Assembly: GCF_022829445.1 (NCBI RefSeq)
Contig: NZ_JAKSXY010000106.1
Location: 1 to 64,000 of the forward strand
Source of the DNA: Methylobacterium sp. J-068
Lineage (GTDB): Bacteria; Pseudomonadota; Alphaproteobacteria; Rhizobiales; Beijerinckiaceae
DNA: 64,000 nucleotides
Reading direction: 5' to 3'
This document shows, piece by piece, positions 1 through 64,000 of this stretch. Each line of letters begins with the position of its first letter. Position 1 is the first letter of the stretch. The notes under the pieces were generated by a model. That model saw only the letters and a program-made list of their open reading frames with translations. It was not told where the DNA came from and searched no databases. Both the position numbers and the translations under genes were made by a program.

Positions 1-378
1 AGCCATTGGTACGTCGGCAACGGCGTCTCCAAGCCGCTCTTCGAGCGCCTGCTAGCGCTGTTCGCCCGCGAGGCCGGTGCAGGCCCACAGCGCACGATCA
101 TCCTGATGCTCGACGGAGCCGGATGGCACACCGAACACGGACTGCGCCTGCCAGACGGTCGGCGGCTCGTCTACCTTCCCCCCTACACCCCCGAGCTCCA
201 GCCCGCAGAATACCTCTGGCCGCTCGTCGACGAACCCATCGGCAACCAGCACTTCGACCGGTTGACCGAGCTCCAAGACCGCATCGAGCAACGCTGCCGC
301 GACCTCGAAGCCCAACCAGACATCCTGCGCGCCAACACACTCTTCCATTGGTGGCCACAGCCTGCCAGACCGAACTAA
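1..378 (+). pseudogene. IS630-family transposase, C-terminal fragment
   Basis: The frame is open from the first base of the window, so the gene begins to the left. The visible 125 residues are the C-terminal half of an IS630-type DDE transposase. They contain DGAGWH, around the second catalytic Asp, and LPPYTPELQPAE, around the final catalytic Glu. The N-terminal helix-turn-helix and first Asp lie outside the window. The frame stops at 378, right where an IS3-type sequence begins. Whether the left part is intact cannot be told from here. Confidence 0.8.
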
Positions 379-690
379 TCAACCGGAAACGGTATGAAGC
401 CTTCCAGCGTTTGATGGCCGAACACGGCGTGACCTGCTCGATGAGCCGGTCGGGCAACGTTTGGGACAACGCGGCGATGGAGAGCTTCTTCTCGTCGCTG
501 AAGACCGAGCGCACGGCTCGGCGGACCTACCGGACGCGGAATGAAGCCCGTGCCGACGTGTTCGACTACATCGAACGCTTCTACAACCCGGCGCGGCGGC
601 ACTCGACCCTGGGCTATCTCAGCCCTGTCGAGTTCGAAAAACCGAGCCCAATTAGCTTAGGACGGTGTCCACCAAACCGGCAGCAGGCCA
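378..690 (+). pseudogene. IS3-family transposase OrfB, C-terminal fragment
   Basis: In a different frame from the IS630 piece, translation gives the end of an IS3-type OrfB integrase core: SMSRSGNVWDNAAMESFF (the region of the last catalytic Glu), then a YIERFYNPARRHSTLGYLSP tail. Only about 90 residues remain, so the first two catalytic Asp residues and OrfA are missing. The frame runs on without a stop beyond the usual end. The bases near 660-695 (tgtccaccaaaccggcagca) resemble an IS3 terminal repeat, which would mark the element's right edge. The 5' boundary near 378 is approximate. Roughly 695-833 is filler I cannot assign. Confidence 0.8.
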
Positions 691-833
691 CTCGCCTCGC
701 AGCGGACGTTCCGCAGCCGACCCTTGCCGGTCATGCGGACAGCCGTCGTTGTTTCTCGAAAGCAGCCATTTGTCGGTCGTCCGGCAGCTTCGGCTTGTGG
801 TCGGGGGTTTGCAATCGGCTGCAATCCGCTAGG

Positions 834-1067
834 TGTTTGATCCCAGGCTTTGATGGTGCAGACTTTTCACGAGAGTGGAAGGAAGCGCTATGGGCCAGGT
901 TCACCATGCAAGCGCCACGACGACAGCGGCAGCCCGTCGAACGATACAGCATAGTCAAGAGAGCCTGAAGGCGCTGGCCAAGCGCTACGGGATCAATCCG
1001 AAGACCGTGGCGAAGTGGAAGAAGCGGACTTCAACGGCCGACCGCCGAACTGGTCCACAGCAGCCGG
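834..1067 (+). pseudogene. IS481-family element, left end with truncated transposase
   Basis: The start codon at 890 opens a frame beginning MGQVHHASATTT, then HSQESLKALAKRYGINPKTVAKWKKRTS. This is the N-terminal helix-turn-helix of IS481-type transposases. A likely terminal repeat begins at 834 (tgtttgatcccagg) about 55 bases upstream, as expected for this family. Similarity ends near 1067, before any of the DDE core, so the gene is broken. The break abuts the integrase remnant on the other strand, suggesting that insertion and later deletion of this element removed the 3' part of the integrase. Confidence 0.75.
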
Positions 1068-1394
1068 TTTTAGCGTCTCAGCACGCCCCTCACACAATGA
1101 GTGCCGTTTAATCAGTCGCAGCTTGTGAAGCTCACAGTCGGCGCCCCGTTTCGTCGGTGTGACCTCCCGTCCATAGCGATCCAGAAGATCGCCCAATGTC
1201 CGTTCATCCGACGCTTGATGGACACCGGTCAAACCGCCCTGGACGATGTGCCGACCATCATCGACGGCGTGCTCCATCATCGTCGCCCATCGCCGGGCTT
1301 CATCCTTGGTAGGGAAAGAACGGGAAATCGGAGCGTGACCAAAGCGCCGAATCTGCACTTGCCACGAACTGCCACGCTTCCGCATCGTCGCCAT
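1052..1394 (-). pseudogene. Tyrosine integrase, N-terminal remnant
   Basis: About 115 residues starting MATMRKRGSSWQVQIRR match the arm-binding N-terminus of phage-type integrases; GDLLDRYGREVTPTKRGA and RHSLCEGRAETLKP are the start of the core-binding domain. All catalytic residues (R, HxxR, Y) are missing because the frame runs into the IS481 fragment near 1052. The start codon lies 102 bp from the left attachment repeat. The intact integrase at the other end of the element has exactly the same 102-bp spacing from its own repeat. I infer a relic of a second element inserted at the same tRNA gene. Confidence 0.8.
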
Positions 1395-1495
1395 GAGAAA
1401 CCTGCCACTGTGACCGAGTGTGACAGATCAGGCAGATACTAGCTTATCGACGCCTACAGCCGACTACCATAAAGCCGAACAGTTACAGCAGCTTA

Positions 1496-1513
1496 GTGGC
1501 GGAGAGGGGGGGA
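1496..1513. repeat. Left attachment site (copy of tRNA-Ser 3' end)
   Basis: The 18 bases gtggcggagaggggggga are identical, in the same orientation, to 30935-30952, which form the CCA end and acceptor stem of tRNA-Ser(CGA). Beyond base 18 the two copies still look alike (gaccgtacccc here, gattcgaacccc in the tRNA T-arm), consistent with a decayed longer identity block. This is the usual footprint of integration into a tRNA 3' end. Confidence 0.8.
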
Positions 1514-1575
1514 CCGTACCCCGGCTCGCGCTTTCCCTAGGGAAACGGTGTTCGCGGCGCCCGTTTTCAGGTTTC

Positions 1576-1587
1576 GTGTGTACCACC
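1576..1587. promoter_or_regulatory. Candidate integrase arm-type site, left end
   Basis: The word GTGTGTACCACC occurs here once, and twice at the other end (30846-30857 and 30859-30870). All copies are just inside the attachment repeats and in the same orientation. Short repeats of this sort near both ends are typical of arm-type binding sites of tyrosine integrases. Function is inferred from position only. Confidence 0.5.
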
Positions 1588-1862
1588 GCCGTGTGCCGCC
1601 TTCCAACTCGAAATTCGGGCGATTCGGCGGTAATGGAGCGTTGGTGAGGGCGGTCTGAGCGACAGCGGGACCGGCGAGATCCGGCGCTGGGAAGCGGGTT
1701 CTGGCCGCACCTTCGTCGAACCGGTTGTCCCGGGTGAAGGACGCGGGATCTCGGAGGAAACCACCGCGCCGCGACGAGCTTGTGAAGGGCCATCGATCCC
1801 GGCGGCGCACCCATCGCGGGTCGTGGCCGGACGGCCTTCAGTCGGCCGTTCACGATCAAGAG

Positions 1863-1894
1863 CACCAGCATAACAGCAAACTGTCATGCTGGTG
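1863..1894. promoter_or_regulatory. Operator-like dyad 1
   Basis: Arms CACCAGCATAACAG and CTGTCATGCTGGTG are separated by CAAA and pair at 13 of 14 positions. The inner core, (T/A)ACAG-N4-CTGTCA, matches the second dyad at 1954-1969. The centres are 83 bp apart, close to eight helical turns. Confidence 0.55.
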
Positions 1895-1953
1895 GGTCAT
1901 CACTGTCCACCAAGGCCGGATCGATAGGCTCATATTTTAACATTGAGCTGGCA

Positions 1954-1969
1954 TGACAGCTTGCTGTCA
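1954..1969. promoter_or_regulatory. Operator-like dyad 2 before the RHH gene
   Basis: A perfect dyad TGACAGC-TT-GCTGTCA ends 20 bp before the GTG start of the ribbon-helix-helix gene. It shares its core with the dyad at 1863-1894. An AT-rich stretch (catattttaacat, about 1930-1942) lies between them and could hold the -10 box. Autoregulation by the downstream protein is the simplest reading, as is common for this fold. Confidence 0.55.
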
Positions 1970-1989
1970 GCAATGCCGGACATGCCGCG

Positions 1990-2556
1990 GTGCCTCCACC
2001 AAAAAGACCCTCTGGCGATACCCTTGACCCGGGCAAGTCGAAGGTGATGCTCTACGTCCCGCCCGCCCTGCACAGGGCGATCAAGCAGGCCGGCCTGGAC
2101 GAAGGTCGATCCGCCAGCGCCATCTACTCGGAGGCAGCACGCGCGTGGCTCGAACTGCGAGGCGTATCGGTTGAGACCGCTTCTGAGGCCGCCGCTTCGG
2201 ATCCCAGCCCCTCACCGGTGACACTCTCCGACCTGATCGAGACGATCGAACGCCAGGGGCGCCGGATCGAGGTAGCCTTGGCAACGGTGGAGGCGCCCGG
2301 CCGCGAAAGGCGAGAGAGCAGCCAAGCGCCGGGGGGGACGAAAGCCGCGGAAGCGATGGGGGTCGTGCTTGGGATCCTGAACGCGGCCGGCGCAGGCGGG
2401 GTCACCGGACCGGATCTTACGAGCGCGGCTCAAAAGGCCGGGGTCAGATCGGGGGCGGCGGAACAAGCGAAGACCGTTCTACGCAGTGCGGGTGTGGTAC
2501 GCTGTGAGAACAGGCGATGGTACGTCGGTGGCCCAGAACGGACCGGTGAAACGTGA
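1990..2556 (+). CDS. Ribbon-helix-helix regulator with C-terminal winged-helix-like region
   Basis: The 188-residue protein starts at GTG; an ATG at 2047 is an alternative and would begin just at the conserved part. Residues about 18-55 (KVMLYVPPALHRAI, then SASAIYSEAARAWLE) look like a ribbon-helix-helix DNA-binding unit. The middle is low in complexity. Residues about 122-182 (GVVLGILNAAG, TGPDLTSAA, AKTVLRSAGVVRCENRRWYV) resemble a winged helix. Two matching operator dyads lie directly upstream, so it probably represses its own promoter and perhaps other element genes. It is the first gene inside the left end. The target set is unknown. Confidence 0.65.
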   Translation: MPPPKRPSGDTLDPGKSKVMLYVPPALHRAIKQAGLDEGRSASAIYSEAARAWLELRGVSVETASEAAASDPSPSPVTLSDLIETIERQGRRIEVALATVEAPGRERRESSQAPGGTKAAEAMGVVLGILNAAGAGGVTGPDLTSAAQKAGVRSGAAEQAKTVLRSAGVVRCENRRWYVGGPERTGET

Positions 2557-2766
2557 CGTCTGCGAAGCCAAAACGGTCGAAAATCGTCCCGACGGTTTCC
2601 CGAAGGTTAGGCCAGATACAAACGGATCGGGCCGTTTCAAGCTCGATCGAAAAGCATGGAAACCGTTCGTTCTCTAGGGGGATGAACCAGTGAGTTTCTA
2701 ACCAGACAACCCGTAACGCGTAGGGCCGAAACCCTGGGCCCGGGGGTTTCCCGACGGTTCCCCCAG

Positions 2767-4308
2767 CTACGGGCGCTGTTCAAGACGCGTCCTCAACGCC
2801 CGGATGGCATGATCCTCGGAGACCGTTAGGTACTGCGGCTTGTTCCGGATGAAGTCTGCCAGTTCGACGGTGACGACGTCGAACAGCTTGGCGAGCAGGT
2901 CGTCGCCTATGGCCCTGAGTTCGCTCAGGTCCTCAAGCAAACCTGGTGTCTCGCCGTGGGCGAGCTTGTTCCGCCCCTCGACGTAGAGCCTATCCACCGC
3001 AGCGGAAACGCTGAGCGATCCGGCGGGTGTCGGTTGACCCTTGGGATCGAGCGCGGCCTTCGCGAATTCGCCCATCTCCTTGGCCGAGCCGCCTGCTCCC
3101 GACAGGCCATCGACCGCGCAGCCGTAATCGACGACTGCCATGAAGTCGGACGCCTCGCGGCGGGCTTCGCCGAACCAATAGAGGGCGTTCATCCAGCGCT
3201 CCACGAGGTGAGGCGCGGAGCCCGTCTGGCGTCCGGTCATGTATGCCGAGAAAATCTCGCCGGCGTCATCGAGAAAGGGTTGCTCGGCAGCCATCTTAGC
3301 CCTGAGAGCGCCTGGCCTAGCACCTAAGCCTGGCATCCGAATGCTCCATCCGTTGAGGAAGCGGCCATCAGGCGTACTTGCGAGCCGCTCTTCCGAATAG
3401 AGGTGCTGGCGGCCCATGCGCGTGAACCTGCGCGCGGCTTCGACGGGGAAACGCGACCCCACCGCGTCGATCGCCAGGCCGATGATCACCGAAGCCTTGC
3501 GGTGCGATTGATCGAGTTCGTGGCCACTCACCCTCAAGGTGGCCACCCATGTAAAATTGCGCAGGGTTTTCAGTATGCTCCAAGCATCGCGCAGATCCCG
3601 GGGGGCGCCCACGGCCAGCGCCCGTTGCCGCAGGTCTTCGTAGGTGACCGTCCGATCCTCGACCTCTTGGATGTGGCCGAGCTGGATCGGGTTGATGACG
3701 AAGCGGGTGAGCCACGCCGCCCTCGGCAAGAATGCGACCGGACCGACCGTAAACTCCGCAACGCCCTGATCCAGGTCGAACAGGTGACAAGGGATGTGCC
3801 GATCCACATCGCCCCGCGCGCTGTTTGCCAAGGCGTCGAGATTGGTCTGGAAGTCCTTGGCGATGGCGGCGTAGAACCGGTCGCCGGGCGGATCCTCGGT
3901 CGGATCGAGATGGGAGCGACTATTAGCGATCGCGTCTCCGATCGCGGTGAACGACAAGCGGTTGAACTTCTCGCGCGTGATCGTCTGCCGCAAGTCCGGG
4001 CGCGCTTTCCAGACCTGTTCGGTCAAAACGTGCGCGGCGTCGACGCCGGCCTGAGTGACCCGATATTGTCCGCCCGCGCTTACAGGGATCGCCAAGGGGA
4101 CCAGCGCATTTGGGCTAAGGGCGGACCAGTCGCTAAAACTCAAAGCGCTGGCCTCGATGACGGCCTCGATCACCGTTTGCAGGAGGGCCTCAGGCTTCTC
4201 CGCCGGCGCCGCGGAACCTCCAAGCTTGTTCCCTCTTGCCACGGCCGCTTCCTTTCCCACGAACGCACTCCGTTCGACATAGGTCTGGAACGACGCACGG
4301 TCCACCAC
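2767..4308 (-). CDS. HEPN-domain protein, putative defence effector
   Basis: The protein is roughly 510 residues from a GTG at 4308 or 4305, which has a GAGGGG ribosome site just upstream; the frame stays open to 4503 but that extra stretch is proline-rich and has no better start. The C-terminal third carries VDRLYVEGRNKLAHGE, where RNKLAH is the R-x4-H motif of HEPN ribonucleases and Apea-like proteins. The N-terminal two thirds match nothing I recognise. It lies beside an ImmA protease, an XRE repressor and a ubiquitin-like conjugation operon on a mobile element, so a role in abortive defence is plausible. That role is an inference from motif and neighbours. Confidence 0.6.
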   Translation of the reverse strand: MVDRASFQTYVERSAFVGKEAAVARGNKLGGSAAPAEKPEALLQTVIEAVIEASALSFSDWSALSPNALVPLAIPVSAGGQYRVTQAGVDAAHVLTEQVWKARPDLRQTITREKFNRLSFTAIGDAIANSRSHLDPTEDPPGDRFYAAIAKDFQTNLDALANSARGDVDRHIPCHLFDLDQGVAEFTVGPVAFLPRAAWLTRFVINPIQLGHIQEVEDRTVTYEDLRQRALAVGAPRDLRDAWSILKTLRNFTWVATLRVSGHELDQSHRKASVIIGLAIDAVGSRFPVEAARRFTRMGRQHLYSEERLASTPDGRFLNGWSIRMPGLGARPGALRAKMAAEQPFLDDAGEIFSAYMTGRQTGSAPHLVERWMNALYWFGEARREASDFMAVVDYGCAVDGLSGAGGSAKEMGEFAKAALDPKGQPTPAGSLSVSAAVDRLYVEGRNKLAHGETPGLLEDLSELRAIGDDLLAKLFDVVTVELADFIRNKPQYLTVSEDHAIRALRTRLEQRP

Positions 4309-4765
4309 GGCCCCTCGGGCCCATGATGAGGCAGGCTTTCGGGCATTGTCATTCAGTGAGGCCACCACCCTTCCACATTCATCGCGCGGTGTCGGCGGCG
4401 GCCCGTTTACCGTCCGAACGCTGGCGGATGGCGGCGTCGGATCGGGTGGCTCAGCTGGATCCCGGATGGCCTGCGAACCCGCTTCCGGGCTTGGCAGTTG
4501 CACGGACCATCATGGCGGGCTCGGTGCCCAGCGTTTCGGCGGCGCGTCTGGCGGGGCCCTGAAGGCCGTAGGGCTAGGTCCCGGGGGTCTACCGCAGGTT
4601 CACCGCAGCCCATGGTCGTGATGGCCCAGCCCCCCGTGCCCGGGGTCGTGCACCGCCATCCCGAAGGCATCTTGCCCGATGGCGCGCTGCGACCCTCACG
4701 CGGGCCGTGGCATGCTGTCGGATCGATGTCGGGCAACCCCGTGATCGTACCAGTCCCATCGACCG

Positions 4766-5659
4766 CTACCGGCTCTCGAACGATGCGAACCGATCGAACA
4801 CGTCCGGCTCTGGCTCCTCATCCGTTACACTCCAACGCGGCTTGGCGTCTCCGAAATGAAGAATCGTGATGACCTGATCGAGGGCGGTCGCGTGAACCGT
4901 GAACTCCTCGACCTCCTCCTCGAACCAAACACCGGAGGGGTGCGAGATGCCCGCTCGGCAAGCGTCCGCCATGTCCGGCCGGGCCGCTCCGGAAACGGCG
5001 GGTATCTCGTGCGGGGGCCCGGAAGTCTTGATGAAACGTCCGGACCTGTAGGCCGGATCGCTCGACCTCGCCCAGCAGGCATAGCCGTCCGTCGAGACGA
5101 CCATGAGGGAGCGGCGCTCGGTGTATTCGAGCCACCTCAGCGTCGCCGCGGTCAGCGATACGCCGTATCGCTCGGCCAACGCACCGAGTTCGACGAGGGT
5201 CGGCCGGACCTTCGGATCGACCTGGCGGCGCAGGTCGTGAAGCGGCATGAGGAGCGCCGCCGCGAAGGCATCGGCCTCCTTCTCGATGTCCTTGCCGGCA
5301 CGCCGGCTGACGTCCTCTTCCTTGCAGTGAATGCCGTTCGGTAGCCGGTGGCGGTGGAGGAAGTAGTGCCCAGCCTCATGGGCGACCGTGAACCGGCGCC
5401 GGCCGGCCGAGGCCGTCGAGTTGCTGATGACGAGCCACCCGCGGGGGTCCTCGTGCACAGGCACCAAGGCTCCCTCGAAGCCCTTGAGCGGCTGGCTCAC
5501 GACCTTGAGGACAGGGTCGTCCGGCCAGACGGTCCGCGAATATTCCAGGATCAGTTCCTCGACGTCGACAGGATACCGGTCCTGCCCTTTCGCGAGGTCG
5601 AGCATCTTGGTGAGCTGGTTCGCCCAGCGCAGCGGGCTCTTTTCGAGGGAAGCCGTCAT
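4766..5659 (-). CDS. ImmA/IrrE-type metallopeptidase
   Basis: A 297-residue protein, starting MTASLEKSPL (the frame is open 13 codons further). It has the zinc-protease signature: FTVAHEAGHYFLH (HExxH, residues about 100) and, about 35 residues on, EKEADAFAAALLMP with the third ligand Glu. Such proteins cleave or inactivate partner XRE repressors to switch on mobile-element genes. An XRE gene follows 91 bp upstream on the same strand, the normal partner arrangement. The C-terminal third (about residues 180-297, including VWFEEEVEEFTVHATALDQ) is an extra region without clear family assignment, possibly the signal-sensing part. Confidence 0.85.
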   Translation of the reverse strand: MTASLEKSPLRWANQLTKMLDLAKGQDRYPVDVEELILEYSRTVWPDDPVLKVVSQPLKGFEGALVPVHEDPRGWLVISNSTASAGRRRFTVAHEAGHYFLHRHRLPNGIHCKEEDVSRRAGKDIEKEADAFAAALLMPLHDLRRQVDPKVRPTLVELGALAERYGVSLTAATLRWLEYTERRSLMVVSTDGYACWARSSDPAYRSGRFIKTSGPPHEIPAVSGAARPDMADACRAGISHPSGVWFEEEVEEFTVHATALDQVITILHFGDAKPRWSVTDEEPEPDVFDRFASFESR

Positions 5660-5750
5660 GGTTGCGAACCTGGCCCTTTCTCGAAGACAGGCTCGCATTC
5701 ACTCGGGAGAATAACAACCTGAACGTGCCGCTATCCCGGCGCTGTCGGGC

Positions 5751-6059
5751 TCATTTCCTGAAGGTTTCGGTAATTCGCCGGATCTGGTCCTTCACGTCCG
5801 GATCGAGCCCCCTGAACTTTCGAAAGAACGCCTCGTCCTCCGCCGTCGCCAAGTCGGCCTGGGCATCCATCAGGTAGTCGGAGGTCACGCCAAGGGCCTT
5901 CGCGATCCGGTCGATCTTCTCTGCGGACGGCCGCGGCGGGTTCTTGTTCTCCACCTCCCAGACGTACGACTTGCTGGAGCCGGTCATCTCGGCGAGCTGG
6001 TCGAGGGTCAGCCCCGCCTTCTTGCGCAGGTCCCGGATCTTTTCGCCGAACGTCGCCAC
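5751..6059 (-). CDS. XRE-family repressor
   Basis: A 102-residue protein from a GTG start with a good ribosome site (gagggtgagg) ahead; the frame extends upstream but without regular protein character. Residues about 4-65 form a Cro/C1 helix-turn-helix (KIRDLRKKAGLTLDQLAEMTG, SKSYVWEVENK, then a PSAEKIDRIAKALGV stretch). The tail DEAFFRKFRGLDPDVKDQIRRITETFRK is the linker commonly seen in ImmA-partner repressors. It stands divergent to the MBL/E2-E1-JAB operon, whose start is 146 bp away, so it probably controls both directions, with the ImmA protein relieving repression. Confidence 0.85.
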   Translation of the reverse strand: MATFGEKIRDLRKKAGLTLDQLAEMTGSSKSYVWEVENKNPPRPSAEKIDRIAKALGVTSDYLMDAQADLATAEDEAFFRKFRGLDPDVKDQIRRITETFRK

Positions 6060-6204
6060 CGCCGCACCCTCACCCTCATCCCATCCGCACCGGAGTTCGC
6101 CGTAGGATAACATCCGACACTTGAAAAGCGAACCGTCCCGGTCCAAGTTCGGAGTAGACGTACTTAATGACGCGCTACGACGGCAGCGTCGCCGGAGGTC
6201 CCGA
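6060..6204. promoter_or_regulatory. Divergent promoter region, XRE / MBL operon
   Basis: This 145-bp spacer separates the XRE gene (minus) from the MBL-E2-E1-JAB operon (plus). It contains TTGAAA at 6121-6126 and short inverted words (CGAAC at 6129-6133 and GTTCG at 6147-6151; AAGT and ACTT flanking 6145-6165) that could be repressor half-sites. No start point can be fixed by eye. Confidence 0.4.
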
Positions 6205-7335
6205 ATGACGGCATCCACAGTCCATTACCGCGTCGGCAACGGCGACATGCACCTGGTCGAGATCGAGGGCGGGCGTAAGCTCCTGATCGACATCAACGTA
6301 CGGCAGCCCGGACCCGACGTGCCGGACGTCATCACCCAGTTGCGCAAGCGCCTGAAGCGGGATGCGGAGGACCGCCTCTTCGTGGACGGGTTCCTGCTCA
6401 CCCACCCCGACCAGGACCATTGCCGAGGCTTGAAGGAGCACTTCCACCTCGGGCCGCCGGAGACTTGGTCCAAGGCAGCGGACAAGATCATCATCCGCGA
6501 GATGTGGTCGAGCCCGATCGTTTTCCGCCGGGCGAGCCGGGACCATCAGCTGTGCGACGATGCCAACGCCTGGGCATGCGAAGCGCGGCGTAGGGTTAAG
6601 CGCTTTCGTGAGCGCGGGGTCGGCCCGGACGGCGAGCGCGTCATCATCATGGGCGAGGACGTCGACGGGAAGACCGATGACCTCGGCCCGATCCTTGTGA
6701 AGGCCGACGGGGAGTTCTCCCGCATCTGCGGCGTGACCGGCCGGTTCACGGCACGGCTCATCGCACCGATGCCGGCCTCGGACGACGACGAGGACGAGTT
6801 CCTCAGCAAGAACAACTCCAGCGTCATCATCGGCCTGGCCTTGGAAGCAGACGGCGACCCCGATGCGTCGCGTTTCCTGTTCGGGGGCGATGCGGAAGTC
6901 GGCATCTGGGAAAAGGTCTGGGACCGCAACAAGTCCCGCAAGCATGTCCTCGAATACGATGTGTTGATCGCACCCCACCATTGCAGCTGGCGTTCGCTCT
7001 CCTGGGACAGCTGGTCCGATTACGGAGAAGGCGCCGAGGTGAGCGAGGATGCGCGGTCGGCCCTCGGCCAGGCCCGCTCCGGTGCCGAGATCCTTGCGAG
7101 CAGCAAGCAGATCAAGGACGACGCCGACGATCCGCCGTGCATTCGCGCCAAGCGCGAATACAAGGACATCGTCGCCCCGCAGAATGGCACGTTCGCCTGC
7201 ATCGCCGACCGCTCCGGTACGGACCCCTACGAGATCGAGGTGACATATGCCGGGCACAAGCCGAAGCGCCCGACGGTCGCTGCGACGGTCGCGGTGGCGA
7301 CCGGCATCGGAGCAACGCCCCTCCCGCACGGCTGA
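6205..7335 (+). CDS. Metallo-beta-lactamase-fold protein of a ubiquitin-like operon
   Basis: A 376-residue protein; the ATG is preceded by cggagg. The opening VHYRVGNGDMHLVEIEGGRKLLIDIN and the metal motif THPDQDHCRG (HxDxDH, residues about 68-75) mark an MBL-fold hydrolase of the ComEC/Rec2-like branch. A later APHHCSW supplies further ligands. Residues about 195-250 are acidic (DDDEDE). It is first in a three-gene operon with a fused E2-E1-JAB protein and a membrane protein. MBL-fold proteins are known companions of such fusions in prokaryotic ubiquitin-like operons. Its substrate is unknown; it could process a conjugate or a nucleotide. Confidence 0.85.
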   Translation: MTASTVHYRVGNGDMHLVEIEGGRKLLIDINVRQPGPDVPDVITQLRKRLKRDAEDRLFVDGFLLTHPDQDHCRGLKEHFHLGPPETWSKAADKIIIREMWSSPIVFRRASRDHQLCDDANAWACEARRRVKRFRERGVGPDGERVIIMGEDVDGKTDDLGPILVKADGEFSRICGVTGRFTARLIAPMPASDDDEDEFLSKNNSSVIIGLALEADGDPDASRFLFGGDAEVGIWEKVWDRNKSRKHVLEYDVLIAPHHCSWRSLSWDSWSDYGEGAEVSEDARSALGQARSGAEILASSKQIKDDADDPPCIRAKREYKDIVAPQNGTFACIADRSGTDPYEIEVTYAGHKPKRPTVAATVAVATGIGATPLPHG

Positions 7336-7348
7336 GGCCACCCCGCCG

Positions 7349-9664
7349 GTGACCGAGCCGCCCTCGATGCCACGCTCCGTCGCGAGGGCGCTTCGGCTGA
7401 TCGCCCTGCATCCGTCCGTGCGCGGCATCGAGAGCCACTTCGACGCCGCCACCGGCGTGACGGACGCCGTGGTCCGGATCGATGCCCACCTCCCGTCCAG
7501 GTGGCGGGTCCGTGGTCATTCCGACAACGGTGTGCTGGCCATCGAACCAGTCTCCATAAGGTTCACGCCGGATTACCCCCTGCGGGAGCCCTACATCGTC
7601 CTGCGAGCGGATTTTGACCGCAGCCATCCCCATCTTCAGCCCCGGGGGCCGAACTTCCCTCCGGAGCCTTGCCTCCTGTTCGGCTCGGTGCGTGAGCTCC
7701 TGCAATCCCGAGATATAATCGGGGTCATCGACCAGCTCGTGGAATGGATCGGTCGGGCAGCGCTCGTTCGGCTCAACGATCCCGTCGGCGGTTGGGAGAT
7801 AACCCGACGCGACGGGATCCACGACTTGGTCATCCTGAATTCCGGCTGGGTCCGTTCATTGGCCGGTCGCGACGGCGGATGCGACGGTTTCGGTGCAGGT
7901 TACGCGGCGACCCGTGAAAACGGCGCGCCCGAGACCTATCGGGTCTTGCTGTCGGACATACGTCACGGCTTGTCCGAGAACGATTGCCGTTGGTCAGGCC
8001 AGGTCGTCTCCGACTCGGAGCGATACGGGTTCGCGCTTGCGCTCGTGGCATGGTCAGGCCGAACCCCATCGGGGCAACCTTTCATCGCGGCCAGCTACCT
8101 GCCGGAGACCGTCGTCGACGTCGCTTCGCTTCATGCCCGCGCGCATGCGCTCGGTTGCGGCGATCAACTGCGTGCCAAGCTCGACCTCCTGCAACGCAGG
8201 ATGCGTGGAAAGACGAGCCGCGCGGCGCAACCCTGCATCATCATCCTGCTGGCGCGGCGGCCGTTCAACCTCACGGGTGGTCACTCCCCTATCGAGATCT
8301 GCCCGTACCTGATCGAACTCTTCGGAAACGACGAACTCGGGCCTACGAGCCACAAGCCGGTCCGTCTCGTCGCGCCACACGACCAGGTTTCGCCGAACCT
8401 CCTGCGAGAAGCCTCCGGCGAGGACGGCGCCGGATCGATGCGGTGGACGCTACTCGGATGCGGCAGCGTGGGATCCAAGATCGCCACGCACATGATGCGA
8501 TGCGGCCGAGGCCCTTCAAGGCTCGTCGATACCGCGCCGATGCGGCCACATAATTATGCCCGGCACGCCCTGTTCCCGATGAACGTCTCTGAACAGCACC
8601 AGGGCGTCAACAAGGCATCGCTCCTCGCTTCCAGCCTCGTCGGGTTCACCGATGGCAAGATGGCTCTCGCTGCCATCGCCGCCGACATCCCCATGGCGAT
8701 GGGCGATCCGGCGAAGGCCGGAGCGGTGTTCGGGACAGAAGCGGATTTCGTCGTGAATGCGACCGGCTCCCTGGTGGTGCGCGAAGCCTTGTCGCTCCCG
8801 CAGGTCACAGTCATCCGGCCGAGATGCGTCGAGACCTGCCTGCTCGGTGCCGGTCGCCTGGCGTACATGGCCGTGGAGGGTCCGGCTGCCAATCCGTCTG
8901 TCGCGGACCTTGCCGCCGAGGCCTATCGCATTCTCGCCGCCGACAACGTCACGGCCGCTGCCGTTTTCGGACCCGAGGCCGAGGCAACCCGGATCTCGAT
9001 CGGTCAGGGGTGCTCCTCGCTGACCTTTCCAATGACGGACGCCCATCTTTCGGCGATGACCGCTCCCATAGCGGTCGCGCTGGGCAAGCTGCACGCGACC
9101 GGCTTGCCCATGGCCGGCGGCGAGATCCTTATCGGGCTCGGTGCGGACGATGGCCTCGGCCAGAGCTGGATCCGGCAGCCGGTCCCTCCATGGACGGTCG
9201 TCGAGACCGCCTCGGAACGTGGCCCTGGCGTCCGTGTGAGTGCACGGGTCGACGCCTCCATCGCGCGTGAGGTCGCCGCGCGGCCCGGCAGCGAGACCGG
9301 GGGGATCATCGTCGGCCGCTACTCGGACGTCACCGACACGTTCCATGTCGTGGATGTGCTGTCTGCCCCTCCGGACAGCCGCTTCTCTGCGGATGAATTC
9401 GTGCTCGGCATCGACGGGTTGTCGGAGCGCATCGATGGCCTGGTCGAGCGGAACGGAGGCGCCCTGTATCCGCTCGGGACCTGGCACAATCATCTCGTTA
9501 CCAGCGGTCACTCGGCGAAGGATCTCGCGACGGCGCTGAAGCTCGCGGCCGTGCAAATATTCCCGCTGTTGATGCTGATCCACACGCCCGGCGGCTACCG
9601 CACCCTCGTCACTGAATTCATCGAGCATCGGCCCGCGGGTGGCCCGCTCGGGGAGGCCGCCTGA
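7349..9664 (+). CDS. E2-E1-JAB fusion protein (ubiquitin-like conjugation)
   Basis: About 771 residues from a GTG at 7349 (tgagg 11 bases ahead); ATG 7367 is the alternative. The frame runs back to 7247 into the previous gene, but that part is an Arg-rich overlap. Three catalytic modules are seen. Residues about 15-135 are an E2-like fold with candidate Cys108 in EPCLLFGS. Residues about 365-610 are a ThiF/E1 Rossmann unit (LLGCGSVGSKIA). Residues about 625-755 are a JAB/JAMM peptidase with Glu in ETGGIIVGRY and TWHNHLVTSGHSAKD, one residue shorter than the usual HxH-x7-S-x2-D spacing. One chain could thus activate, transfer and remove a ubiquitin-like tag. No tag protein gene is visible nearby. 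Confidence 0.88.
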   Translation: MTEPPSMPRSVARALRLIALHPSVRGIESHFDAATGVTDAVVRIDAHLPSRWRVRGHSDNGVLAIEPVSIRFTPDYPLREPYIVLRADFDRSHPHLQPRGPNFPPEPCLLFGSVRELLQSRDIIGVIDQLVEWIGRAALVRLNDPVGGWEITRRDGIHDLVILNSGWVRSLAGRDGGCDGFGAGYAATRENGAPETYRVLLSDIRHGLSENDCRWSGQVVSDSERYGFALALVAWSGRTPSGQPFIAASYLPETVVDVASLHARAHALGCGDQLRAKLDLLQRRMRGKTSRAAQPCIIILLARRPFNLTGGHSPIEICPYLIELFGNDELGPTSHKPVRLVAPHDQVSPNLLREASGEDGAGSMRWTLLGCGSVGSKIATHMMRCGRGPSRLVDTAPMRPHNYARHALFPMNVSEQHQGVNKASLLASSLVGFTDGKMALAAIAADIPMAMGDPAKAGAVFGTEADFVVNATGSLVVREALSLPQVTVIRPRCVETCLLGAGRLAYMAVEGPAANPSVADLAAEAYRILAADNVTAAAVFGPEAEATRISIGQGCSSLTFPMTDAHLSAMTAPIAVALGKLHATGLPMAGGEILIGLGADDGLGQSWIRQPVPPWTVVETASERGPGVRVSARVDASIAREVAARPGSETGGIIVGRYSDVTDTFHVVDVLSAPPDSRFSADEFVLGIDGLSERIDGLVERNGGALYPLGTWHNHLVTSGHSAKDLATALKLAAVQIFPLLMLIHTPGGYRTLVTEFIEHRPAGGPLGEAA

Positions 9665-10464
9665 TGTTGCATCTTGACCGCTACACCTTGAACGCGCGCG
9701 TCCTGCCGATGCTCGTCGTTGCCATACCCTTGGTTCTGGCGGCCTATCCCTGGGTACCGTCCGAGGCGTTCGCGAAGGATGGATGGGGCGGCCTGGCGGC
9801 AAAGTGGGTGACGACTGGGGCCTGCGCTACCTTGCTCGCAACCGCCCTGTCCTTCGTGCCTCGGGCCTTCGGGACGCGCCTGGAGGAAAGGCTCTGGCGC
9901 GAATGGGGTGGCGCGCCAGCCACGGCCTATCTTCGCTATGCTCATCCGGAACTCGACGCGCGCCAGACCTTGGCGCTGCACATGAAGATCGCTGCACTCG
10001 ATCCAAGCCTCCATGTGCCGAGCGCACAGGAGGAAGCCAGCGACCCTGCCGCAGCGGACCAGTGCTACGCCGGCATGGTCCGTATGCTACGTGCGAGAAC
10101 CTGGGGTCCCAAGAACTTCCCCATGCTGTTCGATGAAAACGTGAGTTATGGATTCCGTCGCAACCTCTTGGCGATGAGGCCGTATGGGATCCTGACCACC
10201 CTGATCGGTATGGGGTCGGGCGCCGCAGCGATTTGGTTCGGGCACCCCGTCTGGCCGGTCGTCGCGTTGTCCGCCCTCGTCGGCATGTTCATCGTCGTAA
10301 ACGGTACGAATGACCTCCGTCGGCAAGCCGACAGGTACACTCGGCGCCTATTCGAGACCGTCGACCTTCTAAAGCCGCCGACGAAGACGAAGGATGCCGG
10401 AACCCCAACGCGAAAGAAGGCCGGAACGGGGGGGCGTGGCGGAACTGGTCAGGCTACCGCCTGA
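9664..10464 (+). CDS. Multi-pass membrane protein of the E2-E1-JAB operon
   Basis: A 266-residue protein whose ATG overlaps the stop of the E2-E1-JAB gene by one base, so translation is probably coupled. Two hydrophobic pairs are seen: residues about 13-32 and 46-66, then about 170-190 (ILTTLIGMGSGAAAIWFG) and 193-213. Between them is a roughly 100-residue soluble loop; the C-terminus is basic and Lys/Gly-rich. I recognise no family with certainty. By position it could be the membrane effector or the target of the conjugation proteins, in the way small membrane proteins act in other defence operons. Confidence 0.7.
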   Translation: MLHLDRYTLNARVLPMLVVAIPLVLAAYPWVPSEAFAKDGWGGLAAKWVTTGACATLLATALSFVPRAFGTRLEERLWREWGGAPATAYLRYAHPELDARQTLALHMKIAALDPSLHVPSAQEEASDPAAADQCYAGMVRMLRARTWGPKNFPMLFDENVSYGFRRNLLAMRPYGILTTLIGMGSGAAAIWFGHPVWPVVALSALVGMFIVVNGTNDLRRQADRYTRRLFETVDLLKPPTKTKDAGTPTRKKAGTGGRGGTGQATA

Positions 10465-10560
10465 TCCGCCTACCCTTATTCACTGGGCCTGGCGCCAGGA
10501 TGATATCACTGCCCTGCACGGACCGATTTAAGATCCGGCGTTGAACTTGCGTGAGGAGGC

Positions 10561-10594
10561 CCGGAGGGAGGGGCTCGATAGCCCCTCCCTCCGG
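10561..10594. terminator. Perfect hairpin between convergent genes
   Basis: A 15-bp stem without mismatch (ccggagggaggggct / agcccctccctccgg) and a cgat loop lies between the end of the membrane-protein gene (10464, plus) and the end of the second recombinase (10604, minus). There is no T-run on either side, so it may act as a bidirectional block to transcription or simply stabilise 3' ends. Confidence 0.6.
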
Positions 10595-10603
10595 TCGACT
10601 GGT

Positions 10604-12196
10604 TCAAGCGAGGACAGGCGTCTTACGGCCAATGACGGCCTCTGGATGGATCCGCCTGCGAGTGGCGTGATCCGTTGATCGGGTCCGCTCCCTCCGTCGC
10701 CGCTCGACCTGACCCGGGGGCTCCCGCGGGGGCAGGCCCCGGGGTACTACGACCTCGATCGTGGAGGGGACCCTGACGGCGAAGGAGTGGGCCGCCTTCA
10801 CACCGTGCGACCACGCCAGGGCATCGGCCGCCGCCTCCTGCCCTTCCAGGGTCCACTGGCCGTAGATCTTCACCGCGGTCTGGACCGACATGCCCAGCAG
10901 GTCGGCCGCGGCCCTGACATCGACCCGGCCGATCCTAAGCCATGTCGCCGCCGTGTGGCGCAGCGTGTGACGCACGACCTCCGCGTCGAGGCCGGCGTCG
11001 GCGACGACCGCTTCCCAGATCCACACCGGGGCCGACGCGTAGGGCTCACCGTCCGGACGGGACACGACGGCCGAGATCCCGGCGGCGAGATCGGACTTCC
11101 GCCACCCCCCCATCGTCGAGGCAACCTTGGGGGCGATCCGCGACGTCATCCGCGGCTTGCCCTCGCTGGGGTCCAACCCGAAGCCGCGCCGGTGGATGAA
11201 GCGGCCCTCCACGTCGATGCAGCCGCCATCCGCCGAACATTCCCAGCGGAGTTCCCTGAGTGCCTCGTCCCGGGTGCCGGTGTACAGACCAACGAAGAGG
11301 TACCGCCGCAACGCCTTGCGGTTGGTAATGGTCTGCGGATCACGATACGCGTAGCGCCACACCTTCCTGCCGCGCGGGCCCATGACCAACTCGCGCTTCC
11401 AAGCGCCCGTGTCGTTGTCCCAGATGCGACCGCGGATGGCCCAGTACATCCGGGCTACCTCCGGTCGCCGCAACCACCGCGTCCGCCCCGGGCCCTGCGC
11501 CGGCACCTCCACGTTGGGATGCCAAGCGAGCGTATGCTCTCCAGCGTAGAGGTTCACCGCCTTGCGGAGGAAGCAGATGTCCTCCCGCGCGGAGCTCGGA
11601 CTGGCGTTCGGCGCATCGGGGTCGTCGTCCAGATAGCGCGCGTCGCGCTGGTCGGTTCGCCACTCGATGTATTCGAGGAGCCGGGTCGTGGTGAGGTCCT
11701 TGAGCGTCTCGTCCTTAAAGAAGGTCGCCAGCGATTTGATACGCGTCACCAGCTGGCGATACTTCTTCCAGACCCGGGCCTTTTTCTTGGCGGCGGCGGT
11801 ACGAAGGGACGTCTTGCGCGGGGCTGGCGGCTTGCCGGGCGGCCGTGCGGCGTCGAGAAGGTGGTTGAGCGTCGCCGCGACCGGGACCATGCGTGGGGCG
11901 ACGATGCCCCGCTCCCGCGCTTCCTTCTGAAGCTTGTAGAGATCGAGGACCCTCTCGGCCTTCTTCCGCTGTGACTCGGGCTGACGCGTCGACACCTCCG
12001 CCCTGCCGTCGCGTATGTACAACGTGATCTTCGTGGGGTCCGTCCTGGATTTGCGCGGCACCAAGCGGGGGCCCTTCGAGGGTGGCCCGGGCTTGTTGTC
12101 CGGCTCTGGGATCGCCGCCGCCGCGGTCATCAACGCGACGCGCACGTCATCCTCGGCGCGCTCAAAAGCGGCCCGTTGCATCTTCTCTCGCTTCAT
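10604..12196 (-). CDS. Second tyrosine recombinase
   Basis: A 530-residue protein with the tyrosine recombinase set: Arg in GLYTGTRDEALRELRW, HxLRH in VRHTLRHTAATWL, and the nucleophile in AVKIYGQW. The N-terminal 150 residues are Lys/Arg-rich with a helical region (KKKARVWKKYRQLVTRIKSLATFF) likely to bind DNA. It is not beside either attachment repeat; it sits mid-element with an excisionase-like gene just upstream on the same strand. It may act on its own sites (a nested element), resolve multimers, or be left from an earlier integration. Confidence 0.88.
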   Translation of the reverse strand: MKREKMQRAAFERAEDDVRVALMTAAAAIPEPDNKPGPPSKGPRLVPRKSRTDPTKITLYIRDGRAEVSTRQPESQRKKAERVLDLYKLQKEARERGIVAPRMVPVAATLNHLLDAARPPGKPPAPRKTSLRTAAAKKKARVWKKYRQLVTRIKSLATFFKDETLKDLTTTRLLEYIEWRTDQRDARYLDDDPDAPNASPSSAREDICFLRKAVNLYAGEHTLAWHPNVEVPAQGPGRTRWLRRPEVARMYWAIRGRIWDNDTGAWKRELVMGPRGRKVWRYAYRDPQTITNRKALRRYLFVGLYTGTRDEALRELRWECSADGGCIDVEGRFIHRRGFGLDPSEGKPRMTSRIAPKVASTMGGWRKSDLAAGISAVVSRPDGEPYASAPVWIWEAVVADAGLDAEVVRHTLRHTAATWLRIGRVDVRAAADLLGMSVQTAVKIYGQWTLEGQEAAADALAWSHGVKAAHSFAVRVPSTIEVVVPRGLPPREPPGQVERRRRERTRSTDHATRRRIHPEAVIGRKTPVLA

Positions 12197-12217
12197 CGTA
12201 ATTCAAGCCTACCTGTG

Positions 12218-12233
12218 CCGGCACGCGTGCCGG
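12218..12233. promoter_or_regulatory. 16-bp palindrome upstream of the second recombinase
   Basis: CCGGCACGCGTGCCGG is a perfect palindrome 22 bp before the recombinase start. Its core CACGCGTG recurs in the palindrome at 13268-13287 inside the neighbouring gene. It may be a regulator or recombinase site, or a weak attenuator between the two genes. Confidence 0.4.
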
Positions 12234-12295
12234 TGCGTCGGAAGGCGGACACGGGGCGGTTTAACCGCCAAGTCTGAGCGCCCCGTGCCCGCCGC

Positions 12296-13519
12296 TTACC
12301 GTCCGGAACCGCCGTTTGCGGCTGTCGTGACGGGACCTTTGGCAGCGCGTCTCGAACGCGCGCGCCCTCCGCCGAGCCTCTGTGCCTCGGCAATCTTCAT
12401 CTGCAACGTGGGAAACGCGGACATCTCGTCCGCCTCCGGCTGCTTGGACTTCTCGCCGACACCATCCCCACCCATCCGACGGATCGCCATCGGGGTGGTG
12501 AAGAACTTGCCGGCCACCTTCGTGATCGCCAGCGCGCCATCGCGGCCGGCTGTCCTGAGGGTGTTGGTGGTGATCGGGCCGTCCGGCCAGAACAGGGCGG
12601 CGGCCTCGGGCAGGGTCAGCAGCTCGTCATCGTTCCACTCCTCGCTCCGCGGCCGGTCAGCAATCCGTTGGGGTCGCTTCGGCAAAGGCCTGGCCGGCGT
12701 CGTCACGCGAGGCAAACCGGTTTCGATCCGCGAGTCAAAGCCCAGGGAATGACCGGCCGCCACGACGGGCTCGTCGTCTGGGTCTGCCGATCCAAAGGAC
12801 CGCTCGCAATCCTTGCGGTCCTTTGCCTGGAATGCTTTTCCGCCCTGGTCGTCGATGACGATGTGATGCTCGGAAGCCGATGGCATTCCTGGGAAAAGCT
12901 CCAGTTGAAGCAGCGCGTCCGCCGGCATCGGAGCGTCGTCCCGACGATCCTTTGATGATCCTTCCTCCACGTCGTCGCCTGCAAAGGATCGCTCAATCGA
13001 TGAGTCGAGGCTTTCCAGGGATTTCGGGCCGGAAACTAAGTATTCTGCCACCGGCAGGATGTGGTCCCTCATCGACCCTGGGTGTGCCTCGCCGACCGGA
13101 AGTCGGTCGAAACCGGGACTCGACCGGTGCGTGCCGCCGAACGAGTCCAGGGCCGGCGCCAAGGGCCGGGGGCTGGCCGGGGGACTACCTCCGCCACCCT
13201 GGACAACCGCGCCGGATCCGATCGGAGCGGTCCCCTGTCCTACCGGGTCCACGGGCGGGAGCCCTGGGGATGCCACGCGTGGCATCCTCTGGACGGCATC
13301 CCTTGGGATGCCGTCCATGGCTGGCTTAGCCTGCCCTTCACTGCCACCGGCCTTGAACGTGTCATGCCCGGACAGGACGCCCGGAGGCCTGGCGCTGGTA
13401 TTCGGCCTCGGACGTGCCGCGGCCGCAACCGCCTCCGCCGGTCTCGGCTTGCCCTTGGCGGGCGATCGGACGGGCGGAGCTTGATGCCACCCGAAGTAGC
13501 GGATGATGGCCGTGAACAT
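12296..13519 (-). CDS. Excisionase-like protein with long disordered region
   Basis: A 407-residue protein from ATG with a strong ribosome site (aaggaggttcaccc). The first 250 residues are Pro/Gly/Ser-rich and probably disordered. Residues about 298-350 (LLTLPEAAALFWPDGPITTN, then TLRTAGRDGALAITKVAGKFFTT, PMAIRRM) look like the helix-turn-helix of MerR/Xis-type proteins that read a condition into DNA binding. It lies 99 bp upstream of the second recombinase on the same strand, the usual place for an excisionase or recombination directionality factor. Function is inferred from that. Confidence 0.6.
   Translation of the reverse strand: MFTAIIRYFGWHQAPPVRSPAKGKPRPAEAVAAAARPRPNTSARPPGVLSGHDTFKAGGSEGQAKPAMDGIPRDAVQRMPRVASPGLPPVDPVGQGTAPIGSGAVVQGGGGSPPASPRPLAPALDSFGGTHRSSPGFDRLPVGEAHPGSMRDHILPVAEYLVSGPKSLESLDSSIERSFAGDDVEEGSSKDRRDDAPMPADALLQLELFPGMPSASEHHIVIDDQGGKAFQAKDRKDCERSFGSADPDDEPVVAAGHSLGFDSRIETGLPRVTTPARPLPKRPQRIADRPRSEEWNDDELLTLPEAAALFWPDGPITTNTLRTAGRDGALAITKVAGKFFTTPMAIRRMGGDGVGEKSKQPEADEMSAFPTLQMKIAEAQRLGGGRARSRRAAKGPVTTAANGGSGR
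13268..13316. repeat. Two adjacent palindromes inside the excisionase-like gene
   Basis: GGATGCCACGCGTGGCATCC (13268-13287) is a perfect 20-bp palindrome. Three bases on, 13291-13316 has 12-bp arms GGACGGCATCCC / GGGATGCCGTCC around TT. Both contain the word GGCATCC/GGATGCC. They sit in the sequence coding for the low-complexity part of the protein. Confidence 0.6.
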
Positions 13520-13918
13520 GGGTGAACCTCCTTGTGTCGAGGTTCGATTGTCCCCGTGCGGTCCGGTGCGGCCAAATCCCGCCGCTACCCCGTTCCGCGA
13601 CAGGCCATGGAGGTCATCCCACTCGTCGGTCCCGGGACGGATTTACGGCCAGGCCCGGCGCGAATCAGTGCCGTTCCCGTCAAGGCCGGCGGGAGCCCGG
13701 ATGCCGCCCGACCCATCTTCCCGGACGATAGCCCGATCCGACCGCGCATCGCGATGGACGCCGCGATCCCGCGCCCGGCCTCCGTCGATCCGGGCGTCCC
13801 CCGCCGACGATGAACGGGAATCCGATTTTTATAGTTGTCATCCCACTTGGAACAAAACAGGAACGTGCTTCCATTGTCATCCGGTCCGGATTCGGCCGGC
13901 GACGTTCGGAGCCCCTCG
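13520..13918. promoter_or_regulatory. Divergent control region between excisionase-like and mobilisation genes
   Basis: No gene is seen in these 399 bp. The right end is AT-richer than its surroundings (tccgatttttatagttgtca) and holds an SOS-type box (13850-13864) flanked by two ttgtcatcc words (13835-13843 and 13874-13882). Being upstream of the relaxase genes, it is also the best place to look for an origin of transfer, although no nick site can be named. Confidence 0.5.
13850..13864. promoter_or_regulatory. LexA-type (SOS) box
   Basis: The sequence GAAC-AAAACAG-GAAC is the reverse complement of GTTC-N7-GTTC, the LexA operator of alphaproteobacteria. It lies 55 bp before the start of the first mobilisation gene and between it and the divergent excisionase/recombinase genes. 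Control of mobile-element transfer or excision by DNA damage is well known for other integrative elements. Here it rests on the motif alone. Confidence 0.55.
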
Positions 13919-14521
13919 ATGCCCACCCTGTTCGAAAGGCTCTTGCGTCGCCGGAGCCCGCCCGCGGATCCGGCTCCGCGCCACGGCGCCGGCCGGAGCG
14001 AGGCGCCACCGTCGACGAGGCGGGCGGGCGTCCGCCCGATCCGCATCCTCTCCTTGACGACGGCCACGCGGGATTACGCCCGCAGCGTCGAGAGCGGCGT
14101 GTTCGAACGGATGCGTCCTACCGACCTCGCCCGCCTGGCGGAGGCGATGGGTCCCGACCTGTGGGCCTGGCAGTATGCCAAACGCCTGACGCGGCAACTC
14201 CCTTGGCGGGCCCGCGCCGACGTCGACGAACGCGTCGAGCGGGCGGTGGCCGCGCAAGCGATGATCGAGGGCATCGAGACGTGGGAGCGCGCCCTGGCAG
14301 CTCTCGACGAGCGGATCGAGCAGGCCCGGGTGCAGGGGTGGTCGAGGCCCGAGCCCCTGGCGGTCCCGGCCGTGATCGTCACCGCCCTCGAAGCCCGCCG
14401 CGCGGCGACCCTGGACCGGATCGCCCGGAAACGAGGCCGCTCCGGCGAGGCCGGGACGGGCGCTGTCGCGATCCCCGATGCCGCCGTGCACCACCCGCCC
14501 TTTCCCGCCGGCAGGGCCTGA
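13919..14521 (+). CDS. Putative mobilisation accessory protein
   Basis: A 200-residue protein; ATG 13919 chosen because upstream codons lack protein character. It begins MPTLFERLLRRRSPP and contains a helical middle (residues about 65-160: SGVFERMRPTDLARLAEAMGP, ERVERAVAAQAMIEGIETWE). I recognise no catalytic motif. It is the first gene of a cluster with an RHH-type relaxosome protein and a relaxase, so an accessory function in DNA processing is likely, but not shown by the sequence itself. Confidence 0.5.
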   Translation: MPTLFERLLRRRSPPADPAPRHGAGRSEAPPSTRRAGVRPIRILSLTTATRDYARSVESGVFERMRPTDLARLAEAMGPDLWAWQYAKRLTRQLPWRARADVDERVERAVAAQAMIEGIETWERALAALDERIEQARVQGWSRPEPLAVPAVIVTALEARRAATLDRIARKRGRSGEAGTGAVAIPDAAVHHPPFPAGRA

Positions 14522-14560
14522 CGCGCACCCGCGGCTACGCGCAACACGGACGACGAGACG

Positions 14561-15025
14561 ATGATCCCCATTAGGAAGCACCCGGCAGTGCGTCACCCGC
14601 AAAGCGCCGAGGAACGTTCATCCGCAATACCTGACAGAGCGCCCGACGCCGCGTCGCGACCGCCGCGTCGACCGCCCGGCCTTCCGGTCCGGTTCGTGGT
14701 GCGCGTGAGCCGCGCGCTGAACGGGGCCATTGCCGATCGCGCGGCTCACGAGGGCCTGACCGCCGGGGCATGGGTGCGGCGACTGCTCCTCGAAAAGGTC
14801 GAGATGCAGTCCGGCGCGGATAGCAGGAGCGGCCGACCGGTTCGTCGGCCGGACGAGGATGCCGCGGCGATCTCGGCGGCCATCCGGGAATTGGCCGCCG
14901 TGAACGCGGCGATCTCGATGAAGGACCTTCCTGCGGCGCGGATGAGCCTGACGACGGTGCGGGAGATCCTCATCCCGCTGGTCATCAGAGAGGCTCGGCG
15001 ACCGAGCAGGGAGGCCGACCGGTGA
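14561..15025 (+). CDS. MobC-like relaxosome protein
   Basis: A 154-residue protein. After a basic, Pro-rich N-terminus, residues about 44-80 (LPVRFVVRVSRALNGAIADRA, then GLTAGAWVRRLLLEKVE) form a ribbon-helix-helix-like unit typical of MobC-type accessory proteins. The C-terminal part (AISAAIRELAAVNAAI, SLTTVREILIPLVIREARR) is helical, as in that family. Its stop overlaps the GTG of the relaxase (GTGA), so the two are translationally coupled. It most likely binds the origin of transfer with the relaxase. Confidence 0.65.
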   Translation: MIPIRKHPAVRHPQSAEERSSAIPDRAPDAASRPPRRPPGLPVRFVVRVSRALNGAIADRAAHEGLTAGAWVRRLLLEKVEMQSGADSRSGRPVRRPDEDAAAISAAIRELAAVNAAISMKDLPAARMSLTTVREILIPLVIREARRPSREADR

Positions 15026-16269
15026 TCAGCGGCGCCACGCGCGGGCAAGGCCTCGGCGATGCCCTGGCCCGACACCTGACGGACGCGGAGAACGACGAGG
15101 TCGTGGTCGTCCCCGCCCGCGGCCTCGCAAGCATGGACCTGACCGGACAGATCCGCGAACTGGTCGCCGTCTCCCTCGGAGGCCGGACGGACCGCCCCGT
15201 CTATCATGTCCACGTCGACCCGGATCACGGCATCCCCGACGAAGCCGGCGCGCGGGCGCTGTTCTGGTCGCTGTTCGAAAAGGAATTCGGCCTGCGGGAC
15301 CAACCCTACTGCGGCGTCGAGCACGTCAAGCACGGCCGCCGCCACGAGCACCGCATCTATGGCCTCGTGCGCACCGACGGCTCCGTCGTCGATCTGGCCT
15401 GGGATTACCCGAGACGCGAAAAGTGTTCCCGCATCGTCGAGCATGCCTATGGCGTGCCGCCGGTGCCGTCGAAGCATGCCCGCGCGATCGAGCGTCGCCT
15501 GCGAACGGAGGGTCGCCACGACGTCGCCGACTGGCTCGTCGACGCGGGCGCGACCACAGCGGCGCGTCCGATCGCGCCGCTCACGCCGACGGAACGCCTG
15601 ATCCAGGACCGCACGGGGATCCTTCTCGATGACCTGCGCCGGTCGGCCCTGGCGGCCTGGCGCGCCAGCGACGACGCCGCATCGTTCGTTGCCGCGCTGC
15701 GGGCCCGTGGGCTCGACCTGCGGGAGGGACGGGTCGGCGCCGTCATCGTCGATGCGAGCGGGACAACGCATCTTGCCACCCGCCTCATCGGCGCGGCGGC
15801 ACGGCGTCTCGAAGGCGCCCGCATCCCGGCAGTGGTCGTGCGGGCGCGCCTAACCGGCTTTGAATTGAGGGAGACATTACATGGACGCCGAGATCGTGCG
15901 ACGCCTCGACAGGCAGGACCGGGCGTTGGGAGCCATCCTAGCGGCGCTGGAGCCCCCGGGGGCCGAGACGGAAGCGTCGGCATTCGACGAATTGGTGGAG
16001 GTCCTGGCCGACCTGACGGTGGCGGTCGCGGACGTGACGGCCGCGATCCAGACACTGCGCTCGGAAGGCTCCGTGCGCTTCCCGCAGGTCGGACGATGAT
16101 TTTGCATCGACGCCTCGCGGGCCTCGACATTACCCTCGACCGGTACGGTGCGGATGTCGGGCGTGCCCGATCGGCGACGGATCGAATGGAGGCCGAGCGC
16201 GCCTATGAAAGCCGCCGGGCTTGGCTGTTGTGGGGCAAGACGGATATCTGGGGCCTGCCGCTTACATGA
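15022..16269 (+). CDS. VirD2-like relaxase/mobilisation nuclease
   Basis: The GTG start overlaps the stop of the upstream gene. Residues 1-280 match the VirD2-like relaxases found in alphaproteobacterial chromosomes: GQGLGDALARHL at the place of the nicking Tyr, RGLASMDLTGQIRELVAVS, VYHVHVDPDHGI, and the metal-binding HGRRHEHRIYGLVRTDG. The expected Tyr position holds His (ARHL), as I recall for many members. After about residue 286 (DNA 15880) the translation becomes Gly/Arg-rich because another gene (15881-16099) is read in a different frame there. The final 57 codons (from an ATG at 16096) look protein-like again and may be a separate small gene. The true C-terminus is therefore uncertain. 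Confidence 0.7.
   Translation: MISGATRGQGLGDALARHLTDAENDEVVVVPARGLASMDLTGQIRELVAVSLGGRTDRPVYHVHVDPDHGIPDEAGARALFWSLFEKEFGLRDQPYCGVEHVKHGRRHEHRIYGLVRTDGSVVDLAWDYPRREKCSRIVEHAYGVPPVPSKHARAIERRLRTEGRHDVADWLVDAGATTAARPIAPLTPTERLIQDRTGILLDDLRRSALAAWRASDDAASFVAALRARGLDLREGRVGAVIVDASGTTHLATRLIGAAARRLEGARIPAVVVRARLTGFELRETLHGRRDRATPRQAGPGVGSHPSGAGAPGGRDGSVGIRRIGGGPGRPDGGGRGRDGRDPDTALGRLRALPAGRTMILHRRLAGLDITLDRYGADVGRARSATDRMEAERAYESRRAWLLWGKTDIWGLPLT
15881..16099 (+). CDS. Small coiled-coil protein in the mobilisation cluster
   Basis: A 72-residue protein, starting MDAEIVRRLDRQDRALGAIL, with a clear ribosome site (gagggagac) seven bases ahead. It is almost entirely helical and acidic (FDELVEVLADLTVAVADVTAAI), so it may form a coiled coil. 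It lies in a different frame within the long relaxase frame; its amino-acid content is far more natural than the overlapping translation. Its stop overlaps an ATG at 16096 (ATGA), which would start a 57-residue product MILHRRLAGLDITLDRYG. Function is not recognised. Confidence 0.55.
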   Translation: MDAEIVRRLDRQDRALGAILAALEPPGAETEASAFDELVEVLADLTVAVADVTAAIQTLRSEGSVRFPQVGR

Positions 16270-16306
16270 CGCGGTCGTCTGGAAGGGCAGGTCCGCTCGT
16301 CGGCGC

Positions 16307-18424
16307 TTAGCCGGCCAGGATGCGTTTCCGGCGTCTCCAGGTGGCGGCCTTCCGCAGCGTGCGGGCAAGCTCGTCGACCGAGTACGGCTTGTGCAGGAGC
16401 TCGAAGCCGTAGGTCCCGTTCTGCGCCAGCACGTGGCTGTAGCCCGAGGTCAGGACGACCGGGAGATCCTCGTGGAGGCGCCGGATCTCCTGCCCCAACT
16501 CGATCCCGTTCATGCCGGGCATCACGACGTCGGAGAACACCACATCGAACCGGACGGCGTCGATCCGCAGCTCGGCCAGCGCGGCCTCGGCGTTGGCCGC
16601 CCAGACCGTGCGATAGCCCAACTCGCCGAGTGCACCGGTGGTGAAGGAGCCAACGTCGGCGTTGTCCTCGACCACGAGAATGCACATGCCATGGCCGTCG
16701 ATGGCCGCCTCCGGGTCGGCCTCGACCACGCCTGCCCGGCTCATGCCGGCGACCCTCGGCAAGGTCAGGATGAAGGTCGTTCCTTCGCCCGGCTGGCTCG
16801 TCACGCGGATCTCCCCGCCGGACTGCTTGGCGAAGCCGAACACCTGACTAAGGCCGAGCCCAGTCCCGTGGCCTACCTCCTTGGTCGTGAAGAACGGCTC
16901 GAAAATCCGCTGAAGGTCGCCCGGCGGGATCCCGCAGCCATCGTCCATGACCGAGACCGTGACGACGCCGGGATCGCCGGCATTCGCGCCCCCGGTCGCC
17001 GCGACCTCGACGGACAGCTCGCCCCGGCCCGCCATCGCGTCACGGGCGTTCACGGCCAGGTTGACGATGGCGGTGTCGAACTGGCTCGGGTCGGCGTCGA
17101 CGAAGCACGGCTCGTCGGGTGCCCGGACGACAATCGCGATGCCGTTGCCCGTGAGCGAGCCGACCATGTCCGCGATCGCGGTCACGCTCTGACCGACGTC
17201 GAAAACCTCCGGCTTGAGGGCTTGGCGGCGTGCGAAGGCGAGGAGCTGACCGGTGAGCTTGGTGGCGCGTGCCGCCGTGTCCGCGATGGCGTCGACGTAG
17301 CGCAGGCGGCGCTCCTCCGGCAGGTCGGGTCGGCGCAGGAGTTCGCTGGACGAGCGGATCACGGTGAGCAGGTTGTTGAAGTCGTGGGCGACGCCCCCGG
17401 TCAGCTGGCCGATGGCCTCCATCTTCTGGGCTTGGCGCAGCGTGTCCTCGACCTGGATGCGCTCGCGGGTCGCGGCCTCCAGGGCCGCGGAGCGCATCGC
17501 GAGATCCCGTTCGAGCTCGGCCTTGGCGTCGGAGAGCACGTCGTTGCGTGACCTTCGCTCCCGGTCGAGCTCGTCCTGCACGCGGCCGTCCCGCAGGATG
17601 AGGATGCCAAGGGAGGCCACCGTCAGCGAGACGAGGAGGGCCATCGCCATCCCCGGTCCGACCGTGTCGGCATCCGTCGCGCGCAGGAGGATGCCCCCGG
17701 CAACCGGGATCATGAGGGTCAGGCCGAGCTGTCTCCGGGTCGCGCCGCCGCCGGCCAGGTTGGAAGCGACCACGGCGCCCCAGCCGCGGTCGAAGCGCAC
17801 GACGACGGCGGCGAGGCCGAGCACGAACAGTGCCGCCGCGGTGTGCAGGGCGATGGTATCGAACGGGCCGAACGCATAGAGGTCCCGTACGCCGTAGGCG
17901 TAGCCGATCAGCGCGAGGCCGCCGATGCCTGCGCCGAGGATCGCAGATACGTTCCCTGGTGTCACGCGACCGATGCCGGCACGTCCGCCGACCTGGAAAC
18001 TGAACGACACGAGGAAGAGACCGACCGCTGTGGCGATGGACGTTCGTCCGGCCATCTCGGGGTCGTAGGCGAACAGGCGCTCGGCCAGTACCGGGCCGAG
18101 GAGATCCTCGCCGGCCCAGGCGTGGCACAGGAGGACCGCGATCGACCCCGCCAGGACGACGGCCCCGAAGGTTCGCGCCGCACCGCGCCAGCCGAGGCGT
18201 TCGGCCACCAGCGCGCCGCCGATCAGGCCGATCTCGGTAGCGGTGAGCACCGACATCGCCTGAAGGCTCGGATGCAACATCGTGAGAATGGGCTGGCGCA
18301 GTCCGTAACCGGCGAGCACGAGGAGGCCGACGACGATGCCCGTGGCGCCGCTCAGCCTCACGAACAGGTCGAGGCGGCGGGCAACGCGTTCGTTGGCGGG
18401 AACGAACGCGGTCGGGACCGTCAC
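16307..18424 (-). CDS. Membrane-bound hybrid histidine kinase (HK1)
   Basis: About 705 residues from a GTG at 18424 (the frame extends 27 codons further). Residues about 15-290 hold roughly eight hydrophobic segments, a MASE-like membrane sensor. A coiled linker ([20 protein letters not shown]) leads to the kinase: H-box [13 protein letters not shown] (His near residue 347), N-box [11 protein letters not shown]-boxes DDGCGIPPG and [12 protein letters not shown]. The C-terminal receiver has its Asp in [12 protein letters not shown] (near residue 630) and the Lys in LLHKPYS. Kinase and receiver closely resemble those of HK4 (27203-29119), so they are probably duplicates with different sensors. 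No DNA-binding output partner is nearby. Confidence 0.85.
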
Positions 18425-18904
18425 GTCGACGATGCTTCGGTCTGGGTAGGTACGGCGGGGTTCCCCCGCGCCTGGATCAGACCGGCCATCTCGATGTCTC
18501 CGCAAGCCTCATGGGGCGTCGCGATCGACGCCCTTCGTTCCAGCTGCCGGAGTACCGATGGACGCGGTATATCCGCGCCGCGCCCGAGGTCCGTTTGAGT
18601 CCTGTAGCAGGCTCACCCGGAATCGCGAAATACGCGTTGGCCGCGGTGACCGCCCAAGTCCTGCGAGCCGCCTTTCCGTTCCACAGCCGTTTCTTCCGGC
18701 ACCAAGCCCGGGCCCGAACATCGCGGGTGAAGATCTTTGGCGGCCTTTGACAATGCAGCGTGGGCGTGACAGCTACCGGCATGGTCCTGACGCCTACGCG
18801 CAACGTCCCCAGCACAAGCCAACTCGACCCGTGCATCGAGGATTGCGTGTCCGGCGTTCACTGGCCGAAGCAACATCCTACCTCTCATAGCCGCACCCGA
18901 GCCG
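18425..18904. other. Divergent intergenic region between HK1 and HK2
   Basis: About 480 bp without a convincing gene. Short open frames on both strands have no homologue that I recognise. It must hold the promoters of the two divergent kinases; no clear -35/-10 pair stands out. Confidence 0.5.
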
Positions 18905-21388
18905 ATGTCAGATAGCCGCGATTTCCTCGCCGGGTCGGGCGAGATGGCGACGCTGATGCGTGCCTACGAGTGGACCGCGACGCCGCTCGGCAAGCCCGAG
19001 GGTTGGCCCTCCGGCCTGCGCACGGCGGTGCGCCTGCTCCTTAACAGCCACCACCCCATGCACATCTTCTGGGGGCCGGAGGCGACGTTCTTCTACAACG
19101 ACGGCTTCGTGCCGTCCGCAGGACCGGAGCGGCATCCCTCCGCGCTCGGCCGCCCGGCTTCGGAAAGCTGGGGGGAAATCTGGCCGGTGATCGGCTCCGA
19201 GGTCGCCAAGGTCCGCAATGGCGGCGGACATACATGGTACGAGGACCAGCATGTCCCGATCTTGCGCGAAGGTCGCGTCGAGGATGCGTACTGGACCTAC
19301 GGTTTCAGCCCGATCGACGACGAGACGGCGCCCAACGGCATCGGCGGCGTCATCTCGATCCTCACGGAGACGACCAAGCGCAAGGCCCTTGAGGCCAACC
19401 TCCGTTCCATCAACCAATCCCTCGAACGTCAGATCGTCGAACGGACGCAGGACCGCAACCGGATCTGGCAGGTCAGTCAGGATATGCTGCTGGTCAGCGA
19501 CCTTGGGGGCGTGTTCCTGAACGTCAGTCCGGCTTGGACCCGCGTGCTTGGATGGTCCGAAGCGGAACTGGTCGGCCGCACCTCCGAGTGGTTGGAGCAC
19601 CCCGACGACCGCGAGAGGACCCGCGCCGAGATCGTTCGTCTCGCCGAAAGTGGTGCCCCGACGCTGGCCTTCGAGAACCGGTTCAGGACGCGAGAAGGGG
19701 AGTACCGAGACCTATCCTGGACGGCGGTGCCGGAGGGGGATCGTTTCTACTGCGTCGCCCGCGACATCACCGAGCAGAAGGTACAGGCGGTCGAACTGGC
19801 TGCGCAGGCTCAAGAGATAGCCTTGCAGGCAGAGACCTTACGAACCTCGCGGGAGCGGCAGCGCGTCGTATTCGATCTGACCCGTCAGCTGATGGGCATC
19901 ATGCAACTGGACGGAACCCTACTGGAGGCCAATCCCGCCTCGCTGGACGCGATAGGCGCGGAGCTGGGCGACGTTGTCGGTAAGCCTTTCTGGACCACCC
20001 CTTGGTTCTCCGGAACGCCCGGCATGGGCGACGCCGTTCGGGGGGCAGTCGAAGTGGCCCGCAACGGGCAGAGCACCCGAACTGAACTGCCTCTCATCCT
20101 ACCGAATGGCGAGACCCGCATCTACGATTTCGGGATGCACCCGGTACGGGATACAAGCGGACGCGTCGTCGAGATCATGCCGGAAGCAACCGACATCACC
20201 GAGCTACGCAGGGCCGAGGAGGCGCTACGCCAATCGCAGAAGATGGAGGCTGTCGGGCAACTTACCGGCGGCTTGGCACACGACTTCAACAACCTGCTCG
20301 CGGGCATCTCCGGATCGTTGGAGATGATGCAAAACCGCATGCAGCAGGGCCGCTTCCAAGATGTCGAGCGCTACATGGCGGTGGCGCAAGGAGCCTCGAA
20401 GCGTGCCGCCTCCCTGACCCATCGCCTACTGGCCTTCTCGCGCCGCCAGACGCTCGATCCAAAAACCACCGATGTGAACCGCCTCGTCTGGGGCATGCAT
20501 GAGATGATCCAGCGCACGGTCGGACCGAGTATCCCCGTCGAGGTGGTTGGTGCGTCCGGCCTCTGGGCCGCTCTCGTGGACCCGCCGCAGCTTGAGAACG
20601 CGCTGCTGAACCTGTGCATCAACGCCCGCGACGCGATGCCGGACGGGGGGCGCATCACGATCGAGACACACAACAAGTGGATCGACGAGCGCGTCTCCCG
20701 CAAGCTTAACATTCCGGAAGGTCAGTACCTCTCCCTGTGCGTGACTGACACCGGCACCGGGATGACCCCGGACGTGATCGCTCGGGTGTTCGAGCCGTTC
20801 TTCACGACGAAACCCATGGGCGAGGGCACTGGCCTCGGCCTGTCGATGATCTACGGCTTCGCCCAGCAGTCAGGCGGGCAGGTGCGCATCTATTCCGAGG
20901 TCGGCGAGGGTAGCACCGTGTGCATCTACCTGCCGCGCCACTACGGCAAGATCGAGGACGAGGAAGGTGCCGCCAAGCTCGTTGCGCTGGATCGGTCTGA
21001 TCAGGGAGAGACGGTGCTGGTGGTAGACGACGAGCCGTCCGTGCGGATGCTCATCACCGACATCTTGGAAGACCTCGGTTACCTCGCCATCGAGGCGAGC
21101 GACAGCGCGGCAGGGTTGAAGGTGCTTCAGTCGGATGTACGCATCGACCTGCTGGTCACGGACGTGGGCCTGCCGGGCGGCATGAACGGGCGGCAGATGT
21201 CCGACGCGGCGCATGTGTCCCGGCCGGACCTCAAGGTCCTGTTCATCACCGGCTACGCGGAAAATGCGATCCTCGGCAACGGGACGCTTCCGCCGGGCAT
21301 GTCGGTCCTGACCAAACCGTTCGCGATGGACGCGATGGCGACGCGCATCCGTTCGCTGATCGAGACGGGCAAAGAGGCCAAACGGTAG
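18905..21388 (+). CDS. PAS-domain hybrid histidine kinase (HK2)
   Basis: An 827-residue soluble protein. Residues about 10-170 are a PAS-like sensor seen in Methylobacterium kinases (MRAYEWTATPLGKPEGWP; HPMHIFWGPEATFFYND). Two more PAS units follow (about 190-300 with LGWSEAELVGRT, and about 320-430). The kinase has [13 protein letters not shown] (His near 459), NLCINARDAMPDGG and GTGLGLSMIYGF. The C-terminal receiver has LLVTDVGLPGG (Asp near 753) and the Lys in LTKPFAMD. With three PAS units and no membrane span it should sense a cytoplasmic cue. It stands alone between two long spacers. Confidence 0.87.
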   Translation: MSDSRDFLAGSGEMATLMRAYEWTATPLGKPEGWPSGLRTAVRLLLNSHHPMHIFWGPEATFFYNDGFVPSAGPERHPSALGRPASESWGEIWPVIGSEVAKVRNGGGHTWYEDQHVPILREGRVEDAYWTYGFSPIDDETAPNGIGGVISILTETTKRKALEANLRSINQSLERQIVERTQDRNRIWQVSQDMLLVSDLGGVFLNVSPAWTRVLGWSEAELVGRTSEWLEHPDDRERTRAEIVRLAESGAPTLAFENRFRTREGEYRDLSWTAVPEGDRFYCVARDITEQKVQAVELAAQAQEIALQAETLRTSRERQRVVFDLTRQLMGIMQLDGTLLEANPASLDAIGAELGDVVGKPFWTTPWFSGTPGMGDAVRGAVEVARNGQSTRTELPLILPNGETRIYDFGMHPVRDTSGRVVEIMPEATDITELRRAEEALRQSQKMEAVGQLTGGLAHDFNNLLAGISGSLEMMQNRMQQGRFQDVERYMAVAQGASKRAASLTHRLLAFSRRQTLDPKTTDVNRLVWGMHEMIQRTVGPSIPVEVVGASGLWAALVDPPQLENALLNLCINARDAMPDGGRITIETHNKWIDERVSRKLNIPEGQYLSLCVTDTGTGMTPDVIARVFEPFFTTKPMGEGTGLGLSMIYGFAQQSGGQVRIYSEVGEGSTVCIYLPRHYGKIEDEEGAAKLVALDRSDQGETVLVVDDEPSVRMLITDILEDLGYLAIEASDSAAGLKVLQSDVRIDLLVTDVGLPGGMNGRQMSDAAHVSRPDLKVLFITGYAENAILGNGTLPPGMSVLTKPFAMDAMATRIRSLIETGKEAKR

Positions 21389-22017
21389 AGGCAGGATCGT
21401 CCGCTCTCAGGAGGCTTCAGCCATCGGCCGCGAGGCAGTCGGACTTCTGCAACGCACCCCGAACCGAAGTTTCCTAACGGCTGACGAACGGCCGCTATGG
21501 AGGAATGCTGACTGCGCCTCCGGTGGCCGGGTCAGGTCGGAGGCGGAAGGTCCGCTTCCGGGCGAAGCTTCGGCGACCACCCCCACCCAACTCGGTCAAC
21601 CCGGCGTGTCCGATAGACGATCGCCGAGCGGACGCCGCCTCCCGGCCTGACACGTGACCTCCCCGTCCCTGGGCGGCAGTGTCTCACAGGATCCGTACGA
21701 AGGATTTCTCGATGACGGAGGGACTATCGGACGAATGTTCCCGACGTTCCCATGGTCGATGCCCGGAGTGGCGGTCTCTTCGTCGGGGCTCGTCATGGGA
21801 TCCCGACCCGCATGGACCGGTTACATGGCTGCGCGGGTGGCCCACAAGAGGCATTTCCAGCTCGAAGATCGGATGCCGGACCGTGCGCAGGGGGCCCGGG
21901 CGACACCGCATTTCCCTCGCAATCGCCCGGTAATCGTCTAGACGCAATTGAGCCGACGCACCGTTCATGGCCCCCGGGCCGAGACGTCGCTTCTTGGTCC
22001 TCCCCCCGGAAGGCCGA
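21389..22017. other. Non-coding stretch between HK2 and HK3
   Basis: About 630 bp. Short overlapping open frames are present in several registers but none has a ribosome site or recognisable domain. I see no RNA gene here. It could hold a decayed gene. Confidence 0.45.
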
Positions 22018-24266
22018 TGCGAACCCGGCACGGACCCGACATGACCAAGCACCTCGTCGCCCGCGCCAACATTCTCGTCTTCGCGGTGCTGCTCGCCATC
22101 CTGGGCCTGGTCGGAGGAGCCACCTGGGAACGGTTGGGGGCCGCGCGCGAGGCGAGGCAGTGGTCCCAACACAGCTTCGGCGTGGTGGCGGCGATGAAGG
22201 ATCTCGCCATCGCCCTGCGCGATGCGGAGACCGGGCAACGCGGCTTCCTCCTGACCGGCAAGGACGACTACCTGACGCCCTACAACGAGGCGCGGGACCG
22301 CATCGGCCTTCTGCAAGGCGAGCTTCAGAAGCTCACTGCGGACAACCCGGTCCAGCAGCGTCGGCTGCGCGACATCTCCCCCGTGATCCAGCTGAAGCTG
22401 GAGGAACTTGGGCAGACTGTGCAACTGCGGCGTGACGTCGGGATCGATGCCGCCCTGCGCATCGTCAATACGGACGCCGGCCGCGACCACCAGAAGCGGG
22501 CCGAGGGCATCCTCGGGGCCATGCTGGACGAGGAGGAGAGCCTGCTCGAAACCCGCCTGCGCGAGAACGATGCCCGCGCGGCCTGGGTACGCTGGCTGGT
22601 ACTCGGCGGGGCCGGCCTCGCCATGCTCGCCCTGCTGCTCGCGGCACGCCTCCTCAACAAGGCCTGGGCACATTCCCAACGGGTCGAGGCCGAGCAGCGT
22701 ACGCTGGCCCTTCGCCTGCGCGCGTCCCTCGACAGCTTGAGCCAGGGCATCGCCGTGTTCGGTGCCGACCGCGGGCTGACGAACTGGAACCACTGCTTCC
22801 AGGCGTTGCTCGACGTCCCGAAGGCGATGTTGCGTCCGGGCACGCCCTATGCCGCCCTCGCCGAGCACACCTCCGAGGCCGGCCGTCCGGCGCTGGAGAC
22901 CGAAGGGCAGGTCCGCCATGGCCGGAGCATTCCCGGCGAACCCGTGGTCTACGAGCGCATCCGCGCGGACGATCACCATCTGGAGCTTCGCAGGACGCCC
23001 ATGCCCGACGGCGGCTTCGTGCTCACCGTGACCGACATGACCAAGCGTGCCCAGGCCGAGGGCGTCCTGCGCGAGGCCCAGAAGATGCAGGCCATCGGCC
23101 AGTTGACCGGCGGCATCGCGCACGACTTCAACAACCTGCTGCAGGTGATCCTCGGAAACCTCGAATTCGTCCGGTCCAAGCTCGGGGGCGAGGACGCGAG
23201 ACTGCAGACCCGGATCGAGCGCGCGGCCTGGGCCGCCCAGCGTGGCGCCACGCTCACCGGCCAGCTCCTCGCCTTCGCCCGCAAGCAACCCCTGGCCCCC
23301 ACCGCCATCGATCTCTCCGCGACGATGCCGGACCTCGTCCCGCTGCTCCGCCGGACGCTCGGCGAGCACATCGAGGTGCGATACGTCGAAAGCGCGGGAC
23401 TTTGGCCGGCTATGGCCGATCCCGCGCAGCTTGAGAGCGCGGTGTTGAACCTCGCCCTCAACGCCAGGGACGCGATGCCGGGGGGCGGACGCCTGACCAT
23501 CGAGATCGGCAACAAGGTGCTCGACGCGCATTACGCCGCCAGCCACGCCGAGGTGACCGCCGGCGACTACGCCATGGTCGCGGTCTCCGACACCGGTCAT
23601 GGCATGACCCCCGACGTGGTCAAGCGCGTATTCGAGCCGTTCTTCACGACCAAGCCCGATGGCAAGGGCACCGGCCTCGGCCTCGCGATGGTGTTCGGCT
23701 TCGTGAAGCAGTCCGGCGGACACGTGAAGATCTATTCCGAGCCCGGCGAGGGCACGACGGTGAAGATCTACCTGCCCCGGGCGGTGGGCGCGGTCGCGGC
23801 GTCCTACATGCGTTCATCGGCCCCGGTGGAACTGCCTCGCGGGAACGCCACGATCCTCGTGGTCGAGGACGAGCCGGCGGTGCGCGAGATCGCCTGCGCG
23901 ATCCTCTCCGACCTCGGGTACCGCGTGCTGGAGGCGGCGGACGGCGAGGAGGGCCTCAGGGTGTTCGGGGCGCACGCCGCATCGGTCGACATGCTGCTCA
24001 CCGACGTCGTGCTGCCGGGCAAGGTCCGGGGCCGCGAGCTGTCCGAGCGGATCACCGCCCTGCGCCCCGACGTGAGGGTGCTCTTCATGTCGGGCTACAC
24101 CGAGAACTCCATCGTCCATCACGGGCGCCTCGACGACGGCGTCAGGCTGATCGGCAAGCCGTTCAAGCGCGAGCAGCTCGCCGTCAAGGTCGCCGAGACC
24201 CTTGGCCAGACGGCACCCACGGATGCCGGGGATGGCAAGGTCGTCGCCTTGCGCCCACGCGCCTGA
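22018..24266 (+). CDS. CHASE3-domain hybrid histidine kinase (HK3)
   Basis: About 749 residues from ATG 22018; ATG 22041, which begins at the first membrane segment, is an equally good start. A first membrane span ([19 protein letters not shown]) is followed by a CHASE3 sensor (about residues 40-190; [21 protein letters not shown] is its hallmark) and a second span ([21 protein letters not shown]). A PAS-like unit, kinase ([13 protein letters not shown], His near 368; [26 protein letters not shown]) and receiver ([11 protein letters not shown], Asp near 661; [10 protein letters not shown]) follow. It senses an external or periplasmic cue. No partner regulator is adjacent. Confidence 0.87.
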
Positions 24267-24529
24267 ACGCCTCCCTACGAGCCGGGCGAAGCGCATGCGG
24301 GCGCGGAATGACGGCCGGGCGTCCGAGATCCGCCGGGAGACGCGCCGGGACGCGGCATGCCACCCGGGTGCGTGCCCCACGCCGGTCCCGTCGTCGCATC
24401 GACATCGACGGCCATCGGGAACTACGTCACCGAACCGGAGGCCGGGGACAACAGTCCATGGCGAATTCCTTGGAGGATCGTAACCTATCGTACGGCGACG
24501 GATCGCGTTAGACACCGCGGAACGTCGAA

Positions 24530-25417
24530 ATGGACCACAGGATCGCCATGCACGGGGCCGAGCTACTTAGGAAGGTCGTCGTGGACGATGCCGGAGGCAT
24601 CCGCGATGCCTGGCTCGCGATCCTCGCCGCTGGCATGACGGCGCATGGCGGGCGTGCTCGGGAAGGCGAGCTCCGTACCCAGGCCGGGATCGTCGTCTCG
24701 CAGCTCGGGGAGGGGTTGGCTGCCGGCGACCTCGACGCGGACGGTTCCGGCTTCGCGCCGCTAAGGGAAACCCTCGCTGACATCTCGCGCTCGCGGGCGC
24801 TGCAAGGCTTCACGCCCACCGACACCGCCAACTTCGTTTTCTCGCTCAAAGAGCCGGTGTTCGAGGCGCTGGGCCGGGCCTGTGGATCCGGCAGCCCGGA
24901 TCTCGCCACCGGGGTCGTGTCCGCAGGCAAGCTGCTGGACCGGCTCGCGCTGCATACCATGGAGACCTTCCTGGCAAGCCGCGAGGAGGTGATCGGTCGC
25001 CAGGGGCAGGAAATCGCCGAGCTTTCCACCCCGGTCGTCCGGCTGTGGGACGGCATCCTCGCGCTGCCGCTCATCGGCACACTGGACAGTGCCCGCACCG
25101 GCGTCGTGATGGAGACCCTGCTCCAGGCGATCGTCGACGAGGAGGCGGAGATCGCCATCATCGACATCACCGGGGTGCCGACCGTCGACACCTTGGTAGC
25201 CCAGCACCTCCTGAAGACCGTCGCGGCGGCGCGGCTGATGGGCGCCGACTGCATCGTCTCCGGCATCCGGCCGCAGATCGCGCAGACCATGGTGCATCTC
25301 GGCGTCGAGCTGAACGTCGTCTCGAAGGCGACCTTGGCCGACGCCTTCGCCGTCGCTCTCAGGCGGACCGGCCGCAAGGTGGTGCGCCAGCAGGCTCCGA
25401 CCGAGGAGCGCCGCTGA
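24530..25417 (+). CDS. rsbR: RsbR-type stressosome sensor
   Basis: A 295-residue protein. The N-terminal half (about 1-150) is the helical RsbR sensor region, globin-like in known members. Residues about 165-275 are a STAS domain: VVRLWDGILALPLIGTLDSART, then IIDITGVPTVDTLVAQHLLKTV, where Thr in GVPTVDT corresponds to a site phosphorylated by RsbT. With RsbS and RsbT downstream it forms a stressosome core. It starts the operon 24530-29119. No sigma-B gene is present, so output must differ from Bacillus. Confidence 0.88.
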   Translation: MDHRIAMHGAELLRKVVVDDAGGIRDAWLAILAAGMTAHGGRAREGELRTQAGIVVSQLGEGLAAGDLDADGSGFAPLRETLADISRSRALQGFTPTDTANFVFSLKEPVFEALGRACGSGSPDLATGVVSAGKLLDRLALHTMETFLASREEVIGRQGQEIAELSTPVVRLWDGILALPLIGTLDSARTGVVMETLLQAIVDEEAEIAIIDITGVPTVDTLVAQHLLKTVAAARLMGADCIVSGIRPQIAQTMVHLGVELNVVSKATLADAFAVALRRTGRKVVRQQAPTEERR

Positions 25418-25421
25418 GGCC

Positions 25422-25823
25422 ATGGACCGTATCCCGATCCTCAAGCTGGGTGGCGTCCTCATCGTCACCATCCAGGTCGACATGCACGACCGCCTCGCGC
25501 TGGCCTTGGAGGAGGACCTGACGGCGATGATCGTGCGCACCGGCGCGCGCGGCGTGCTCATCGAGATCTCGGCCCTGGAGATCGTCGATTCCTTCATCGG
25601 GCGCATGCTCGTGAGCATCGCCGCCGTCTCGCGCGTCCTCGACGCGGAGACGGTCGTGGCCGGCATGCGCCCGGCGGTCGCCATCACGTTGGTCGAGCTC
25701 GGCCTGGAGCTGACGGGCATCAAGACCGCACTCAATGTCGAGCGGGGCATGGCGTTGGTCCAGGCCGGCCTTTCCGAGGAGGACGACGGACACGGGAGCG
25801 ACCGTGGCCGTTACGAGGACTGA
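25422..25823 (+). CDS. rsbS: RsbS-type STAS protein
   Basis: A 133-residue single STAS domain protein (ILKLGGVLIVTIQVDMHDRLAL; IEISALEIVDSFIGRMLVSIA). The Ser of IVDSFIG is the conserved phosphorylation site by which RsbT is set free from the stressosome. It starts 4 bp after rsbR, and its last 20 bases overlap the start of rsbT, so the three are made together. Confidence 0.88.
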   Translation: MDRIPILKLGGVLIVTIQVDMHDRLALALEEDLTAMIVRTGARGVLIEISALEIVDSFIGRMLVSIAAVSRVLDAETVVAGMRPAVAITLVELGLELTGIKTALNVERGMALVQAGLSEEDDGHGSDRGRYED

Positions 25824-26208
25824 GACCCTCCCGATCCGGACCGGCGACGACGTCGTCCGCGTGCGCCAGAGGGTCCGTGCGCTCGCCGTCGAGATCGGCC
25901 TCGGGCTGGTCGACCAGACCAAGATCGTCACGGCGGCGAGCGAGCTCGCGCGCAACACCCTCGACTACGGCGGCGGGGGGGACGTCATGGCGGAGATCGT
26001 ACAGGCCGGCGCGCGCCTGGGCTTGCGCCTGACCTTCGACGACCAGGGGCCCGGCATCGCCGACATCGAGCAGGCGATGACCGATCACTACACCTCCGGC
26101 GGCGGCCTTGGCTTGGGCCTGGGCGGAGCCAAGCGGCTCTCGAACGAGTTCCACATCGCGTCGATGCCCGGGAAAGGCACGCGCGTGACGATCGCACGCT
26201 GGAAGTGA
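25804..26208 (+). CDS. rsbT: RsbT-type serine kinase
   Basis: A 134-residue protein from GTG 25804; the frame is open further back but that part overlaps rsbS. It is a small GHKL kinase: LVDQTKIVTAASELARNTLDYGGGG (N-box with the Asn and Glu), FDDQGPGIADIEQA (G1) and GGGLGLGLGGAKRL (G2). In stressosomes it phosphorylates RsbR and RsbS and is then released to bind an activator partner. The partner here is probably the following phosphatase fusion, whose start overlaps its stop. Confidence 0.88.
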   Translation: MAVTRTETLPIRTGDDVVRVRQRVRALAVEIGLGLVDQTKIVTAASELARNTLDYGGGGDVMAEIVQAGARLGLRLTFDDQGPGIADIEQAMTDHYTSGGGLGLGLGGAKRLSNEFHIASMPGKGTRVTIARWK

Positions 26209-27206
26209 GCATGGACCGGGTCACCGTCACGGAAGCGAGCCAGGTGGCCGAGGCGCGGCGACGTGCGGTGGCCGCGGCGCAGGCGATCGACTTCGACGAG
26301 ACCGCGTCCGGTCGCGTCGCCCTCGTCGCGACGGAGCTCGCATCGAACATCGTGAAGTACGGCGTGCCCGGCGAGATCCTCGTCGGCGCATACCGTGACG
26401 GGACCGGTTCGGGGGTCGAGATCCTCGCCCTCGACAAGGGGCCCGGCTTGTCGGATGTCGCCGCCGCGTTGCGCGACGGGCATTCCACCGGCGGCAGCGC
26501 CGGGGAGGGTCTCGGCGCGGTGCTTCGACTGTCCCAAGCCTTCGACATCGCCTCGCGTCCGGGCTCGGGCACCGCGGTGCTGGCGCGGCTTGCACCGGTT
26601 CGTCGTTCCCCCCCGGAACCCGTTCCGGGTTTCGGTGCCGTGACGGTTCCGCTGAGGGGCGAGACCGCCAACGGCGACGCCTGCGCCGTCCACGAGCGTG
26701 GCGATGGCTGGACCGCCATCGTGGCGGACGGCCTCGGCCACGGCCCTGCGGCCGCCGAGGCGTCCGAGGCGGCCATCCGGATCTTCCGGATCAACCATGG
26801 CGCACAACCCGGGATGATCCTGTCGGCGGTCCACGCGGGGCTCCACCATACCCGGGGCGGGGCGGTCTCCGTCGCCCGCTACGATCGGGATACCGGCATC
26901 CTGACCTTCGCCGGCATCGGCAACGTCGCGGGCGCCGTCGTCGCGGGTGCCGCGACCAAGCGTACCGTCAGCCTCGCCGGCACGGCAGGCCATGCCGCCA
27001 GGCGGATCCAGGAATTCGAGTACCCCATGGGACCCGAGGACTTGTTCGTCCTATGCTCGGATGGCATCGCGACGGGATGGTCCCTCGATGCCTATCCCGG
27101 CCTGGCGATGGCGCATCCGACGTTGGTGTCAGGGGTGGTCTATCGCGACTTCGCCCGCGCCCGCGACGACGCCACCGTCCTCGTCGTGCGGGGGGGCGCC
27201 GCATGA
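26205..27206 (+). CDS. GHKL kinase-SpoIIE phosphatase fusion (RsbX/RsbU-like)
   Basis: A 333-residue protein whose GTG (26205) overlaps the rsbT stop; ATG 26211 is an alternative. Residues about 15-135 are an RsbW/RsbT-like ATPase (VALVATELASNIVKYG; LDKGPGLSDV; GGSAGEGLGAVLRLS). Residues about 150-330 are a SpoIIE/PP2C phosphatase with the metal-binding Asp in IVADGLGHGPAAAEA and LCSDGI. In known stressosome operons the PP2C protein removes phosphates from RsbR and RsbS (RsbX role) or from an anti-anti-sigma factor. Having kinase and phosphatase in one chain suits it to reset the complex. Confidence 0.85.
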   Translation: MSMDRVTVTEASQVAEARRRAVAAAQAIDFDETASGRVALVATELASNIVKYGVPGEILVGAYRDGTGSGVEILALDKGPGLSDVAAALRDGHSTGGSAGEGLGAVLRLSQAFDIASRPGSGTAVLARLAPVRRSPPEPVPGFGAVTVPLRGETANGDACAVHERGDGWTAIVADGLGHGPAAAEASEAAIRIFRINHGAQPGMILSAVHAGLHHTRGGAVSVARYDRDTGILTFAGIGNVAGAVVAGAATKRTVSLAGTAGHAARRIQEFEYPMGPEDLFVLCSDGIATGWSLDAYPGLAMAHPTLVSGVVYRDFARARDDATVLVVRGGAA

Positions 27207-29119
27207 GATGGCCGCTGCTCGCCAGTCCCGTGGTGCACGAGGACGACATCATCGCGGTGCGCCAACGGGTGCGCGGTCTGGCCGAGCGCCTCGGCTTCGG
27301 CGTCCAGGACCAGACCCGGATCGCGACGGCGGTATCCGAGATCGCCCGCAACGCCTTCGGCTACGCCGGTGGCGGCCGCGTGGAATACGGCCTCGACGAG
27401 GACGACGGCCGACAGATCCTTGTGATCCGCATCCTCGACCGCGGCCCGGGCATCCCCCACCTCGACGACATCCTCGGGGGCCGCTTCCGCTCGACCACCG
27501 GCCTCGGCATCGGCATCACCGGCTCCCGGCGCCTTATGGACCGCTTCGAGATCGAGACCGGGCCCGGTCGGGGTACGGCCGTGACGTTCGGCATGAGGCT
27601 GCCGATCGGCTCCGAGGCCTTCTCGGGCCGGGCGCTCTCGACCATGGCGGAAGACGTCGCCCGCGCCCGGCCCGACCAGCCGACGACCGCGCTGCGCGAG
27701 CAGAACCGCGAGCTGCTGCGAAGCCTCGCCGAGCTCGCCGAGCGCAAGGAGGAGGCGGAGCGTCTCAACCGCGAGCTCACGGAGACGAACCGCGGCGTGG
27801 TCGCCCTGCACGCCGAGCTTGAGGCGCAGGCCGCGCTCCTGCGCGAGGCGGGCGCGCACCTGGAAAGCGAGGTCGCCGCCCGGACGGCGGAACTCGCCCA
27901 GGCCAACGCACGCCTGCTCGCCGAGGCGGTGGAGCGCGAGCGCATGGAGCTGGACCTGAGGCAATCGCAGAAGTTGGAGGCGGTGGGCCAGCTGACCGGC
28001 GGCGTGGCGCATGACTTCAACAACCTGCTCACCATCATCCGCTCGTCCGTTGACTTCCTGCGCCGCCCGGACCTGCCGGAGGAGCGGCGGCGTCGGTACA
28101 TGGACGCCGTGTCCGACACGGTCGACCGCGCCGCCAAGCTCACCGGGCAGCTCCTGGCCTTCGCGCGCCGCCAGTCGCTGAAGCCGGAAACATTCGACAT
28201 CGGCGAGCGTCTGCGCGGCGTCGCGGAGATGCTCGACAGCGTGACCGGCTCGCGCATCCGCGTTGTCGTGGACGGGCCGGGGGAACCGACCCTGGTGCGT
28301 GCAGACGTCAACCAGTTCGAGACCGCCCTGGTCAACATCGCCGTCAACGCCCGCGATGCCATGGACGGGGTCGGCACCCTGACCATGCGCGTACTCCCCG
28401 ACCGGTCCATGCCGCCGATCCGAGGCCACGGCGGATCATGCGGTCGGTTCGCCGCCGTCTCCCTGACCGACACCGGATGCGGCATCCCGAAGGACATCCT
28501 CGGACGCATCTTCGAACCGTTCTTCACGACCAAGGAAGTCGGCAAGGGAACTGGCCTCGGGCTCTCCCAGGTGTTCGGGTTCGCCAAGCAATCCGGCGGC
28601 GACATCGAGGTGTCGAGCGAGGTCGGGAGCGGCACGACCTTCACGATCTACCTGCCCGAGATCTCGGGCGGGGTCGCCGCATCGTCCATCGCCGACCCGG
28701 ACGCCGTCCGCTCGCCCCTGGGCGACGGCCAGCCCATCCTGCTCGTCGAGGACAACCTGGAGGTCGGACGGTTCTGCACACAGATCCTGCAGGACCTCGG
28801 CTACGCTCCCGAATGGGTCGTCAACGCGGAGGAAGCGCTGGACCGCCTGGGCACGGACGGGGCCGGGTTCCGCGCCGTCTTCTCCGACGTGGTGATGCCG
28901 GGCATGGGCGGCATCGAACTCGCAAGGGTGCTGCGCGAGCGCATCCCGCGGCTTCCGGTGGTGCTCGCCTCGGGCTACAGCCACGTCCTGGCGCGCGACG
29001 ACGACCACGGCTTCGAGCTTCTCCACAAGCCGTACTCGGCGACGCAGGTCGGGCGCGTCCTTTCCCGTGTCATCGCCGCCGCTCCGCCCGCAGGCGATCG
29101 GCCTGCAGGCGCCCAATGA
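27203..29119 (+). CDS. Hybrid histidine kinase with RsbT-like domain (HK4)
   Basis: A 638-residue protein whose ATG overlaps the stop of the phosphatase gene (ATGA). Residues about 10-135 are an RsbT-like GHKL domain (VQDQTRIATAVSEIARNAFGYAGG; LDRGPGIPHL; TTGLGIGITGSRRLMD). A long coiled coil (about 165-255) leads to a standard kinase: [13 protein letters not shown] (His near 269), [24 protein letters not shown]; then a receiver with [11 protein letters not shown] (Asp near 562) and LLHKPYSAT. It therefore links the stressosome directly to two-component phosphotransfer. The kinase core is very like HK1. It ends the operon. Confidence 0.87.
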   Translation: MRWPLLASPVVHEDDIIAVRQRVRGLAERLGFGVQDQTRIATAVSEIARNAFGYAGGGRVEYGLDEDDGRQILVIRILDRGPGIPHLDDILGGRFRSTTGLGIGITGSRRLMDRFEIETGPGRGTAVTFGMRLPIGSEAFSGRALSTMAEDVARARPDQPTTALREQNRELLRSLAELAERKEEAERLNRELTETNRGVVALHAELEAQAALLREAGAHLESEVAARTAELAQANARLLAEAVERERMELDLRQSQKLEAVGQLTGGVAHDFNNLLTIIRSSVDFLRRPDLPEERRRRYMDAVSDTVDRAAKLTGQLLAFARRQSLKPETFDIGERLRGVAEMLDSVTGSRIRVVVDGPGEPTLVRADVNQFETALVNIAVNARDAMDGVGTLTMRVLPDRSMPPIRGHGGSCGRFAAVSLTDTGCGIPKDILGRIFEPFFTTKEVGKGTGLGLSQVFGFAKQSGGDIEVSSEVGSGTTFTIYLPEISGGVAASSIADPDAVRSPLGDGQPILLVEDNLEVGRFCTQILQDLGYAPEWVVNAEEALDRLGTDGAGFRAVFSDVVMPGMGGIELARVLRERIPRLPVVLASGYSHVLARDDDHGFELLHKPYSATQVGRVLSRVIAAAPPAGDRPAGAQ

Positions 29120-29199
29120 GGCAATCCGGGCCGCCATGACGGACCGTACCAGGCTCGGGGTCATGGAAACTGCATCCGCATCGCCCTGGATCAGACGCT

Positions 29200-29220
29200 G
29201 GCCCCCAATCCATGGGGGCC
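29200..29220. terminator. Hairpin between convergent HK4 and integrase
   Basis: The arms GGCCCCC and GGGGGCC enclose aatccat. The hairpin lies between two convergent gene ends (29119 plus, 29268 minus). There is no T-run, so it is a weak or factor-dependent terminator at best. Confidence 0.4.
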
Positions 29221-29267
29221 GTCCCCTTCGAGAACGGCCAGACGACGCGGGCGACCCTATGAAAGGC

Positions 29268-30833
29268 TTAGAAGGCTTGCCGGGAAACCGGGGTTTCCTG
29301 GGGGATCCCGACGCTTCCGCCCGACGCTGATAGCTCCGGCGCGCCTAGAGCGTACCGAGGGAACAGCAGCATCTCGCGCGCCATCACGTCGACCTTGACC
29401 GATCCGTACCTACCGCCCTCGGTCCTAGGGGCATGCCCCTGGATGGCATCAAGGACCGCCTCAGGCATACGGCATGCCCGGCCACGCGTCTTGAAGCTGT
29501 GGCGCCAGCCGTGGTTCGGGTCGACGCCGACGTCGTCGATCCCGAGCTTACGGACCCAGGCCGCCAACCGCTCCCCGACCTTCTTCGACAGTGGGTTCGC
29601 ATCCGAACCGCCGCGACCGCGCGCGGGATCGTAGAACAGGGGGCCCTTCCGCGTGGCGACGTAATCGAGGAAGCCCATCTCCACGAGATGCGGGTGGATC
29701 GGCACGTCACGGAACCGCTTCGTCTTCACCGTGCCCGCCTCAGGTGTGATGCGGAAGACCGGTATGCCGCCCTCATGGCGCACGTCCTGTCGCCGCAGCT
29801 GGGTGATTTCGCCGACCCGTGCCCCTGAATAGGCGCACAACCACGGGACCCACCGGCGTGCCGCCGCATGTTCGGGGCTCAGGCGCGCCCCTTGGGGTGC
29901 GAGGGCCGCTGCGAGGATAATGTTGGCCTCTTCCTCGGTGAAGTCGCGGTCGCGCAGCACGACCGCCCCGACGACCTTGACCCGGATGTCCGCGCAAGGG
30001 TTGGTCGCGACCTTGCGATCGCCCTTGAGCCAGCGGAAGAGCGCCTTCGCAGAGGCGACGTAGACGTCACGGATGGTCTTGTCGCCGCGTCCCTGCCCAC
30101 GGAGCGAGGCGACCCAATCCGATATGTCGTCCGGGGTTATGCGGGCGAGGTCGTCATGGCCGGCGGACACAGCCAGCGTCGCCAGTGCCGGTGCCCAGCG
30201 TTTCCGGGTCGAGGCAGCGAGCTTCGACACGTCGGCGTAACGCGCGAACCACTCCTGGAGCGGAAGGACCACGGCCTTGACCGGCATCTTTGGGAACCGA
30301 CCCGCCATCGGGTCGGGGCTGAAGTCCCCTTCAAGGTACTTCGCGCTCTGGTCGACGGCTTGGAGGATCGCCTTGGCGATTGCGTGATCCAAGGCATCGC
30401 GCGTGGCCTGATCGAACGCCAGTCCCTTCCCGGCGAAGTGGGCGTCGATGTCCGCACCGTGGAGACGTCGGAACCTCTCACGGTTCCCAGGGGTCGGATC
30501 CTTCACATACGCGTCGATCGTCGCGGACGAGATGAGATTGAACACCGGCGAGAACCGCCCCTCCCGGAACTGCGGGATCAGGTCCTCGTAGAATTCGCCC
30601 GCGATGGCGTTGACCTCAAGAAGGCTCAGGCGCCGTACGCCGGCCCGAAGGTTCTCCCAGCGGCGCTCCACCAACACGGCGTGGGCGGCGTGCCGGCGCT
30701 TGGCCTCGCCGACGTCCTTCGTCCCGAGGCTCGCCTTCTCCTCACGCTTGCCGACGAGCGCCAGCATGTCCTTCGGTACCCGCTTTCGGAACCAGAAGAC
30801 GCCGGTCTTCGGATGGGGCCAGGGACGCGACAT
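29268..30833 (-). CDS. int: Tyrosine integrase of the element
   Basis: A 521-residue protein starting MSRPWPHPKTGVFWFRKRVP; the frame stays open across the tRNA but that is chance. The N-terminus is the basic, DUF6538-like arm-binding region; the middle (about residues 230-330) is the SAM-like core-binding domain. Catalytic residues: Arg in YSGARVGEITQLRRQDV, HxxR in GWRHSFKTRGR and the nucleophile in GGRYGSVKVDV. It begins 102 bp from the attachment repeat in tRNA-Ser and reads away from it. Two GTGTGTACCACC words lie directly ahead of the start codon, so the integrase may repress its own gene by binding there. Confidence 0.9.
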   Translation of the reverse strand: MSRPWPHPKTGVFWFRKRVPKDMLALVGKREEKASLGTKDVGEAKRRHAAHAVLVERRWENLRAGVRRLSLLEVNAIAGEFYEDLIPQFREGRFSPVFNLISSATIDAYVKDPTPGNRERFRRLHGADIDAHFAGKGLAFDQATRDALDHAIAKAILQAVDQSAKYLEGDFSPDPMAGRFPKMPVKAVVLPLQEWFARYADVSKLAASTRKRWAPALATLAVSAGHDDLARITPDDISDWVASLRGQGRGDKTIRDVYVASAKALFRWLKGDRKVATNPCADIRVKVVGAVVLRDRDFTEEEANIILAAALAPQGARLSPEHAAARRWVPWLCAYSGARVGEITQLRRQDVRHEGGIPVFRITPEAGTVKTKRFRDVPIHPHLVEMGFLDYVATRKGPLFYDPARGRGGSDANPLSKKVGERLAAWVRKLGIDDVGVDPNHGWRHSFKTRGRACRMPEAVLDAIQGHAPRTEGGRYGSVKVDVMAREMLLFPRYALGAPELSASGGSVGIPQETPVSRQAF

Positions 30834-30845
30834 AGGGAGAACCAC

Positions 30846-30870
30846 GTGTGTACCACCCGTGTGTACCACC
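30846..30870. promoter_or_regulatory. Tandem arm-type sites next to the integrase start
   Basis: GTGTGTACCACC occurs twice (30846-30857 and 30859-30870), 13 bp apart from start to start. The same word is found once inside the other end at 1576-1587. Being within 37 bp of the integrase start, binding here would also affect integrase expression. Confidence 0.55.
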
Positions 30871-30934
30871 GGGCGGCCGCGAAGTCCTTGCTCCTGTTGG
30901 GATCGTTCTGAAAATAATGAAAATTCAGGTCGAT

Positions 30935-30952
30935 GTGGCGGAGAGGGGGGGA
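30935..30952. repeat. Right attachment site in tRNA-Ser
   Basis: The right copy of the 18-bp repeat covers the CCA end, discriminator, 3' acceptor strand and the start of the T-arm of tRNA-Ser(CGA). Integration leaves the tRNA whole because the element carries the same 3' end. Confidence 0.8.
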
Positions 30953-31025
30953 TTCGAACCCCCGATGCCCTTGCAGGCATGCCGCATTTCGAGTGCGGTG
31001 CATTCAACCGCTCTGCCACCTCTCC
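30936..31025 (-). tRNA. tRNA-Ser(CGA)
   Basis: Read on the minus strand, the 90-nt gene begins GGAGAGG and ends CCTCTCC-G-CCA, giving a perfect 7-bp acceptor stem, Ser discriminator G and encoded CCA. The anticodon arm CCGCA-CTCGAAA-TGCGG holds anticodon CGA (plus-strand 30989-30991). A long variable arm (GCATGCCTGCAAGGGCATC region) is typical of Ser tRNA. The T-arm GGGGG-TTCGAAT-CCCCC is complete. It is the insertion target of the element. Confidence 0.95.
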
Positions 31026-31164
31026 GCGAAGGCGCCTCGATGAGACGCGGGCTCCGTAACACGAGTGGTCCCGCTTCCACAAGCGGGAAGCGGCGCGAAA
31101 CCAGGGCGATGGCCTGAAGGATCGGGATTCCAGGCGTGCGTGTTTCATAGGGGGCCTCTGTGGG

Positions 31165-31595
31165 GTGAGGCGTTTGATGTCGAGCAAGGCTCTGCTGGAC
31201 CATGTTTCGGCACGGGAAGCCCCGCGCCAGAGGCGGACGGTGGTCTACCCTCTGCCGGAGATCATGCGGCCGGGCCCGTGCGCGACGCTCGCGGCAGCGG
31301 ACGACGTCGTGGAGGTCCTGGGGCGAGGAGAAGCTGGATTTTCCGCGCGCGATGCTGCCGTTTGCCCACGGTATCCATCGCACGACACTCTGAACGATCT
31401 TCTGAACGCGCGGGATCCGGGCCTGTTCTAGGCGTGCTTTCCCACCTGGGCCGAGGCACTGCGCGAGGCTGAACCAGACATCCGCGCCGCGTCCGGCAAG
31501 GACAGCCTCGAGACACGCCGAAAGACCGCCGCCTGGCGCCACGACGACCTCGAGGCCATCCTCACTCAGGACCGCCCGAGACCCTTCAAGTGATG
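31165..31595 (+). pseudogene. ISAs1-family transposase remnant
   Basis: The translation shows an ISAs1-type N-terminus: LLDHVSAREAPRQRRTVVYPLPEI, then CATLAAADDVVEVL, and PSHDTLNDLLNARDPGLF with a stop at 31432. In intact members the sequence continues FKACF..W...LREA.PDI. That continuation is present here in pieces (CFPTWAEALREAEPDI) after the stop and frame changes. The catalytic core is absent. It lies just outside the element, between tRNA-Ser and the HD-GYP gene. The rest of 31026-31744 has no gene I can support. Confidence 0.7.
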
Positions 31596-31744
31596 GCCCC
31601 GGGCGCGAAAGGCCGGGGCGCGGAATGGGCGCGCGGCGGGCCGGGCGGTTCAGGATTGCTTAACCATGCGGCGAGCAGGATGCGCGCGCTCAAGGTCGGG
31701 TCGGGCGGTGCCAGCGGGGTGCCGCGCGGGAGCGGCGACCGGGG

Positions 31745-32824
31745 ATGGGATGGATGGCGCGCGAAGCCGGCACGGCCCTGATCGTCCTCGTGGCCAGCGC
31801 GACACCCTTGCCGCTCATCGAGGCCCTGTCTCCGCTGGCCTGCGCCTCGCGGCTGGTGATCGGCCTCTCCGATGCGCCGGAGGCCCTGCGCGGCCAGGCC
31901 TGCGACCTGATCGTGATCGACGCGGGCGAAGGTCTCCAGGGCGAGACCGACGACGGCATCCACCTCGTCGCGGGCCTGCGCGCGATGCCGGAGCACGCCC
32001 GCACGCCGATCCTGATGCTCGCCGGCGGCGATGCGGCGGCGGTTCGACGCGCCGCGATCGCGGCGGGCGCCACCGACGTCATCGCACGTCCCGTCGAGGC
32101 ACTCGACCTCACGACGCGGGTCGGCAACCTCCTGGAACTGGCCCTCGTGCGGCGCACGGCCGAACAGCAGACGCGGCGGATGGCCCGCACCGTGGAGCGC
32201 GCCGTGGCCGAGACCGCCGCCCATGAGCGGGAGATCATCCGCCGCCTGATGCTCGCCGCCGAGTTTCGCGACGATCAGGCCGGAGGCCACCTCACCCGCG
32301 TCGCCGGTTGCGCCATCGCCATCGCGGACGGACTCGGGCTCTCGGAGCAGGACGCCAACGATGTCGGCCTGGCCTCGACCATGCACGACATCGGCAAGAT
32401 CAGCATTCCCGACACGATCCTGATGAAACCCGGCGCCCTGAGCGAGACCGAGCGCGAGGAGATGAAGCAGCATGCCCTGCGCGGATACCGCATGCTCTAC
32501 GACAGCCCCTCGCACCTGCTGCAACTCGCCTCCGACATCGCCCTGACCCACCACGAGCGCTGGGACGGTCACGGTTATCCCCAGGGCCTGCGGGGCACCG
32601 ACATCCCTCTGGCCGGCCGGATCATCGCCGTGGCCGACGTGTTCGACGCCCTCATCTCCGAGCGGGTCTACAAGAAGGCCTGGTCGCCGGACGAGGCCCG
32701 CCGGCACCTCGAGGCTCATTCCGGCAGCCATTTCGATCCCGATTGCGTCGCGGCCTTCGTCTCGCGCTGGGACGACGTCCTGGTGCTGATCGCGGAGCAC
32801 CCGCCCGAAAGCCGAGCGGCCTGA
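31745..32824 (+). CDS. HD-GYP domain response regulator
   Basis: A 359-residue protein (ATG 31745, or 31754 three codons on). The N-terminus is a receiver-like fold (ALIVLVASATPLPLIEALS; CDLIVIDAGEG with the acceptor Asp; APIL-like strand, then ARPVEALDLTTRV in the place of the usual Lys-Pro). Residues about 165-350 are an HD-GYP phosphodiesterase: MHDIGKISIPD, THHERWDGHGYPQGL, RIIAVADVFDALISERVYKKAW. Such proteins break down cyclic di-GMP. The receiver lacks the typical KP motif (ARPVEA), so its phosphorylation is less certain. It stands alone. Confidence 0.85.
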   Translation: MGWMAREAGTALIVLVASATPLPLIEALSPLACASRLVIGLSDAPEALRGQACDLIVIDAGEGLQGETDDGIHLVAGLRAMPEHARTPILMLAGGDAAAVRRAAIAAGATDVIARPVEALDLTTRVGNLLELALVRRTAEQQTRRMARTVERAVAETAAHEREIIRRLMLAAEFRDDQAGGHLTRVAGCAIAIADGLGLSEQDANDVGLASTMHDIGKISIPDTILMKPGALSETEREEMKQHALRGYRMLYDSPSHLLQLASDIALTHHERWDGHGYPQGLRGTDIPLAGRIIAVADVFDALISERVYKKAWSPDEARRHLEAHSGSHFDPDCVAAFVSRWDDVLVLIAEHPPESRAA

Positions 32825-33098
32825 GGGCGCTCATCGCCCGCGCACCCCGCGTTCCGGCAAACCCGCGTTCCGGCAAGACGGGGCCTTCGCCTCGCAGGCC
32901 GTGTCACGGAACTTGCACGGCGCAGGGGATGGGCAACATTCGCTCCACCTCGAAGAACGCCGTCCGGCTGTCACGACTGCGGCGAAACGTGCATATACTG
33001 GAAGCACCTGGGTCCGCTATCGTCCGCGGCCGGGAGGGGTCCGAAGGCGGCTCTCCCCCCGCTGCCGCGTCAGCGGCCGGCTTCGGGAAGCAAGTGGC

Positions 33099-33575
33099 AT
33101 GGCATGTATGGTAGACGCTCCGCGCGAGACGACGGCGCCCCTGATCGACCCGCTGCTCCTCGACAATCAGCTCTGCTACGCCCTCTACGCGGCGGCGCAC
33201 CGCATGACGAAATCCTATCGTCCGATGCTGGAGCGGATGGGACTGACCTACCCGCAATACCTCGTGCTCCTCGTCCTGTGGGAGACGGACGGCGTCACGG
33301 TCTCCGAGATCGGGCGGCGCCTGCGGCTCGATTCCGGAACGCTCACCCCCGTGCTGAAGCGCCTGGAAACGGCCGGCTTCCTGGTGCGGAACCGCCGACG
33401 CTCGGACGAGCGCGAGGTCGAGATCGCGCTCACGCCCAGGGGCCGGGATCTGCGCGCGGAAGCGACGGCCGTCCGGGAATCCGTGATGTGCCAGCTCAAC
33501 ATGTCGGAGCCTGAGGTCCAGGCGATGCGGGCCGACCTCAATGCGCTCATCGCCAATCTCAGCGCCGCGGGCTGA
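33099..33575 (+). CDS. ohrR: MarR-family regulator, OhrR type
   Basis: A 158-residue protein; ATG 33099 has gggaag eight bases ahead. LDNQLCYALYAAAHRM carries the N-terminal Cys which in OhrR senses organic peroxides. The winged helix follows (TYPQYLVLLVLWETDGVTVSEIGRRLRLDSGTLTPVLKRLE; VRNRRRSDEREVEIALTPRG). OhrR normally represses a linked ohr gene, but none is adjacent here, so the target lies elsewhere or is its own promoter. Confidence 0.85.
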   Translation: MACMVDAPRETTAPLIDPLLLDNQLCYALYAAAHRMTKSYRPMLERMGLTYPQYLVLLVLWETDGVTVSEIGRRLRLDSGTLTPVLKRLETAGFLVRNRRRSDEREVEIALTPRGRDLRAEATAVRESVMCQLNMSEPEVQAMRADLNALIANLSAAG

Positions 33576-33945
33576 CGTCGGCCGGGCACGACGCGCCCCG
33601 GCGGTCCGGAATGATTTGCCGGATAAATTTCTCTTGGGCGATCGCGGCGTTTGGCGCTAAGGCGAGGCGTGATCGCGTCCGCCCGGCCGGCCGCGCGGCG
33701 CGACGATTCCCTTCCCGCACGGCCCCTGGCGACGCCGCTCGCCGCCACCGGCCGCCCTCGAAACTGCATCGGGCCTCGAGACGGCCCTTCGGGACTACGA
33801 CAGACGTGGACACCGCTCATCCGCTCCGGGCGCCGGCCCTTCTCCGCCGAGCCCCTCGCCCGCGGGACGGGCATCCCGCGCCGCCGCGCCGCGCGCGGAG
33901 ACCCGTCCGGTTCGAACCCGCGCCGCGGGGGCGCGTTTTCAATCC
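33576..33945. other. Intergenic region, nothing recognised
   Basis: A 370-bp GC-rich stretch between ohrR and the NUDIX gene. Overlapping short frames are Arg/Pro-rich, as expected by chance at this GC content. I see no RNA gene or clear repeat. Confidence 0.5.
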
Positions 33946-34404
33946 ATGAGTGCGATTGCGGGCGATGCGGATCTGGCCCCGCGGCGGCAGGTCGGGGCGC
34001 TGCCGTTCCGGCGGACGCCGGACGGTGGCTACATGATCCTCCTGGTGACGTCGCGCGAGAGCCGGCGCTGGGTCATTCCCAAGGGCTGGCCGATGAAGGG
34101 CCGCAAGCCCTACGAAGCGGCCGCGCGCGAGGCTTACGAGGAGGCGGGCCTGATCGGCACCATCGGCAAGCGCCCGCTCGGGTTCTACCTCTACGAGAAG
34201 CGCCTCAAGAGCCGTGACGCGGTCCTGTGCCAGGTGAAGGTGTTTCCCTTGGAGGTGCGCAAGCAGCTGAAGCACTGGCCCGAGCGCCACCAGCGGGAGG
34301 ATCGCTGGTTCACGCCCTCCGATGCCGCCGAGGCGGTGGCCGAGGCGGGTCTCGCCGCCATCATCCGCGCGGCCTGCAAGCGCGAGACCGGCGCGCTCGC
34401 CTGA
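33946..34404 (+). CDS. NUDIX hydrolase
   Basis: A 152-residue protein with the Nudix box GRKPYEAAAREAYEEAGL (G-x5-E-x7-REUxEExGU; residues about 51-69) preceded by WVIPKGWPMK. The family hydrolyses nucleoside diphosphate-linked compounds. This form (RRQVGALPFRR start; LEVRKQLKHWPERHQREDRWF) is like the diadenosine/diphosphoinositol polyphosphate branch. The gene stands by itself between ohrR and tRNA-Thr. Confidence 0.87.
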   Translation: MSAIAGDADLAPRRQVGALPFRRTPDGGYMILLVTSRESRRWVIPKGWPMKGRKPYEAAAREAYEEAGLIGTIGKRPLGFYLYEKRLKSRDAVLCQVKVFPLEVRKQLKHWPERHQREDRWFTPSDAAEAVAEAGLAAIIRAACKRETGALA

Positions 34405-34562
34405 GCGCCGGATCGTGCTCCGAGGGCACCGCTCCGGGCAGACGGACACGGCCGCGCGCAAAACCGACGAGATTCACCGCAATGCGATTGCCAAGGGGTC
34501 CCCGATCGGCTACTTCCCCCTCCGTCCGGTCGCGAGGCCATCGCCGCCGCCACGGACAGATC

Positions 34563-34637
34563 GCTGCTGTAGCTCAGTGGTAGAGCACTTCATTGGTAAT
34601 GAAGAGGTCGACAGTTCAATCCTGTCCAGCAGCACCA
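34563..34637 (+). tRNA. tRNA-Thr(GGT)
   Basis: A 75-nt gene GCTGCTG ... CAGCAGC-A-CCA with full acceptor pairing and encoded CCA. The D-arm is TAGCTCAGTGGTAGAGCA. The anticodon arm CTTCA-TTGGTAA-TGAAG gives GGT, and the T-arm GACAG-TTCAATC-CTGTC is complete. Confidence 0.95.
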
Positions 34638-34669
34638 CTTTCCCGAACAGCGATGTAACCTCGGGAAAG
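34638..34669 (+). terminator. Hairpin directly after tRNA-Thr
   Basis: CTTTCCCGA and TCGGGAAAG form a perfect 9-bp stem with a 14-nt loop, beginning at the base after the encoded CCA. It probably ends the tRNA transcript. No long T-run follows. Confidence 0.6.
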
Positions 34670-34882
34670 AGTTCTGGTCGCTCGGGTCGCGAATAGCGGG
34701 CCCTGGAGCATCTCAAGAAAACTCCACCTATCCGTGCTGTCCGTCGGGCCGCTCATCGCGGCGTACCGTCCGTTGCGGAATCACGCCGCGCCGATCCGGT
34801 CAGCCTCATACTCGGTTTCATCGAGGTCTGGTCTGAGACCGGACCTGGAGACGAAGCGCGGGACGGTTCGGCGCGCGGCCGC

Positions 34883-35413
34883 TCAGGCGCCGGCCTGCTC
34901 CTGCGATTCCTCGCCCGCGGGCTTGCCGTCGTCGCGGGCGCGGTGGAGCATGAAGATCGCGAACACCATCGTCAGGATCAGGCCGGCCAGGACGGCGAGT
35001 TCGATCATCGAGGCCTGGAACAGCGCCTGCTTTTCCGGCGACCAGTCCTTGGCGTGGGTGATCTCCGAGGATTGCAGGGTGATCACCAGCACCCGCCGGA
35101 TCGAGGCGATGAGCCCGACGATCAGGAACGGCTCGCAGGTCAGCTTGCCCGAGCGCATCGACACCCGCACCGTGTGCAGGATCTCGATCAGCATCAGCAG
35201 GAACAGCAGCCGGTCCACCACCTCGAGGATCTGGTCGGCCCCGCCGAGGCTGCGCAACGCCCCCCAGGTCAGCGCGGCGGCGTCGACCAGCGCCACGACG
35301 GCGGCAAGAGCGAGCAGGACGCCGAGCGCGGCGTAGATCGCGTGCTCGGTGTGCAGGAAAACGAAGCTCGCCGCGCGCGTGAGCCGGCCCTGATCCTGGC
35401 TGTCGTCCGACAT
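34883..35413 (-). CDS. PsiE-like inner membrane protein
   Basis: A 176-residue protein starting MSDDSQDQGRLTRAA with a good ribosome site (gggaggagcg). Four membrane spans are seen (IYAALGVLLALAAVVALVDAA; VDRLLFLLMLIEILHTV; EPFLIVGLIASIRRVLVIT; ELAVLAGLILTMVFAIFML). The conserved pattern LLMLIEILHTVRV...EPFLIVGLIASIRRVL is that of the phosphate-starvation-inducible PsiE family. The family's biochemical role is not settled. No pho box is apparent upstream. Confidence 0.8.
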   Translation of the reverse strand: MSDDSQDQGRLTRAASFVFLHTEHAIYAALGVLLALAAVVALVDAAALTWGALRSLGGADQILEVVDRLLFLLMLIEILHTVRVSMRSGKLTCEPFLIVGLIASIRRVLVITLQSSEITHAKDWSPEKQALFQASMIELAVLAGLILTMVFAIFMLHRARDDGKPAGEESQEQAGA

Positions 35414-35615
35414 GAGGCGCGCTCCTCCCTGTTCAGGCGATCAGACAGGATTGGTGGCCGGACGTCCAGCGCGGCGGCACCTTCCGGGCCCCCGGACGGC
35501 GTTTCGTGCGGGGAGCGCCGCGCGCGCCTGCCGGCATGCCGACCGGCCTCCTCGCGGGGCGGGCGATCCCACGCCGGAGCGGGCGGGCCGGAATCCTACG
35601 TCGCCGAGACCGCCC

Positions 35616-38600
35616 TCACGATGAGACCGCCCTCATGACGCGACCGGCTTCGTTCGGGTCGTCGACGGCGTGGCCTGCCTGCCGCGGCGCACCCGGCGAG
35701 GCGGCCGCATCCGGGGCTCCCGCCTCCGGCCCAGGCTGCCGATAATAGGCGTCCAGCGAGGGCACGAAGGTCGGCTCGGGACGCATGGGCTCCAGGGTCG
35801 CCAACATGTCACGGGCGCCCATCAGGGCCTCGAGGATGATGCGACTGTCCCGCGTGAACGGGATCACCACGCCACCGCCCATGGCCTTGATCCGTGCGGC
35901 GGGCGCTCCGATGTCGAAGGCGACGACGGGATAGCCCGCCTCCCAGACCTCCGACAGCACGTAGGAATAGGTCTCCGGCCAGATGCTCGGCAGGAACACG
36001 AAGTCCGGGTCGATCTCGTCGAGCTTCGCCTTCAACTCGGAGGGCTTGTACGCCCCCGTCACCGCGGCGTTCTTGTAGCGCACGAGGCGCTCGTCGTCGG
36101 AGGTGTAGCCGACGATGGTGAGGAAGAACGGCATGCGGTCGCGCGCCGCCCGCTCCACCATGCGGACGAGCACGTCGAATCCCTTGACCCGTCCGATCGC
36201 GCCGACGACCGCGATCCGCAGGCTGCCCCTGGACCGGCCGGCCCGCGAGACCACCGGTGCCGTCCCGTGCAGCCGCGGCTCCGGGTGGGGCGCGACGACG
36301 ATGTCGGGCAGGTTCAGGCGTCTGCGATAGCGGCGCGCCGTATCGTCCGAGGGCGTCAGGATCCGGGTCGCCCGCTTCAGGATCCCGGCATTGAACGCGA
36401 GCCAGGCCTCGAGGTCGTTCTCGATCAGGGCGGTGTGGTCGGCGAAATTGTGCTCGACGCCGCCCGAGACGCAGAGCTGGCAGACCGAGGAGGTCGGTTC
36501 GCCGCAATAGGTATGGCGCTCGTCCGTGAGGTGGACACGCGGACAATACCACTGGAAGTCGTGCAGCGTCACGGTGTAGGGCCGCGCGCCCGAGAGCAGC
36601 GCCGCCAGGAAGTCGCTCCGGAAGGTCAGGCGCGAGTTCACGTGGATCTGGATCGCGACACCGGCCGCCTCGATCGCCGCGAGGGTCCGCTCGATCCGGT
36701 CCGGATTCAGCGTCAGGGTGACGCCGGCGCCGTTGAAGCTCAGCAGCAGGCGCGGGTCGTCACCGCGATCCGCCACCGGTGCGAGGACGGCGATCTCGTG
36801 GTCCGCCGACCGGGGAAGCCCCTGGATGTCCTCGACATAGCGCTTCGTGCCGCCACCCAGACCATGCATCAGGTGCAGGGTCAGGGACTTGAACCGCCCG
36901 ACGAGGAGGCGAAGCAGGACATCCGTGCGCAGGTCCTCCAGGGGATCGGCGCGGATGAAGGCGAACACCTCGCTCAGATATTCCGGGTAGCGCTTCTCCA
37001 GCCGGACGTGATTGATTGCCAGGATCGATTGGCGCTCGGCGACGCCGAACGAGACCGAGCCCTCGTGGAGCACGAAGGTGTCCGTCGCCGCGAGGTGGAT
37101 CCAGCCGAGGTCCCGGGCGGTGAGGCACCAATCGACCTCCTCGCAATATCCCCGCCCCCATTCGGGCGAGAACGGACCGACCTCGTCGAGGGCCTGACGA
37201 TTGAAGTAGATGCAGAATCCGACGCCGGTCGGAATCTCCACGGGGGCCGCACCGTGCTCGGCGAAGGCCCGATCGATCGCGGCCACGTCGAGGCCCAGGG
37301 CCGGCGGGCTCGAATTCACGACGTTCGGGAAGCTCAGGATCGTCGCGTTGTTGGACATCGGCGTCACCGACGCGATGCCGGGCCGGGCGTGACAGTGACG
37401 CGCGAGCCGCTCCGGAAGGCCGGGCGGCAGGATCGTGTCCGCGTTGACGAGGAGCACGTCCTCGTCGGGCTCGAGCAGGGAGAACCCGCGATTCACGGTT
37501 CCGATGAAGCCGAGATTGCTCGGATTGTCGAGAATCGCGAGGCCCGGATGGTTCTCGGAAGCGACCTGAGCGAGATAGCCGGCGATCTCCGGATCCGGCG
37601 ATCCGTCGTTGATCACGATGGCCCGCACCGCACCGGCCCGGAGTTGCGGCAGCAGGGATGCGAGGCAGAGCTTGAGATCGGCCAGTCCCTTGTAGACGGG
37701 GAGGATGGCGCAGATCGGAGCGGACTTGCGCGGCTTCCAGGGCGCCGGGTTGCGGTTGGCGGCGGCGTCGGCCGCGACGGGAATCGTTTCCGCCGCGATC
37801 ACCGGCTGGAACGTGATGGGCCCATGTCCCCGGACACGCTCGGTCTCGGTCATGCGGGCGCGGATGCTCCGGCGCGCGATCAGGCTCACGTCGGGCCGGC
37901 CCCCTTCGAGGAGCCGCATGCGCGCCAGGGCCCGCTGCTCCCGAACCCGCAGATGCACGTCGTTCCCGAAACGCCCGAGAACGAGGCTCGAGCCCTCCGG
38001 ACCGACGACGAGTTCGCTCTCCGGCTGGATGTCCTGATGGGAGAACAGGAAGCCGGCCGTCTCACGCCCGAACGCCGCCCGGACGTCGCCGCGCAGATGG
38101 GTCTTGATCTCGGACCGGGTCACGCCGTTCCGTACGATCCGCAGGGTCGTCGGCGCGTCGGCGATGGCGGGATCGAAGTACCAGCCGCTGAGGTGGTTCG
38201 GCGCCACCGCATCGATGTTGTATTTCGGCTGGCTGCTCCAAGTGCCGAACGGGAGCGTCGTCGCCCCGGCCCTGATGGCGAGACGATGCGGCTTTCCGTC
38301 GAGAGCCGAGACGGGCAGCGGAAGGGAGAACCCGTTCCAGCCGCCCTGCCCGGTGACCATGAACTGAAATTCGCCGCGATACCGCGTGAGGGCGACGGGA
38401 TCACCGCTCACCCCGTCGACGACCAGACAGACGCTCGGCGCGGTGGTCGGAAACAGCGGCGCGAGCCATCCTTCGAGCCGGTAGTCGCGAATTCCGTCGA
38501 AGCATCCGGAATAGAGCTCCGGTCCGACCTCGAAATGCTCGTGATACGCCTGCCCCCGCACCGTCACGGTGATCGTGCAGGAGCCCGGATGCGCGGACAG

Positions 38601-38888
38601 GCTCGAACGCAGGGGTGCATAGGCGAGGTCGATCTTCTTGTGGCGGCCCGCCGATTCGACCGGAAGCCTCCGCGCGGCCTCGCCGGCGAAGCGAATCCGG
38701 ACCTGGATCTCGTTGCGATGCGTGCCCGGCGCCAGCGCCAGAAGGACGCCGCCCTCGTGAAGCGTGATCCAGGTGACCGCGGCGCTCCGCTCGGAGGGTG
38801 TGACGACGCCCGCAGGCTTCCGACGCACGTTTTTCCAAGCTTTCCTCAGAAAGCCACGATCGAAAGTCGGCAGCTTCAAGAAATGCAC
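35616..38888 (-). CDS. Two-domain glycosyltransferase (GT2 plus GT4-like)
   Basis: A 1090-residue protein from GTG. Residues about 1-380 are beta-rich and unassigned, maybe carbohydrate-binding. Residues about 390-620 are a GT2 domain (CAILPVYKGLADLKLCLASL; IVINDGSPDPEIAGYL; NLGFIGTVNRGF; VLLVNADTILPPG with the metal-binding DxD-like site; CEEVDWCLTARD). Residues about 650-1060 form a GT4-type transferase ending RIAVVGAIGRVKGFDVLVRM, FVFLPSIWPETYSYVLSEVWEAGYPVVAFDIGA. Such large proteins decorate surface polysaccharide or S-layer/flagellar components. It has no glycan gene neighbours here, so the acceptor is open. Confidence 0.85.
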   Translation of the reverse strand: MHFLKLPTFDRGFLRKAWKNVRRKPAGVVTPSERSAAVTWITLHEGGVLLALAPGTHRNEIQVRIRFAGEAARRLPVESAGRHKKIDLAYAPLRSSLSAHPGSCTITVTVRGQAYHEHFEVGPELYSGCFDGIRDYRLEGWLAPLFPTTAPSVCLVVDGVSGDPVALTRYRGEFQFMVTGQGGWNGFSLPLPVSALDGKPHRLAIRAGATTLPFGTWSSQPKYNIDAVAPNHLSGWYFDPAIADAPTTLRIVRNGVTRSEIKTHLRGDVRAAFGRETAGFLFSHQDIQPESELVVGPEGSSLVLGRFGNDVHLRVREQRALARMRLLEGGRPDVSLIARRSIRARMTETERVRGHGPITFQPVIAAETIPVAADAAANRNPAPWKPRKSAPICAILPVYKGLADLKLCLASLLPQLRAGAVRAIVINDGSPDPEIAGYLAQVASENHPGLAILDNPSNLGFIGTVNRGFSLLEPDEDVLLVNADTILPPGLPERLARHCHARPGIASVTPMSNNATILSFPNVVNSSPPALGLDVAAIDRAFAEHGAAPVEIPTGVGFCIYFNRQALDEVGPFSPEWGRGYCEEVDWCLTARDLGWIHLAATDTFVLHEGSVSFGVAERQSILAINHVRLEKRYPEYLSEVFAFIRADPLEDLRTDVLLRLLVGRFKSLTLHLMHGLGGGTKRYVEDIQGLPRSADHEIAVLAPVADRGDDPRLLLSFNGAGVTLTLNPDRIERTLAAIEAAGVAIQIHVNSRLTFRSDFLAALLSGARPYTVTLHDFQWYCPRVHLTDERHTYCGEPTSSVCQLCVSGGVEHNFADHTALIENDLEAWLAFNAGILKRATRILTPSDDTARRYRRRLNLPDIVVAPHPEPRLHGTAPVVSRAGRSRGSLRIAVVGAIGRVKGFDVLVRMVERAARDRMPFFLTIVGYTSDDERLVRYKNAAVTGAYKPSELKAKLDEIDPDFVFLPSIWPETYSYVLSEVWEAGYPVVAFDIGAPAARIKAMGGGVVIPFTRDSRIILEALMGARDMLATLEPMRPEPTFVPSLDAYYRQPGPEAGAPDAAASPGAPRQAGHAVDDPNEAGRVMRAVSS

Positions 38889-39423
38889 CCCGTCCTCGCC
38901 TCAGATCGCATCGTTCCCCTCTGGAACCTTCGGGTCGACGGCACCTCTCGGACCTTCTCGCCGGACATTGCACCGAACTAAATCGGAGCCACGCGGCAAG
39001 ATATCCGGCCGCCACGCGCGCGCCCTTCGAAGAGCGCGAGTACATATCAACTCAGGACATTCACAATCTGAAGCGACACCCTGGTCGGCCCAAGCAAATT
39101 CGCATAGGAAGCGTAATTATACAATCGGCAGGAACAGTCACGTCGCAAAAAACCTCCGGCTCGATTCTGAAACTTGCTTCTCCGGCAACCTTGTTTCGGA
39201 CGGCGTCCAGGCCGGCGATACCGTATCCGAGCGGCACCGTCGAGCAGCGCGGCGATCCTGGCGGAGCCGCCCTCGACGCCGGCTTCCGGCCGACCGTCGC
39301 GGCCCGAGGTCGGGATTCGCGCCTCCGATCCCCTCGCCCGCCCCCCGGGGTCGCCGTCCTCCTCTCCCGACAGGCCGGAGCGCCCTGACAGAGGACGGAG
39401 AGACCAGATCGGTGCCCTTCGCG
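38889..39423. other. Intergenic region between glycosyltransferase and dadA
   Basis: About 535 bp without a supported gene. The part near 39040-39180 is richer in A/T (gcgtaattatacaatcgg, cgcaaaaaacc) and is the likeliest promoter region for the glycosyltransferase on the minus strand. Confidence 0.45.
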
Positions 39424-40680
39424 TCAAGCGTATCGCTGCATCGCAAAGTCCTGCGGCGCGATCTCGGGCGACCGGCCGGACACGACGTCGGCGAGCATGC
39501 GCCCCGAGCCGCAGGCCATGGTCCATCCCAGCGTGCCGTGGCCGGTGTTGGTGTAGAGGTTCGCGTAGGTCGTCGCGCCGACGATCGGCGTTCCGTCCGG
39601 CGTCATCGGCCGCAATCCGGTCCAGAAGCGGGCCTTGGCGAGGTCGCCGCCCTGCGGGAAGAGATCTCCGACCGAGCGCTCCAACGCCGCGCGGCGCGGG
39701 CCGCGCAGCACCTGGCTGAAGCCGGCGAGCTCGGCGGTGCCGCCGGCCCGGATGCGGTCTCCCAATCGGGTGATGCCGACCTTGAAGGTCTCGTCCATCA
39801 CCGTGGAGACCGGTGCCGCTTCGGGATCGTCGATCGGCAAGGTCAGCGAGTAGCCCTTCACGGGATAGACGGGCAGGTTGAGGCCCAACGGCCGCAGCAG
39901 GGCCGGGGTGTAGCTGCCCATCGCGGCGACGTAGGCATCCGCGCCGAAGACCTCTCCGCCCTCGGTGGCGACACCGGTGACGCGGCCGTGCGCGTGGCGC
40001 AGGGCCGTCACCGACACGCCGTAGCGGAAGTCGACCCCGAGATTCGCGCAGATCGCCGCGAGCCCCTGCGTGAACAGGTGCGCGTCGCCGGTCTCGTCGC
40101 CGGGGAGGCGCAGGCCGCCGGCGATGCGCTCGCGGACCCGGGCCAGCGCCGGCTCGGCGGCGATGCAGCCGGCCGGGTCGAGCACCGCGTAGGCGACGCC
40201 GTAGGCATCGAGGATCGCCGTGTCGGTGCCGACCTGGTCGAGCTGCTTGGCCGTGCGGAACAGCTGCAGCGTGCCCTTCGTGCGGTGATCGTAGGCGATG
40301 CCGGTCTCGGCCCGCAGGGAGCCCAGCACGTCGCGGCTGTATTCCGCGAGGCGGACCATGCGGCCCTTGTTCCGGCGGTAGGCGTCGTGGGTGCAGTTGG
40401 CGAGCATGTGGGCGAGCCAGCCGTAGAAGCGGGGCTCGAACTGGGGCAAGAGCACCAGGGGGCGATGGCGCATCAGCAGCCACCTCATCGCCTTGACGGG
40501 AATCCCGGGGGCGGCCCAGGGCGCCGAGTAGCCGGGCGAGACCTGCCCCGCATTGGCGAAGCTCGTCTCCATCCCGGCACCGGCCTGACGGTCGAGCACC
40601 GTGACGCGGTGGCCGGCCTTGGCCAGATAATAGGCCGTGGTGACGCCGACGACGCCGCTGCCGAGAACGAGAACGTGCAC
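39424..40680 (-). CDS. dadA: D-amino acid dehydrogenase small subunit
   Basis: A 418-residue FAD protein; GTG 40680 is chosen because aaggag lies nine bases ahead and the dinucleotide-binding [30 protein letters not shown] starts directly. [22 protein letters not shown] and the C-terminal [42 protein letters not shown] are typical of DadA. It oxidises D-amino acids such as D-alanine, passing electrons to the respiratory chain at the membrane. No racemase gene (dadX) is adjacent. It follows soxA by 122 bp on the same strand but is probably separate. Confidence 0.92.
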
Positions 40681-40802
40681 GCGAGACTCCTTGTCGTCGG
40701 CGTTCCGGGGACGCACCATCCCGCACGCTCGCAGCCGGTGTCGTTCCCTACCATTGCTGCGCCGCACAATGCATCCCCCGTGCCCGGCACCGGGCGGGCG
40801 TT

Positions 40803-41606
40803 TCAAGGGCGGACGGCCGGCGTCTCGATGGGCAGCGGGCTCGCGCGATCCATCAGGTAGCGCTCCAGAGCGACGAATTCCGGCGCGCCATAGGCGAAGG
40901 GCTCGGCCCGCATCCCTGTCATGCAGTTGCGCAGGCGCCGCTGGACCGATCCGACGCCCTGCCATTCGAGGCGATAGAGCGGGTACCCGGTCGGATGCCC
41001 CTGCGGGATCGGGGCGGCGCCGAGCCGGCGGCCGGGATGGTCGTCGTGGCAGGCGGCACAGGAGAAGCCGAGCTGACCCATGCGCCGCGTGAACAGCGCC
41101 CGGCCCGCTTCCCGTGCCGGGGCGAGGTGCGGGTCGTCGGGCGGCACGATCGGCAGCCCGCGCGATTGGGCGGCGACGTAGGCCGAAAGCCCGAGAAGCT
41201 CACCGCTCTCGTAGGGGAAGGGAGGCGCTCCCTGGTGTCTCCGGCGACAGGCGTTGATCCGCCCCTGAAGGTCGATCGCGCCGCCGCTCTCGACGTCGTA
41301 GGCCGGGTAGCGGGCGGCGACGCCGCGCATGCTCGCATCCGCCGCGCCGTGGCAACCGGCGCAGGCGGGACGATCCGCGGCGGGCGCCTTCGCCCAGAGG
41401 TCCTCGCCCTCCTGCACCCAGAGCAGGCCGGGATTCGCGGTCTCGTCGCGCTGCATCGCCTGGATGGCGGGGCTCATGGTGTCGAAGCCCGAGCGCCGCG
41501 CGGCGGGCGGGATCTCGGTGGGCGGGATCTCGGCGGCCGAAATCCCCGTGGCGTTTCCGGCTCCCGCCAGCGCCAGGCCGAGGGCCAGGGACGCGGCGCG
41601 TCTCAC
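40803..41606 (-). CDS. soxA: SoxA, c-type cytochrome of SoxXA
   Basis: A 267-residue exported protein (signal [24 protein letters not shown]) with two haem motifs, CAGCH and CAACH, hence a dihaem SoxA. The later [25 protein letters not shown] carries the Cys that ligates the active haem in the family. SoxXA joins a sulfur substrate to SoxYZ in the periplasm. Its GTG overlaps the stop of soxZ (GTGA). It is the last gene of the operon. Confidence 0.9.
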
Positions 41607-41923
41607 GTCACCGTCAGCGTGGCGGTCTCGGTCTGCGCGAAACCGTTGTCGCCCCGCCAGACGAAGCTGAGCGTCCCCGTCCGCGTCGCCCGGAGGGTGA
41701 AGGTCAGGTACGGGTTCGCGGCGGTGGCGGGGAAGAGTTCGGCGCGAAACACCGTCTCGCCATCGTAGAGGCAGGTGAAGTCCGTGATGATGTCGCGGGC
41801 CATGATGCGCCCGTCGGCGCCGGGCCGGAAGCCGGTCTCCATCGGATGCGAGATCAGGGTCTTGATCGTCACGACCGCGCCGGCCTCGGCGGTCTTGGGA
41901 ACGTTGATCAGGGTGCGGGCCAT
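41603..41923 (-). CDS. soxZ: SoxZ, sulfur carrier partner
   Basis: A 106-residue protein (TLINVPKTAEAGAVVTIKTLISHPMETGFR; MARDIITDFTCLYDGETVFRAEL) of the SoxZ beta-sandwich family. It pairs with SoxY to hold the sulfur intermediate. It has no signal peptide, as usual, and is exported with Tat-signal SoxY. It lies 6 bp after soxY. Confidence 0.92.
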   Translation of the reverse strand: MARTLINVPKTAEAGAVVTIKTLISHPMETGFRPGADGRIMARDIITDFTCLYDGETVFRAELFPATAANPYLTFTLRATRTGTLSFVWRGDNGFAQTETATLTVT

Positions 41924-41929
41924 GGCGGA

Positions 41930-42406
41930 TCAGCCCTCCAGGCAGGCGGCGAGGGTGACGATGGCGTCGGCCGTCGTCGACCAGTAGCGGCCGTCGCTGG
42001 TCTCCGCGATGGCGGTGATGCGCTGCGTGTCGGCGAGCCGGATGCGGGTGGTGAGGGCGGCGCGCCCGGACAGGGGTCCCAGATGCGCCGTGATCACGTT
42101 GGGCTGCGGGTTCCGGTCGTTGAACACGGCGATGCGGCGGACATGGTCCTCCGGGCTCATGGGGCTGTCCACCGTGACCGTGATGGTGACGGCGTTGCCG
42201 TTCTCGACCAGGGGCGGCAGGTCGAGATGGATGCGGCCCGGCCGGATCTCGGCATCCCCGGCAAAGCGCCGGATGGCCTCGGCCGTGCTCTCCGTGCGGG
42301 TCGCGGCCTCGGCCGCGACGGGGCGCAGGGCGACAACCGCGAGCGTGCCGGTCCCGAGGGCGAGAACGCCGCGGCGGCTCGGACGATGAGGCTCATCGAG
42401 GATCAC
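41930..42406 (-). CDS. soxY: SoxY, sulfur-binding carrier
   Basis: A 158-residue protein with a Tat-type signal (HRPSRRGVLALGTGTLAVVALRPVAAEA). The body has the SoxY fold (RIHLDLPPLVENGNAVTITVTVDSPMSPEDHVRRIAVFNDRNP). Classical SoxY ends in GGCGG, whose Cys carries the substrate; here the end is TLAACLEG. The Cys is kept but the flexible glycines are not, so the swinging arm differs. The ATG overlaps the soxX stop. Confidence 0.88.
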   Translation of the reverse strand: MILDEPHRPSRRGVLALGTGTLAVVALRPVAAEAATRTESTAEAIRRFAGDAEIRPGRIHLDLPPLVENGNAVTITVTVDSPMSPEDHVRRIAVFNDRNPQPNVITAHLGPLSGRAALTTRIRLADTQRITAIAETSDGRYWSTTADAIVTLAACLEG

Positions 42407-42918
42407 GGCGCCGACCTTTCCGTCGTGGTGTCGCGCAAGGTGACGAGGAAGGCGACGACGTCCTCGATGGCCTGCGCCTCCAGCACCGGCCGGCCGGCCC
42501 AGGCCGCGCCGACGCGCGTGGTGCCGGACAGCGTGTAATAGGAGGGCATGATGGTGTCCGGGTTCAAGACCCGGCCGTCGACGAGGCGCAGGCGGAGCGC
42601 GCCCGCCGACCGCCGTCCACCGACCCCGGAGAGGTCGGGGCCGATGTCACCGGGGAACCGCTCCTCCGGGAACGGCCCGGCATGGCACAGGAGGCAGAGG
42701 CCCTTCGTACGATCGATGACGAGCGCGCGACCCCGGACAGGATCGCCCGGCGTCTCGGTCAGGGCCTCGGGAATCTCACCGCCGATCACGGTCACGGGGC
42801 GCAGCCGGCCGGCATCCCCCTCCCCCGCCGAAACGCCCGAAATCAGGATCGCACAGCCGATCCAGGCCCATGCCACGGCGCGCCTCGCTCGAAGACGCGT
42901 CACCCGAAGGCGCGTCAC
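42403..42918 (-). CDS. soxX: SoxX, monohaem cytochrome c
   Basis: A 171-residue protein from GTG 42918, which overlaps the FCSD stop (GTGA); a second in-frame GTG 15 bp on (42903) arises from a direct duplication. The signal region is WAWIGCAILISGVSA. Haem motif CLLCH, with the Met ligand in NPDTIMPSYY, and the end IEDVVAFLVTLRD are as in SoxX. It partners SoxA. Confidence 0.88.
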   Translation of the reverse strand: MTRLRVTRLRARRAVAWAWIGCAILISGVSAGEGDAGRLRPVTVIGGEIPEALTETPGDPVRGRALVIDRTKGLCLLCHAGPFPEERFPGDIGPDLSGVGGRRSAGALRLRLVDGRVLNPDTIMPSYYTLSGTTRVGAAWAGRPVLEAQAIEDVVAFLVTLRDTTTERSAP

Positions 42919-44165
42919 CCGAAGACCTGCCGGGTGATGGTGCGGTACCAATCGGCGGCGTACAGCGCCTCCTGCTCCCGCAGGGACTGCGGCGCGTCGA
43001 TGGGGCTGGTCCCGCCGGCGCCCTCGACATCGCCGAGCACGCCGCCGGCCGGGTGGTAGACGCCCGCGACGGAGATGCCGTAGCCGGGGGCCACGAGGCT
43101 GTAGCAGGTGTTGATCAGCTTGGGCGCCTCGGGCTGGCGCCCGGCGAGGAGGTCGATCACCGCGTCCGCGCAGACCCTGGCCTGCGCGTTGGCCGAGAAG
43201 GCGGATTTCGGCATCGCCCCGGCGATGGCCGCGTCGCCGATGACGTGGATGTTCGGCACGAGCCGGGATTCGAAGGTGACCGGGTCGATCGGGCACCAGC
43301 CGCTGCGATCGGCCACGCCCGCGATCGAAGCGATCCGGCCCGCGCGCTGGGGTGGGATGATGCAGGCGACATCCGCCTTGTACTCGGAGAAGTCGGTGCG
43401 CACGATCATCCCCGCCGGGTCGACGGCACTGACCTGCCCGCCCTCCGCCAGCGGCACGTATTCGAGTTGGGTCGGATAGAGCGTCTTCCAGGCCGACTGG
43501 AACAGGCGCTGCTTCGAGAACGTGTCCTTGGCATCGAGCAGGATCAGCTTCGCGCGCGGCTTGCGGGTCTTCAGCACGTGGGCGATCAGACTGGCGCGCT
43601 CGTAGGGGCCGGGCGGGCAGCGATAGGGGTTGGCCGGCGCCGACAGCACCACCGTGCCGCCCTCCGGCATCGCGGCGAGCTGGCGCGCGAGGAGGAGCGT
43701 CTGCTCGCCCGCCTTCCAGGCATGGGGCATGCGGCTCGCGGCCGCCTCGTCGTAACCCGGGATGGCATCGAAGCGCAGGTCGATGCCCGGCGAGAGCACG
43801 AGGCGGTCATACGCGAGGGTGCTGTCGTCGGAGAGCGTGACCCGGTGCGCGGCCACATCGATGCCCGTGGCGGCGGCATGCACCACCCGGATGCCGGCGC
43901 GGGCCAGGGCCTCGTAGCCGAAGCGTTGCGCTTCCATCGGCTGAAGCCCGGCGATGACCTCGTTGCTGAAGGGACAGGACACGTAGGTCGGGTTGACCTC
44001 GACCAGGGTCACGTCGAGGCCGCCGCCATGGAGCGCCCGCGCGGCGGTGGCGCCGCCGAAGCCGCCGCCGATCACCACGACCTTGGGCGTGGCCCGCGCG
44101 AGCGCCGGCCGGGCCAGGGCGAGCGCCGCCCCGGTCGCGAGGAGCGTGCGGCGCGTCGTGCTCAC
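42915..44165 (-). CDS. soxF: Flavocytochrome c sulfide dehydrogenase flavoprotein (SoxF/FccB)
   Basis: A 416-residue protein with a Tat signal (TTRRTLLATGAALALARPALA), FAD motif VVVIGGGFGGATAARAL and the redox cysteines in YVSCPFSNEVIAG and LINTCYSLVAPGYG. The C-terminal domain (ALYAADWYRTITRQVFG) is that of FCSD. It oxidises sulfide or a Sox intermediate in the periplasm and passes electrons to a cytochrome c, here the gene directly upstream. Its GTG overlaps that gene's stop. Confidence 0.9.
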   Translation of the reverse strand: MSTTRRTLLATGAALALARPALARATPKVVVIGGGFGGATAARALHGGGLDVTLVEVNPTYVSCPFSNEVIAGLQPMEAQRFGYEALARAGIRVVHAAATGIDVAAHRVTLSDDSTLAYDRLVLSPGIDLRFDAIPGYDEAAASRMPHAWKAGEQTLLLARQLAAMPEGGTVVLSAPANPYRCPPGPYERASLIAHVLKTRKPRAKLILLDAKDTFSKQRLFQSAWKTLYPTQLEYVPLAEGGQVSAVDPAGMIVRTDFSEYKADVACIIPPQRAGRIASIAGVADRSGWCPIDPVTFESRLVPNIHVIGDAAIAGAMPKSAFSANAQARVCADAVIDLLAGRQPEAPKLINTCYSLVAPGYGISVAGVYHPAGGVLGDVEGAGGTSPIDAPQSLREQEALYAADWYRTITRQVFG

Positions 44166-44452
44166 GGCGGCCCCCGACGTGACAGGTAGGCCGCGATCGC
44201 CCGGCTCTCGTCCTCCGAAAAACCCTTGGCGATGCGGCCCATCACGCTGGCGGGGCGTGCGCCGGAGCGGTACTCGGCGAGCGCCGCCGCGATCTCGGCC
44301 TCCGGACGCCCGTCGAGCGCCCCCATCGCCGCGCCCTCGGCATGGCAGCCGGCGCACGAGGAGGCGCCCGGCGGAGAACGCAGGTCCGCCGCCGGGGCCG
44401 TTCCGACCGGCCACGCCAGCAGGCAGGCCGCGAGCGCGCGGAGACGCCTCAC
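44162..44452 (-). CDS. Class I cytochrome c, FCSD partner
   Basis: A 96-residue protein starting at GTG 44452, which overlaps the stop of the molybdenum subunit gene. It has a signal (RRLRALAACLLAWPVGTAPAA), haem motif CAGCH and a Met ligand in ASVMGRIAKGF, followed by SEDESRAIAAYLSRR. Place and size fit the haem subunit of FCSD (FccA/SoxE), although it could equally take electrons from the molybdenum enzyme upstream. Confidence 0.85.
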   Translation of the reverse strand: MRRLRALAACLLAWPVGTAPAADLRSPPGASSCAGCHAEGAAMGALDGRPEAEIAAALAEYRSGARPASVMGRIAKGFSEDESRAIAAYLSRRGPP

Positions 44453-46644
44453 ACCCGGCGCAGATCGGTGTTCTTCACCGGCATCTGGCGCACGCGCTTG
44501 CCGGTGGCGGCGGAGATGGCATTCAGCACGGCGGGAGCCGCCACCGCGATGGTGGGCTCGCCGACACCGCCCCAGAAGCCGCCGGACGGCATCACGATGG
44601 TCTCGACCACCGGCATCGCATCGAGGCGCATCACCGGGTAGGTGTCGAAGTTCGTCTGCTCGATGCGTCCGTCCTTGACCGTGCATTCCTGGTAGAGCGC
44701 CGCCGAGAGGCCGTAGACGAAGGAGCCGGCGATCTGCGCGTCGATCTGCTGTGGATTGAGCGCATGGCCCGGATCGGTGGCCGCGACGATGCGGTGGACC
44801 TTGACCGTGCCGTCATCGCCCACCGAGACCTCGGCCACGGCCGCCACGTAGGAGCCGAAGCCCATCATCTGGGCCAGCCCCCTGTGGATTCCCGCCGGGG
44901 GCTCGGTGCCCCAGCCGGCCTTGTCCGCCACCGCCTGCAGCACGGCCCGGTGCTTGGGGTGCTTTTCCATCAGCTTCAGCCGGAAGGCGAGCGGGTCCTG
45001 CCCCGCCGCCTGGGCGAGCTCGTCCATGAAGCATTCGAGGTAGATGGCGTTGGGGTTCATGTTCACGCCGCGCCAGAAGCCCGGCGGCACGTGCGGGTTG
45101 CGCATGGCGTGATCGACCAGGATGTTCGGGATCGCGTAGCCGATCGCCGCCTCCGCCCCGCCGGGGTTGAGGCCCTGGAACACCACCGGGTCCTTGCCGT
45201 CCACCATCCGGTTCGGCGCCACCGAGACCAGGATCGACTGGCCGGAGATGCGCATATGCAGCCCGGTGACGTTGCCGTCGGCGTCGAGGCCCGCGCGCAT
45301 CCGGCACTGGGTGATCGGGTGGTAGCGCCCGTGGGTCATGTCCTCCTCGCGGGTCCAGATCAGCTTGATCGGGGTCCCGGGCATCTCGCGCGCGATGAGG
45401 ACGGCCTGGCGCAGCCAGTCGTGGGTGGCGCCGCGCCGGCCGAAGCCGCCGCCGAGCAGGAGCTTGTAGACGTCGCACTTGGCGGCGGAGAGGCCGGCGG
45501 CCTCCGCGACGGCGGCCAGCGCCGCCTCGCCGTTCTGGGTCGGCGCCCAGGCCTCGCAGCGCTCCGGCGTCCAGCGCACCGTGGCGTTCATCGGCTCCAT
45601 GGTGGCGTGGTTCTGGAACGGCACGCCGTAGGTCGCCTCCACGACCTTGGCCGCGCCCTTCAGGGCCGCCCCGACGTCGCCGCCCTTGTTGCCCACATAG
45701 GCATCCTCGGCGTCGAGCCCCTCGCGCAGCATCGCGGCGATGCTCTCGCTCGAGACCTTGCCGTTCGGGCCGTCGTCCCAGACGATCGGCAGAGCCTCGA
45801 CGGCGGTCTTGGCGCGCCAGAATGTGTCGGCGATGACCGCCACGCCGGAATCGCCCACCGCGACGACCTTCCGCACGCCGGGCATGCCCTCGACCGCCTT
45901 GGCGTCGAAGCTCTTCACGGTGCCGCCGAAGACCGGGCAGTCGCGGATCGCCGCGTTCAGCAGGCCCGGCATCGTGAGGTCGATGCCGTAGATCTGGCTG
46001 CCATCGGTCTTCTCGACGGTGTCGAGGCGTTTGACCGGCTTGCCGGCGATGGTCCAGTCCTTGGGATCCTTGAGGACGATGTCCTTCGGCGGGGTGATCC
46101 TGGCCGCCGCCATCGCCACCGCGCCGAAGGTGGTGGTCCGGCCGGAGGCCGCGTGGCTGATCACGCCCTTCTCGACCCGGCACGCGTCCGGGGCGACGCC
46201 CCAGCCCTGGGCGGCGGCCTCGACCAGCATGATGCGGGCGGCGGCCCCGCCCTTGCGGACGTAGTCCTGCGATTCGCGGATGCCGCGGCTGCCGCCGGTG
46301 CCGAAATCGCCCCAGACCCGGCCGCGGGCGACGTTCTGACCCGGCGTCGGATACTCGGTGGTCACCTTGGACCAGTCGCAGCCGAGTTCCTCGGCCACGA
46401 GCTGGGCGAGGCCGGTGAGCGTGCCCTGGCCCATCTCGGAGCGGGCGATGCGGATCACCACGGTCTCGTCGGGCTTGATCACCACCCAGGCGTTGACCTC
46501 GGGCGTGAGCGCGGGCGCGGCCCCTTGCGCGGCGGCATCGCCCACGAAGGGGACGTGGAAGCCGAGGCTGAGGCCGCCGGCGGCCGCGACCGCACCGGCG
46601 ACGAAGGCGCGGCGGGAGGGGGACTTGCTGGTGGAGATCGTCAT
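44449..46644 (-). CDS. Molybdenum hydroxylase, large subunit (IorB/xanthine dehydrogenase-like)
   Basis: A 731-residue protein from ATG with gaggagagag ahead. It has a Tat signal (SPSRRAFVAGAVAAAGGLSLGF), unlike cytoplasmic xanthine dehydrogenases, so it acts in the periplasm. Molybdopterin-binding motifs: SEMGQGTLTGLAQLVAEELG, LLLGGGFGRRGATHDWLRQA, MRNPHVPPGFWRGVN, and GGVGEPTIAVAAPAV with the catalytic Glu. It resembles isoquinoline 1-oxidoreductase and nicotinate/aldehyde oxidases with separate [2Fe-2S] subunit and no FAD subunit. Being in one operon with FCSD and Sox genes is unusual; its substrate cannot be read from sequence. Confidence 0.88.
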   Translation of the reverse strand: MTISTSKSPSRRAFVAGAVAAAGGLSLGFHVPFVGDAAAQGAAPALTPEVNAWVVIKPDETVVIRIARSEMGQGTLTGLAQLVAEELGCDWSKVTTEYPTPGQNVARGRVWGDFGTGGSRGIRESQDYVRKGGAAARIMLVEAAAQGWGVAPDACRVEKGVISHAASGRTTTFGAVAMAAARITPPKDIVLKDPKDWTIAGKPVKRLDTVEKTDGSQIYGIDLTMPGLLNAAIRDCPVFGGTVKSFDAKAVEGMPGVRKVVAVGDSGVAVIADTFWRAKTAVEALPIVWDDGPNGKVSSESIAAMLREGLDAEDAYVGNKGGDVGAALKGAAKVVEATYGVPFQNHATMEPMNATVRWTPERCEAWAPTQNGEAALAAVAEAAGLSAAKCDVYKLLLGGGFGRRGATHDWLRQAVLIAREMPGTPIKLIWTREEDMTHGRYHPITQCRMRAGLDADGNVTGLHMRISGQSILVSVAPNRMVDGKDPVVFQGLNPGGAEAAIGYAIPNILVDHAMRNPHVPPGFWRGVNMNPNAIYLECFMDELAQAAGQDPLAFRLKLMEKHPKHRAVLQAVADKAGWGTEPPAGIHRGLAQMMGFGSYVAAVAEVSVGDDGTVKVHRIVAATDPGHALNPQQIDAQIAGSFVYGLSAALYQECTVKDGRIEQTNFDTYPVMRLDAMPVVETIVMPSGGFWGGVGEPTIAVAAPAVLNAISAATGKRVRQMPVKNTDLRRV

Positions 46645-46654
46645 GGCTCTCTCC

Positions 46655-47116
46655 TCAACCGGCCTGGCCGCCATCGGCCGCGAGCTTGATGCCGGCGAGA
46701 ACCCGGTTGTAGGTGCCGCAGCGACAGATGTTGGTGATCTCGGTGCGGATCTCTGCCTCGCTCGGGTGCGGGTTCTGCGCCAGCAGCGCCGCCGAGGCCA
46801 TGATCATGCCGGACTGGCAGAAGCCGCATTGCGGCACGTCGAGTTCGGCCCAGGCCTTCTGCACCGGGTGCGAGCGGTCCTTCGACAGGCCCTCGATGGT
46901 GACGATCTTCTGGTCCGGCGTCAGGCTGGAGACCGGCATGGAGCAGGAGCGCACCGCCGCGCCGTCGATATGCACCGTGCAGGCGCCGCACTGGGCGATG
47001 CCGCAGCCGTACTTCGTGCCCGTGAGACCCGCCTGCTCGCGGATGACCCAGAGGAGGGGCGTGTCCGGCTCGGCCTCGACCTCACGGATCGCGCCGTTCA
47101 GGTTCAGACGAATCAT
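46655..47116 (-). CDS. Molybdenum hydroxylase, 2x[2Fe-2S] subunit
   Basis: A 153-residue protein with the plant-type cluster motif GTKYGCGIAQCGACTVHIDG and the second cluster CGFCQSGMIMASAALL plus NICRCGTYNRVLAGI. It passes electrons from the molybdenum centre to a cytochrome, since no FAD subunit is encoded beside it. It has no signal of its own; export with the Tat-bearing large subunit is known for this type. It is first in the operon. Confidence 0.92.
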   Translation of the reverse strand: MIRLNLNGAIREVEAEPDTPLLWVIREQAGLTGTKYGCGIAQCGACTVHIDGAAVRSCSMPVSSLTPDQKIVTIEGLSKDRSHPVQKAWAELDVPQCGFCQSGMIMASAALLAQNPHPSEAEIRTEITNICRCGTYNRVLAGIKLAADGGQAG

Positions 47117-47505
47117 GCGTTCCTACCCCGATCTTCCGTCGCGACCTGCGCGCGACCCGAAGGCGCAGATGCAGGCCCGGTATTTGGAATCGTTGTACGG
47201 TGCGGATGTGCGGCGCGTCCACTGCGGCAAAGCGCATTCAATGTTCATTTTTCAAACCGGACGACGCGCGGGTCACGCGGCGTTGCCGGGACCGGTCTTG
47301 CCGGGCCGGCCCCGCGGACGGACCGCGTCATGGCCCGGCGCGGGCGTCACCTTGCCCCGCCCGATCGCGCGGGTCGGGTCGGGAGCGAAGGAAACATCTT
47401 CCTGCCGCCAAGCCCGGAGCGATGTGCTAACGGATTGCGCGTCGCAGGCGGCCGGACATGCGCCGTGCGGAGGTGCCGCCCCGGCGCAGGAAAGGCGATT
47501 TCGAC
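47117..47505. promoter_or_regulatory. Divergent promoter region, molybdenum-Sox operon / Crp-Fnr gene
   Basis: About 390 bp between the two divergent starts. The AT-rich piece at 47238-47260 (attcaatgttcatttttcaaa) is the best promoter candidate for the minus strand (TTGAAA near 47254). No clear Fnr-type TTGAT-N4-ATCAA box is seen. The divergent regulator probably acts here. Confidence 0.45.
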
Positions 47506-48249
47506 ATGAGCTTCGCAGCCGGCGCCGATCTCGGCCTGCTTATCCGGAAGCTGAAATCCATCATCACCGTCTCGGACGCGGAGCGCAGCGCCATCGAGCG
47601 CCTTCCGATGACCCGTCGGCAGCTCCCGGCGCGTCAGGACATCGTGCGGGACGGCGATCATCCCACGCAGTGCTGCCTGATGCTGGAGGGCTGGGCCTTC
47701 CGCTACAAGCTGCTGGACGAGGGCAAGCGTCAGATCCTCTCGGTGCATATTCCGGGCGACATCCCCGACCTGCAGAGCCTCCACCTGCCGGTGATGGACC
47801 ACAACCTCGGCGCGCTGACCGCCTGCACCGTGGCGTTCATTCCCCACGAGGCGTTGCGCGAGCTGACCCGCACCCATCCCGGCATCACCGCCGCCCTGTG
47901 GCGCGACACGCTGGTGGATGCGGCGATCTTCCGCGAATGGATGACGAATATCGGCCGCCGCTCGACCTCGGGCCGGATCACCCACCTGTTCTGCGAGCTC
48001 TACCTCAAGCTCCACGCCATGGGGCTGGCCGAGAACCATGCCTGCGAGATGGCCCTGACCCAGGGCGACATCGCCGACGCGATCGGCGTCTCGAACGTCC
48101 ACGTCAACCGCGTCCTGCAGGAACTGCGCGGCGAGGGGCTGCTCACGCTCCAGGGCCAGCGCCTCGTGATCCACGATTGGGCGGGCCTGACGAAGCGCGC
48201 GGAGTTCGATCCGGCCTACCTTCACCTGAAGCGCGCGCCCGCCCCATGA
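47506..48249 (+). CDS. Crp/Fnr-family regulator
   Basis: A 247-residue protein (ATG 47506; aaagg ahead). An N-terminal cyclic-nucleotide-binding fold (about 25-140: RQDIVRDGDHPTQCCLMLEGWAFRYKLLDEGKRQILSVHIPGDIPDLQSL) is followed by a winged helix (about 165-235: CEMALTQGDIADAIGVSNVHVNRVLQELRGEGLL). It lacks the four-Cys cluster of Fnr. It is divergent to the molybdenum-Sox operon and is its most likely regulator. Its stop overlaps the start of the next small gene. Confidence 0.87.
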   Translation: MSFAAGADLGLLIRKLKSIITVSDAERSAIERLPMTRRQLPARQDIVRDGDHPTQCCLMLEGWAFRYKLLDEGKRQILSVHIPGDIPDLQSLHLPVMDHNLGALTACTVAFIPHEALRELTRTHPGITAALWRDTLVDAAIFREWMTNIGRRSTSGRITHLFCELYLKLHAMGLAENHACEMALTQGDIADAIGVSNVHVNRVLQELRGEGLLTLQGQRLVIHDWAGLTKRAEFDPAYLHLKRAPAP

Positions 48250-48491
48250 CGCTCCGCCTTCAGGCCGTGCGCGTGCGGACCGGGAGCGACGACGAGGACG
48301 GCCGGCTCGTCCTGGCGGACGATGCGCTCGTGGGCATCCTCGTCCGGCTCTCGCCCGATCACGGGGAGACGGCCGGCCGCTGGTTCCTGGAAGCGGGGTT
48401 CGGCGAACTCCGGCATCCGGTCCCGGCGGCCTTCGAGGATCTCGCGGCGGCCCTCGCCTGGATCGCGGACCGGCTTCGCGCACCGAACTGA
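48246..48491 (+). CDS. Small hypothetical protein coupled to the Crp/Fnr gene
   Basis: An 81-residue protein whose ATG overlaps the Crp/Fnr stop (ATGA). It begins MTLRLQAVRVRTGSDDEDGRLVLADD and ends FEDLAAALAWIADRLRAPN. No family is recognised. The overlap suggests it is made with the regulator. It converges with the VOC gene 22 bp away. Confidence 0.55.
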   Translation: MTLRLQAVRVRTGSDDEDGRLVLADDALVGILVRLSPDHGETAGRWFLEAGFGELRHPVPAAFEDLAAALAWIADRLRAPN

Positions 48492-48513
48492 CGCCGCGTC
48501 CTGGGGGCGACGC

Positions 48514-49323
48514 CTACGGCAGCCACAGGCGATGACCGTCCGGGTCCCGCACCGGCCTCGGCGCGGCATCCGGAACCGGCACGCCCGGGCTCGCGAAGAC
48601 CAGCACGGTGGCGGCGATGTCGCGATCGCCGCACGCGAGGCCGGCGCGCGGGAAGGCGCCCGCGTAGCAGAGAAGCTCCAGGTGCGGCGTCGGGCCGTCC
48701 GGCAGCCGCAGGCCCGTCACCGCCACACGCGGGTCCGGCACATCGTCGAGGCGGGCCTGCTCATCCCCGACATTGGTGGAGCGGGCCGAGACCGTGAGGC
48801 CGAGCCCCGCGTAGAAGGCGAGGCTCCCCTCGGTCTCGGCCACCGAGATCGCGGAATGGTCGATGCCGAGGCAGACATCCGCGCCTGCGCCGCGCCACGC
48901 CGCCGGTGCCCGACCGGCCGGAAACTCCAGGAATTCGAGGGGGTGGCCCTCGGGGTCGCGGAACTTGAAGGCGCTCACGCCGCCCGAGGCCGCCGGCAGG
49001 CGCTCGGGGCCGGCCGTGGAGATCGCCCGCCAGCCCGCCATCGTGGCGAGCCGCGCGTGGGCGGCCCCCATGTCCGAGACCACGATGGCGATGTGCTGGA
49101 ACAGGGGGCTCCAGCCCGGCACGTCGGAGGGATAGGGCCGCCCCGGATCGGCATAGCCGACGAGGTCCACGGCCATCGCCCCGAGGCGCAGGGACACCAC
49201 GGTCTCGCCGGCGGCCGGGCGGGTCGCGGGACGCCGCGAGAAGCCGAGAGCGGCGGTGTAGAACCCGGCCAGGGCTTCGGGATCGGCGCTGACGAGGCGG
49301 ATGCGGTCGAGGGCGCGGATCAT
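48514..49323 (-). CDS. VOC (glyoxalase/dioxygenase fold) protein, two repeats
   Basis: A 269-residue protein with two vicinal-oxygen-chelate halves: LDRIRLVSADPEALAGFYTAALGFSR ... FKFRDPEGHPLEFLEF, then IDHSAISVAETEGSLAFYAGLGL ... VRDPDGHRLWLP. Each half offers metal ligands (His/Glu). It is the last gene of the doxX-cupin-SMP-30 operon, its ATG overlapping the SMP-30 stop. Substrate is unknown; an isomerase or ring-cleavage role would suit the lactonase upstream. Confidence 0.83.
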   Translation of the reverse strand: MIRALDRIRLVSADPEALAGFYTAALGFSRRPATRPAAGETVVSLRLGAMAVDLVGYADPGRPYPSDVPGWSPLFQHIAIVVSDMGAAHARLATMAGWRAISTAGPERLPAASGGVSAFKFRDPEGHPLEFLEFPAGRAPAAWRGAGADVCLGIDHSAISVAETEGSLAFYAGLGLTVSARSTNVGDEQARLDDVPDPRVAVTGLRLPDGPTPHLELLCYAGAFPRAGLACGDRDIAATVLVFASPGVPVPDAAPRPVRDPDGHRLWLP

Positions 49324-50222
49324 GGCGTCTGCACCCCGCGCCGGTTGAGAAAGATCGCGTAGAGCGTGTGCGAGCCGCCGATGAAGAGGCGGTTCTTCAT
49401 CCGACCGCCGAAGGTGAGGTTCGAGACCCGGTGCGGCACCAGGATCTTGCCGAGGAGGTGGCCCTCCGGATCGATGCAATGCACCCCGTCGGCGGCGCTG
49501 CTCCAGACGTTGCCGTCCTCGTCCACCCGCATCCCGTCGCAATAGCCGGGCGCGATGGTGTGGAAGACCGCGCCGCCCGACAACGCCCCGCCGGGGCCGA
49601 CGTCGAAGGCGCGGATGTACTGGCGCGGATCGGGCCGGCTCTGGTCGCCGGTCTCGGCCACGTAGAGTCTGCGCTCGTCGGGCGAGAAGGCGAGGCCGTT
49701 CGGCCCGTCGAAATCGGTCGCCATGGCGCGGACCTCGCCCGACGCCGGATCGAGACGATAGAGGGCCGGCGGCTGCTCCGAGACCTGACGCCCGCCCTCG
49801 TAGTCGTTGGAGATGCCGTAGACCGGATCGGTGAACCAGATCGCGCCGTCCGAGGCCACCACCACGTCGTTCGGCGCGTTGAGGCGCCGCCCGTCATGGT
49901 GGGTGACGAGCGTGGTGAGAGCTCCGTCGTACTCGGTGCGCGTGAGGCAGCGGCCCCGGTGCGAGCAGGCGATCAGGCGGCCCTGGCGGTCGCGGGTCTG
50001 GCCGTTGGCGTAGTTCGAGGGGGAACGGTAGACCGAGAGCCCCTCGGTCTCGCTCCAGCGCATGGTGCGGTCGCGCGGCAGGTCCTGGAACAGCAGGCAC
50101 GCGGCGTCTCCCATCCAGACCGGCCCCTCGATCCAGCGGAAGCCCGTGGCGATCTCCTCGAGTTCGGCATTGCCCAGGAGGTACCCGGCAAAGCGCGGAT
50201 CGACGATGTCGAACCCCGTCAT
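49320..50222 (-). CDS. SMP-30/gluconolactonase-family lactonase
   Basis: A 300-residue six-bladed propeller protein. Residues GFRWIEGPVWMGD (metal-binding Glu), NAPNDVVVASDGAIWFTDP, GPNGLAFSPDERRLYVAETG and GYCDGMRVDEDGNVWSSAADGV (Asp) are the metal-site repeats of the family. It hydrolyses sugar or aldonate lactones. It lies 4 bp after the cupin gene. Confidence 0.9.
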   Translation of the reverse strand: MTGFDIVDPRFAGYLLGNAELEEIATGFRWIEGPVWMGDAACLLFQDLPRDRTMRWSETEGLSVYRSPSNYANGQTRDRQGRLIACSHRGRCLTRTEYDGALTTLVTHHDGRRLNAPNDVVVASDGAIWFTDPVYGISNDYEGGRQVSEQPPALYRLDPASGEVRAMATDFDGPNGLAFSPDERRLYVAETGDQSRPDPRQYIRAFDVGPGGALSGGAVFHTIAPGYCDGMRVDEDGNVWSSAADGVHCIDPEGHLLGKILVPHRVSNLTFGGRMKNRLFIGGSHTLYAIFLNRRGVQTP

Positions 50223-50226
50223 GAGA

Positions 50227-50733
50227 TTACCGGAACCGGCACGGGGTCGCGATGGTCGACGGCCCATCGAACTGCACCACCATGAGCACGGCGGGCTCGG
50301 TCCCCACCGTGCCGGAGAGGTGCCCCCGGCGTCCGTCCACGACCTTCGTGTTCTGGTCCTCGCCGAAGGAGATCTCGCCCGGCCCCATCTCGACGCGGGT
50401 GCCGTCCATGGATTCCACGAACCAGCGGCCCGAGAGCGGGATGATCCATTGCGGCTTCGGATTCTCGTGCCACGCCCCCGTCCAGCCCACGGGCTGGACC
50501 GTGACCATCACGGTGGCGCCGTCATGGGTCTTGGTGCCCTGCCATTGCGGGTCGGCCGGCGGCTGCATCGACTTCATGTCGAAATCGGTGAGCGCGCAGC
50601 GGGTCTGGTGGCTGACGCCGTCCGCGTCGGTCCAGAGGTGCCAGTAGGGAACGCTGGGTTTCTCTTGAGTCATGTTGTCTTGGGTCTCGTTGTCTTGGGT
50701 CTCGTTGTCTTGGGTATTATTGTCTTGGGTCAT
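50227..50733 (-). CDS. Cupin-fold protein with N-terminal TQDN repeats
   Basis: A 168-residue protein. The first 24 residues are four or five copies of a TQDNE-type unit (MTQDNNTQDNETQDNE...), encoded by a 15-bp tandem repeat. The rest is a single cupin (GAWHENPKPQWIIPLSGRWFVE; MGPGEISFGEDQNTKV). The metal ligands are incomplete, so it may bind rather than convert a ligand. The ATG overlaps the doxX stop, and the SMP-30 gene follows, so it belongs to that operon. Confidence 0.8.
   Translation of the reverse strand: MTQDNNTQDNETQDNETQDNMTQEKPSVPYWHLWTDADGVSHQTRCALTDFDMKSMQPPADPQWQGTKTHDGATVMVTVQPVGWTGAWHENPKPQWIIPLSGRWFVESMDGTRVEMGPGEISFGEDQNTKVVDGRRGHLSGTVGTEPAVLMVVQFDGPSTIATPCRFR
50671..50733. 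repeat. 15-bp tandem repeat at the 5' end of the cupin gene
   Basis: The unit gttgtcttgggtctc and close variants repeat about four times. A unit of 15 bp keeps the reading frame, so copy number can vary without destroying the protein. Confidence 0.75.
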
Positions 50734-51224
50734 GGCGTGGTCCCGGCCGTCTCGGTGGAAGGGGTGGTGCGGTAGGGCTGCGAGGAGGCGAGCGGGTCGG
50801 CGAGGAACTGGCGCACCGTGCCGGCGCCGGTCCCGAAGGTGATGAGGAGGAAGCCGCCCGCGAGCGCGAAGTTCTTCAGGAAGTCCCAGAACAGGCCGCG
50901 CCCCTTGCTGTCCCCGCCGGCCCAGAAATCGCCGGGTCGCCAGAACTGCTTCCAGAGCAGCGCGGTGACGCCGCAATAGCCGGCCAGCACGAAGGCGGCG
51001 GCCCGGTCGGCGATGCCGGTGACGACGCCGAGCGACATCACCACCTCCACGAACAGCCCGGCCAGGATGAGCCCCGTGGCGAGGCCGGTATTCGGCACCC
51101 GCTCGCGGGCCTGCCCGACCGCGCCGCGAAAGTTCAGGATCTTGTCCAGCGCGCTGAAGGGCAGGAACAGCAGGACCAGGAGGACCCGGACCATGACGGC
51201 GATGCCGATGCTGAGTTCTTCCAA
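50730..51224 (-). CDS. DoxX-family membrane protein
   Basis: About 164 residues from a TTG at 51224 (cagga ahead); ATG 51194 would give 154. Four hydrophobic segments (VRVLLVLLFLPFSALDKIL; GLILAGLFVEVVMSLGVVTGIA; AAFVLAGYCGVTALL; FLKNFALAGGFLLITFG) and NFRGAVGQARERVPNTG are typical of DoxX/SURF4-like proteins, some of which are thiosulfate:quinone oxidoreductase subunits. It leads the operon doxX-cupin-SMP-30-VOC. Confidence 0.8.
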   Translation of the reverse strand: MEELSIGIAVMVRVLLVLLFLPFSALDKILNFRGAVGQARERVPNTGLATGLILAGLFVEVVMSLGVVTGIADRAAAFVLAGYCGVTALLWKQFWRPGDFWAGGDSKGRGLFWDFLKNFALAGGFLLITFGTGAGTVRQFLADPLASSQPYRTTPSTETAGTTP

Positions 51225-51451
51225 GGATCGGTCCTGACCTGATGGGCTTTCGCACGCGCACAGGCGCGCGAGAGGGTGCGAAAGGATGGGGAGGGCGCAA
51301 GCGAACGTGATGCCCTCGGCCGTTGAACGCGGCATCCTCGCGCCGGTTCATACGTTCGAAGCGTCGGACGCCTCACGTCGACGCGAGCCCCGATAAGGCG
51401 GCGGCACGGTGCTGGCATCCGCGAACCGACGAGCCCGACGCGAAGGACCCC

Positions 51452-53014
51452 ATGGCGCAAGAGCATTACGACGTCGTCATCGTGGGTTCGGGGCCGGGCG
51501 GCGGCACCATGGCCTGGCGCCTCGCGCAGACCGGCAAGCGCGTGCTGCTGCTGGAGCGCGGCGGCTACCTGCCGCGCGAGCGCGAGAACTGGGACGCCCG
51601 AGCGGTGTTCGTCGATGCCCGCTATCAGGCCCCGGAGACCTGGTACGGCGCCGATGGCCGGCAATTCCACCCGGGCCTGCACTACTATGTCGGCGGCAAC
51701 AGCAAGGTCTACGGCTCGGTGCTGCTGCGCCTGCGGAGCCGCGACTTCGACGTGGTCCGCCACCCGGACGGCGACGCGCCCGAATGGCCGGTGAAGTACG
51801 ACACCTTCGAGCCCTACTACCAGGCGGCCGAGGAACTCTTCCACGTCCACGGCCTGCGCGGCGAGGACCCGACCGAGCCCCCGGCCCCGAAGCCCTACGC
51901 CTACCCGCCCGTGAGCCACGAGCCGCGCATCCAGGAACTCTTCGACGGGCTGAAGCGCGAGGGGCACCGGCCCTTCCACCTGCCCGTCGGCATCCTGCTC
52001 GACGAGCGGGACGGCATGGCCCTGCCGCACTCCGCCTGCATCCGCTGCGACGCCTTCGACGGCTATCCCTGCCTGACCAACGGCAAGGCCGATTCGCAGA
52101 TCGTCTGCGTCGACCCGGCGCTCGCCGCGCACCCGAATCTCACCCTCTGGACCGGCGCCTACGTGGAGCGGCTCCTGACCAGCCCGAGCGGGCGGGCGGT
52201 GACCGGCGTCGAACTCGTGCGCGAGGGCCAGCGCCGGACGGTCTCGGGCGACATCGTCGTGGTGGCCTGCGGCGCGCTCTCCTCCGCCTTGCTGATGCTG
52301 CGCTCGGCCAACGACGCGCACCCGGACGGCCTCGCCAACGCCTCGGGCCAAGTCGGGCGCAACTACATGCGCCACAACAACGCGACGGTGCTGGCGGTCT
52401 CGCGCACCCCGAACCCGACGAAGTTTCAGAAGACGCTCGGCCTCAACGACTTCTACTACGGCTCGGACGATTGGGACTTCCCGCTGGGCCACATCCAGAT
52501 GGTCGGCAAGTCCGACGGCACGCAGATCCACGGCGAGGGCCTGCCGGGCTTCCTGCAATGGTTTCCCGAAAAGCCCTTCGACTGGATCGCGCGGCACGCC
52601 CTCGACTTCTGGCTGACCTCGGAGGACCTGCCGCGCCCGGAGAACCGGATCTTCTACGAGGGCGGCAAGGTCCGGCTCGACCTGACCGAGAGCAACATGG
52701 AGGGTCACGCCCGCCTGAAGCAGAAGCTGCGCGACCTCTGCGGCAAGCTCGACGTGCATCCCCACCTGTTCGACCGCTCGCTCTACCTCGGCAAGGACAC
52801 GCCGATCGGCGGAACGGCGCACCAGGCCGGGACCCTGCGCTTCGGCGAAGACCCGGCGACCTCGGTGCTCGACCTCGATTGCCGGGCCCACGGCATCGAC
52901 AACCTCTACGTCACCGATGCGAGCTTCTTTCCCTCGATCGGCGCCGTGAATCCGACGCTGACGATCATCGCCAACGCCCTGCGGGTCGGCGACACCATCG
53001 CGGGACGGCTGTGA
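51452..53014 (+). CDS. GMC-family oxidoreductase
   Basis: A 520-residue protein with gaagga ahead of ATG. FAD motif YDVVIVGSGPGGGTMAWRLAQ, the GMC signature region HYYVGGNSKVYGSVLLRLR, and the C-terminal GGTAHQAGTLRFGEDP and AVNPTLTIIANALRVGDTI. It oxidises an alcohol or sugar, electrons going to FAD. A CIRCDAFDGYPC cluster of cysteines is present in the middle. The downstream esterase overlaps it (GTGA), so the two probably handle one substrate. Confidence 0.88.
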   Translation: MAQEHYDVVIVGSGPGGGTMAWRLAQTGKRVLLLERGGYLPRERENWDARAVFVDARYQAPETWYGADGRQFHPGLHYYVGGNSKVYGSVLLRLRSRDFDVVRHPDGDAPEWPVKYDTFEPYYQAAEELFHVHGLRGEDPTEPPAPKPYAYPPVSHEPRIQELFDGLKREGHRPFHLPVGILLDERDGMALPHSACIRCDAFDGYPCLTNGKADSQIVCVDPALAAHPNLTLWTGAYVERLLTSPSGRAVTGVELVREGQRRTVSGDIVVVACGALSSALLMLRSANDAHPDGLANASGQVGRNYMRHNNATVLAVSRTPNPTKFQKTLGLNDFYYGSDDWDFPLGHIQMVGKSDGTQIHGEGLPGFLQWFPEKPFDWIARHALDFWLTSEDLPRPENRIFYEGGKVRLDLTESNMEGHARLKQKLRDLCGKLDVHPHLFDRSLYLGKDTPIGGTAHQAGTLRFGEDPATSVLDLDCRAHGIDNLYVTDASFFPSIGAVNPTLTIIANALRVGDTIAGRL

Positions 53015-53943
53015 CCAGCCTCGTCGCGCGCCTGGCCGGCCTGGCGATCCGCCTGACGGGACGCCGTCGCAACCTCGCGCGGGACGATCTCGACCCCGAG
53101 GCGGCGGTCGCCAAACGCCCGCGCCCGGCCCGGCCGACCCGCGCCATGCGCCGCGAACTCAGGGTCACCTGGGAGACGCGCGACGGCTTCGAGGTCTACA
53201 CCCTGACGCCGCGCGGCCCCGTGCCGGGCGGCGGCGCGATCTACCTGCACGGGGGCGCCTATACGAGCCCGATCACGAGCCTCCACTGGCGCTTCATCGC
53301 CTGGATGGTGGACGCGACGGGCCTCGCCATCACGGTGCCGCTCTATCCTCTCACGCCCGAGCATGCCTGCAAGGAGATCACCGCCTTCGCGATGGCGATC
53401 TACCGGGACGGCCTGGAGGCGCGTGGCGGCGCCCCCGTCGCGCTCATGGGCGATTCCGCCGGCGGCGGGCTCGCCCTGTCGCTGGCGATGCAGGTCCGCG
53501 ACGCCGGCCTGCCCGTCCCGGGCGGGCTGGTCCTGATCGCGCCCTGGCTCGACGTCACCATGCGCGAGCCCTCGCAGGCCCGGATCGAGCCCTCGGACGT
53601 GATGCTGATGCGCCCCGGGGTGCGAGCGCTCGGGCGCTGGTATGCCGGGGACTGGGCGGCCACGGACGAGCGGGTCAGCCCGCTCTTCGGCACCCTGCGG
53701 GGCCTGCCGCCGATCGAACTCCTCTGCGGCAGCCACGACATCCTGGTGGCCGACGCCCGCCGCCTCGCGGCCCAGGCGCGCGCCGAGGACGCCGCCCTCG
53801 CCTACCACGAGGAACCGGGCCTGATGCACGTCTACCCGCTGCTCGGCCTGCCCGAATCCCGCAGGGCCGAGGCGCGGATCACGCGGTTCCTCCAGTCCGT
53901 GCGGTCCGGCGCCGGCCCGCAGGCCGGGCCTGCGCCGCCGTGA
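53011..53943 (+). CDS. Alpha/beta hydrolase, HSL-type esterase
   Basis: A 310-residue protein with the oxyanion HGGAY (YLHGGAYTSPI), nucleophile GDSAGGGLALSLA, the acid Asp in CGSHDILV and His in EPGLMHVYPL, i.e. a full triad of the hormone-sensitive-lipase branch. It hydrolyses small esters. Translation is coupled to the GMC gene. Confidence 0.9.
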   Translation: MTSLVARLAGLAIRLTGRRRNLARDDLDPEAAVAKRPRPARPTRAMRRELRVTWETRDGFEVYTLTPRGPVPGGGAIYLHGGAYTSPITSLHWRFIAWMVDATGLAITVPLYPLTPEHACKEITAFAMAIYRDGLEARGGAPVALMGDSAGGGLALSLAMQVRDAGLPVPGGLVLIAPWLDVTMREPSQARIEPSDVMLMRPGVRALGRWYAGDWAATDERVSPLFGTLRGLPPIELLCGSHDILVADARRLAAQARAEDAALAYHEEPGLMHVYPLLGLPESRRAEARITRFLQSVRSGAGPQAGPAPP

Positions 53944-53970
53944 GGCGCGACGATTCCGGCGATCGCGGAC

Positions 53971-54005
53971 GGGCACCGGGCCGGCGTCAGGGCGCGCCGG
54001 TGCCC
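53971..54005. terminator. Hairpin at convergent gene ends
   Basis: GGGCACCGG and CCGGTGCCC (9 bp) enclose a 17-nt loop. It spans the end of the kinase gene (stop at 53987, minus) 28 bp past the esterase stop (53943, plus). It could serve both directions. Confidence 0.4.
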
Positions 54006-56662
54006 TGACGGCCGGCCGCCTCCTCGGACATCCGCTCCACTCGGGCCGGGTCCGGCAGGCCCTCGGCGCCGCGCGCGATCAGCAGGTTCACCTGTTCCCG
54101 GGCCTGGGCCGCCAGACCGCGCGCGTGGTCCAGCGAACGCCGGAAGACCGCGCTTCCCTCGTGGGCCACGCGCTGCTCGGTGCAGGCCTCGAGGGTCCGG
54201 CAGGCCGCGGACAGGGCCGGGAACCCCAGCATGCTGGCCGAGCTGATCAGGCTGTGCGCCTCGAAACGCGACTGGTCCCGCTCCTCCGCGGTGAGGCCGG
54301 TGCCCGCGAAGCGCACGTCGAGTTCGTCGCCGAAGGCGTCGAGCAGGGCCAACAGGCGGACGGGCCCGACCAGCTCCAGGGCGTCGTCGTGGATTTGCCG
54401 ATCGAAGACGCCCGGATCGAGGGTCGCTCCGGCGGCCTCCCGCGCGGGCGCCTCGGCGTTCCAGGACAGCCACCGGTCGACGAGGCGATAGAGTTCGGCC
54501 CGGTGGAACGGCTTGCCGATATGATCGTCCATGCCGGCGGCCCGGAACGCCTCGATCTGGTCGGGCAGGACGTTGGCCGTCATGGCGATGACGGGCAGGG
54601 TGGAGGCCGGCATCCCGAGTTGCCGGATCCGACGGGTCGCCGTCAGGCCGTCCATGCCCGGCATCTGCACGTCCATCAGGACGAGGTCGAACAGGCCCTC
54701 CTGCACGGCCCGGATGGCCGAGGCGCCATCCGCCACGACCTCGACCGTATGTCCCCCGGCCTCGAGAACGGCCCTGGCCAATTGCTGGTTGATGACGTTG
54801 TCCTCGACCAGCAGGAGGTGCCCGGTCCGGGCGATGGCGTGGGTGTCGGCCACCACCGACACCGTCCGCTCGACCGAGCCGAGCGGCAGCGTGACGAGGA
54901 ACCAGAACGTCGCGCCGACCCCCTCCTCCGAGAGGACGCCGATCTCGCCGCCCATGAGGTCGATGAGCTGCTTGCAGATGGCGAGGCCGAGGCCGGTGCC
55001 GCCGAAATCCCGCTCGATCGAGCCGTCCACCTGGCTGAAGCGCTGGAACAGCCGGCCCTGCTTCTCCCGGGCGATGCCGATGCCGGTATCCGTCACGCTG
55101 AAGCGCAGGCGCTCGCCGGTCTCGCTCGTGCCCCCGTGCTGCACGCTCAGGGTGACGCAGCCACGGGACGTGAACTTGATGGCGTTGTTGAGGAGGTTGA
55201 GCAGCACCTGCCGCAGGCGCGCCGGATCGCCGTACAGGATGCGGGGCAGGGCGGGGTCGATCACCGCGCGCACGTCCAGCCCCTTCGGCTGGGCCGAGCC
55301 CCGGACGATGCCCAGGCTCCCGTCGATCAGCGCGCGCGGATCGAAGGCCTGCCGGTCCAGCGCGACGGCGCCGGCCTCGACCTTGGAGAAGTCGAGGATG
55401 TCGTTCACGACCGTGAGCAGCGTCGCGCCGGAGGCGCGCACCAGCTCGGCCTGACGCTGCAGGTCCGGCGACAGGCGGCCCGAGCCGATCATCAGGTCGG
55501 TGAAGCCGATGACGGCGTTGAGGGGGGTGCGGATCTCGTGGCTCATGGCGGCCAGGAACTCGGTCTTGGCGAGACTCGCGCGCTCCGCGTCGCGCTTGGC
55601 CGCCTCGGCGTCCCGCGTGCGGGCCGCCACCCGCTCGCTCAGGGTCGCGTTGAGCGCCCGCAATTCCGCTTCGCTCGCCCGCAGGGCGCGTTCGGCCGCG
55701 TCGCGCGCGGTGTCGTCGCGCATCGTCAGGACGGCGCCGACCTGGCGCCCGTCGCGACCGATCAGGGGGCGGGCGGAGCCGATCGCCAGGATCTCGACGC
55801 CGTCCGGGCGCCGGATCCGCCATTGGGCGTCCCGGACCGTCTCGCCCATCACGGCCCGCGCCAGCGGCAGGGCCTCGGGCGGGTAGTGCGCCCCGTGCTC
55901 GGTGTAGAGGTGATAGGTCTCGCTGTAATCGTCCGGCTCGACATCGAGGCGCGCGACGCCGTGGATCGCGGCGGCCGCCTCGTTGACCAGGGTGATCCGG
56001 CCCGATGTGTCGGTGACGATCACGCCCTCGGCGAGCTGCCCCAGGATGGCGTCGTGCGTCGAGTCCAGGACCTCGCGATACCGGGCCTCGCTCTCGGACG
56101 CCGCCTCCTCGGCCTGCCTGCGGGCGGCGATGTCCGCCGCCCGTTCCCGGGCCAGGGCCTCGCCGGTCCGCAGGGCCTCGTGGAGGCGGAGATGGGCGAC
56201 GACGACGCGCGCCAGATCCTCGAGCCGGTGCGCCTGCTCGGGCGTGAGGTCACGCGGCTTCGTGTCGATCAGGCAGAGCGTTCCGACCCGGATGCCCGGC
56301 CGCAGGATGAGGGGCGCGCCCGCGTAGAACCGGATGTGCGGCGCGCCCGTGACCAGAGGATTGTCCGAAAAGCGCGCATCCCGCGTCGCGTCCGCCACCA
56401 CGAAGACCGTATCGGCGAGGATGGCGTGAGCGCAGAAGGAGACCGCGCGCGACGTTCCCGGGACGTCCAGCCCGCAGCGGGCCTTGAACCACTGCTCCTG
56501 CTCCTCGACCAGGGAGACCAGGCAGATCGGCACCGCGAACAGCGCCTGCGCCGTCCGGCAGACGGCATCGAAATGCGGCTCCGGGTCGGTCCCGACCAGG
56601 GACAGGCCCCGCAGCGCGTCGAGGCGCGCGCGCTCGTTCTCGGATGGGGGCGGTGCTGACAT
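53987..56662 (-). CDS. GAF-PAS hybrid histidine kinase with Hpt domain (HK5)
   Basis: About 891 residues from ATG 56662; ATG 56725 upstream is possible. Domains in order: GAF (about 15-165; QWFKARCGLDVPGTSRAVSFC), PAS (about 205-320), coiled coil, kinase (FLAAMSHEIRTPLNAVIGF, His near 373; LLNLLNNAIKFTS; DTGIGIAREKQG; GGTGLGLAICKQLID), receiver (LVLMDVQMPGMDG, Asp near 662; GKPFHRAEL), and a C-terminal Hpt (FEAHSLISSASMLG, His near 801). It is a full phosphorelay in one chain of the ArcB/BarA type. No partner regulator is adjacent. Confidence 0.88.
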   Translation of the reverse strand: MSAPPPSENERARLDALRGLSLVGTDPEPHFDAVCRTAQALFAVPICLVSLVEEQEQWFKARCGLDVPGTSRAVSFCAHAILADTVFVVADATRDARFSDNPLVTGAPHIRFYAGAPLILRPGIRVGTLCLIDTKPRDLTPEQAHRLEDLARVVVAHLRLHEALRTGEALARERAADIAARRQAEEAASESEARYREVLDSTHDAILGQLAEGVIVTDTSGRITLVNEAAAAIHGVARLDVEPDDYSETYHLYTEHGAHYPPEALPLARAVMGETVRDAQWRIRRPDGVEILAIGSARPLIGRDGRQVGAVLTMRDDTARDAAERALRASEAELRALNATLSERVAARTRDAEAAKRDAERASLAKTEFLAAMSHEIRTPLNAVIGFTDLMIGSGRLSPDLQRQAELVRASGATLLTVVNDILDFSKVEAGAVALDRQAFDPRALIDGSLGIVRGSAQPKGLDVRAVIDPALPRILYGDPARLRQVLLNLLNNAIKFTSRGCVTLSVQHGGTSETGERLRFSVTDTGIGIAREKQGRLFQRFSQVDGSIERDFGGTGLGLAICKQLIDLMGGEIGVLSEEGVGATFWFLVTLPLGSVERTVSVVADTHAIARTGHLLLVEDNVINQQLARAVLEAGGHTVEVVADGASAIRAVQEGLFDLVLMDVQMPGMDGLTATRRIRQLGMPASTLPVIAMTANVLPDQIEAFRAAGMDDHIGKPFHRAELYRLVDRWLSWNAEAPAREAAGATLDPGVFDRQIHDDALELVGPVRLLALLDAFGDELDVRFAGTGLTAEERDQSRFEAHSLISSASMLGFPALSAACRTLEACTEQRVAHEGSAVFRRSLDHARGLAAQAREQVNLLIARGAEGLPDPARVERMSEEAAGRQGTGAP

Positions 56663-56725
56663 GCGACGCGATGGGGTTCGGATGGTCCGGACAGAACCGA
56701 TGCCTGTAGCAGCGGTCCTTTCCAT

Positions 56726-57048
56726 ACGGAGTTAACCGGTCCCAAGTTTCATACGAGCTCCGCTTGATCCCCTCGGTTCGGATGGCCGCGACGCGCTCCC
56801 TCTCCTGGAAGGAGAGGGATGGGGAGAGGTGTGGCCCATCTCCGGAGAAGTCACACACCTCACCCTGTCCCTCTCCTTCCAGGAGAGGGAACCCGCGCTC
56901 GCCACCCACCGGATGGATCGCAACCGCCGTCCGGGATCGCGCCCCTGCGACACAGCGCATGTCGCCGTGACAGACCTGGAAACCGTCAGAGCGCCAGACG
57001 CCCAAGCCGCATCAAACCACGGCCAGCCCTCACGTACAGGAGACGGCG
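56726..57048. other. Intergenic region with inverted-repeat element
   Basis: About 320 bp upstream of HK5 and downstream of the PaoC-type gene. It has no gene; its content is mainly the inverted repeat at 56797-56890. Confidence 0.6.
56797..56890. repeat. REP/BIME-like inverted repeat
   Basis: Two 23-bp arms (tccctctcctggaaggagag.. at 56797-56819 and its exact reverse complement at 56868-56890) face each other 48 bp apart. Each arm is itself nearly palindromic (tccctctcc ... ggagaggga). Inside, ggtgtg and cacacc continue the pairing. The form is that of dispersed intergenic repeats in GC-rich genomes. Confidence 0.8.
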
Positions 57049-59280
57049 TCAGCCCAGCAGCCTGTCGAGGGTGATAGGGATGTCGCGCACCCGTACCCCG
57101 GTGGCGTGCCAGACCGCGTTGGCGATGGCGCCGGCGGTGCCGGTGATGCCGATCTCGCCCACGCCCTTGATGCCGAGCGGGTTCACGTGGGGGTCGTGCT
57201 CCTCCACCAGGATCGCCTCGATGGACGGCACGTCGGCGTTCACCGGAATGTGATACTCGGCGAGGTTGGCGTTCATCACCCGGCCCGAGCGCGGATCGAG
57301 CACCGCGTGCTCGTGCAGCGCCAGGGACACCCCCCAGATCATGCCGCCGTAATACTGGCTGCGCACGAGGCGCGGGTTGACGATCCGCCCCGCCGCGAAG
57401 GCCCCGACGAGGCGCGTCACCCGGATCTGACCGAGATCGGGATCGACCTTCACCTCCGCGTAGACCGCCCCGTGCGCGTGCATCGCGTAGGTCTTCCGCG
57501 AGGCCGGCTCGCCCGCGCCCTGTCCTTTGGCCTCCACCGAGCCCTTGCCCGCGCGGTTCAGGATGTCGCCGAAGGATTCCGAGCGGGCCGGATCGTCCCG
57601 GCGGGCGAGGCGCCCGTCGGCGGCCGTGACGCCGGCATTGCCCGCGCCGTAGAGGGGCGAGGCCCGATCCGCGACCGCGAGCGCCGCGAGTTCGGCGATG
57701 GCGGCCCGCGCGGCGTTGTGGACCGCCGTGCCGCTGGTGGCGGTGCCGGTGGAGCCGCCCGCGAGCCCGCCGTTCGGCAGGTTCGAATCGCCGATGCGCA
57801 AGTCCACCCTGTCGATGGACAATCCGAGTCCGTCGGCGCCGATCTGCGCCAGCACCGTCCAGGCGCCCTGGCCCATGTCCTGGGCGGCGGTCTCGATCAG
57901 GGCCGTGCCGTCGGCCCGGATCGTGGCGCGGGCCTCGCCCTGCATCATCCCCGCCGGGTAGGTGGCGGTGCCGAGGCCCCAGCCCACGAGGAGCCCGTCG
58001 GCATCGCGCATCTGGCGCGGCGCGCGCGGGCGCGCGGCCCAGCCGAAGCGCTCGGCCCCTTGCGCGTAGCATGCGCGCAGGGCCTTCGACGAGAACGGCC
58101 GATGCGTGATCGGCTCGACCTCGGCGTAGTTGCGCAGGCGGATCTCCAGCGGGTCGAGGTCGAGTTCCAGCGCCAGTTCGTCGAGGGCGCTCTCCACCGC
58201 GACGCTGCCCGAGGCCTCGCCGGGGGCCCGCATGAAGATCGGGGTGCCAATATCGGCCCGCGAGACCGCGTGCGTGGTGGCGATCGCGCCGGCCGCGTAG
58301 AGGTGGCGCGAGAGGATGCCGGAGGGCTCGATGAAGTCGTCGTAGCGGCTCGTCAGGGTCAGGGTGTGGTGGTCGAGGGCCGTGAGCGTGCCGTCGCGGG
58401 TCGCCCCCAGGGTCAGGGTCTGGCGCGTGGCGGCGCGGTGGCCGACGGGACCGAACATCTGCTCGCGCCGGGTCACGAGCTTGACCGGGCGGCCGACGAG
58501 CTTCGCCGCCATGATCCCGAGGATCTGCGGCGAGGTGACGAAGCCCTTCGAGCCGAAGCCGCCGCCGAGATAGTGGCAGATGACGTGGATGTTCTCCTGC
58601 GGGATGCCGAACAGGCCGGCGAGGCGGCCCTTGGCGATCCAGAGCGCCTGGGTCGGGGTGTGGAGCGTCAGGCGGTCGCCGTCCCACTGCGCCACGCTCG
58701 AATGGGGCTCCAGGGCGTTGTGATACTGCGCCGCCGTGTCGTAGGTGGCCGCGATCCGGGCCTCGGCCGCGTCCATCCCGGCGGCGAGGTCGCCCGACCC
58801 CTCGGCGGTGGCCGAGCCCGCGCCGACGGTCTCGGGCGTGAACACCTCGCCCGCTCCGAGGGCGACGCCGGCCGGTTCGTCCGCGTAGCGGGGCCGGAGC
58901 AGGAAAGCGCCCTCGGTGGCGGCCTCCAGGGTTTCGGCGATCACCACCGCGATCGGCTGGTTGGCGTAGCGCACGCCGTCGTTCTGCAACAGGTCGAGGC
59001 GGAAGGCGAAGGGATTGTCCTTCAGGTCCGGGGACTTGGCGAGCTTGGGGGCGTTCTCCGGCGTCATCACCGCGACCACGCCGGGATGGGCCTCGGCCGC
59101 CGCCACGTCGAGATGGGTGACCCGGCCGCGCGCGATCCCGCTCACCGCCATCACGGCGTGCGCCAGGCCCTCGGGCCTGAAATCCGCGCTGTAGCGGGCC
59201 GCGCCCGTGACCTTGTCGGGGCCGTCGCGCCGGGTGAGCGGCTGGCCGATGGAGGCGCCGTGGCGCTGACGCTCAGGCAT
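57049..59280 (-). CDS. paoC: Aldehyde oxidoreductase, molybdenum subunit (PaoC-like)
   Basis: A 743-residue protein. [20 protein letters not shown] start, [40 protein letters not shown] and [29 protein letters not shown] with the catalytic Glu are those of the xanthine dehydrogenase family, closest in layout to PaoC/YagR. With the FAD and iron-sulfur subunits next to it, it oxidises aldehydes. It has no signal peptide of its own. It is the third gene of paoA-B-C, overlapping paoB by 8 bp. Confidence 0.9.
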
Positions 59281-60337
59281 GCGCGGTGACTCCGGCGGAG
59301 GGGGCGGGGGCGAAGGGACTGGCCGGCAGGGCGGGCACGCGCTCCGGGGTGCCGGCGGCGGCAAGCGTGAGGGCCCGCACGACGATGCGGCGGGCGAGCT
59401 CGATCTTGTGGGCGTTGTCGCCCGAGGGCGTCGCGTCCGCGAGCGCGGCCTCGGCCGCCCTGGCGAAGGTCTCGGGGGTCGGCGCGGCGCCGGCGAGCAG
59501 GCTTTCCGCCGCGCGCGTCCGCCAGGGTTTCAGGGCGACGCTGCCGAGCGCGATGCGGCCTTCCGCGATCCGGTCCCCGTCCATGCGCAGACCCACGGCG
59601 GCCGAGACCACCGCGAAGGCGTAGGAGGTGCGCTCCCGGACCTTGAGGTAGCGGCTGTGGGCGGCAAAGCCCTCCGCCTCCGCCGGCAGGGTCACGGCGA
59701 CGACGAGGTCGCCGGGTTCCAGCACCGTCTCGCGCTCCGGGGCGTCGCCGGGCAGGCGGTGGAACGCCTCCAGGGGCACGCTGCGGGTGCCGGCCGGGCC
59801 CTCGATCTCCACGGTGGCGTCGAGGGCGGCGAGCGGCACGCAGAAATCGGAAGGGTGCGTGGCGATGCAGTGCGCGCTCCAGCCCAGCACCGCATGGGCA
59901 CGGGTGACGCCGCCGAGGGCCGCGCAGCCGGCGCCGGGGTCGCGCTTGTTGCAGGCGCTGGCGGTGTCGTAGAAGTATTGGCAGCGGGTCCGCTGCAGCA
60001 CGTTGCCGGCGGTGGTGGCGGCGTTGCGGAGTTGGCCCGAGGCGCCCGAGAGCAGGGCTTCGGCCAGCGCCGGGTAGCGCCGCGCGATCCCGGAATCATG
60101 CGCCAGCGTCGCGTTGCGCACCAGGGCGCCGATCCGCGTCGCACCGTCCGGCAGGCGCTCGATCCGGTCGAGGCCGGGCAGGCGGGTGATGTCCACGAGG
60201 ATGTCGGGCCGCGCGACGCCGCCCTTCATCAGGTCGACGAGGTTGGTGCCGGCGGCGAGGTAGGCGGCACCGGGCCGGCCGGCGGCCGCGACCGCCTCGG
60301 CGACGCTCGTCGCGCGGATGTAGTCGAAGGCCTTCAC
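59273..60337 (-). CDS. paoB: Aldehyde oxidoreductase, FAD subunit (PaoB-like)
   Basis: A 354-residue protein (MKAFDYIRATSVAEAVAAAG; YLAAGTNLVDLMKGGV, the FAD loop). RTRCQYFYDTASACNKRDPGAGC has the cysteines that hold an extra [4Fe-4S] cluster in PaoB. It passes electrons between the iron-sulfur subunit and acceptor. The ATG overlaps the paoA stop. Confidence 0.9.
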   Translation of the reverse strand: MKAFDYIRATSVAEAVAAAGRPGAAYLAAGTNLVDLMKGGVARPDILVDITRLPGLDRIERLPDGATRIGALVRNATLAHDSGIARRYPALAEALLSGASGQLRNAATTAGNVLQRTRCQYFYDTASACNKRDPGAGCAALGGVTRAHAVLGWSAHCIATHPSDFCVPLAALDATVEIEGPAGTRSVPLEAFHRLPGDAPERETVLEPGDLVVAVTLPAEAEGFAAHSRYLKVRERTSYAFAVVSAAVGLRMDGDRIAEGRIALGSVALKPWRTRAAESLLAGAAPTPETFARAAEAALADATPSGDNAHKIELARRIVVRALTLAAAGTPERVPALPASPFAPAPSAGVTAHA

Positions 60338-60867
60338 GCCGCGTCCTCCGCGATATGGCGGCCGGGCAGCACGTCCGGTCCCGTCATTAGTGCATGGGCG
60401 CTCAGCACGGCTTGCGTGATCCCTGCATAGGCGCCGCAGCGGCAGAGGTTGCCGCTCATGCCCTCCCGCACCCGCTCGGGGTCGCCGCCGGTCTGGCCCT
60501 CATGAATCAGCCCGACCGCGCTGAGGATCTGGCCCGGCGTGCAGAAGCCGCACTGGAAGCCGTCATGCTCCAGGAAGGCCGCCTGGACCGGGTGCAGGCC
60601 GTCGCGTCCGTCAAGCCCCTCGATGGTGGTGATCGACGCCCCGTCGAGGCTCACGGCCAGCGCCAGGCAGGAATTCATCCGCACGCCGTCGACCAGCACG
60701 GTGCAGGCGCCGCACTGGCCCCGGTCGCAGCCCTTCTTGGCCCCGGTGAGGTCGAGGCGCTCGCGCAAGGCGTCGAGCAGGGTGACCCGCGCGTCCTCGA
60801 GGACGAGGCTGCGGGCTACGCCGTTCACGGTCAGCGTGATGGGAAAGCCAGTTTCGGGAAAGCTCAT
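60334..60867 (-). CDS. paoA: Aldehyde oxidoreductase, 2x[2Fe-2S] subunit (PaoA-like)
   Basis: A 177-residue protein with GAKKGCDRGQCGACTVLVDG and CGFCTPGQILSAVGLI plus NLCRCGAYAGITQA cluster motifs. E. coli PaoA carries a Tat signal; here the N-terminus (MSFPETGFPITLTVNG) has none, so the enzyme is likely cytoplasmic. It starts the operon. Confidence 0.9.
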   Translation of the reverse strand: MSFPETGFPITLTVNGVARSLVLEDARVTLLDALRERLDLTGAKKGCDRGQCGACTVLVDGVRMNSCLALAVSLDGASITTIEGLDGRDGLHPVQAAFLEHDGFQCGFCTPGQILSAVGLIHEGQTGGDPERVREGMSGNLCRCGAYAGITQAVLSAHALMTGPDVLPGRHIAEDAA

Positions 60868-60942
60868 GCCGGGCTGCCTCCGCCGTAGCCTGTCTGGAAC
60901 CACTCCAGATAGGACCACCGCGCCTCCCGACCAGGGGGCGCC

Positions 60943-61386
60943 TCAGCGCGCGGGCGCGCCTTTCGTGTCAGACCCCTTCGCCTCCGCCTCCTTGCGCTTC
61001 AGGATGGCCTGCATCTGGGCGATCTCGGTCTCCTGCGCCTTGACGATGCTCTCGGCCAGCGCGCGGACCTCCGGGTCCTTCGAGTATTGCAGGGCGACCT
61101 TCGCCATGGCGACGGCGCCGGCATGGTGCGGGATCATGCCGGCGGCGAAGTCGCGGTCGACGTCGCCGGAATAGCGGATCTCCATGTCGCCGTGCATGCG
61201 CATGGCGGCTTCCTGGAACGCCCGGGTGGAGGGCGAGGCCGCCGGCTTTGCCGCATGCGTGTGGCCCGGCGTGCCGTGGTCATGGTCGTGGCCGTCGTGA
61301 TGGTGCTCGGCGGCCGGGGCCGCGCCCGCGAGGGCGAGGAGGGCGAGGGCGGCGAGCAGGCTCGTCCCTGTCGTCGTGGTCTTCAT
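60943..61386 (-). CDS. DUF305 protein with His-rich leader, putative copper-binding
   Basis: A 147-residue exported protein (signal [26 protein letters not shown]) directly followed by a His/Asp-rich segment ([18 protein letters not shown]). The DUF305 domain has [36 protein letters not shown] and the usual Met/His-rich positions. Members of this family bind copper or other metals in the periplasm. The next gene upstream is a metal RND pump, supporting a metal-tolerance role. Confidence 0.85.
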
Positions 61387-61408
61387 GGGGGCGTCTCCGT
61401 TCGAAGGG

Positions 61409-64000
61409 TCAGAAGAGGGCGGGCGCGGGGGCACCCGCGGCGTGAGCGGGCTCGGGCACCCGCGCCGCCGCCAGGCGGGCGAAGGCGCCGGCGCCGAAGC
61501 GCAGGACCAGGACGGGGGTGAGCACCGCGTCGAGGAGGGTGGCGCTGAGGAGGCCGCCGAAGATCGTCACGGCGACAGGGTGGAGGATCTCCTTGCCGGG
61601 CGCCGTGCCGTCGACGAGGAGCGGCACCAGGGCGATGCCGGCCGCCAGCGCCGTCATCAGCACCGGCACCAGCCGCTCGTTGCTGGCCCGCAGCACCAGG
61701 GCCGGCCCGAAGGGCAGGCCCTCGGCCAGCCCGAGGTTGAGCACGTGGCTGATCTTCAGGATGCCGTTGCGGGCGACGATGCCGGTGAGCGTCACGAAGC
61801 CGATCATCGAGGCCACCGAGAGCGGCAGCCCCGCGATGAAGAGCGCCGCGACGCTGCCGATGAGCGCCAGCGGCACGTTGCCCATGACGATGAGCGCCAG
61901 CACGCCGGAGCGGTAGCGGCTCGCCAGCAGGGCGAAGACCAGAGCCAGGGAGACGAGGCTGAGGAGTCCGATGGTCCGGGTCGCCTCCCCTTGCGCCTGG
62001 AACGCGCCCTCGAGACTCGCGGTGATGCCCTGGGGCAGGGTGGTCCGCGCCAGGGTCTCGGCCACGGCCCGGGCCACCGCCGCGCCGTCCGTGCCCGCTT
62101 GGGTGTTGGCCTGGACGACGAGGCGACGGCGCCCGTTCTCGCGCAGGATCTGGTTCGGCCCGTCGCGCTCGGCGATGTCGGCCAGCGCGTGGGCCGGGAC
62201 CCAGCCGGTGGGCGTCTCGATCAGGAGGTCGCGCAGGGCCGCCACCGAGCGCCCGGATTCGGGCAGGCGCAGGGTGACGTCGTAGCGGCGCAGGCCGTCG
62301 ACCAGGGTGGAGACCACCCGGCCGTTGGCGAGGCGGCTCACCGCCTCCACCACGGCGCCGGGGGCGATGCCGTAGAGGGCGGCGCGGCCGGAATCGACCC
62401 GGACCTCGAGCTGCGGGATGCGGACCTGCTTCTCGATGGCGAGGTCGGTGAGGCCGGGGATCGTCTCGAATTCCGCCTTGAGGGCGTCCGCCGTGCGGCG
62501 CAGGCCGTCGAGATCCTCGCCGAAGAGCTTGAGGGCGATCTCGGCCCGGACCCCGGAGAGCATGTGGTCGAGGCGGTGCGAGATCGGCTGGCCGATATTG
62601 ACCGAGACCGGCAGCACCCCGAGGCGCGCCCGCAGATCCGCCACCACGGCCTCGCGCGGGCGCCCGCCGGGCCTCGTCCCGGTTTTCATGCCGATCTCGA
62701 GATCGGTGGAGTGGACGCCCTCGGCGTGCTCGTCGAGCTCGGCCCGGCCGGTGCGGCGCCCGACCCTCTCCACCTCCGGGATCTCGAGCACCAGCCCCTC
62801 CGCGATGGCGCCGATCCGGCTCGATTCGGCGAGCGAGATGCCCGGCGTGAAGGCGAGGTTGACGGTGAACGAGCCCTCGTTGAAGGCCGGCAGGAAGGCG
62901 CGCGGCAGCGCCGTCGCGGCGAGGGCCGCCGCGCCGACCCCGAGGAGGGCCGCCGCCATCACGCCGCGTTGATGATTGAGCGCGAAGGCCACGAGGCGGC
63001 CGTTGCCGGCCTTCAGGCCCCGGATCAGCCGGCCCTCCGGCGCCTCCAGGCCTTTCAGGCCGGGCAGGAGCCAGGAGGCCAGCGCCGGCGTCAGGGTGAG
63101 GGAGACGGCCAGGCTCGACAGGATCGCGATGATGTAGGCCTGCCCCAGCGGCGCGAAGAGCCGACCCTCGATGCCCGACAGGGCGAAGAGCGGCACGAAG
63201 ACGAGGCAGATGATCACGGTGGCGTAGACGATGCCGGAGCGGACCTCGTTCGAGGCGGCCACGATCACCGCGAAGGACGAGCGCGGCGCGTTCGCGTGCC
63301 GGTTCTCGCGCAGCCGCCGCAGGATGTTCTCGACGTCCACCACCGCGTCGTCGACGAGTTCGCCGATGGCGATGGCGAGGCCGCCCAGCGTCATCGTGTT
63401 GATGGAGAGGCCGAGCGCGGAGAAGATCGCCGCCGTGGCGAGGATCGAGACCGGGATCGCGGTGAGCGAGATCAGGGTGGTGCGCGCGTTCATCAGGAAG
63501 GCGAACAGCACCACCGCCACCACGGCGACCGCCTCCAGCAGCACCCGCACCACGTTGTGCAGGGAGGTCTCGATGAAATCCGCTTGCCGGAACAGGATTT
63601 TTTGCGCCCTGATGCCGGGGGGCAGGCTCGGCCCGAGCTGGGCCAGGGCCTCCTCCACCGTCCGGGTCAGCCGCACGGTGTCGACGCCCGGCTGCTTCTC
63701 CACCGAGACGATGACGGCGGGCTTGCCCATGTAGCCGCCGTCGCCGCGCCGGGGCCGGGGTGCGAAATCCACCTCCGCCACCTGGCGCAGGTAGACCGGC
63801 CCGGCGGGAGTTCCGATCACGAGGTTGCGCAGGTCGTCGAGGTCGATGGTCCGGCCGATGGCGCGGATCAGCACCTCGCGGGCGCCCGCATCGGTGAAGC
63901 CCCCGCCCGCATTGGTGCCGAACCCCTCCAGGGCCTGGGTCATGGCCGCGTGCGTGACGCCGAGGGCCCGCATGGCGGCGGGGTTCGGGGCCACCCGGTA
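61409..64000 (-). CDS. Heavy-metal RND efflux pump, CzcA/CusA family (partial)
   Basis: The reading frame runs off the right edge; 864 C-terminal residues are present of about 1,040 usual. Membrane blocks are visible ([70 protein letters not shown] with the metal-RND DD pair; [38 protein letters not shown]). Periplasmic porter parts ([18 protein letters not shown]) are those of HME-RND pumps exporting Cu/Ag or Co/Zn/Cd. Partner genes (membrane fusion, outer channel) would be beyond 64 kb. It precedes the DUF305 gene by 23 bp, so they may be cotranscribed. Confidence 0.9.

Follow-up and report, generated by a model that had tools for sequence, protein, structure and literature searches.

The window, i.e. 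the whole 64,000-nucleotide stretch of contig NZ_JAKSXY010000106.1 from Methylobacterium sp. J-068, carries at positions 40803-47116 an operon of eight genes, all on the minus strand, which are transcribed in the order [2Fe-2S] subunit, molybdenum subunit, cytochrome c, flavocytochrome c sulfide dehydrogenase (FCSD), soxX, soxY, soxZ and soxA. A molybdenum hydroxylase joined to FCSD and SoxXYZA in an eight-gene operon had been proposed in a sequence-only reading, and all eight genes were confirmed:

46655..47116, minus strand: [2Fe-2S] subunit of a xanthine-oxidase-family hydroxylase, 153 aa (Pfam Fer2_2 and Fer2)
44449..46644, minus strand: molybdopterin-binding catalytic subunit, 731 aa, with a twin-arginine type N-terminus (Pfam MoCoBD_1 and MoCoBD_2)
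44162..44452, minus strand: monohaem cytochrome c, 96 aa (best PDB match 5n1t_B; Pfam match slightly under the cut-off)
42915..44165, minus strand: FCSD flavoprotein, 416 aa (Pfam FCSD_central and FCSD-flav_bind)
42403..42918, minus strand: soxX, monohaem cytochrome, 171 aa (NCBIfam TIGR04485, 74.3 against a cut-off of 61)
41930..42406, minus strand: SoxY of the AACIE-arm type, 158 aa (NCBIfam TIGR04487, 208.2 bits against a cut-off of 172)
41603..41923, minus strand: soxZ, 106 aa (NCBIfam TIGR04490, 78.1 and thus barely over the cut-off of 76; Pfam SoxZ)
40803..41606, minus strand: soxA, dihaem cytochrome, 267 aa (NCBIfam TIGR04484, 215.8 bits against a cut-off of 110)

Genes overlap by four bases at five of the seven junctions, much as had been described, but every overlap reads GTGA and the ATGA form also named in the earlier reading occurs at none; soxY and soxZ are spaced by 6 bases. 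The molybdenum subunit most likely starts at 46644, downstream of GAGGAGAG and 10 bases past the stop of the [2Fe-2S] gene, an alternative being an ATG at 46674, which would overlap that gene. Third-codon-position GC is 0.87-0.95 across all eight genes.

That the operon encodes an exported molybdenum hydroxylase with its [2Fe-2S] subunit, as initially suggested, agrees with the Pfam domains and the twin-arginine type N-terminus. The MoCo-binding domains, the G-x-G-E-P motif (invariant in 38/38, with a Glu that we take to be catalytic) and the [2Fe-2S] subunit, whose eight cysteines are the same in all 93 aligned sequences, place the enzyme in the xanthine-oxidase family, and hydroxylation is its predicted activity. 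The AF2 model of the molybdenum subunit (pLDDT 84.8) matched best the membrane-bound aldehyde dehydrogenase of Gluconobacter (8gy3_C, TM 0.86, Z 44.4 over 673 residues), and carbon oxidation is therefore the expected chemistry; solved-structure relatives were also found for SoxA, SoxY, FCSD and the cytochrome. The fold is common to the Gluconobacter oxydans enzyme (8gy3) and related periplasmic molybdenum hydroxylases, but identity to 8gy3 amounts to 28-30% and the operon enzyme is coupled to Sox carrier proteins. The 8gy3 enzyme likewise has a small [2Fe-2S] subunit, and its multihaem cytochrome subunit is without counterpart in the operon.

Canonical Sox comprises SoxXA, SoxYZ, SoxB and SoxCD, and SoxX, SoxA and SoxZ of the operon exceed their curated cut-offs and keep haem and cysteine ligands. 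In ligand counts that leave aside the distant loci L102 and L104-L109 as well as sequences with less than 60% query coverage or gapped at the column, CxxCH and Met124 of SoxX are invariant in 97/97, and Cys82, 85, 120, 183, 186 and 228 of SoxA are invariant. SoxA, which scores 166 bits to SoxA 1h31, has a cysteine in an RRLRNC motif, and the active haem of SoxXA is ligated by a cysteine. With TIGR04485 and TIGR04484 over cut-off and cysteines, His and Met invariant, the pair belongs to SoxXA, and the operon copy is the single SoxA match in its own genome.

The carrier, however, differs from canonical SoxY, which ends in GGCGG: its C-terminus is AACLEG with the arm cysteine at Cys155, and it reaches 99 bits against true SoxY (TIGR04488), below the cut-off of 125. 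By score it is a member of TIGR04487, the 'SoxY-related AACIE arm protein', and it has the terminal xAC arm of that family. Cys155 is invariant in 99 of 99 aligned sequences and Ala154-Cys155 in 22 of 22. No GGCGG arm was seen among the 106 readable SoxY arms at related loci (108 loci minus L165, where a contig end cuts the arm, and L185, where the match is a different SoxY-like protein), whereas SoxY linked to SoxB has a GGCGG end in seven of seven. Plasmid records from Methylobacterium sp. NMS14P and from Neorhizobium galegae VafX2 already annotate the corresponding gene, in identical gene order, with the TIGR04487 name, but that name covers the arm alone, and the sources consulted give neither partner enzyme nor function. 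A search of open-licence papers returned none that joins SoxY with AACIE. The sequence-only reading was silent on the arm not being of GGCGG type.

A six-gene core of the operon recurs in many Alpha- and Betaproteobacteria, including named strains of Methylobacterium, Bradyrhizobium, Bosea and Duganella. Of 80 named loci, 16 were dropped for having less than 2.6 kb after the molybdenum subunit; soxX, Y, Z and A are present at 58 of the remaining 64, and soxYZ at 62. In a 387-genome class sample all 22 carriers of TIGR04487 over cut-off also possess the molybdenum hydroxylase (identity 61% or higher), and TIGR04487 over cut-off occurs in none of the 355 genomes that have no hydroxylase among the matches listed (Fisher p 1.6e-28), a count in which short partial hydroxylases beyond these matches would be missed. 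Of 14 TIGR04487 carriers over cut-off in a phylum sample, four had their loci mapped (L200-L203). Gene order in relatives strongly keeps hydroxylase and sox together, so that one of two objections anticipated in the sequence-only reading, a lack of such conservation, did not materialise. Distances of the molybdenum subunit correlate only moderately with those of SoxY (Mantel r 0.61, versus 0.71 for the [2Fe-2S] subunit), and common ancestry of the genomes would yield part of this correlation. Exceptions in tblastn are L100 (G055) with hydroxylase, soxX and soxA kept and soxYZ absent, three Methylobacterium loci (L126, L127, L128) with soxA absent, L193 with soxYZ present and soxX and soxA absent, L159 and L186 with a hydroxylase without nearby sox, and G247 and G076, in which one hydroxylase copy is separate from sox (L101, L112). 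The branch of the unit in the hydroxylase tree has 42 rows, of which 7 show no linked SoxY, two lying at contig ends. No flanking gene was consistently kept when open frames were roughly clustered, and these genes alone therefore make up the unit. Flanking genes were dropped as a clue to the substrate, the recurring ones being of general families only (ABC ATPases, short-chain dehydrogenases, regulators).

The absence of soxB and soxCD from the operon, pointed out before, was confirmed, and for SoxB and SoxC it extends to the genome: in the assembly (5.1 Mb, 100% complete) neither SoxB (best 123.7 bits against 550) nor SoxC (best 194 bits against 420) exceeds its cut-off, and a xanthine-oxidase-family hydroxylase is present instead. 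A separate complete sox locus with soxB, the other objection anticipated, was accordingly not encountered. When one SoxB was compared by tblastn with 141 loci (L033-L066 and L098-L204, the short loci L001-L032 and L068-L097 as well as L067 being left out), matches were confined to L060-L066, which had been chosen for holding SoxB. It had been considered that the operon is a partial Sox set completed elsewhere, i.e. an incomplete set for thiosulfate to which another part of the genome supplies SoxB. For the own genome this was rejected, unless the assembly misses soxB, and 18 of the 22 class carriers of TIGR04487 are likewise without SoxB over cut-off; in some lineages, where SoxB elsewhere is common (15 of 17 genomes in a further sample), it retains some room, and SoxB lies elsewhere in 18 of 36 tested carriers with TIGR04487 over cut-off. 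The available part of PMC3308952, on a betaproteobacterial genome, counts within SOX a separate four-gene cluster, which we infer to be the same unit, and available text of PMC5894208 reports complete Sox in Bosea. However, SoxB in the seven loci examined is accompanied by its own GGCGG SoxY, and its presence in the class sample is independent of the molybdenum hydroxylase (5/32 versus 34/355, Fisher p 0.35). Overall, supply of SoxB from elsewhere appears highly improbable.

A substitute for SoxCD could also be envisaged, in that the molybdenum hydroxylase would act as a sulfane dehydrogenase on SoxY-bound sulfur and sulfate would leave by hydrolysis or through an unrelated hydrolase. The lack of SoxC over cut-off in the own genome is in line with this, as is the fact that besides SoxXA the molybdenum enzyme is the only enzyme always kept, some loci having been found by means of that enzyme. 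SoxCD is not universal among true Sox systems. However, SoxC belongs to a different family of molybdenum enzymes, the xanthine-oxidase family hydroxylates carbon, and the unit contains no hydrolase, which makes such a role quite improbable. What is seen is a single conserved gene unit whose SoxY has a non-canonical arm with a cysteine that never varies, and none of the units searched contains SoxB; probably the operon is a separate sulfur-compound pathway bearing the names of ordinary sulfur oxidation genes.

The FCSD flavoprotein scores 455 bits to 5n1t_A and has Cys183, Cys291 and Cys354 invariant in 59/59, Cys183 and Cys354 presumably being the redox pair. The monohaem cytochrome c, with CxxCH and Met71 invariant in 46/46, matches 5n1t_B, the cytochrome of flavocytochrome c sulfide dehydrogenase (E 4e-11), and is the probable haem partner. 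Flavin and central domains, the conserved cysteine pair and a haem subunit thus identify FCSD, and both subunits of 5n1t have their match in the operon; FCSD is optional in the unit, being found at 37 of the 62 soxY-containing named loci. It appears to have been recruited more than once, because the copies of Bosea and f118 cluster with one from a SoxB locus, away from the rest, in a tree whose long branches leave parts unsure; a divergent FCSD need not be a unit member. Apparent repeated recruitment of a sulfide enzyme fits sulfur at the sulfide or sulfane level, and transfer of sulfur from an organosulfur or heterocyclic compound to SoxYZ, as previously suggested, is conceivable. The hydroxylase-first order, by which the molybdenum enzyme oxidises the free compound and the sulfide, sulfite or thiosulfate set free then enters SoxXA/SoxYZ and FCSD, is rather unlikely, even if the closest structural relative handles free aldehydes. 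FCSD was not found at 25 of the 62 loci, some of whose contigs stop soon past soxA, and a free-sulfide step therefore does not look obligatory; moreover, without SoxB no member of the unit would release sulfate from SoxY, and the absence of GGCGG arms is left unexplained.

We tentatively prefer a self-contained periplasmic pathway, in which SoxXA would load SoxY with a reduced-sulfur compound different from thiosulfate, and the molybdenum hydroxylase would act on the adduct, replacing SoxB. SoxXA may oxidatively couple a thiol, or a substrate resembling one, to the SoxYZ carrier at Cys155 of the AACxE arm, whereupon the hydroxylase, in place of SoxB and SoxCD, would hydroxylate the carrier-bound molecule, most likely at the carbon adjacent to sulfur, and so release an oxidised carbon fragment. 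The [2Fe-2S] subunit could pass electrons on to either SoxXA or the small cytochrome, and FCSD, where present, might oxidise leftover sulfide or persulfide and reset the carrier thiol. Conceivably, albeit with considerable doubt, this constitutes a third mode of SoxYZ use, a xanthine-oxidase-family molybdenum hydroxylase acting on a substrate covalently held by the SoxY arm; to our knowledge it would be the first enzyme of that family with a carrier-protein-bound substrate. Against the preferred pathway stands that no xanthine-oxidase-family enzyme is known to take a protein-bound substrate.

Conversely, SoxXA, SoxYZ and FCSD might serve the enzyme by supplying or protecting the terminal sulfido ligand of molybdenum, which xanthine-oxidase-family enzymes require, or by shielding it from reactive sulfur. 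Available parts of PMC12997753 and PMC11237559 place SoxYZ-like carriers beside other periplasmic dehydrogenases, and a role in maturation or protection has been proposed in print for those adjoining PQQ alcohol dehydrogenases. Insofar as these sources describe them, the carriers of PQQ/lanthanide alcohol dehydrogenases (TIGR04557) and other divergent SoxY clades resemble the operon in having a Sox carrier beside a periplasmic dehydrogenase; however, the former have Y and Z fused with no SoxXA named, whereas the operon encodes Y and Z separately, includes SoxXA and has a molybdenum hydroxylase as its enzyme. The word beginnings 'molybd', 'xanthine' and 'aldehyde' are absent from PMC11237559. 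Operon SoxY is not a member of TIGR04557, the quinoprotein-associated fused SoxYZ-like carrier (58.9 bits, cut-off 140), of which the own genome has a genuine member away from the operon (257.3 bits). Against a service role, which we regard as unlikely, stand the invariant ligands of SoxA and SoxX, which indicate turnover, and five loci (L115-L119, one in the own genome) at which related hydroxylases of 41-46% identity are without sox genes, so that no such service is generally needed.

The names soxX, soxY, soxZ and soxA in genomes and metagenomes are commonly taken to mean thiosulfate oxidation. The unit bears all four, with no SoxB and a different arm, which would render thiosulfate calls unsafe where SoxB is absent, as in the 18 class carriers. 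If the preferred mechanism is true, a Sox-type cycle would oxidise a C-S compound at its carbon instead of at its sulfur in many genera of Alpha- and Betaproteobacteria, an unrecognised step in the organic sulfur cycle. This can be put to a direct test, the unit being compact, plasmid-borne in two genera (in the strains NMS14P and VafX2) and present in named strains.

No published account of the hydroxylase-Sox unit was found in a non-exhaustive search of open-licence literature; the accessible portion of PMC5371076 holds no result on methyl mercaptan as a Sox substrate, and that of PMC12584484 nothing bearing on the unit. The nearest published case found is SAR324, for which available sections of PMC4782131 describe genome bins with FCSD flanked by SoxY and SoxZ of low identity, other sox subunits not being recovered, and put forward, for an incomplete Sox complex, 'a novel mechanism'. 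The association of FCSD with SoxYZ is shared with the operon. From the same genomes an isoquinoline 1-oxidoreductase is described; however, these sections report no SoxX or SoxA and do not place the oxidoreductase beside sox.

At greater distance (36-50% identity), molybdenum hydroxylases also adjoin non-GGCGG SoxY, and a few residues of the molybdenum subunit (Met352, Arg515 and few more), common to two of three distant sox-linked groups, are weak candidates for marking sox linkage. The Crp/Fnr-type regulator that adjoins the operon was found at just 3 of the 141 loci (L120-L122), all from close Methylobacterium relatives.

The sequence-only reading had described an eight-gene operon, and both its coordinates and its gene order were confirmed. 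It is flanked by a divergent regulator:

40803-47116, minus strand: operon of [2Fe-2S] subunit, molybdenum (Mo) subunit, cytochrome c, FCSD, soxX, soxY, soxZ and soxA
47458-48249, plus strand: Crp/Fnr-type regulator, divergent from the operon

A regulator of this type is also found near the hydroxylase in three Methylobacterium loci (L120-L122; 83-86% identity). Five of the seven gene junctions in the unit are 4-base GTGA overlaps, soxY and soxZ are spaced by 6 bases, and the most likely start of the Mo subunit is 46644, 10 bases past the [2Fe-2S] gene, with a purine-rich sequence ahead. Coding status is supported by a third-position GC of 0.87-0.95 across all eight genes. Family scans identified the [2Fe-2S] subunit, the molybdopterin subunit, FCSD, SoxX, SoxY, SoxZ and SoxA, while the small cytochrome remained just under the Pfam cut-off (25.7, cut-off 27). 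Its closest solved relative is 5n1t_B, the cytochrome of flavocytochrome c sulfide dehydrogenase, the partner chain of which, 5n1t_A, is the top match of the FCSD flavoprotein (455 bits). The model of the Mo subunit (pLDDT 84.8) had the Gluconobacter membrane-bound aldehyde dehydrogenase as its top match (TM 0.86; Z 44.4 across 673 residues, with 37.2 for the next entry).

Judged from aligned relatives the unit is intact, with haem ligands and active-site cysteines conserved: invariant are SoxA Cys82, 85, 183 and 186 (93/93) as well as Cys120 and 228 (92/92), SoxX Cys75, Cys78, His79 and Met124 (97/97), SoxY Cys155 (99/99), eight cysteines of the [2Fe-2S] subunit (93/93), FCSD Cys183, Cys291 and Cys354 (59/59), and Cys33, Cys36, His37 and Met71 of the cytochrome (46/46).

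Two features set the unit outside the canonical Sox system: the arm of its carrier and the lack of SoxB. SoxY of the window scored 208 bits against TIGR04487, a family already named in NCBIfam ('SoxY-related AACIE arm protein', cut-off 172), and 99 bits against TIGR04488, the true thiosulfate carrier, which is below the cut-off of 125; its arm ends in AACLEG. Arms were compared across 108 loci, comprising the window, the loci that combine a SoxY match with a related Mo hydroxylase, and two loci (L037, L052) whose sox genes lie on a contig lacking the hydroxylase. Among the 106 readable arms none was GGCGG; in 105 an Ala-Cys pair is preceded by Ala, Gly, Pro or Ser, and the remaining arm has Ser-Gly-Cys. 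The GGCGG terminus was present in all seven SoxB-linked SoxY examined, one of which was used to check the models and scored over the TIGR04488 and under the TIGR04487 cut-off. The genome of the window also holds a fused quinoprotein-dehydrogenase-associated SoxYZ-like carrier on another contig (L067 9393-10367, contig C113; TIGR04557, 257.3 bits, cut-off 140).

The absence of soxB from the operon, claimed in the earlier reading, extends to the whole assembly (5,113,311 bases, 128 contigs, 100% complete), in which neither SoxB (best 123.7 bits against 550) nor SoxC (best 194 bits against 420) was detected over cut-off and the only SoxA match is the copy in the window. Counts were mixed across carriers, i.e., genomes with TIGR04487 over cut-off: SoxB is present in four of 22 in the class sample, in the phylum sample in 15 of 17 further genomes tested, including all 14 over cut-off (nine with genus code g4, four with g380), and thus somewhere in the genome of 18 of 36 carriers in both samples together. 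Many genomes therefore have the unit but no SoxB, and others have it alongside a separate Sox system. SoxB and the hydroxylase were independent in the class sample (5/32 vs 34/355, p 0.35). SoxB is no part of the unit itself: a SoxB search of 141 loci gave matches only in the seven chosen for containing it.

SoxXA is known for the oxidative joining of a sulfur compound to the SoxY cysteine. As SoxXA and this cysteine are intact and SoxB is absent, a loaded carrier would need another processing enzyme, and since the Mo hydroxylase is the sole other enzyme kept throughout, it is proposed to act on the adduct held by SoxY, in which case the altered arm could serve as the interface to the hydroxylase. 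As far as can be inferred, the unit would run a cycle like that of the Sox carrier, ending in a different enzyme. For TsdA, a report bearing on the SoxA family describes a cysteine S-thiosulfonate intermediate (PMC4423706).

The association of these genes is greater than expected by chance. TIGR04487 was over cut-off in 22 of 387 class genomes, and all 22 possess a Mo hydroxylase that shares 61% identity or more with that of the window (two matches are partial, at contig ends); a hydroxylase of that identity was listed for 32 of the 387, the next best place reaching 51%. The resulting table (22/10/0/355) gave a Fisher p of 1.6e-28, which overstates independence because the genomes are related. 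The gene-order survey of relatives suggested earlier found the unit conserved, with hydroxylase and SoxY sharing a contig in 28 of these 32 class genomes. In G078 the two are parted by contig ends (L037, L113), in G076 they lie on different contigs, and G247 possesses a hydroxylase copy without sox and, elsewhere, a more distant hydroxylase beside SoxYZ. In G055 (L100 9309-12916) hydroxylase, soxX and soxA are still open reading frames, and soxYZ is gone from its place between the two other sox genes, which is a natural test of carrier need. From a named collection the hydroxylase alignment gave 80 loci, the best of more than 581; where at least 2.6 kb followed downstream (n=64), soxX, Y, Z and A were present in 58, soxA was missing in three, soxYZ alone occurred in one and two had no sox nearby. 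Loci of three Methylobacterium species (L126, L127, L128) keep the unit with soxA absent at the locus.

A 58-row hydroxylase tree places the enzymes of the unit together in a single 42-row branch (SH-aLRT 100), and 35 of these rows have a linked SoxY. Pairwise distances of the hydroxylase and the other core genes were correlated (Mantel r 0.50-0.71, 83 loci; permutations at most 0.19), which fits co-inheritance and is partly expected from shared ancestry.

FCSD is an optional part of the unit, apparently recruited repeatedly. It was present in 37 of 62 soxY-bearing named loci, some contigs of which end before a possible downstream copy. Its position varies: it may lie between hydroxylase and soxX, precede the [2Fe-2S] gene, follow soxA or run divergently. 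In a tree from a quick search, which carried a long-branch warning, the FCSD of Bosea (divergent), of family code f118 (after soxA) and of a SoxB locus formed a group of six (SH-aLRT 100), apart from 43 'between' copies (92) and 11 Oxalobacteraceae copies (100). At face value this means more than one acquisition, and repeated acquisition points to the unit as a source of sulfide- or sulfane-level sulfur.

Titles of the best 80 of more than 581 loci name 37 Alphaproteobacteria, 34 Betaproteobacteria, eight unassigned and one labelled Chitinophagia. Four metagenome bins with the hydroxylase (L178, L188, L193, L185) are titled Bordetella parapertussis (two), Chitinophaga pinensis and Candidatus Rokuibacteriota; these titles or bins may be wrong. 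Several named Methylobacterium possess a hydroxylase up to 94% identical to that of the window among the matches listed, and in the phylum sample a strong TIGR04487 match was lacking from five further genomes of the genus. Plasmid-borne copies occur in Methylobacterium sp. NMS14P and Neorhizobium galegae, and no flanking gene was consistently conserved among the loci compared. Plasmid copies, patchy presence in the genus and lack of fixed flanks suggest a compact unit that is gained, lost and moved between genomes. On the plasmid of N. galegae VafX2 (L099 4740-6921) the hydroxylase spans two open frames with no gene listed, so this copy may be broken. At L190 (10540-15694) soxX is followed shortly by roughly 5 kb that contain other open frames, with soxY beyond them.

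No printed account of SoxXA and SoxYZ coupled to a molybdenum hydroxylase was found in the open-licence literature searched. Divergent SoxY with changed arms are described as adjoining DMSO reductase, tetrathionate reductase and PQQ/lanthanide alcohol dehydrogenases, and co-option was proposed (PMC11237559, PMC12997753); this supports the general idea of co-option, not the Mo-hydroxylase unit itself. A 2016 study of SAR324 bins reports FCSD flanked by SoxY and SoxZ with no further sox subunits, and proposes a mechanism unlike conventional Sox (PMC4782131). For a freshwater Polynucleobacter genome, a 2012 paper counts SOX genes in three separate clusters, one of which has four genes; some of the SOX genes are common to Bradyrhizobium and not to its own family, and energy gain from sulfur was then not yet confirmed (PMC3308952). 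Small genomes of family code f197, three of which were mapped, carry the six-gene core and may belong to Polynucleobacter. More distant Mo hydroxylases (36-50% identity) lie beside SoxYZ with non-GGCGG arms at L102+L104, L105-L107 and L108-L109. A formylglycine-generating-enzyme-like protein (PF03781) is encoded in the same stretch at L105 7445-8296, L106 7424-8347 and L108 4910-5776.
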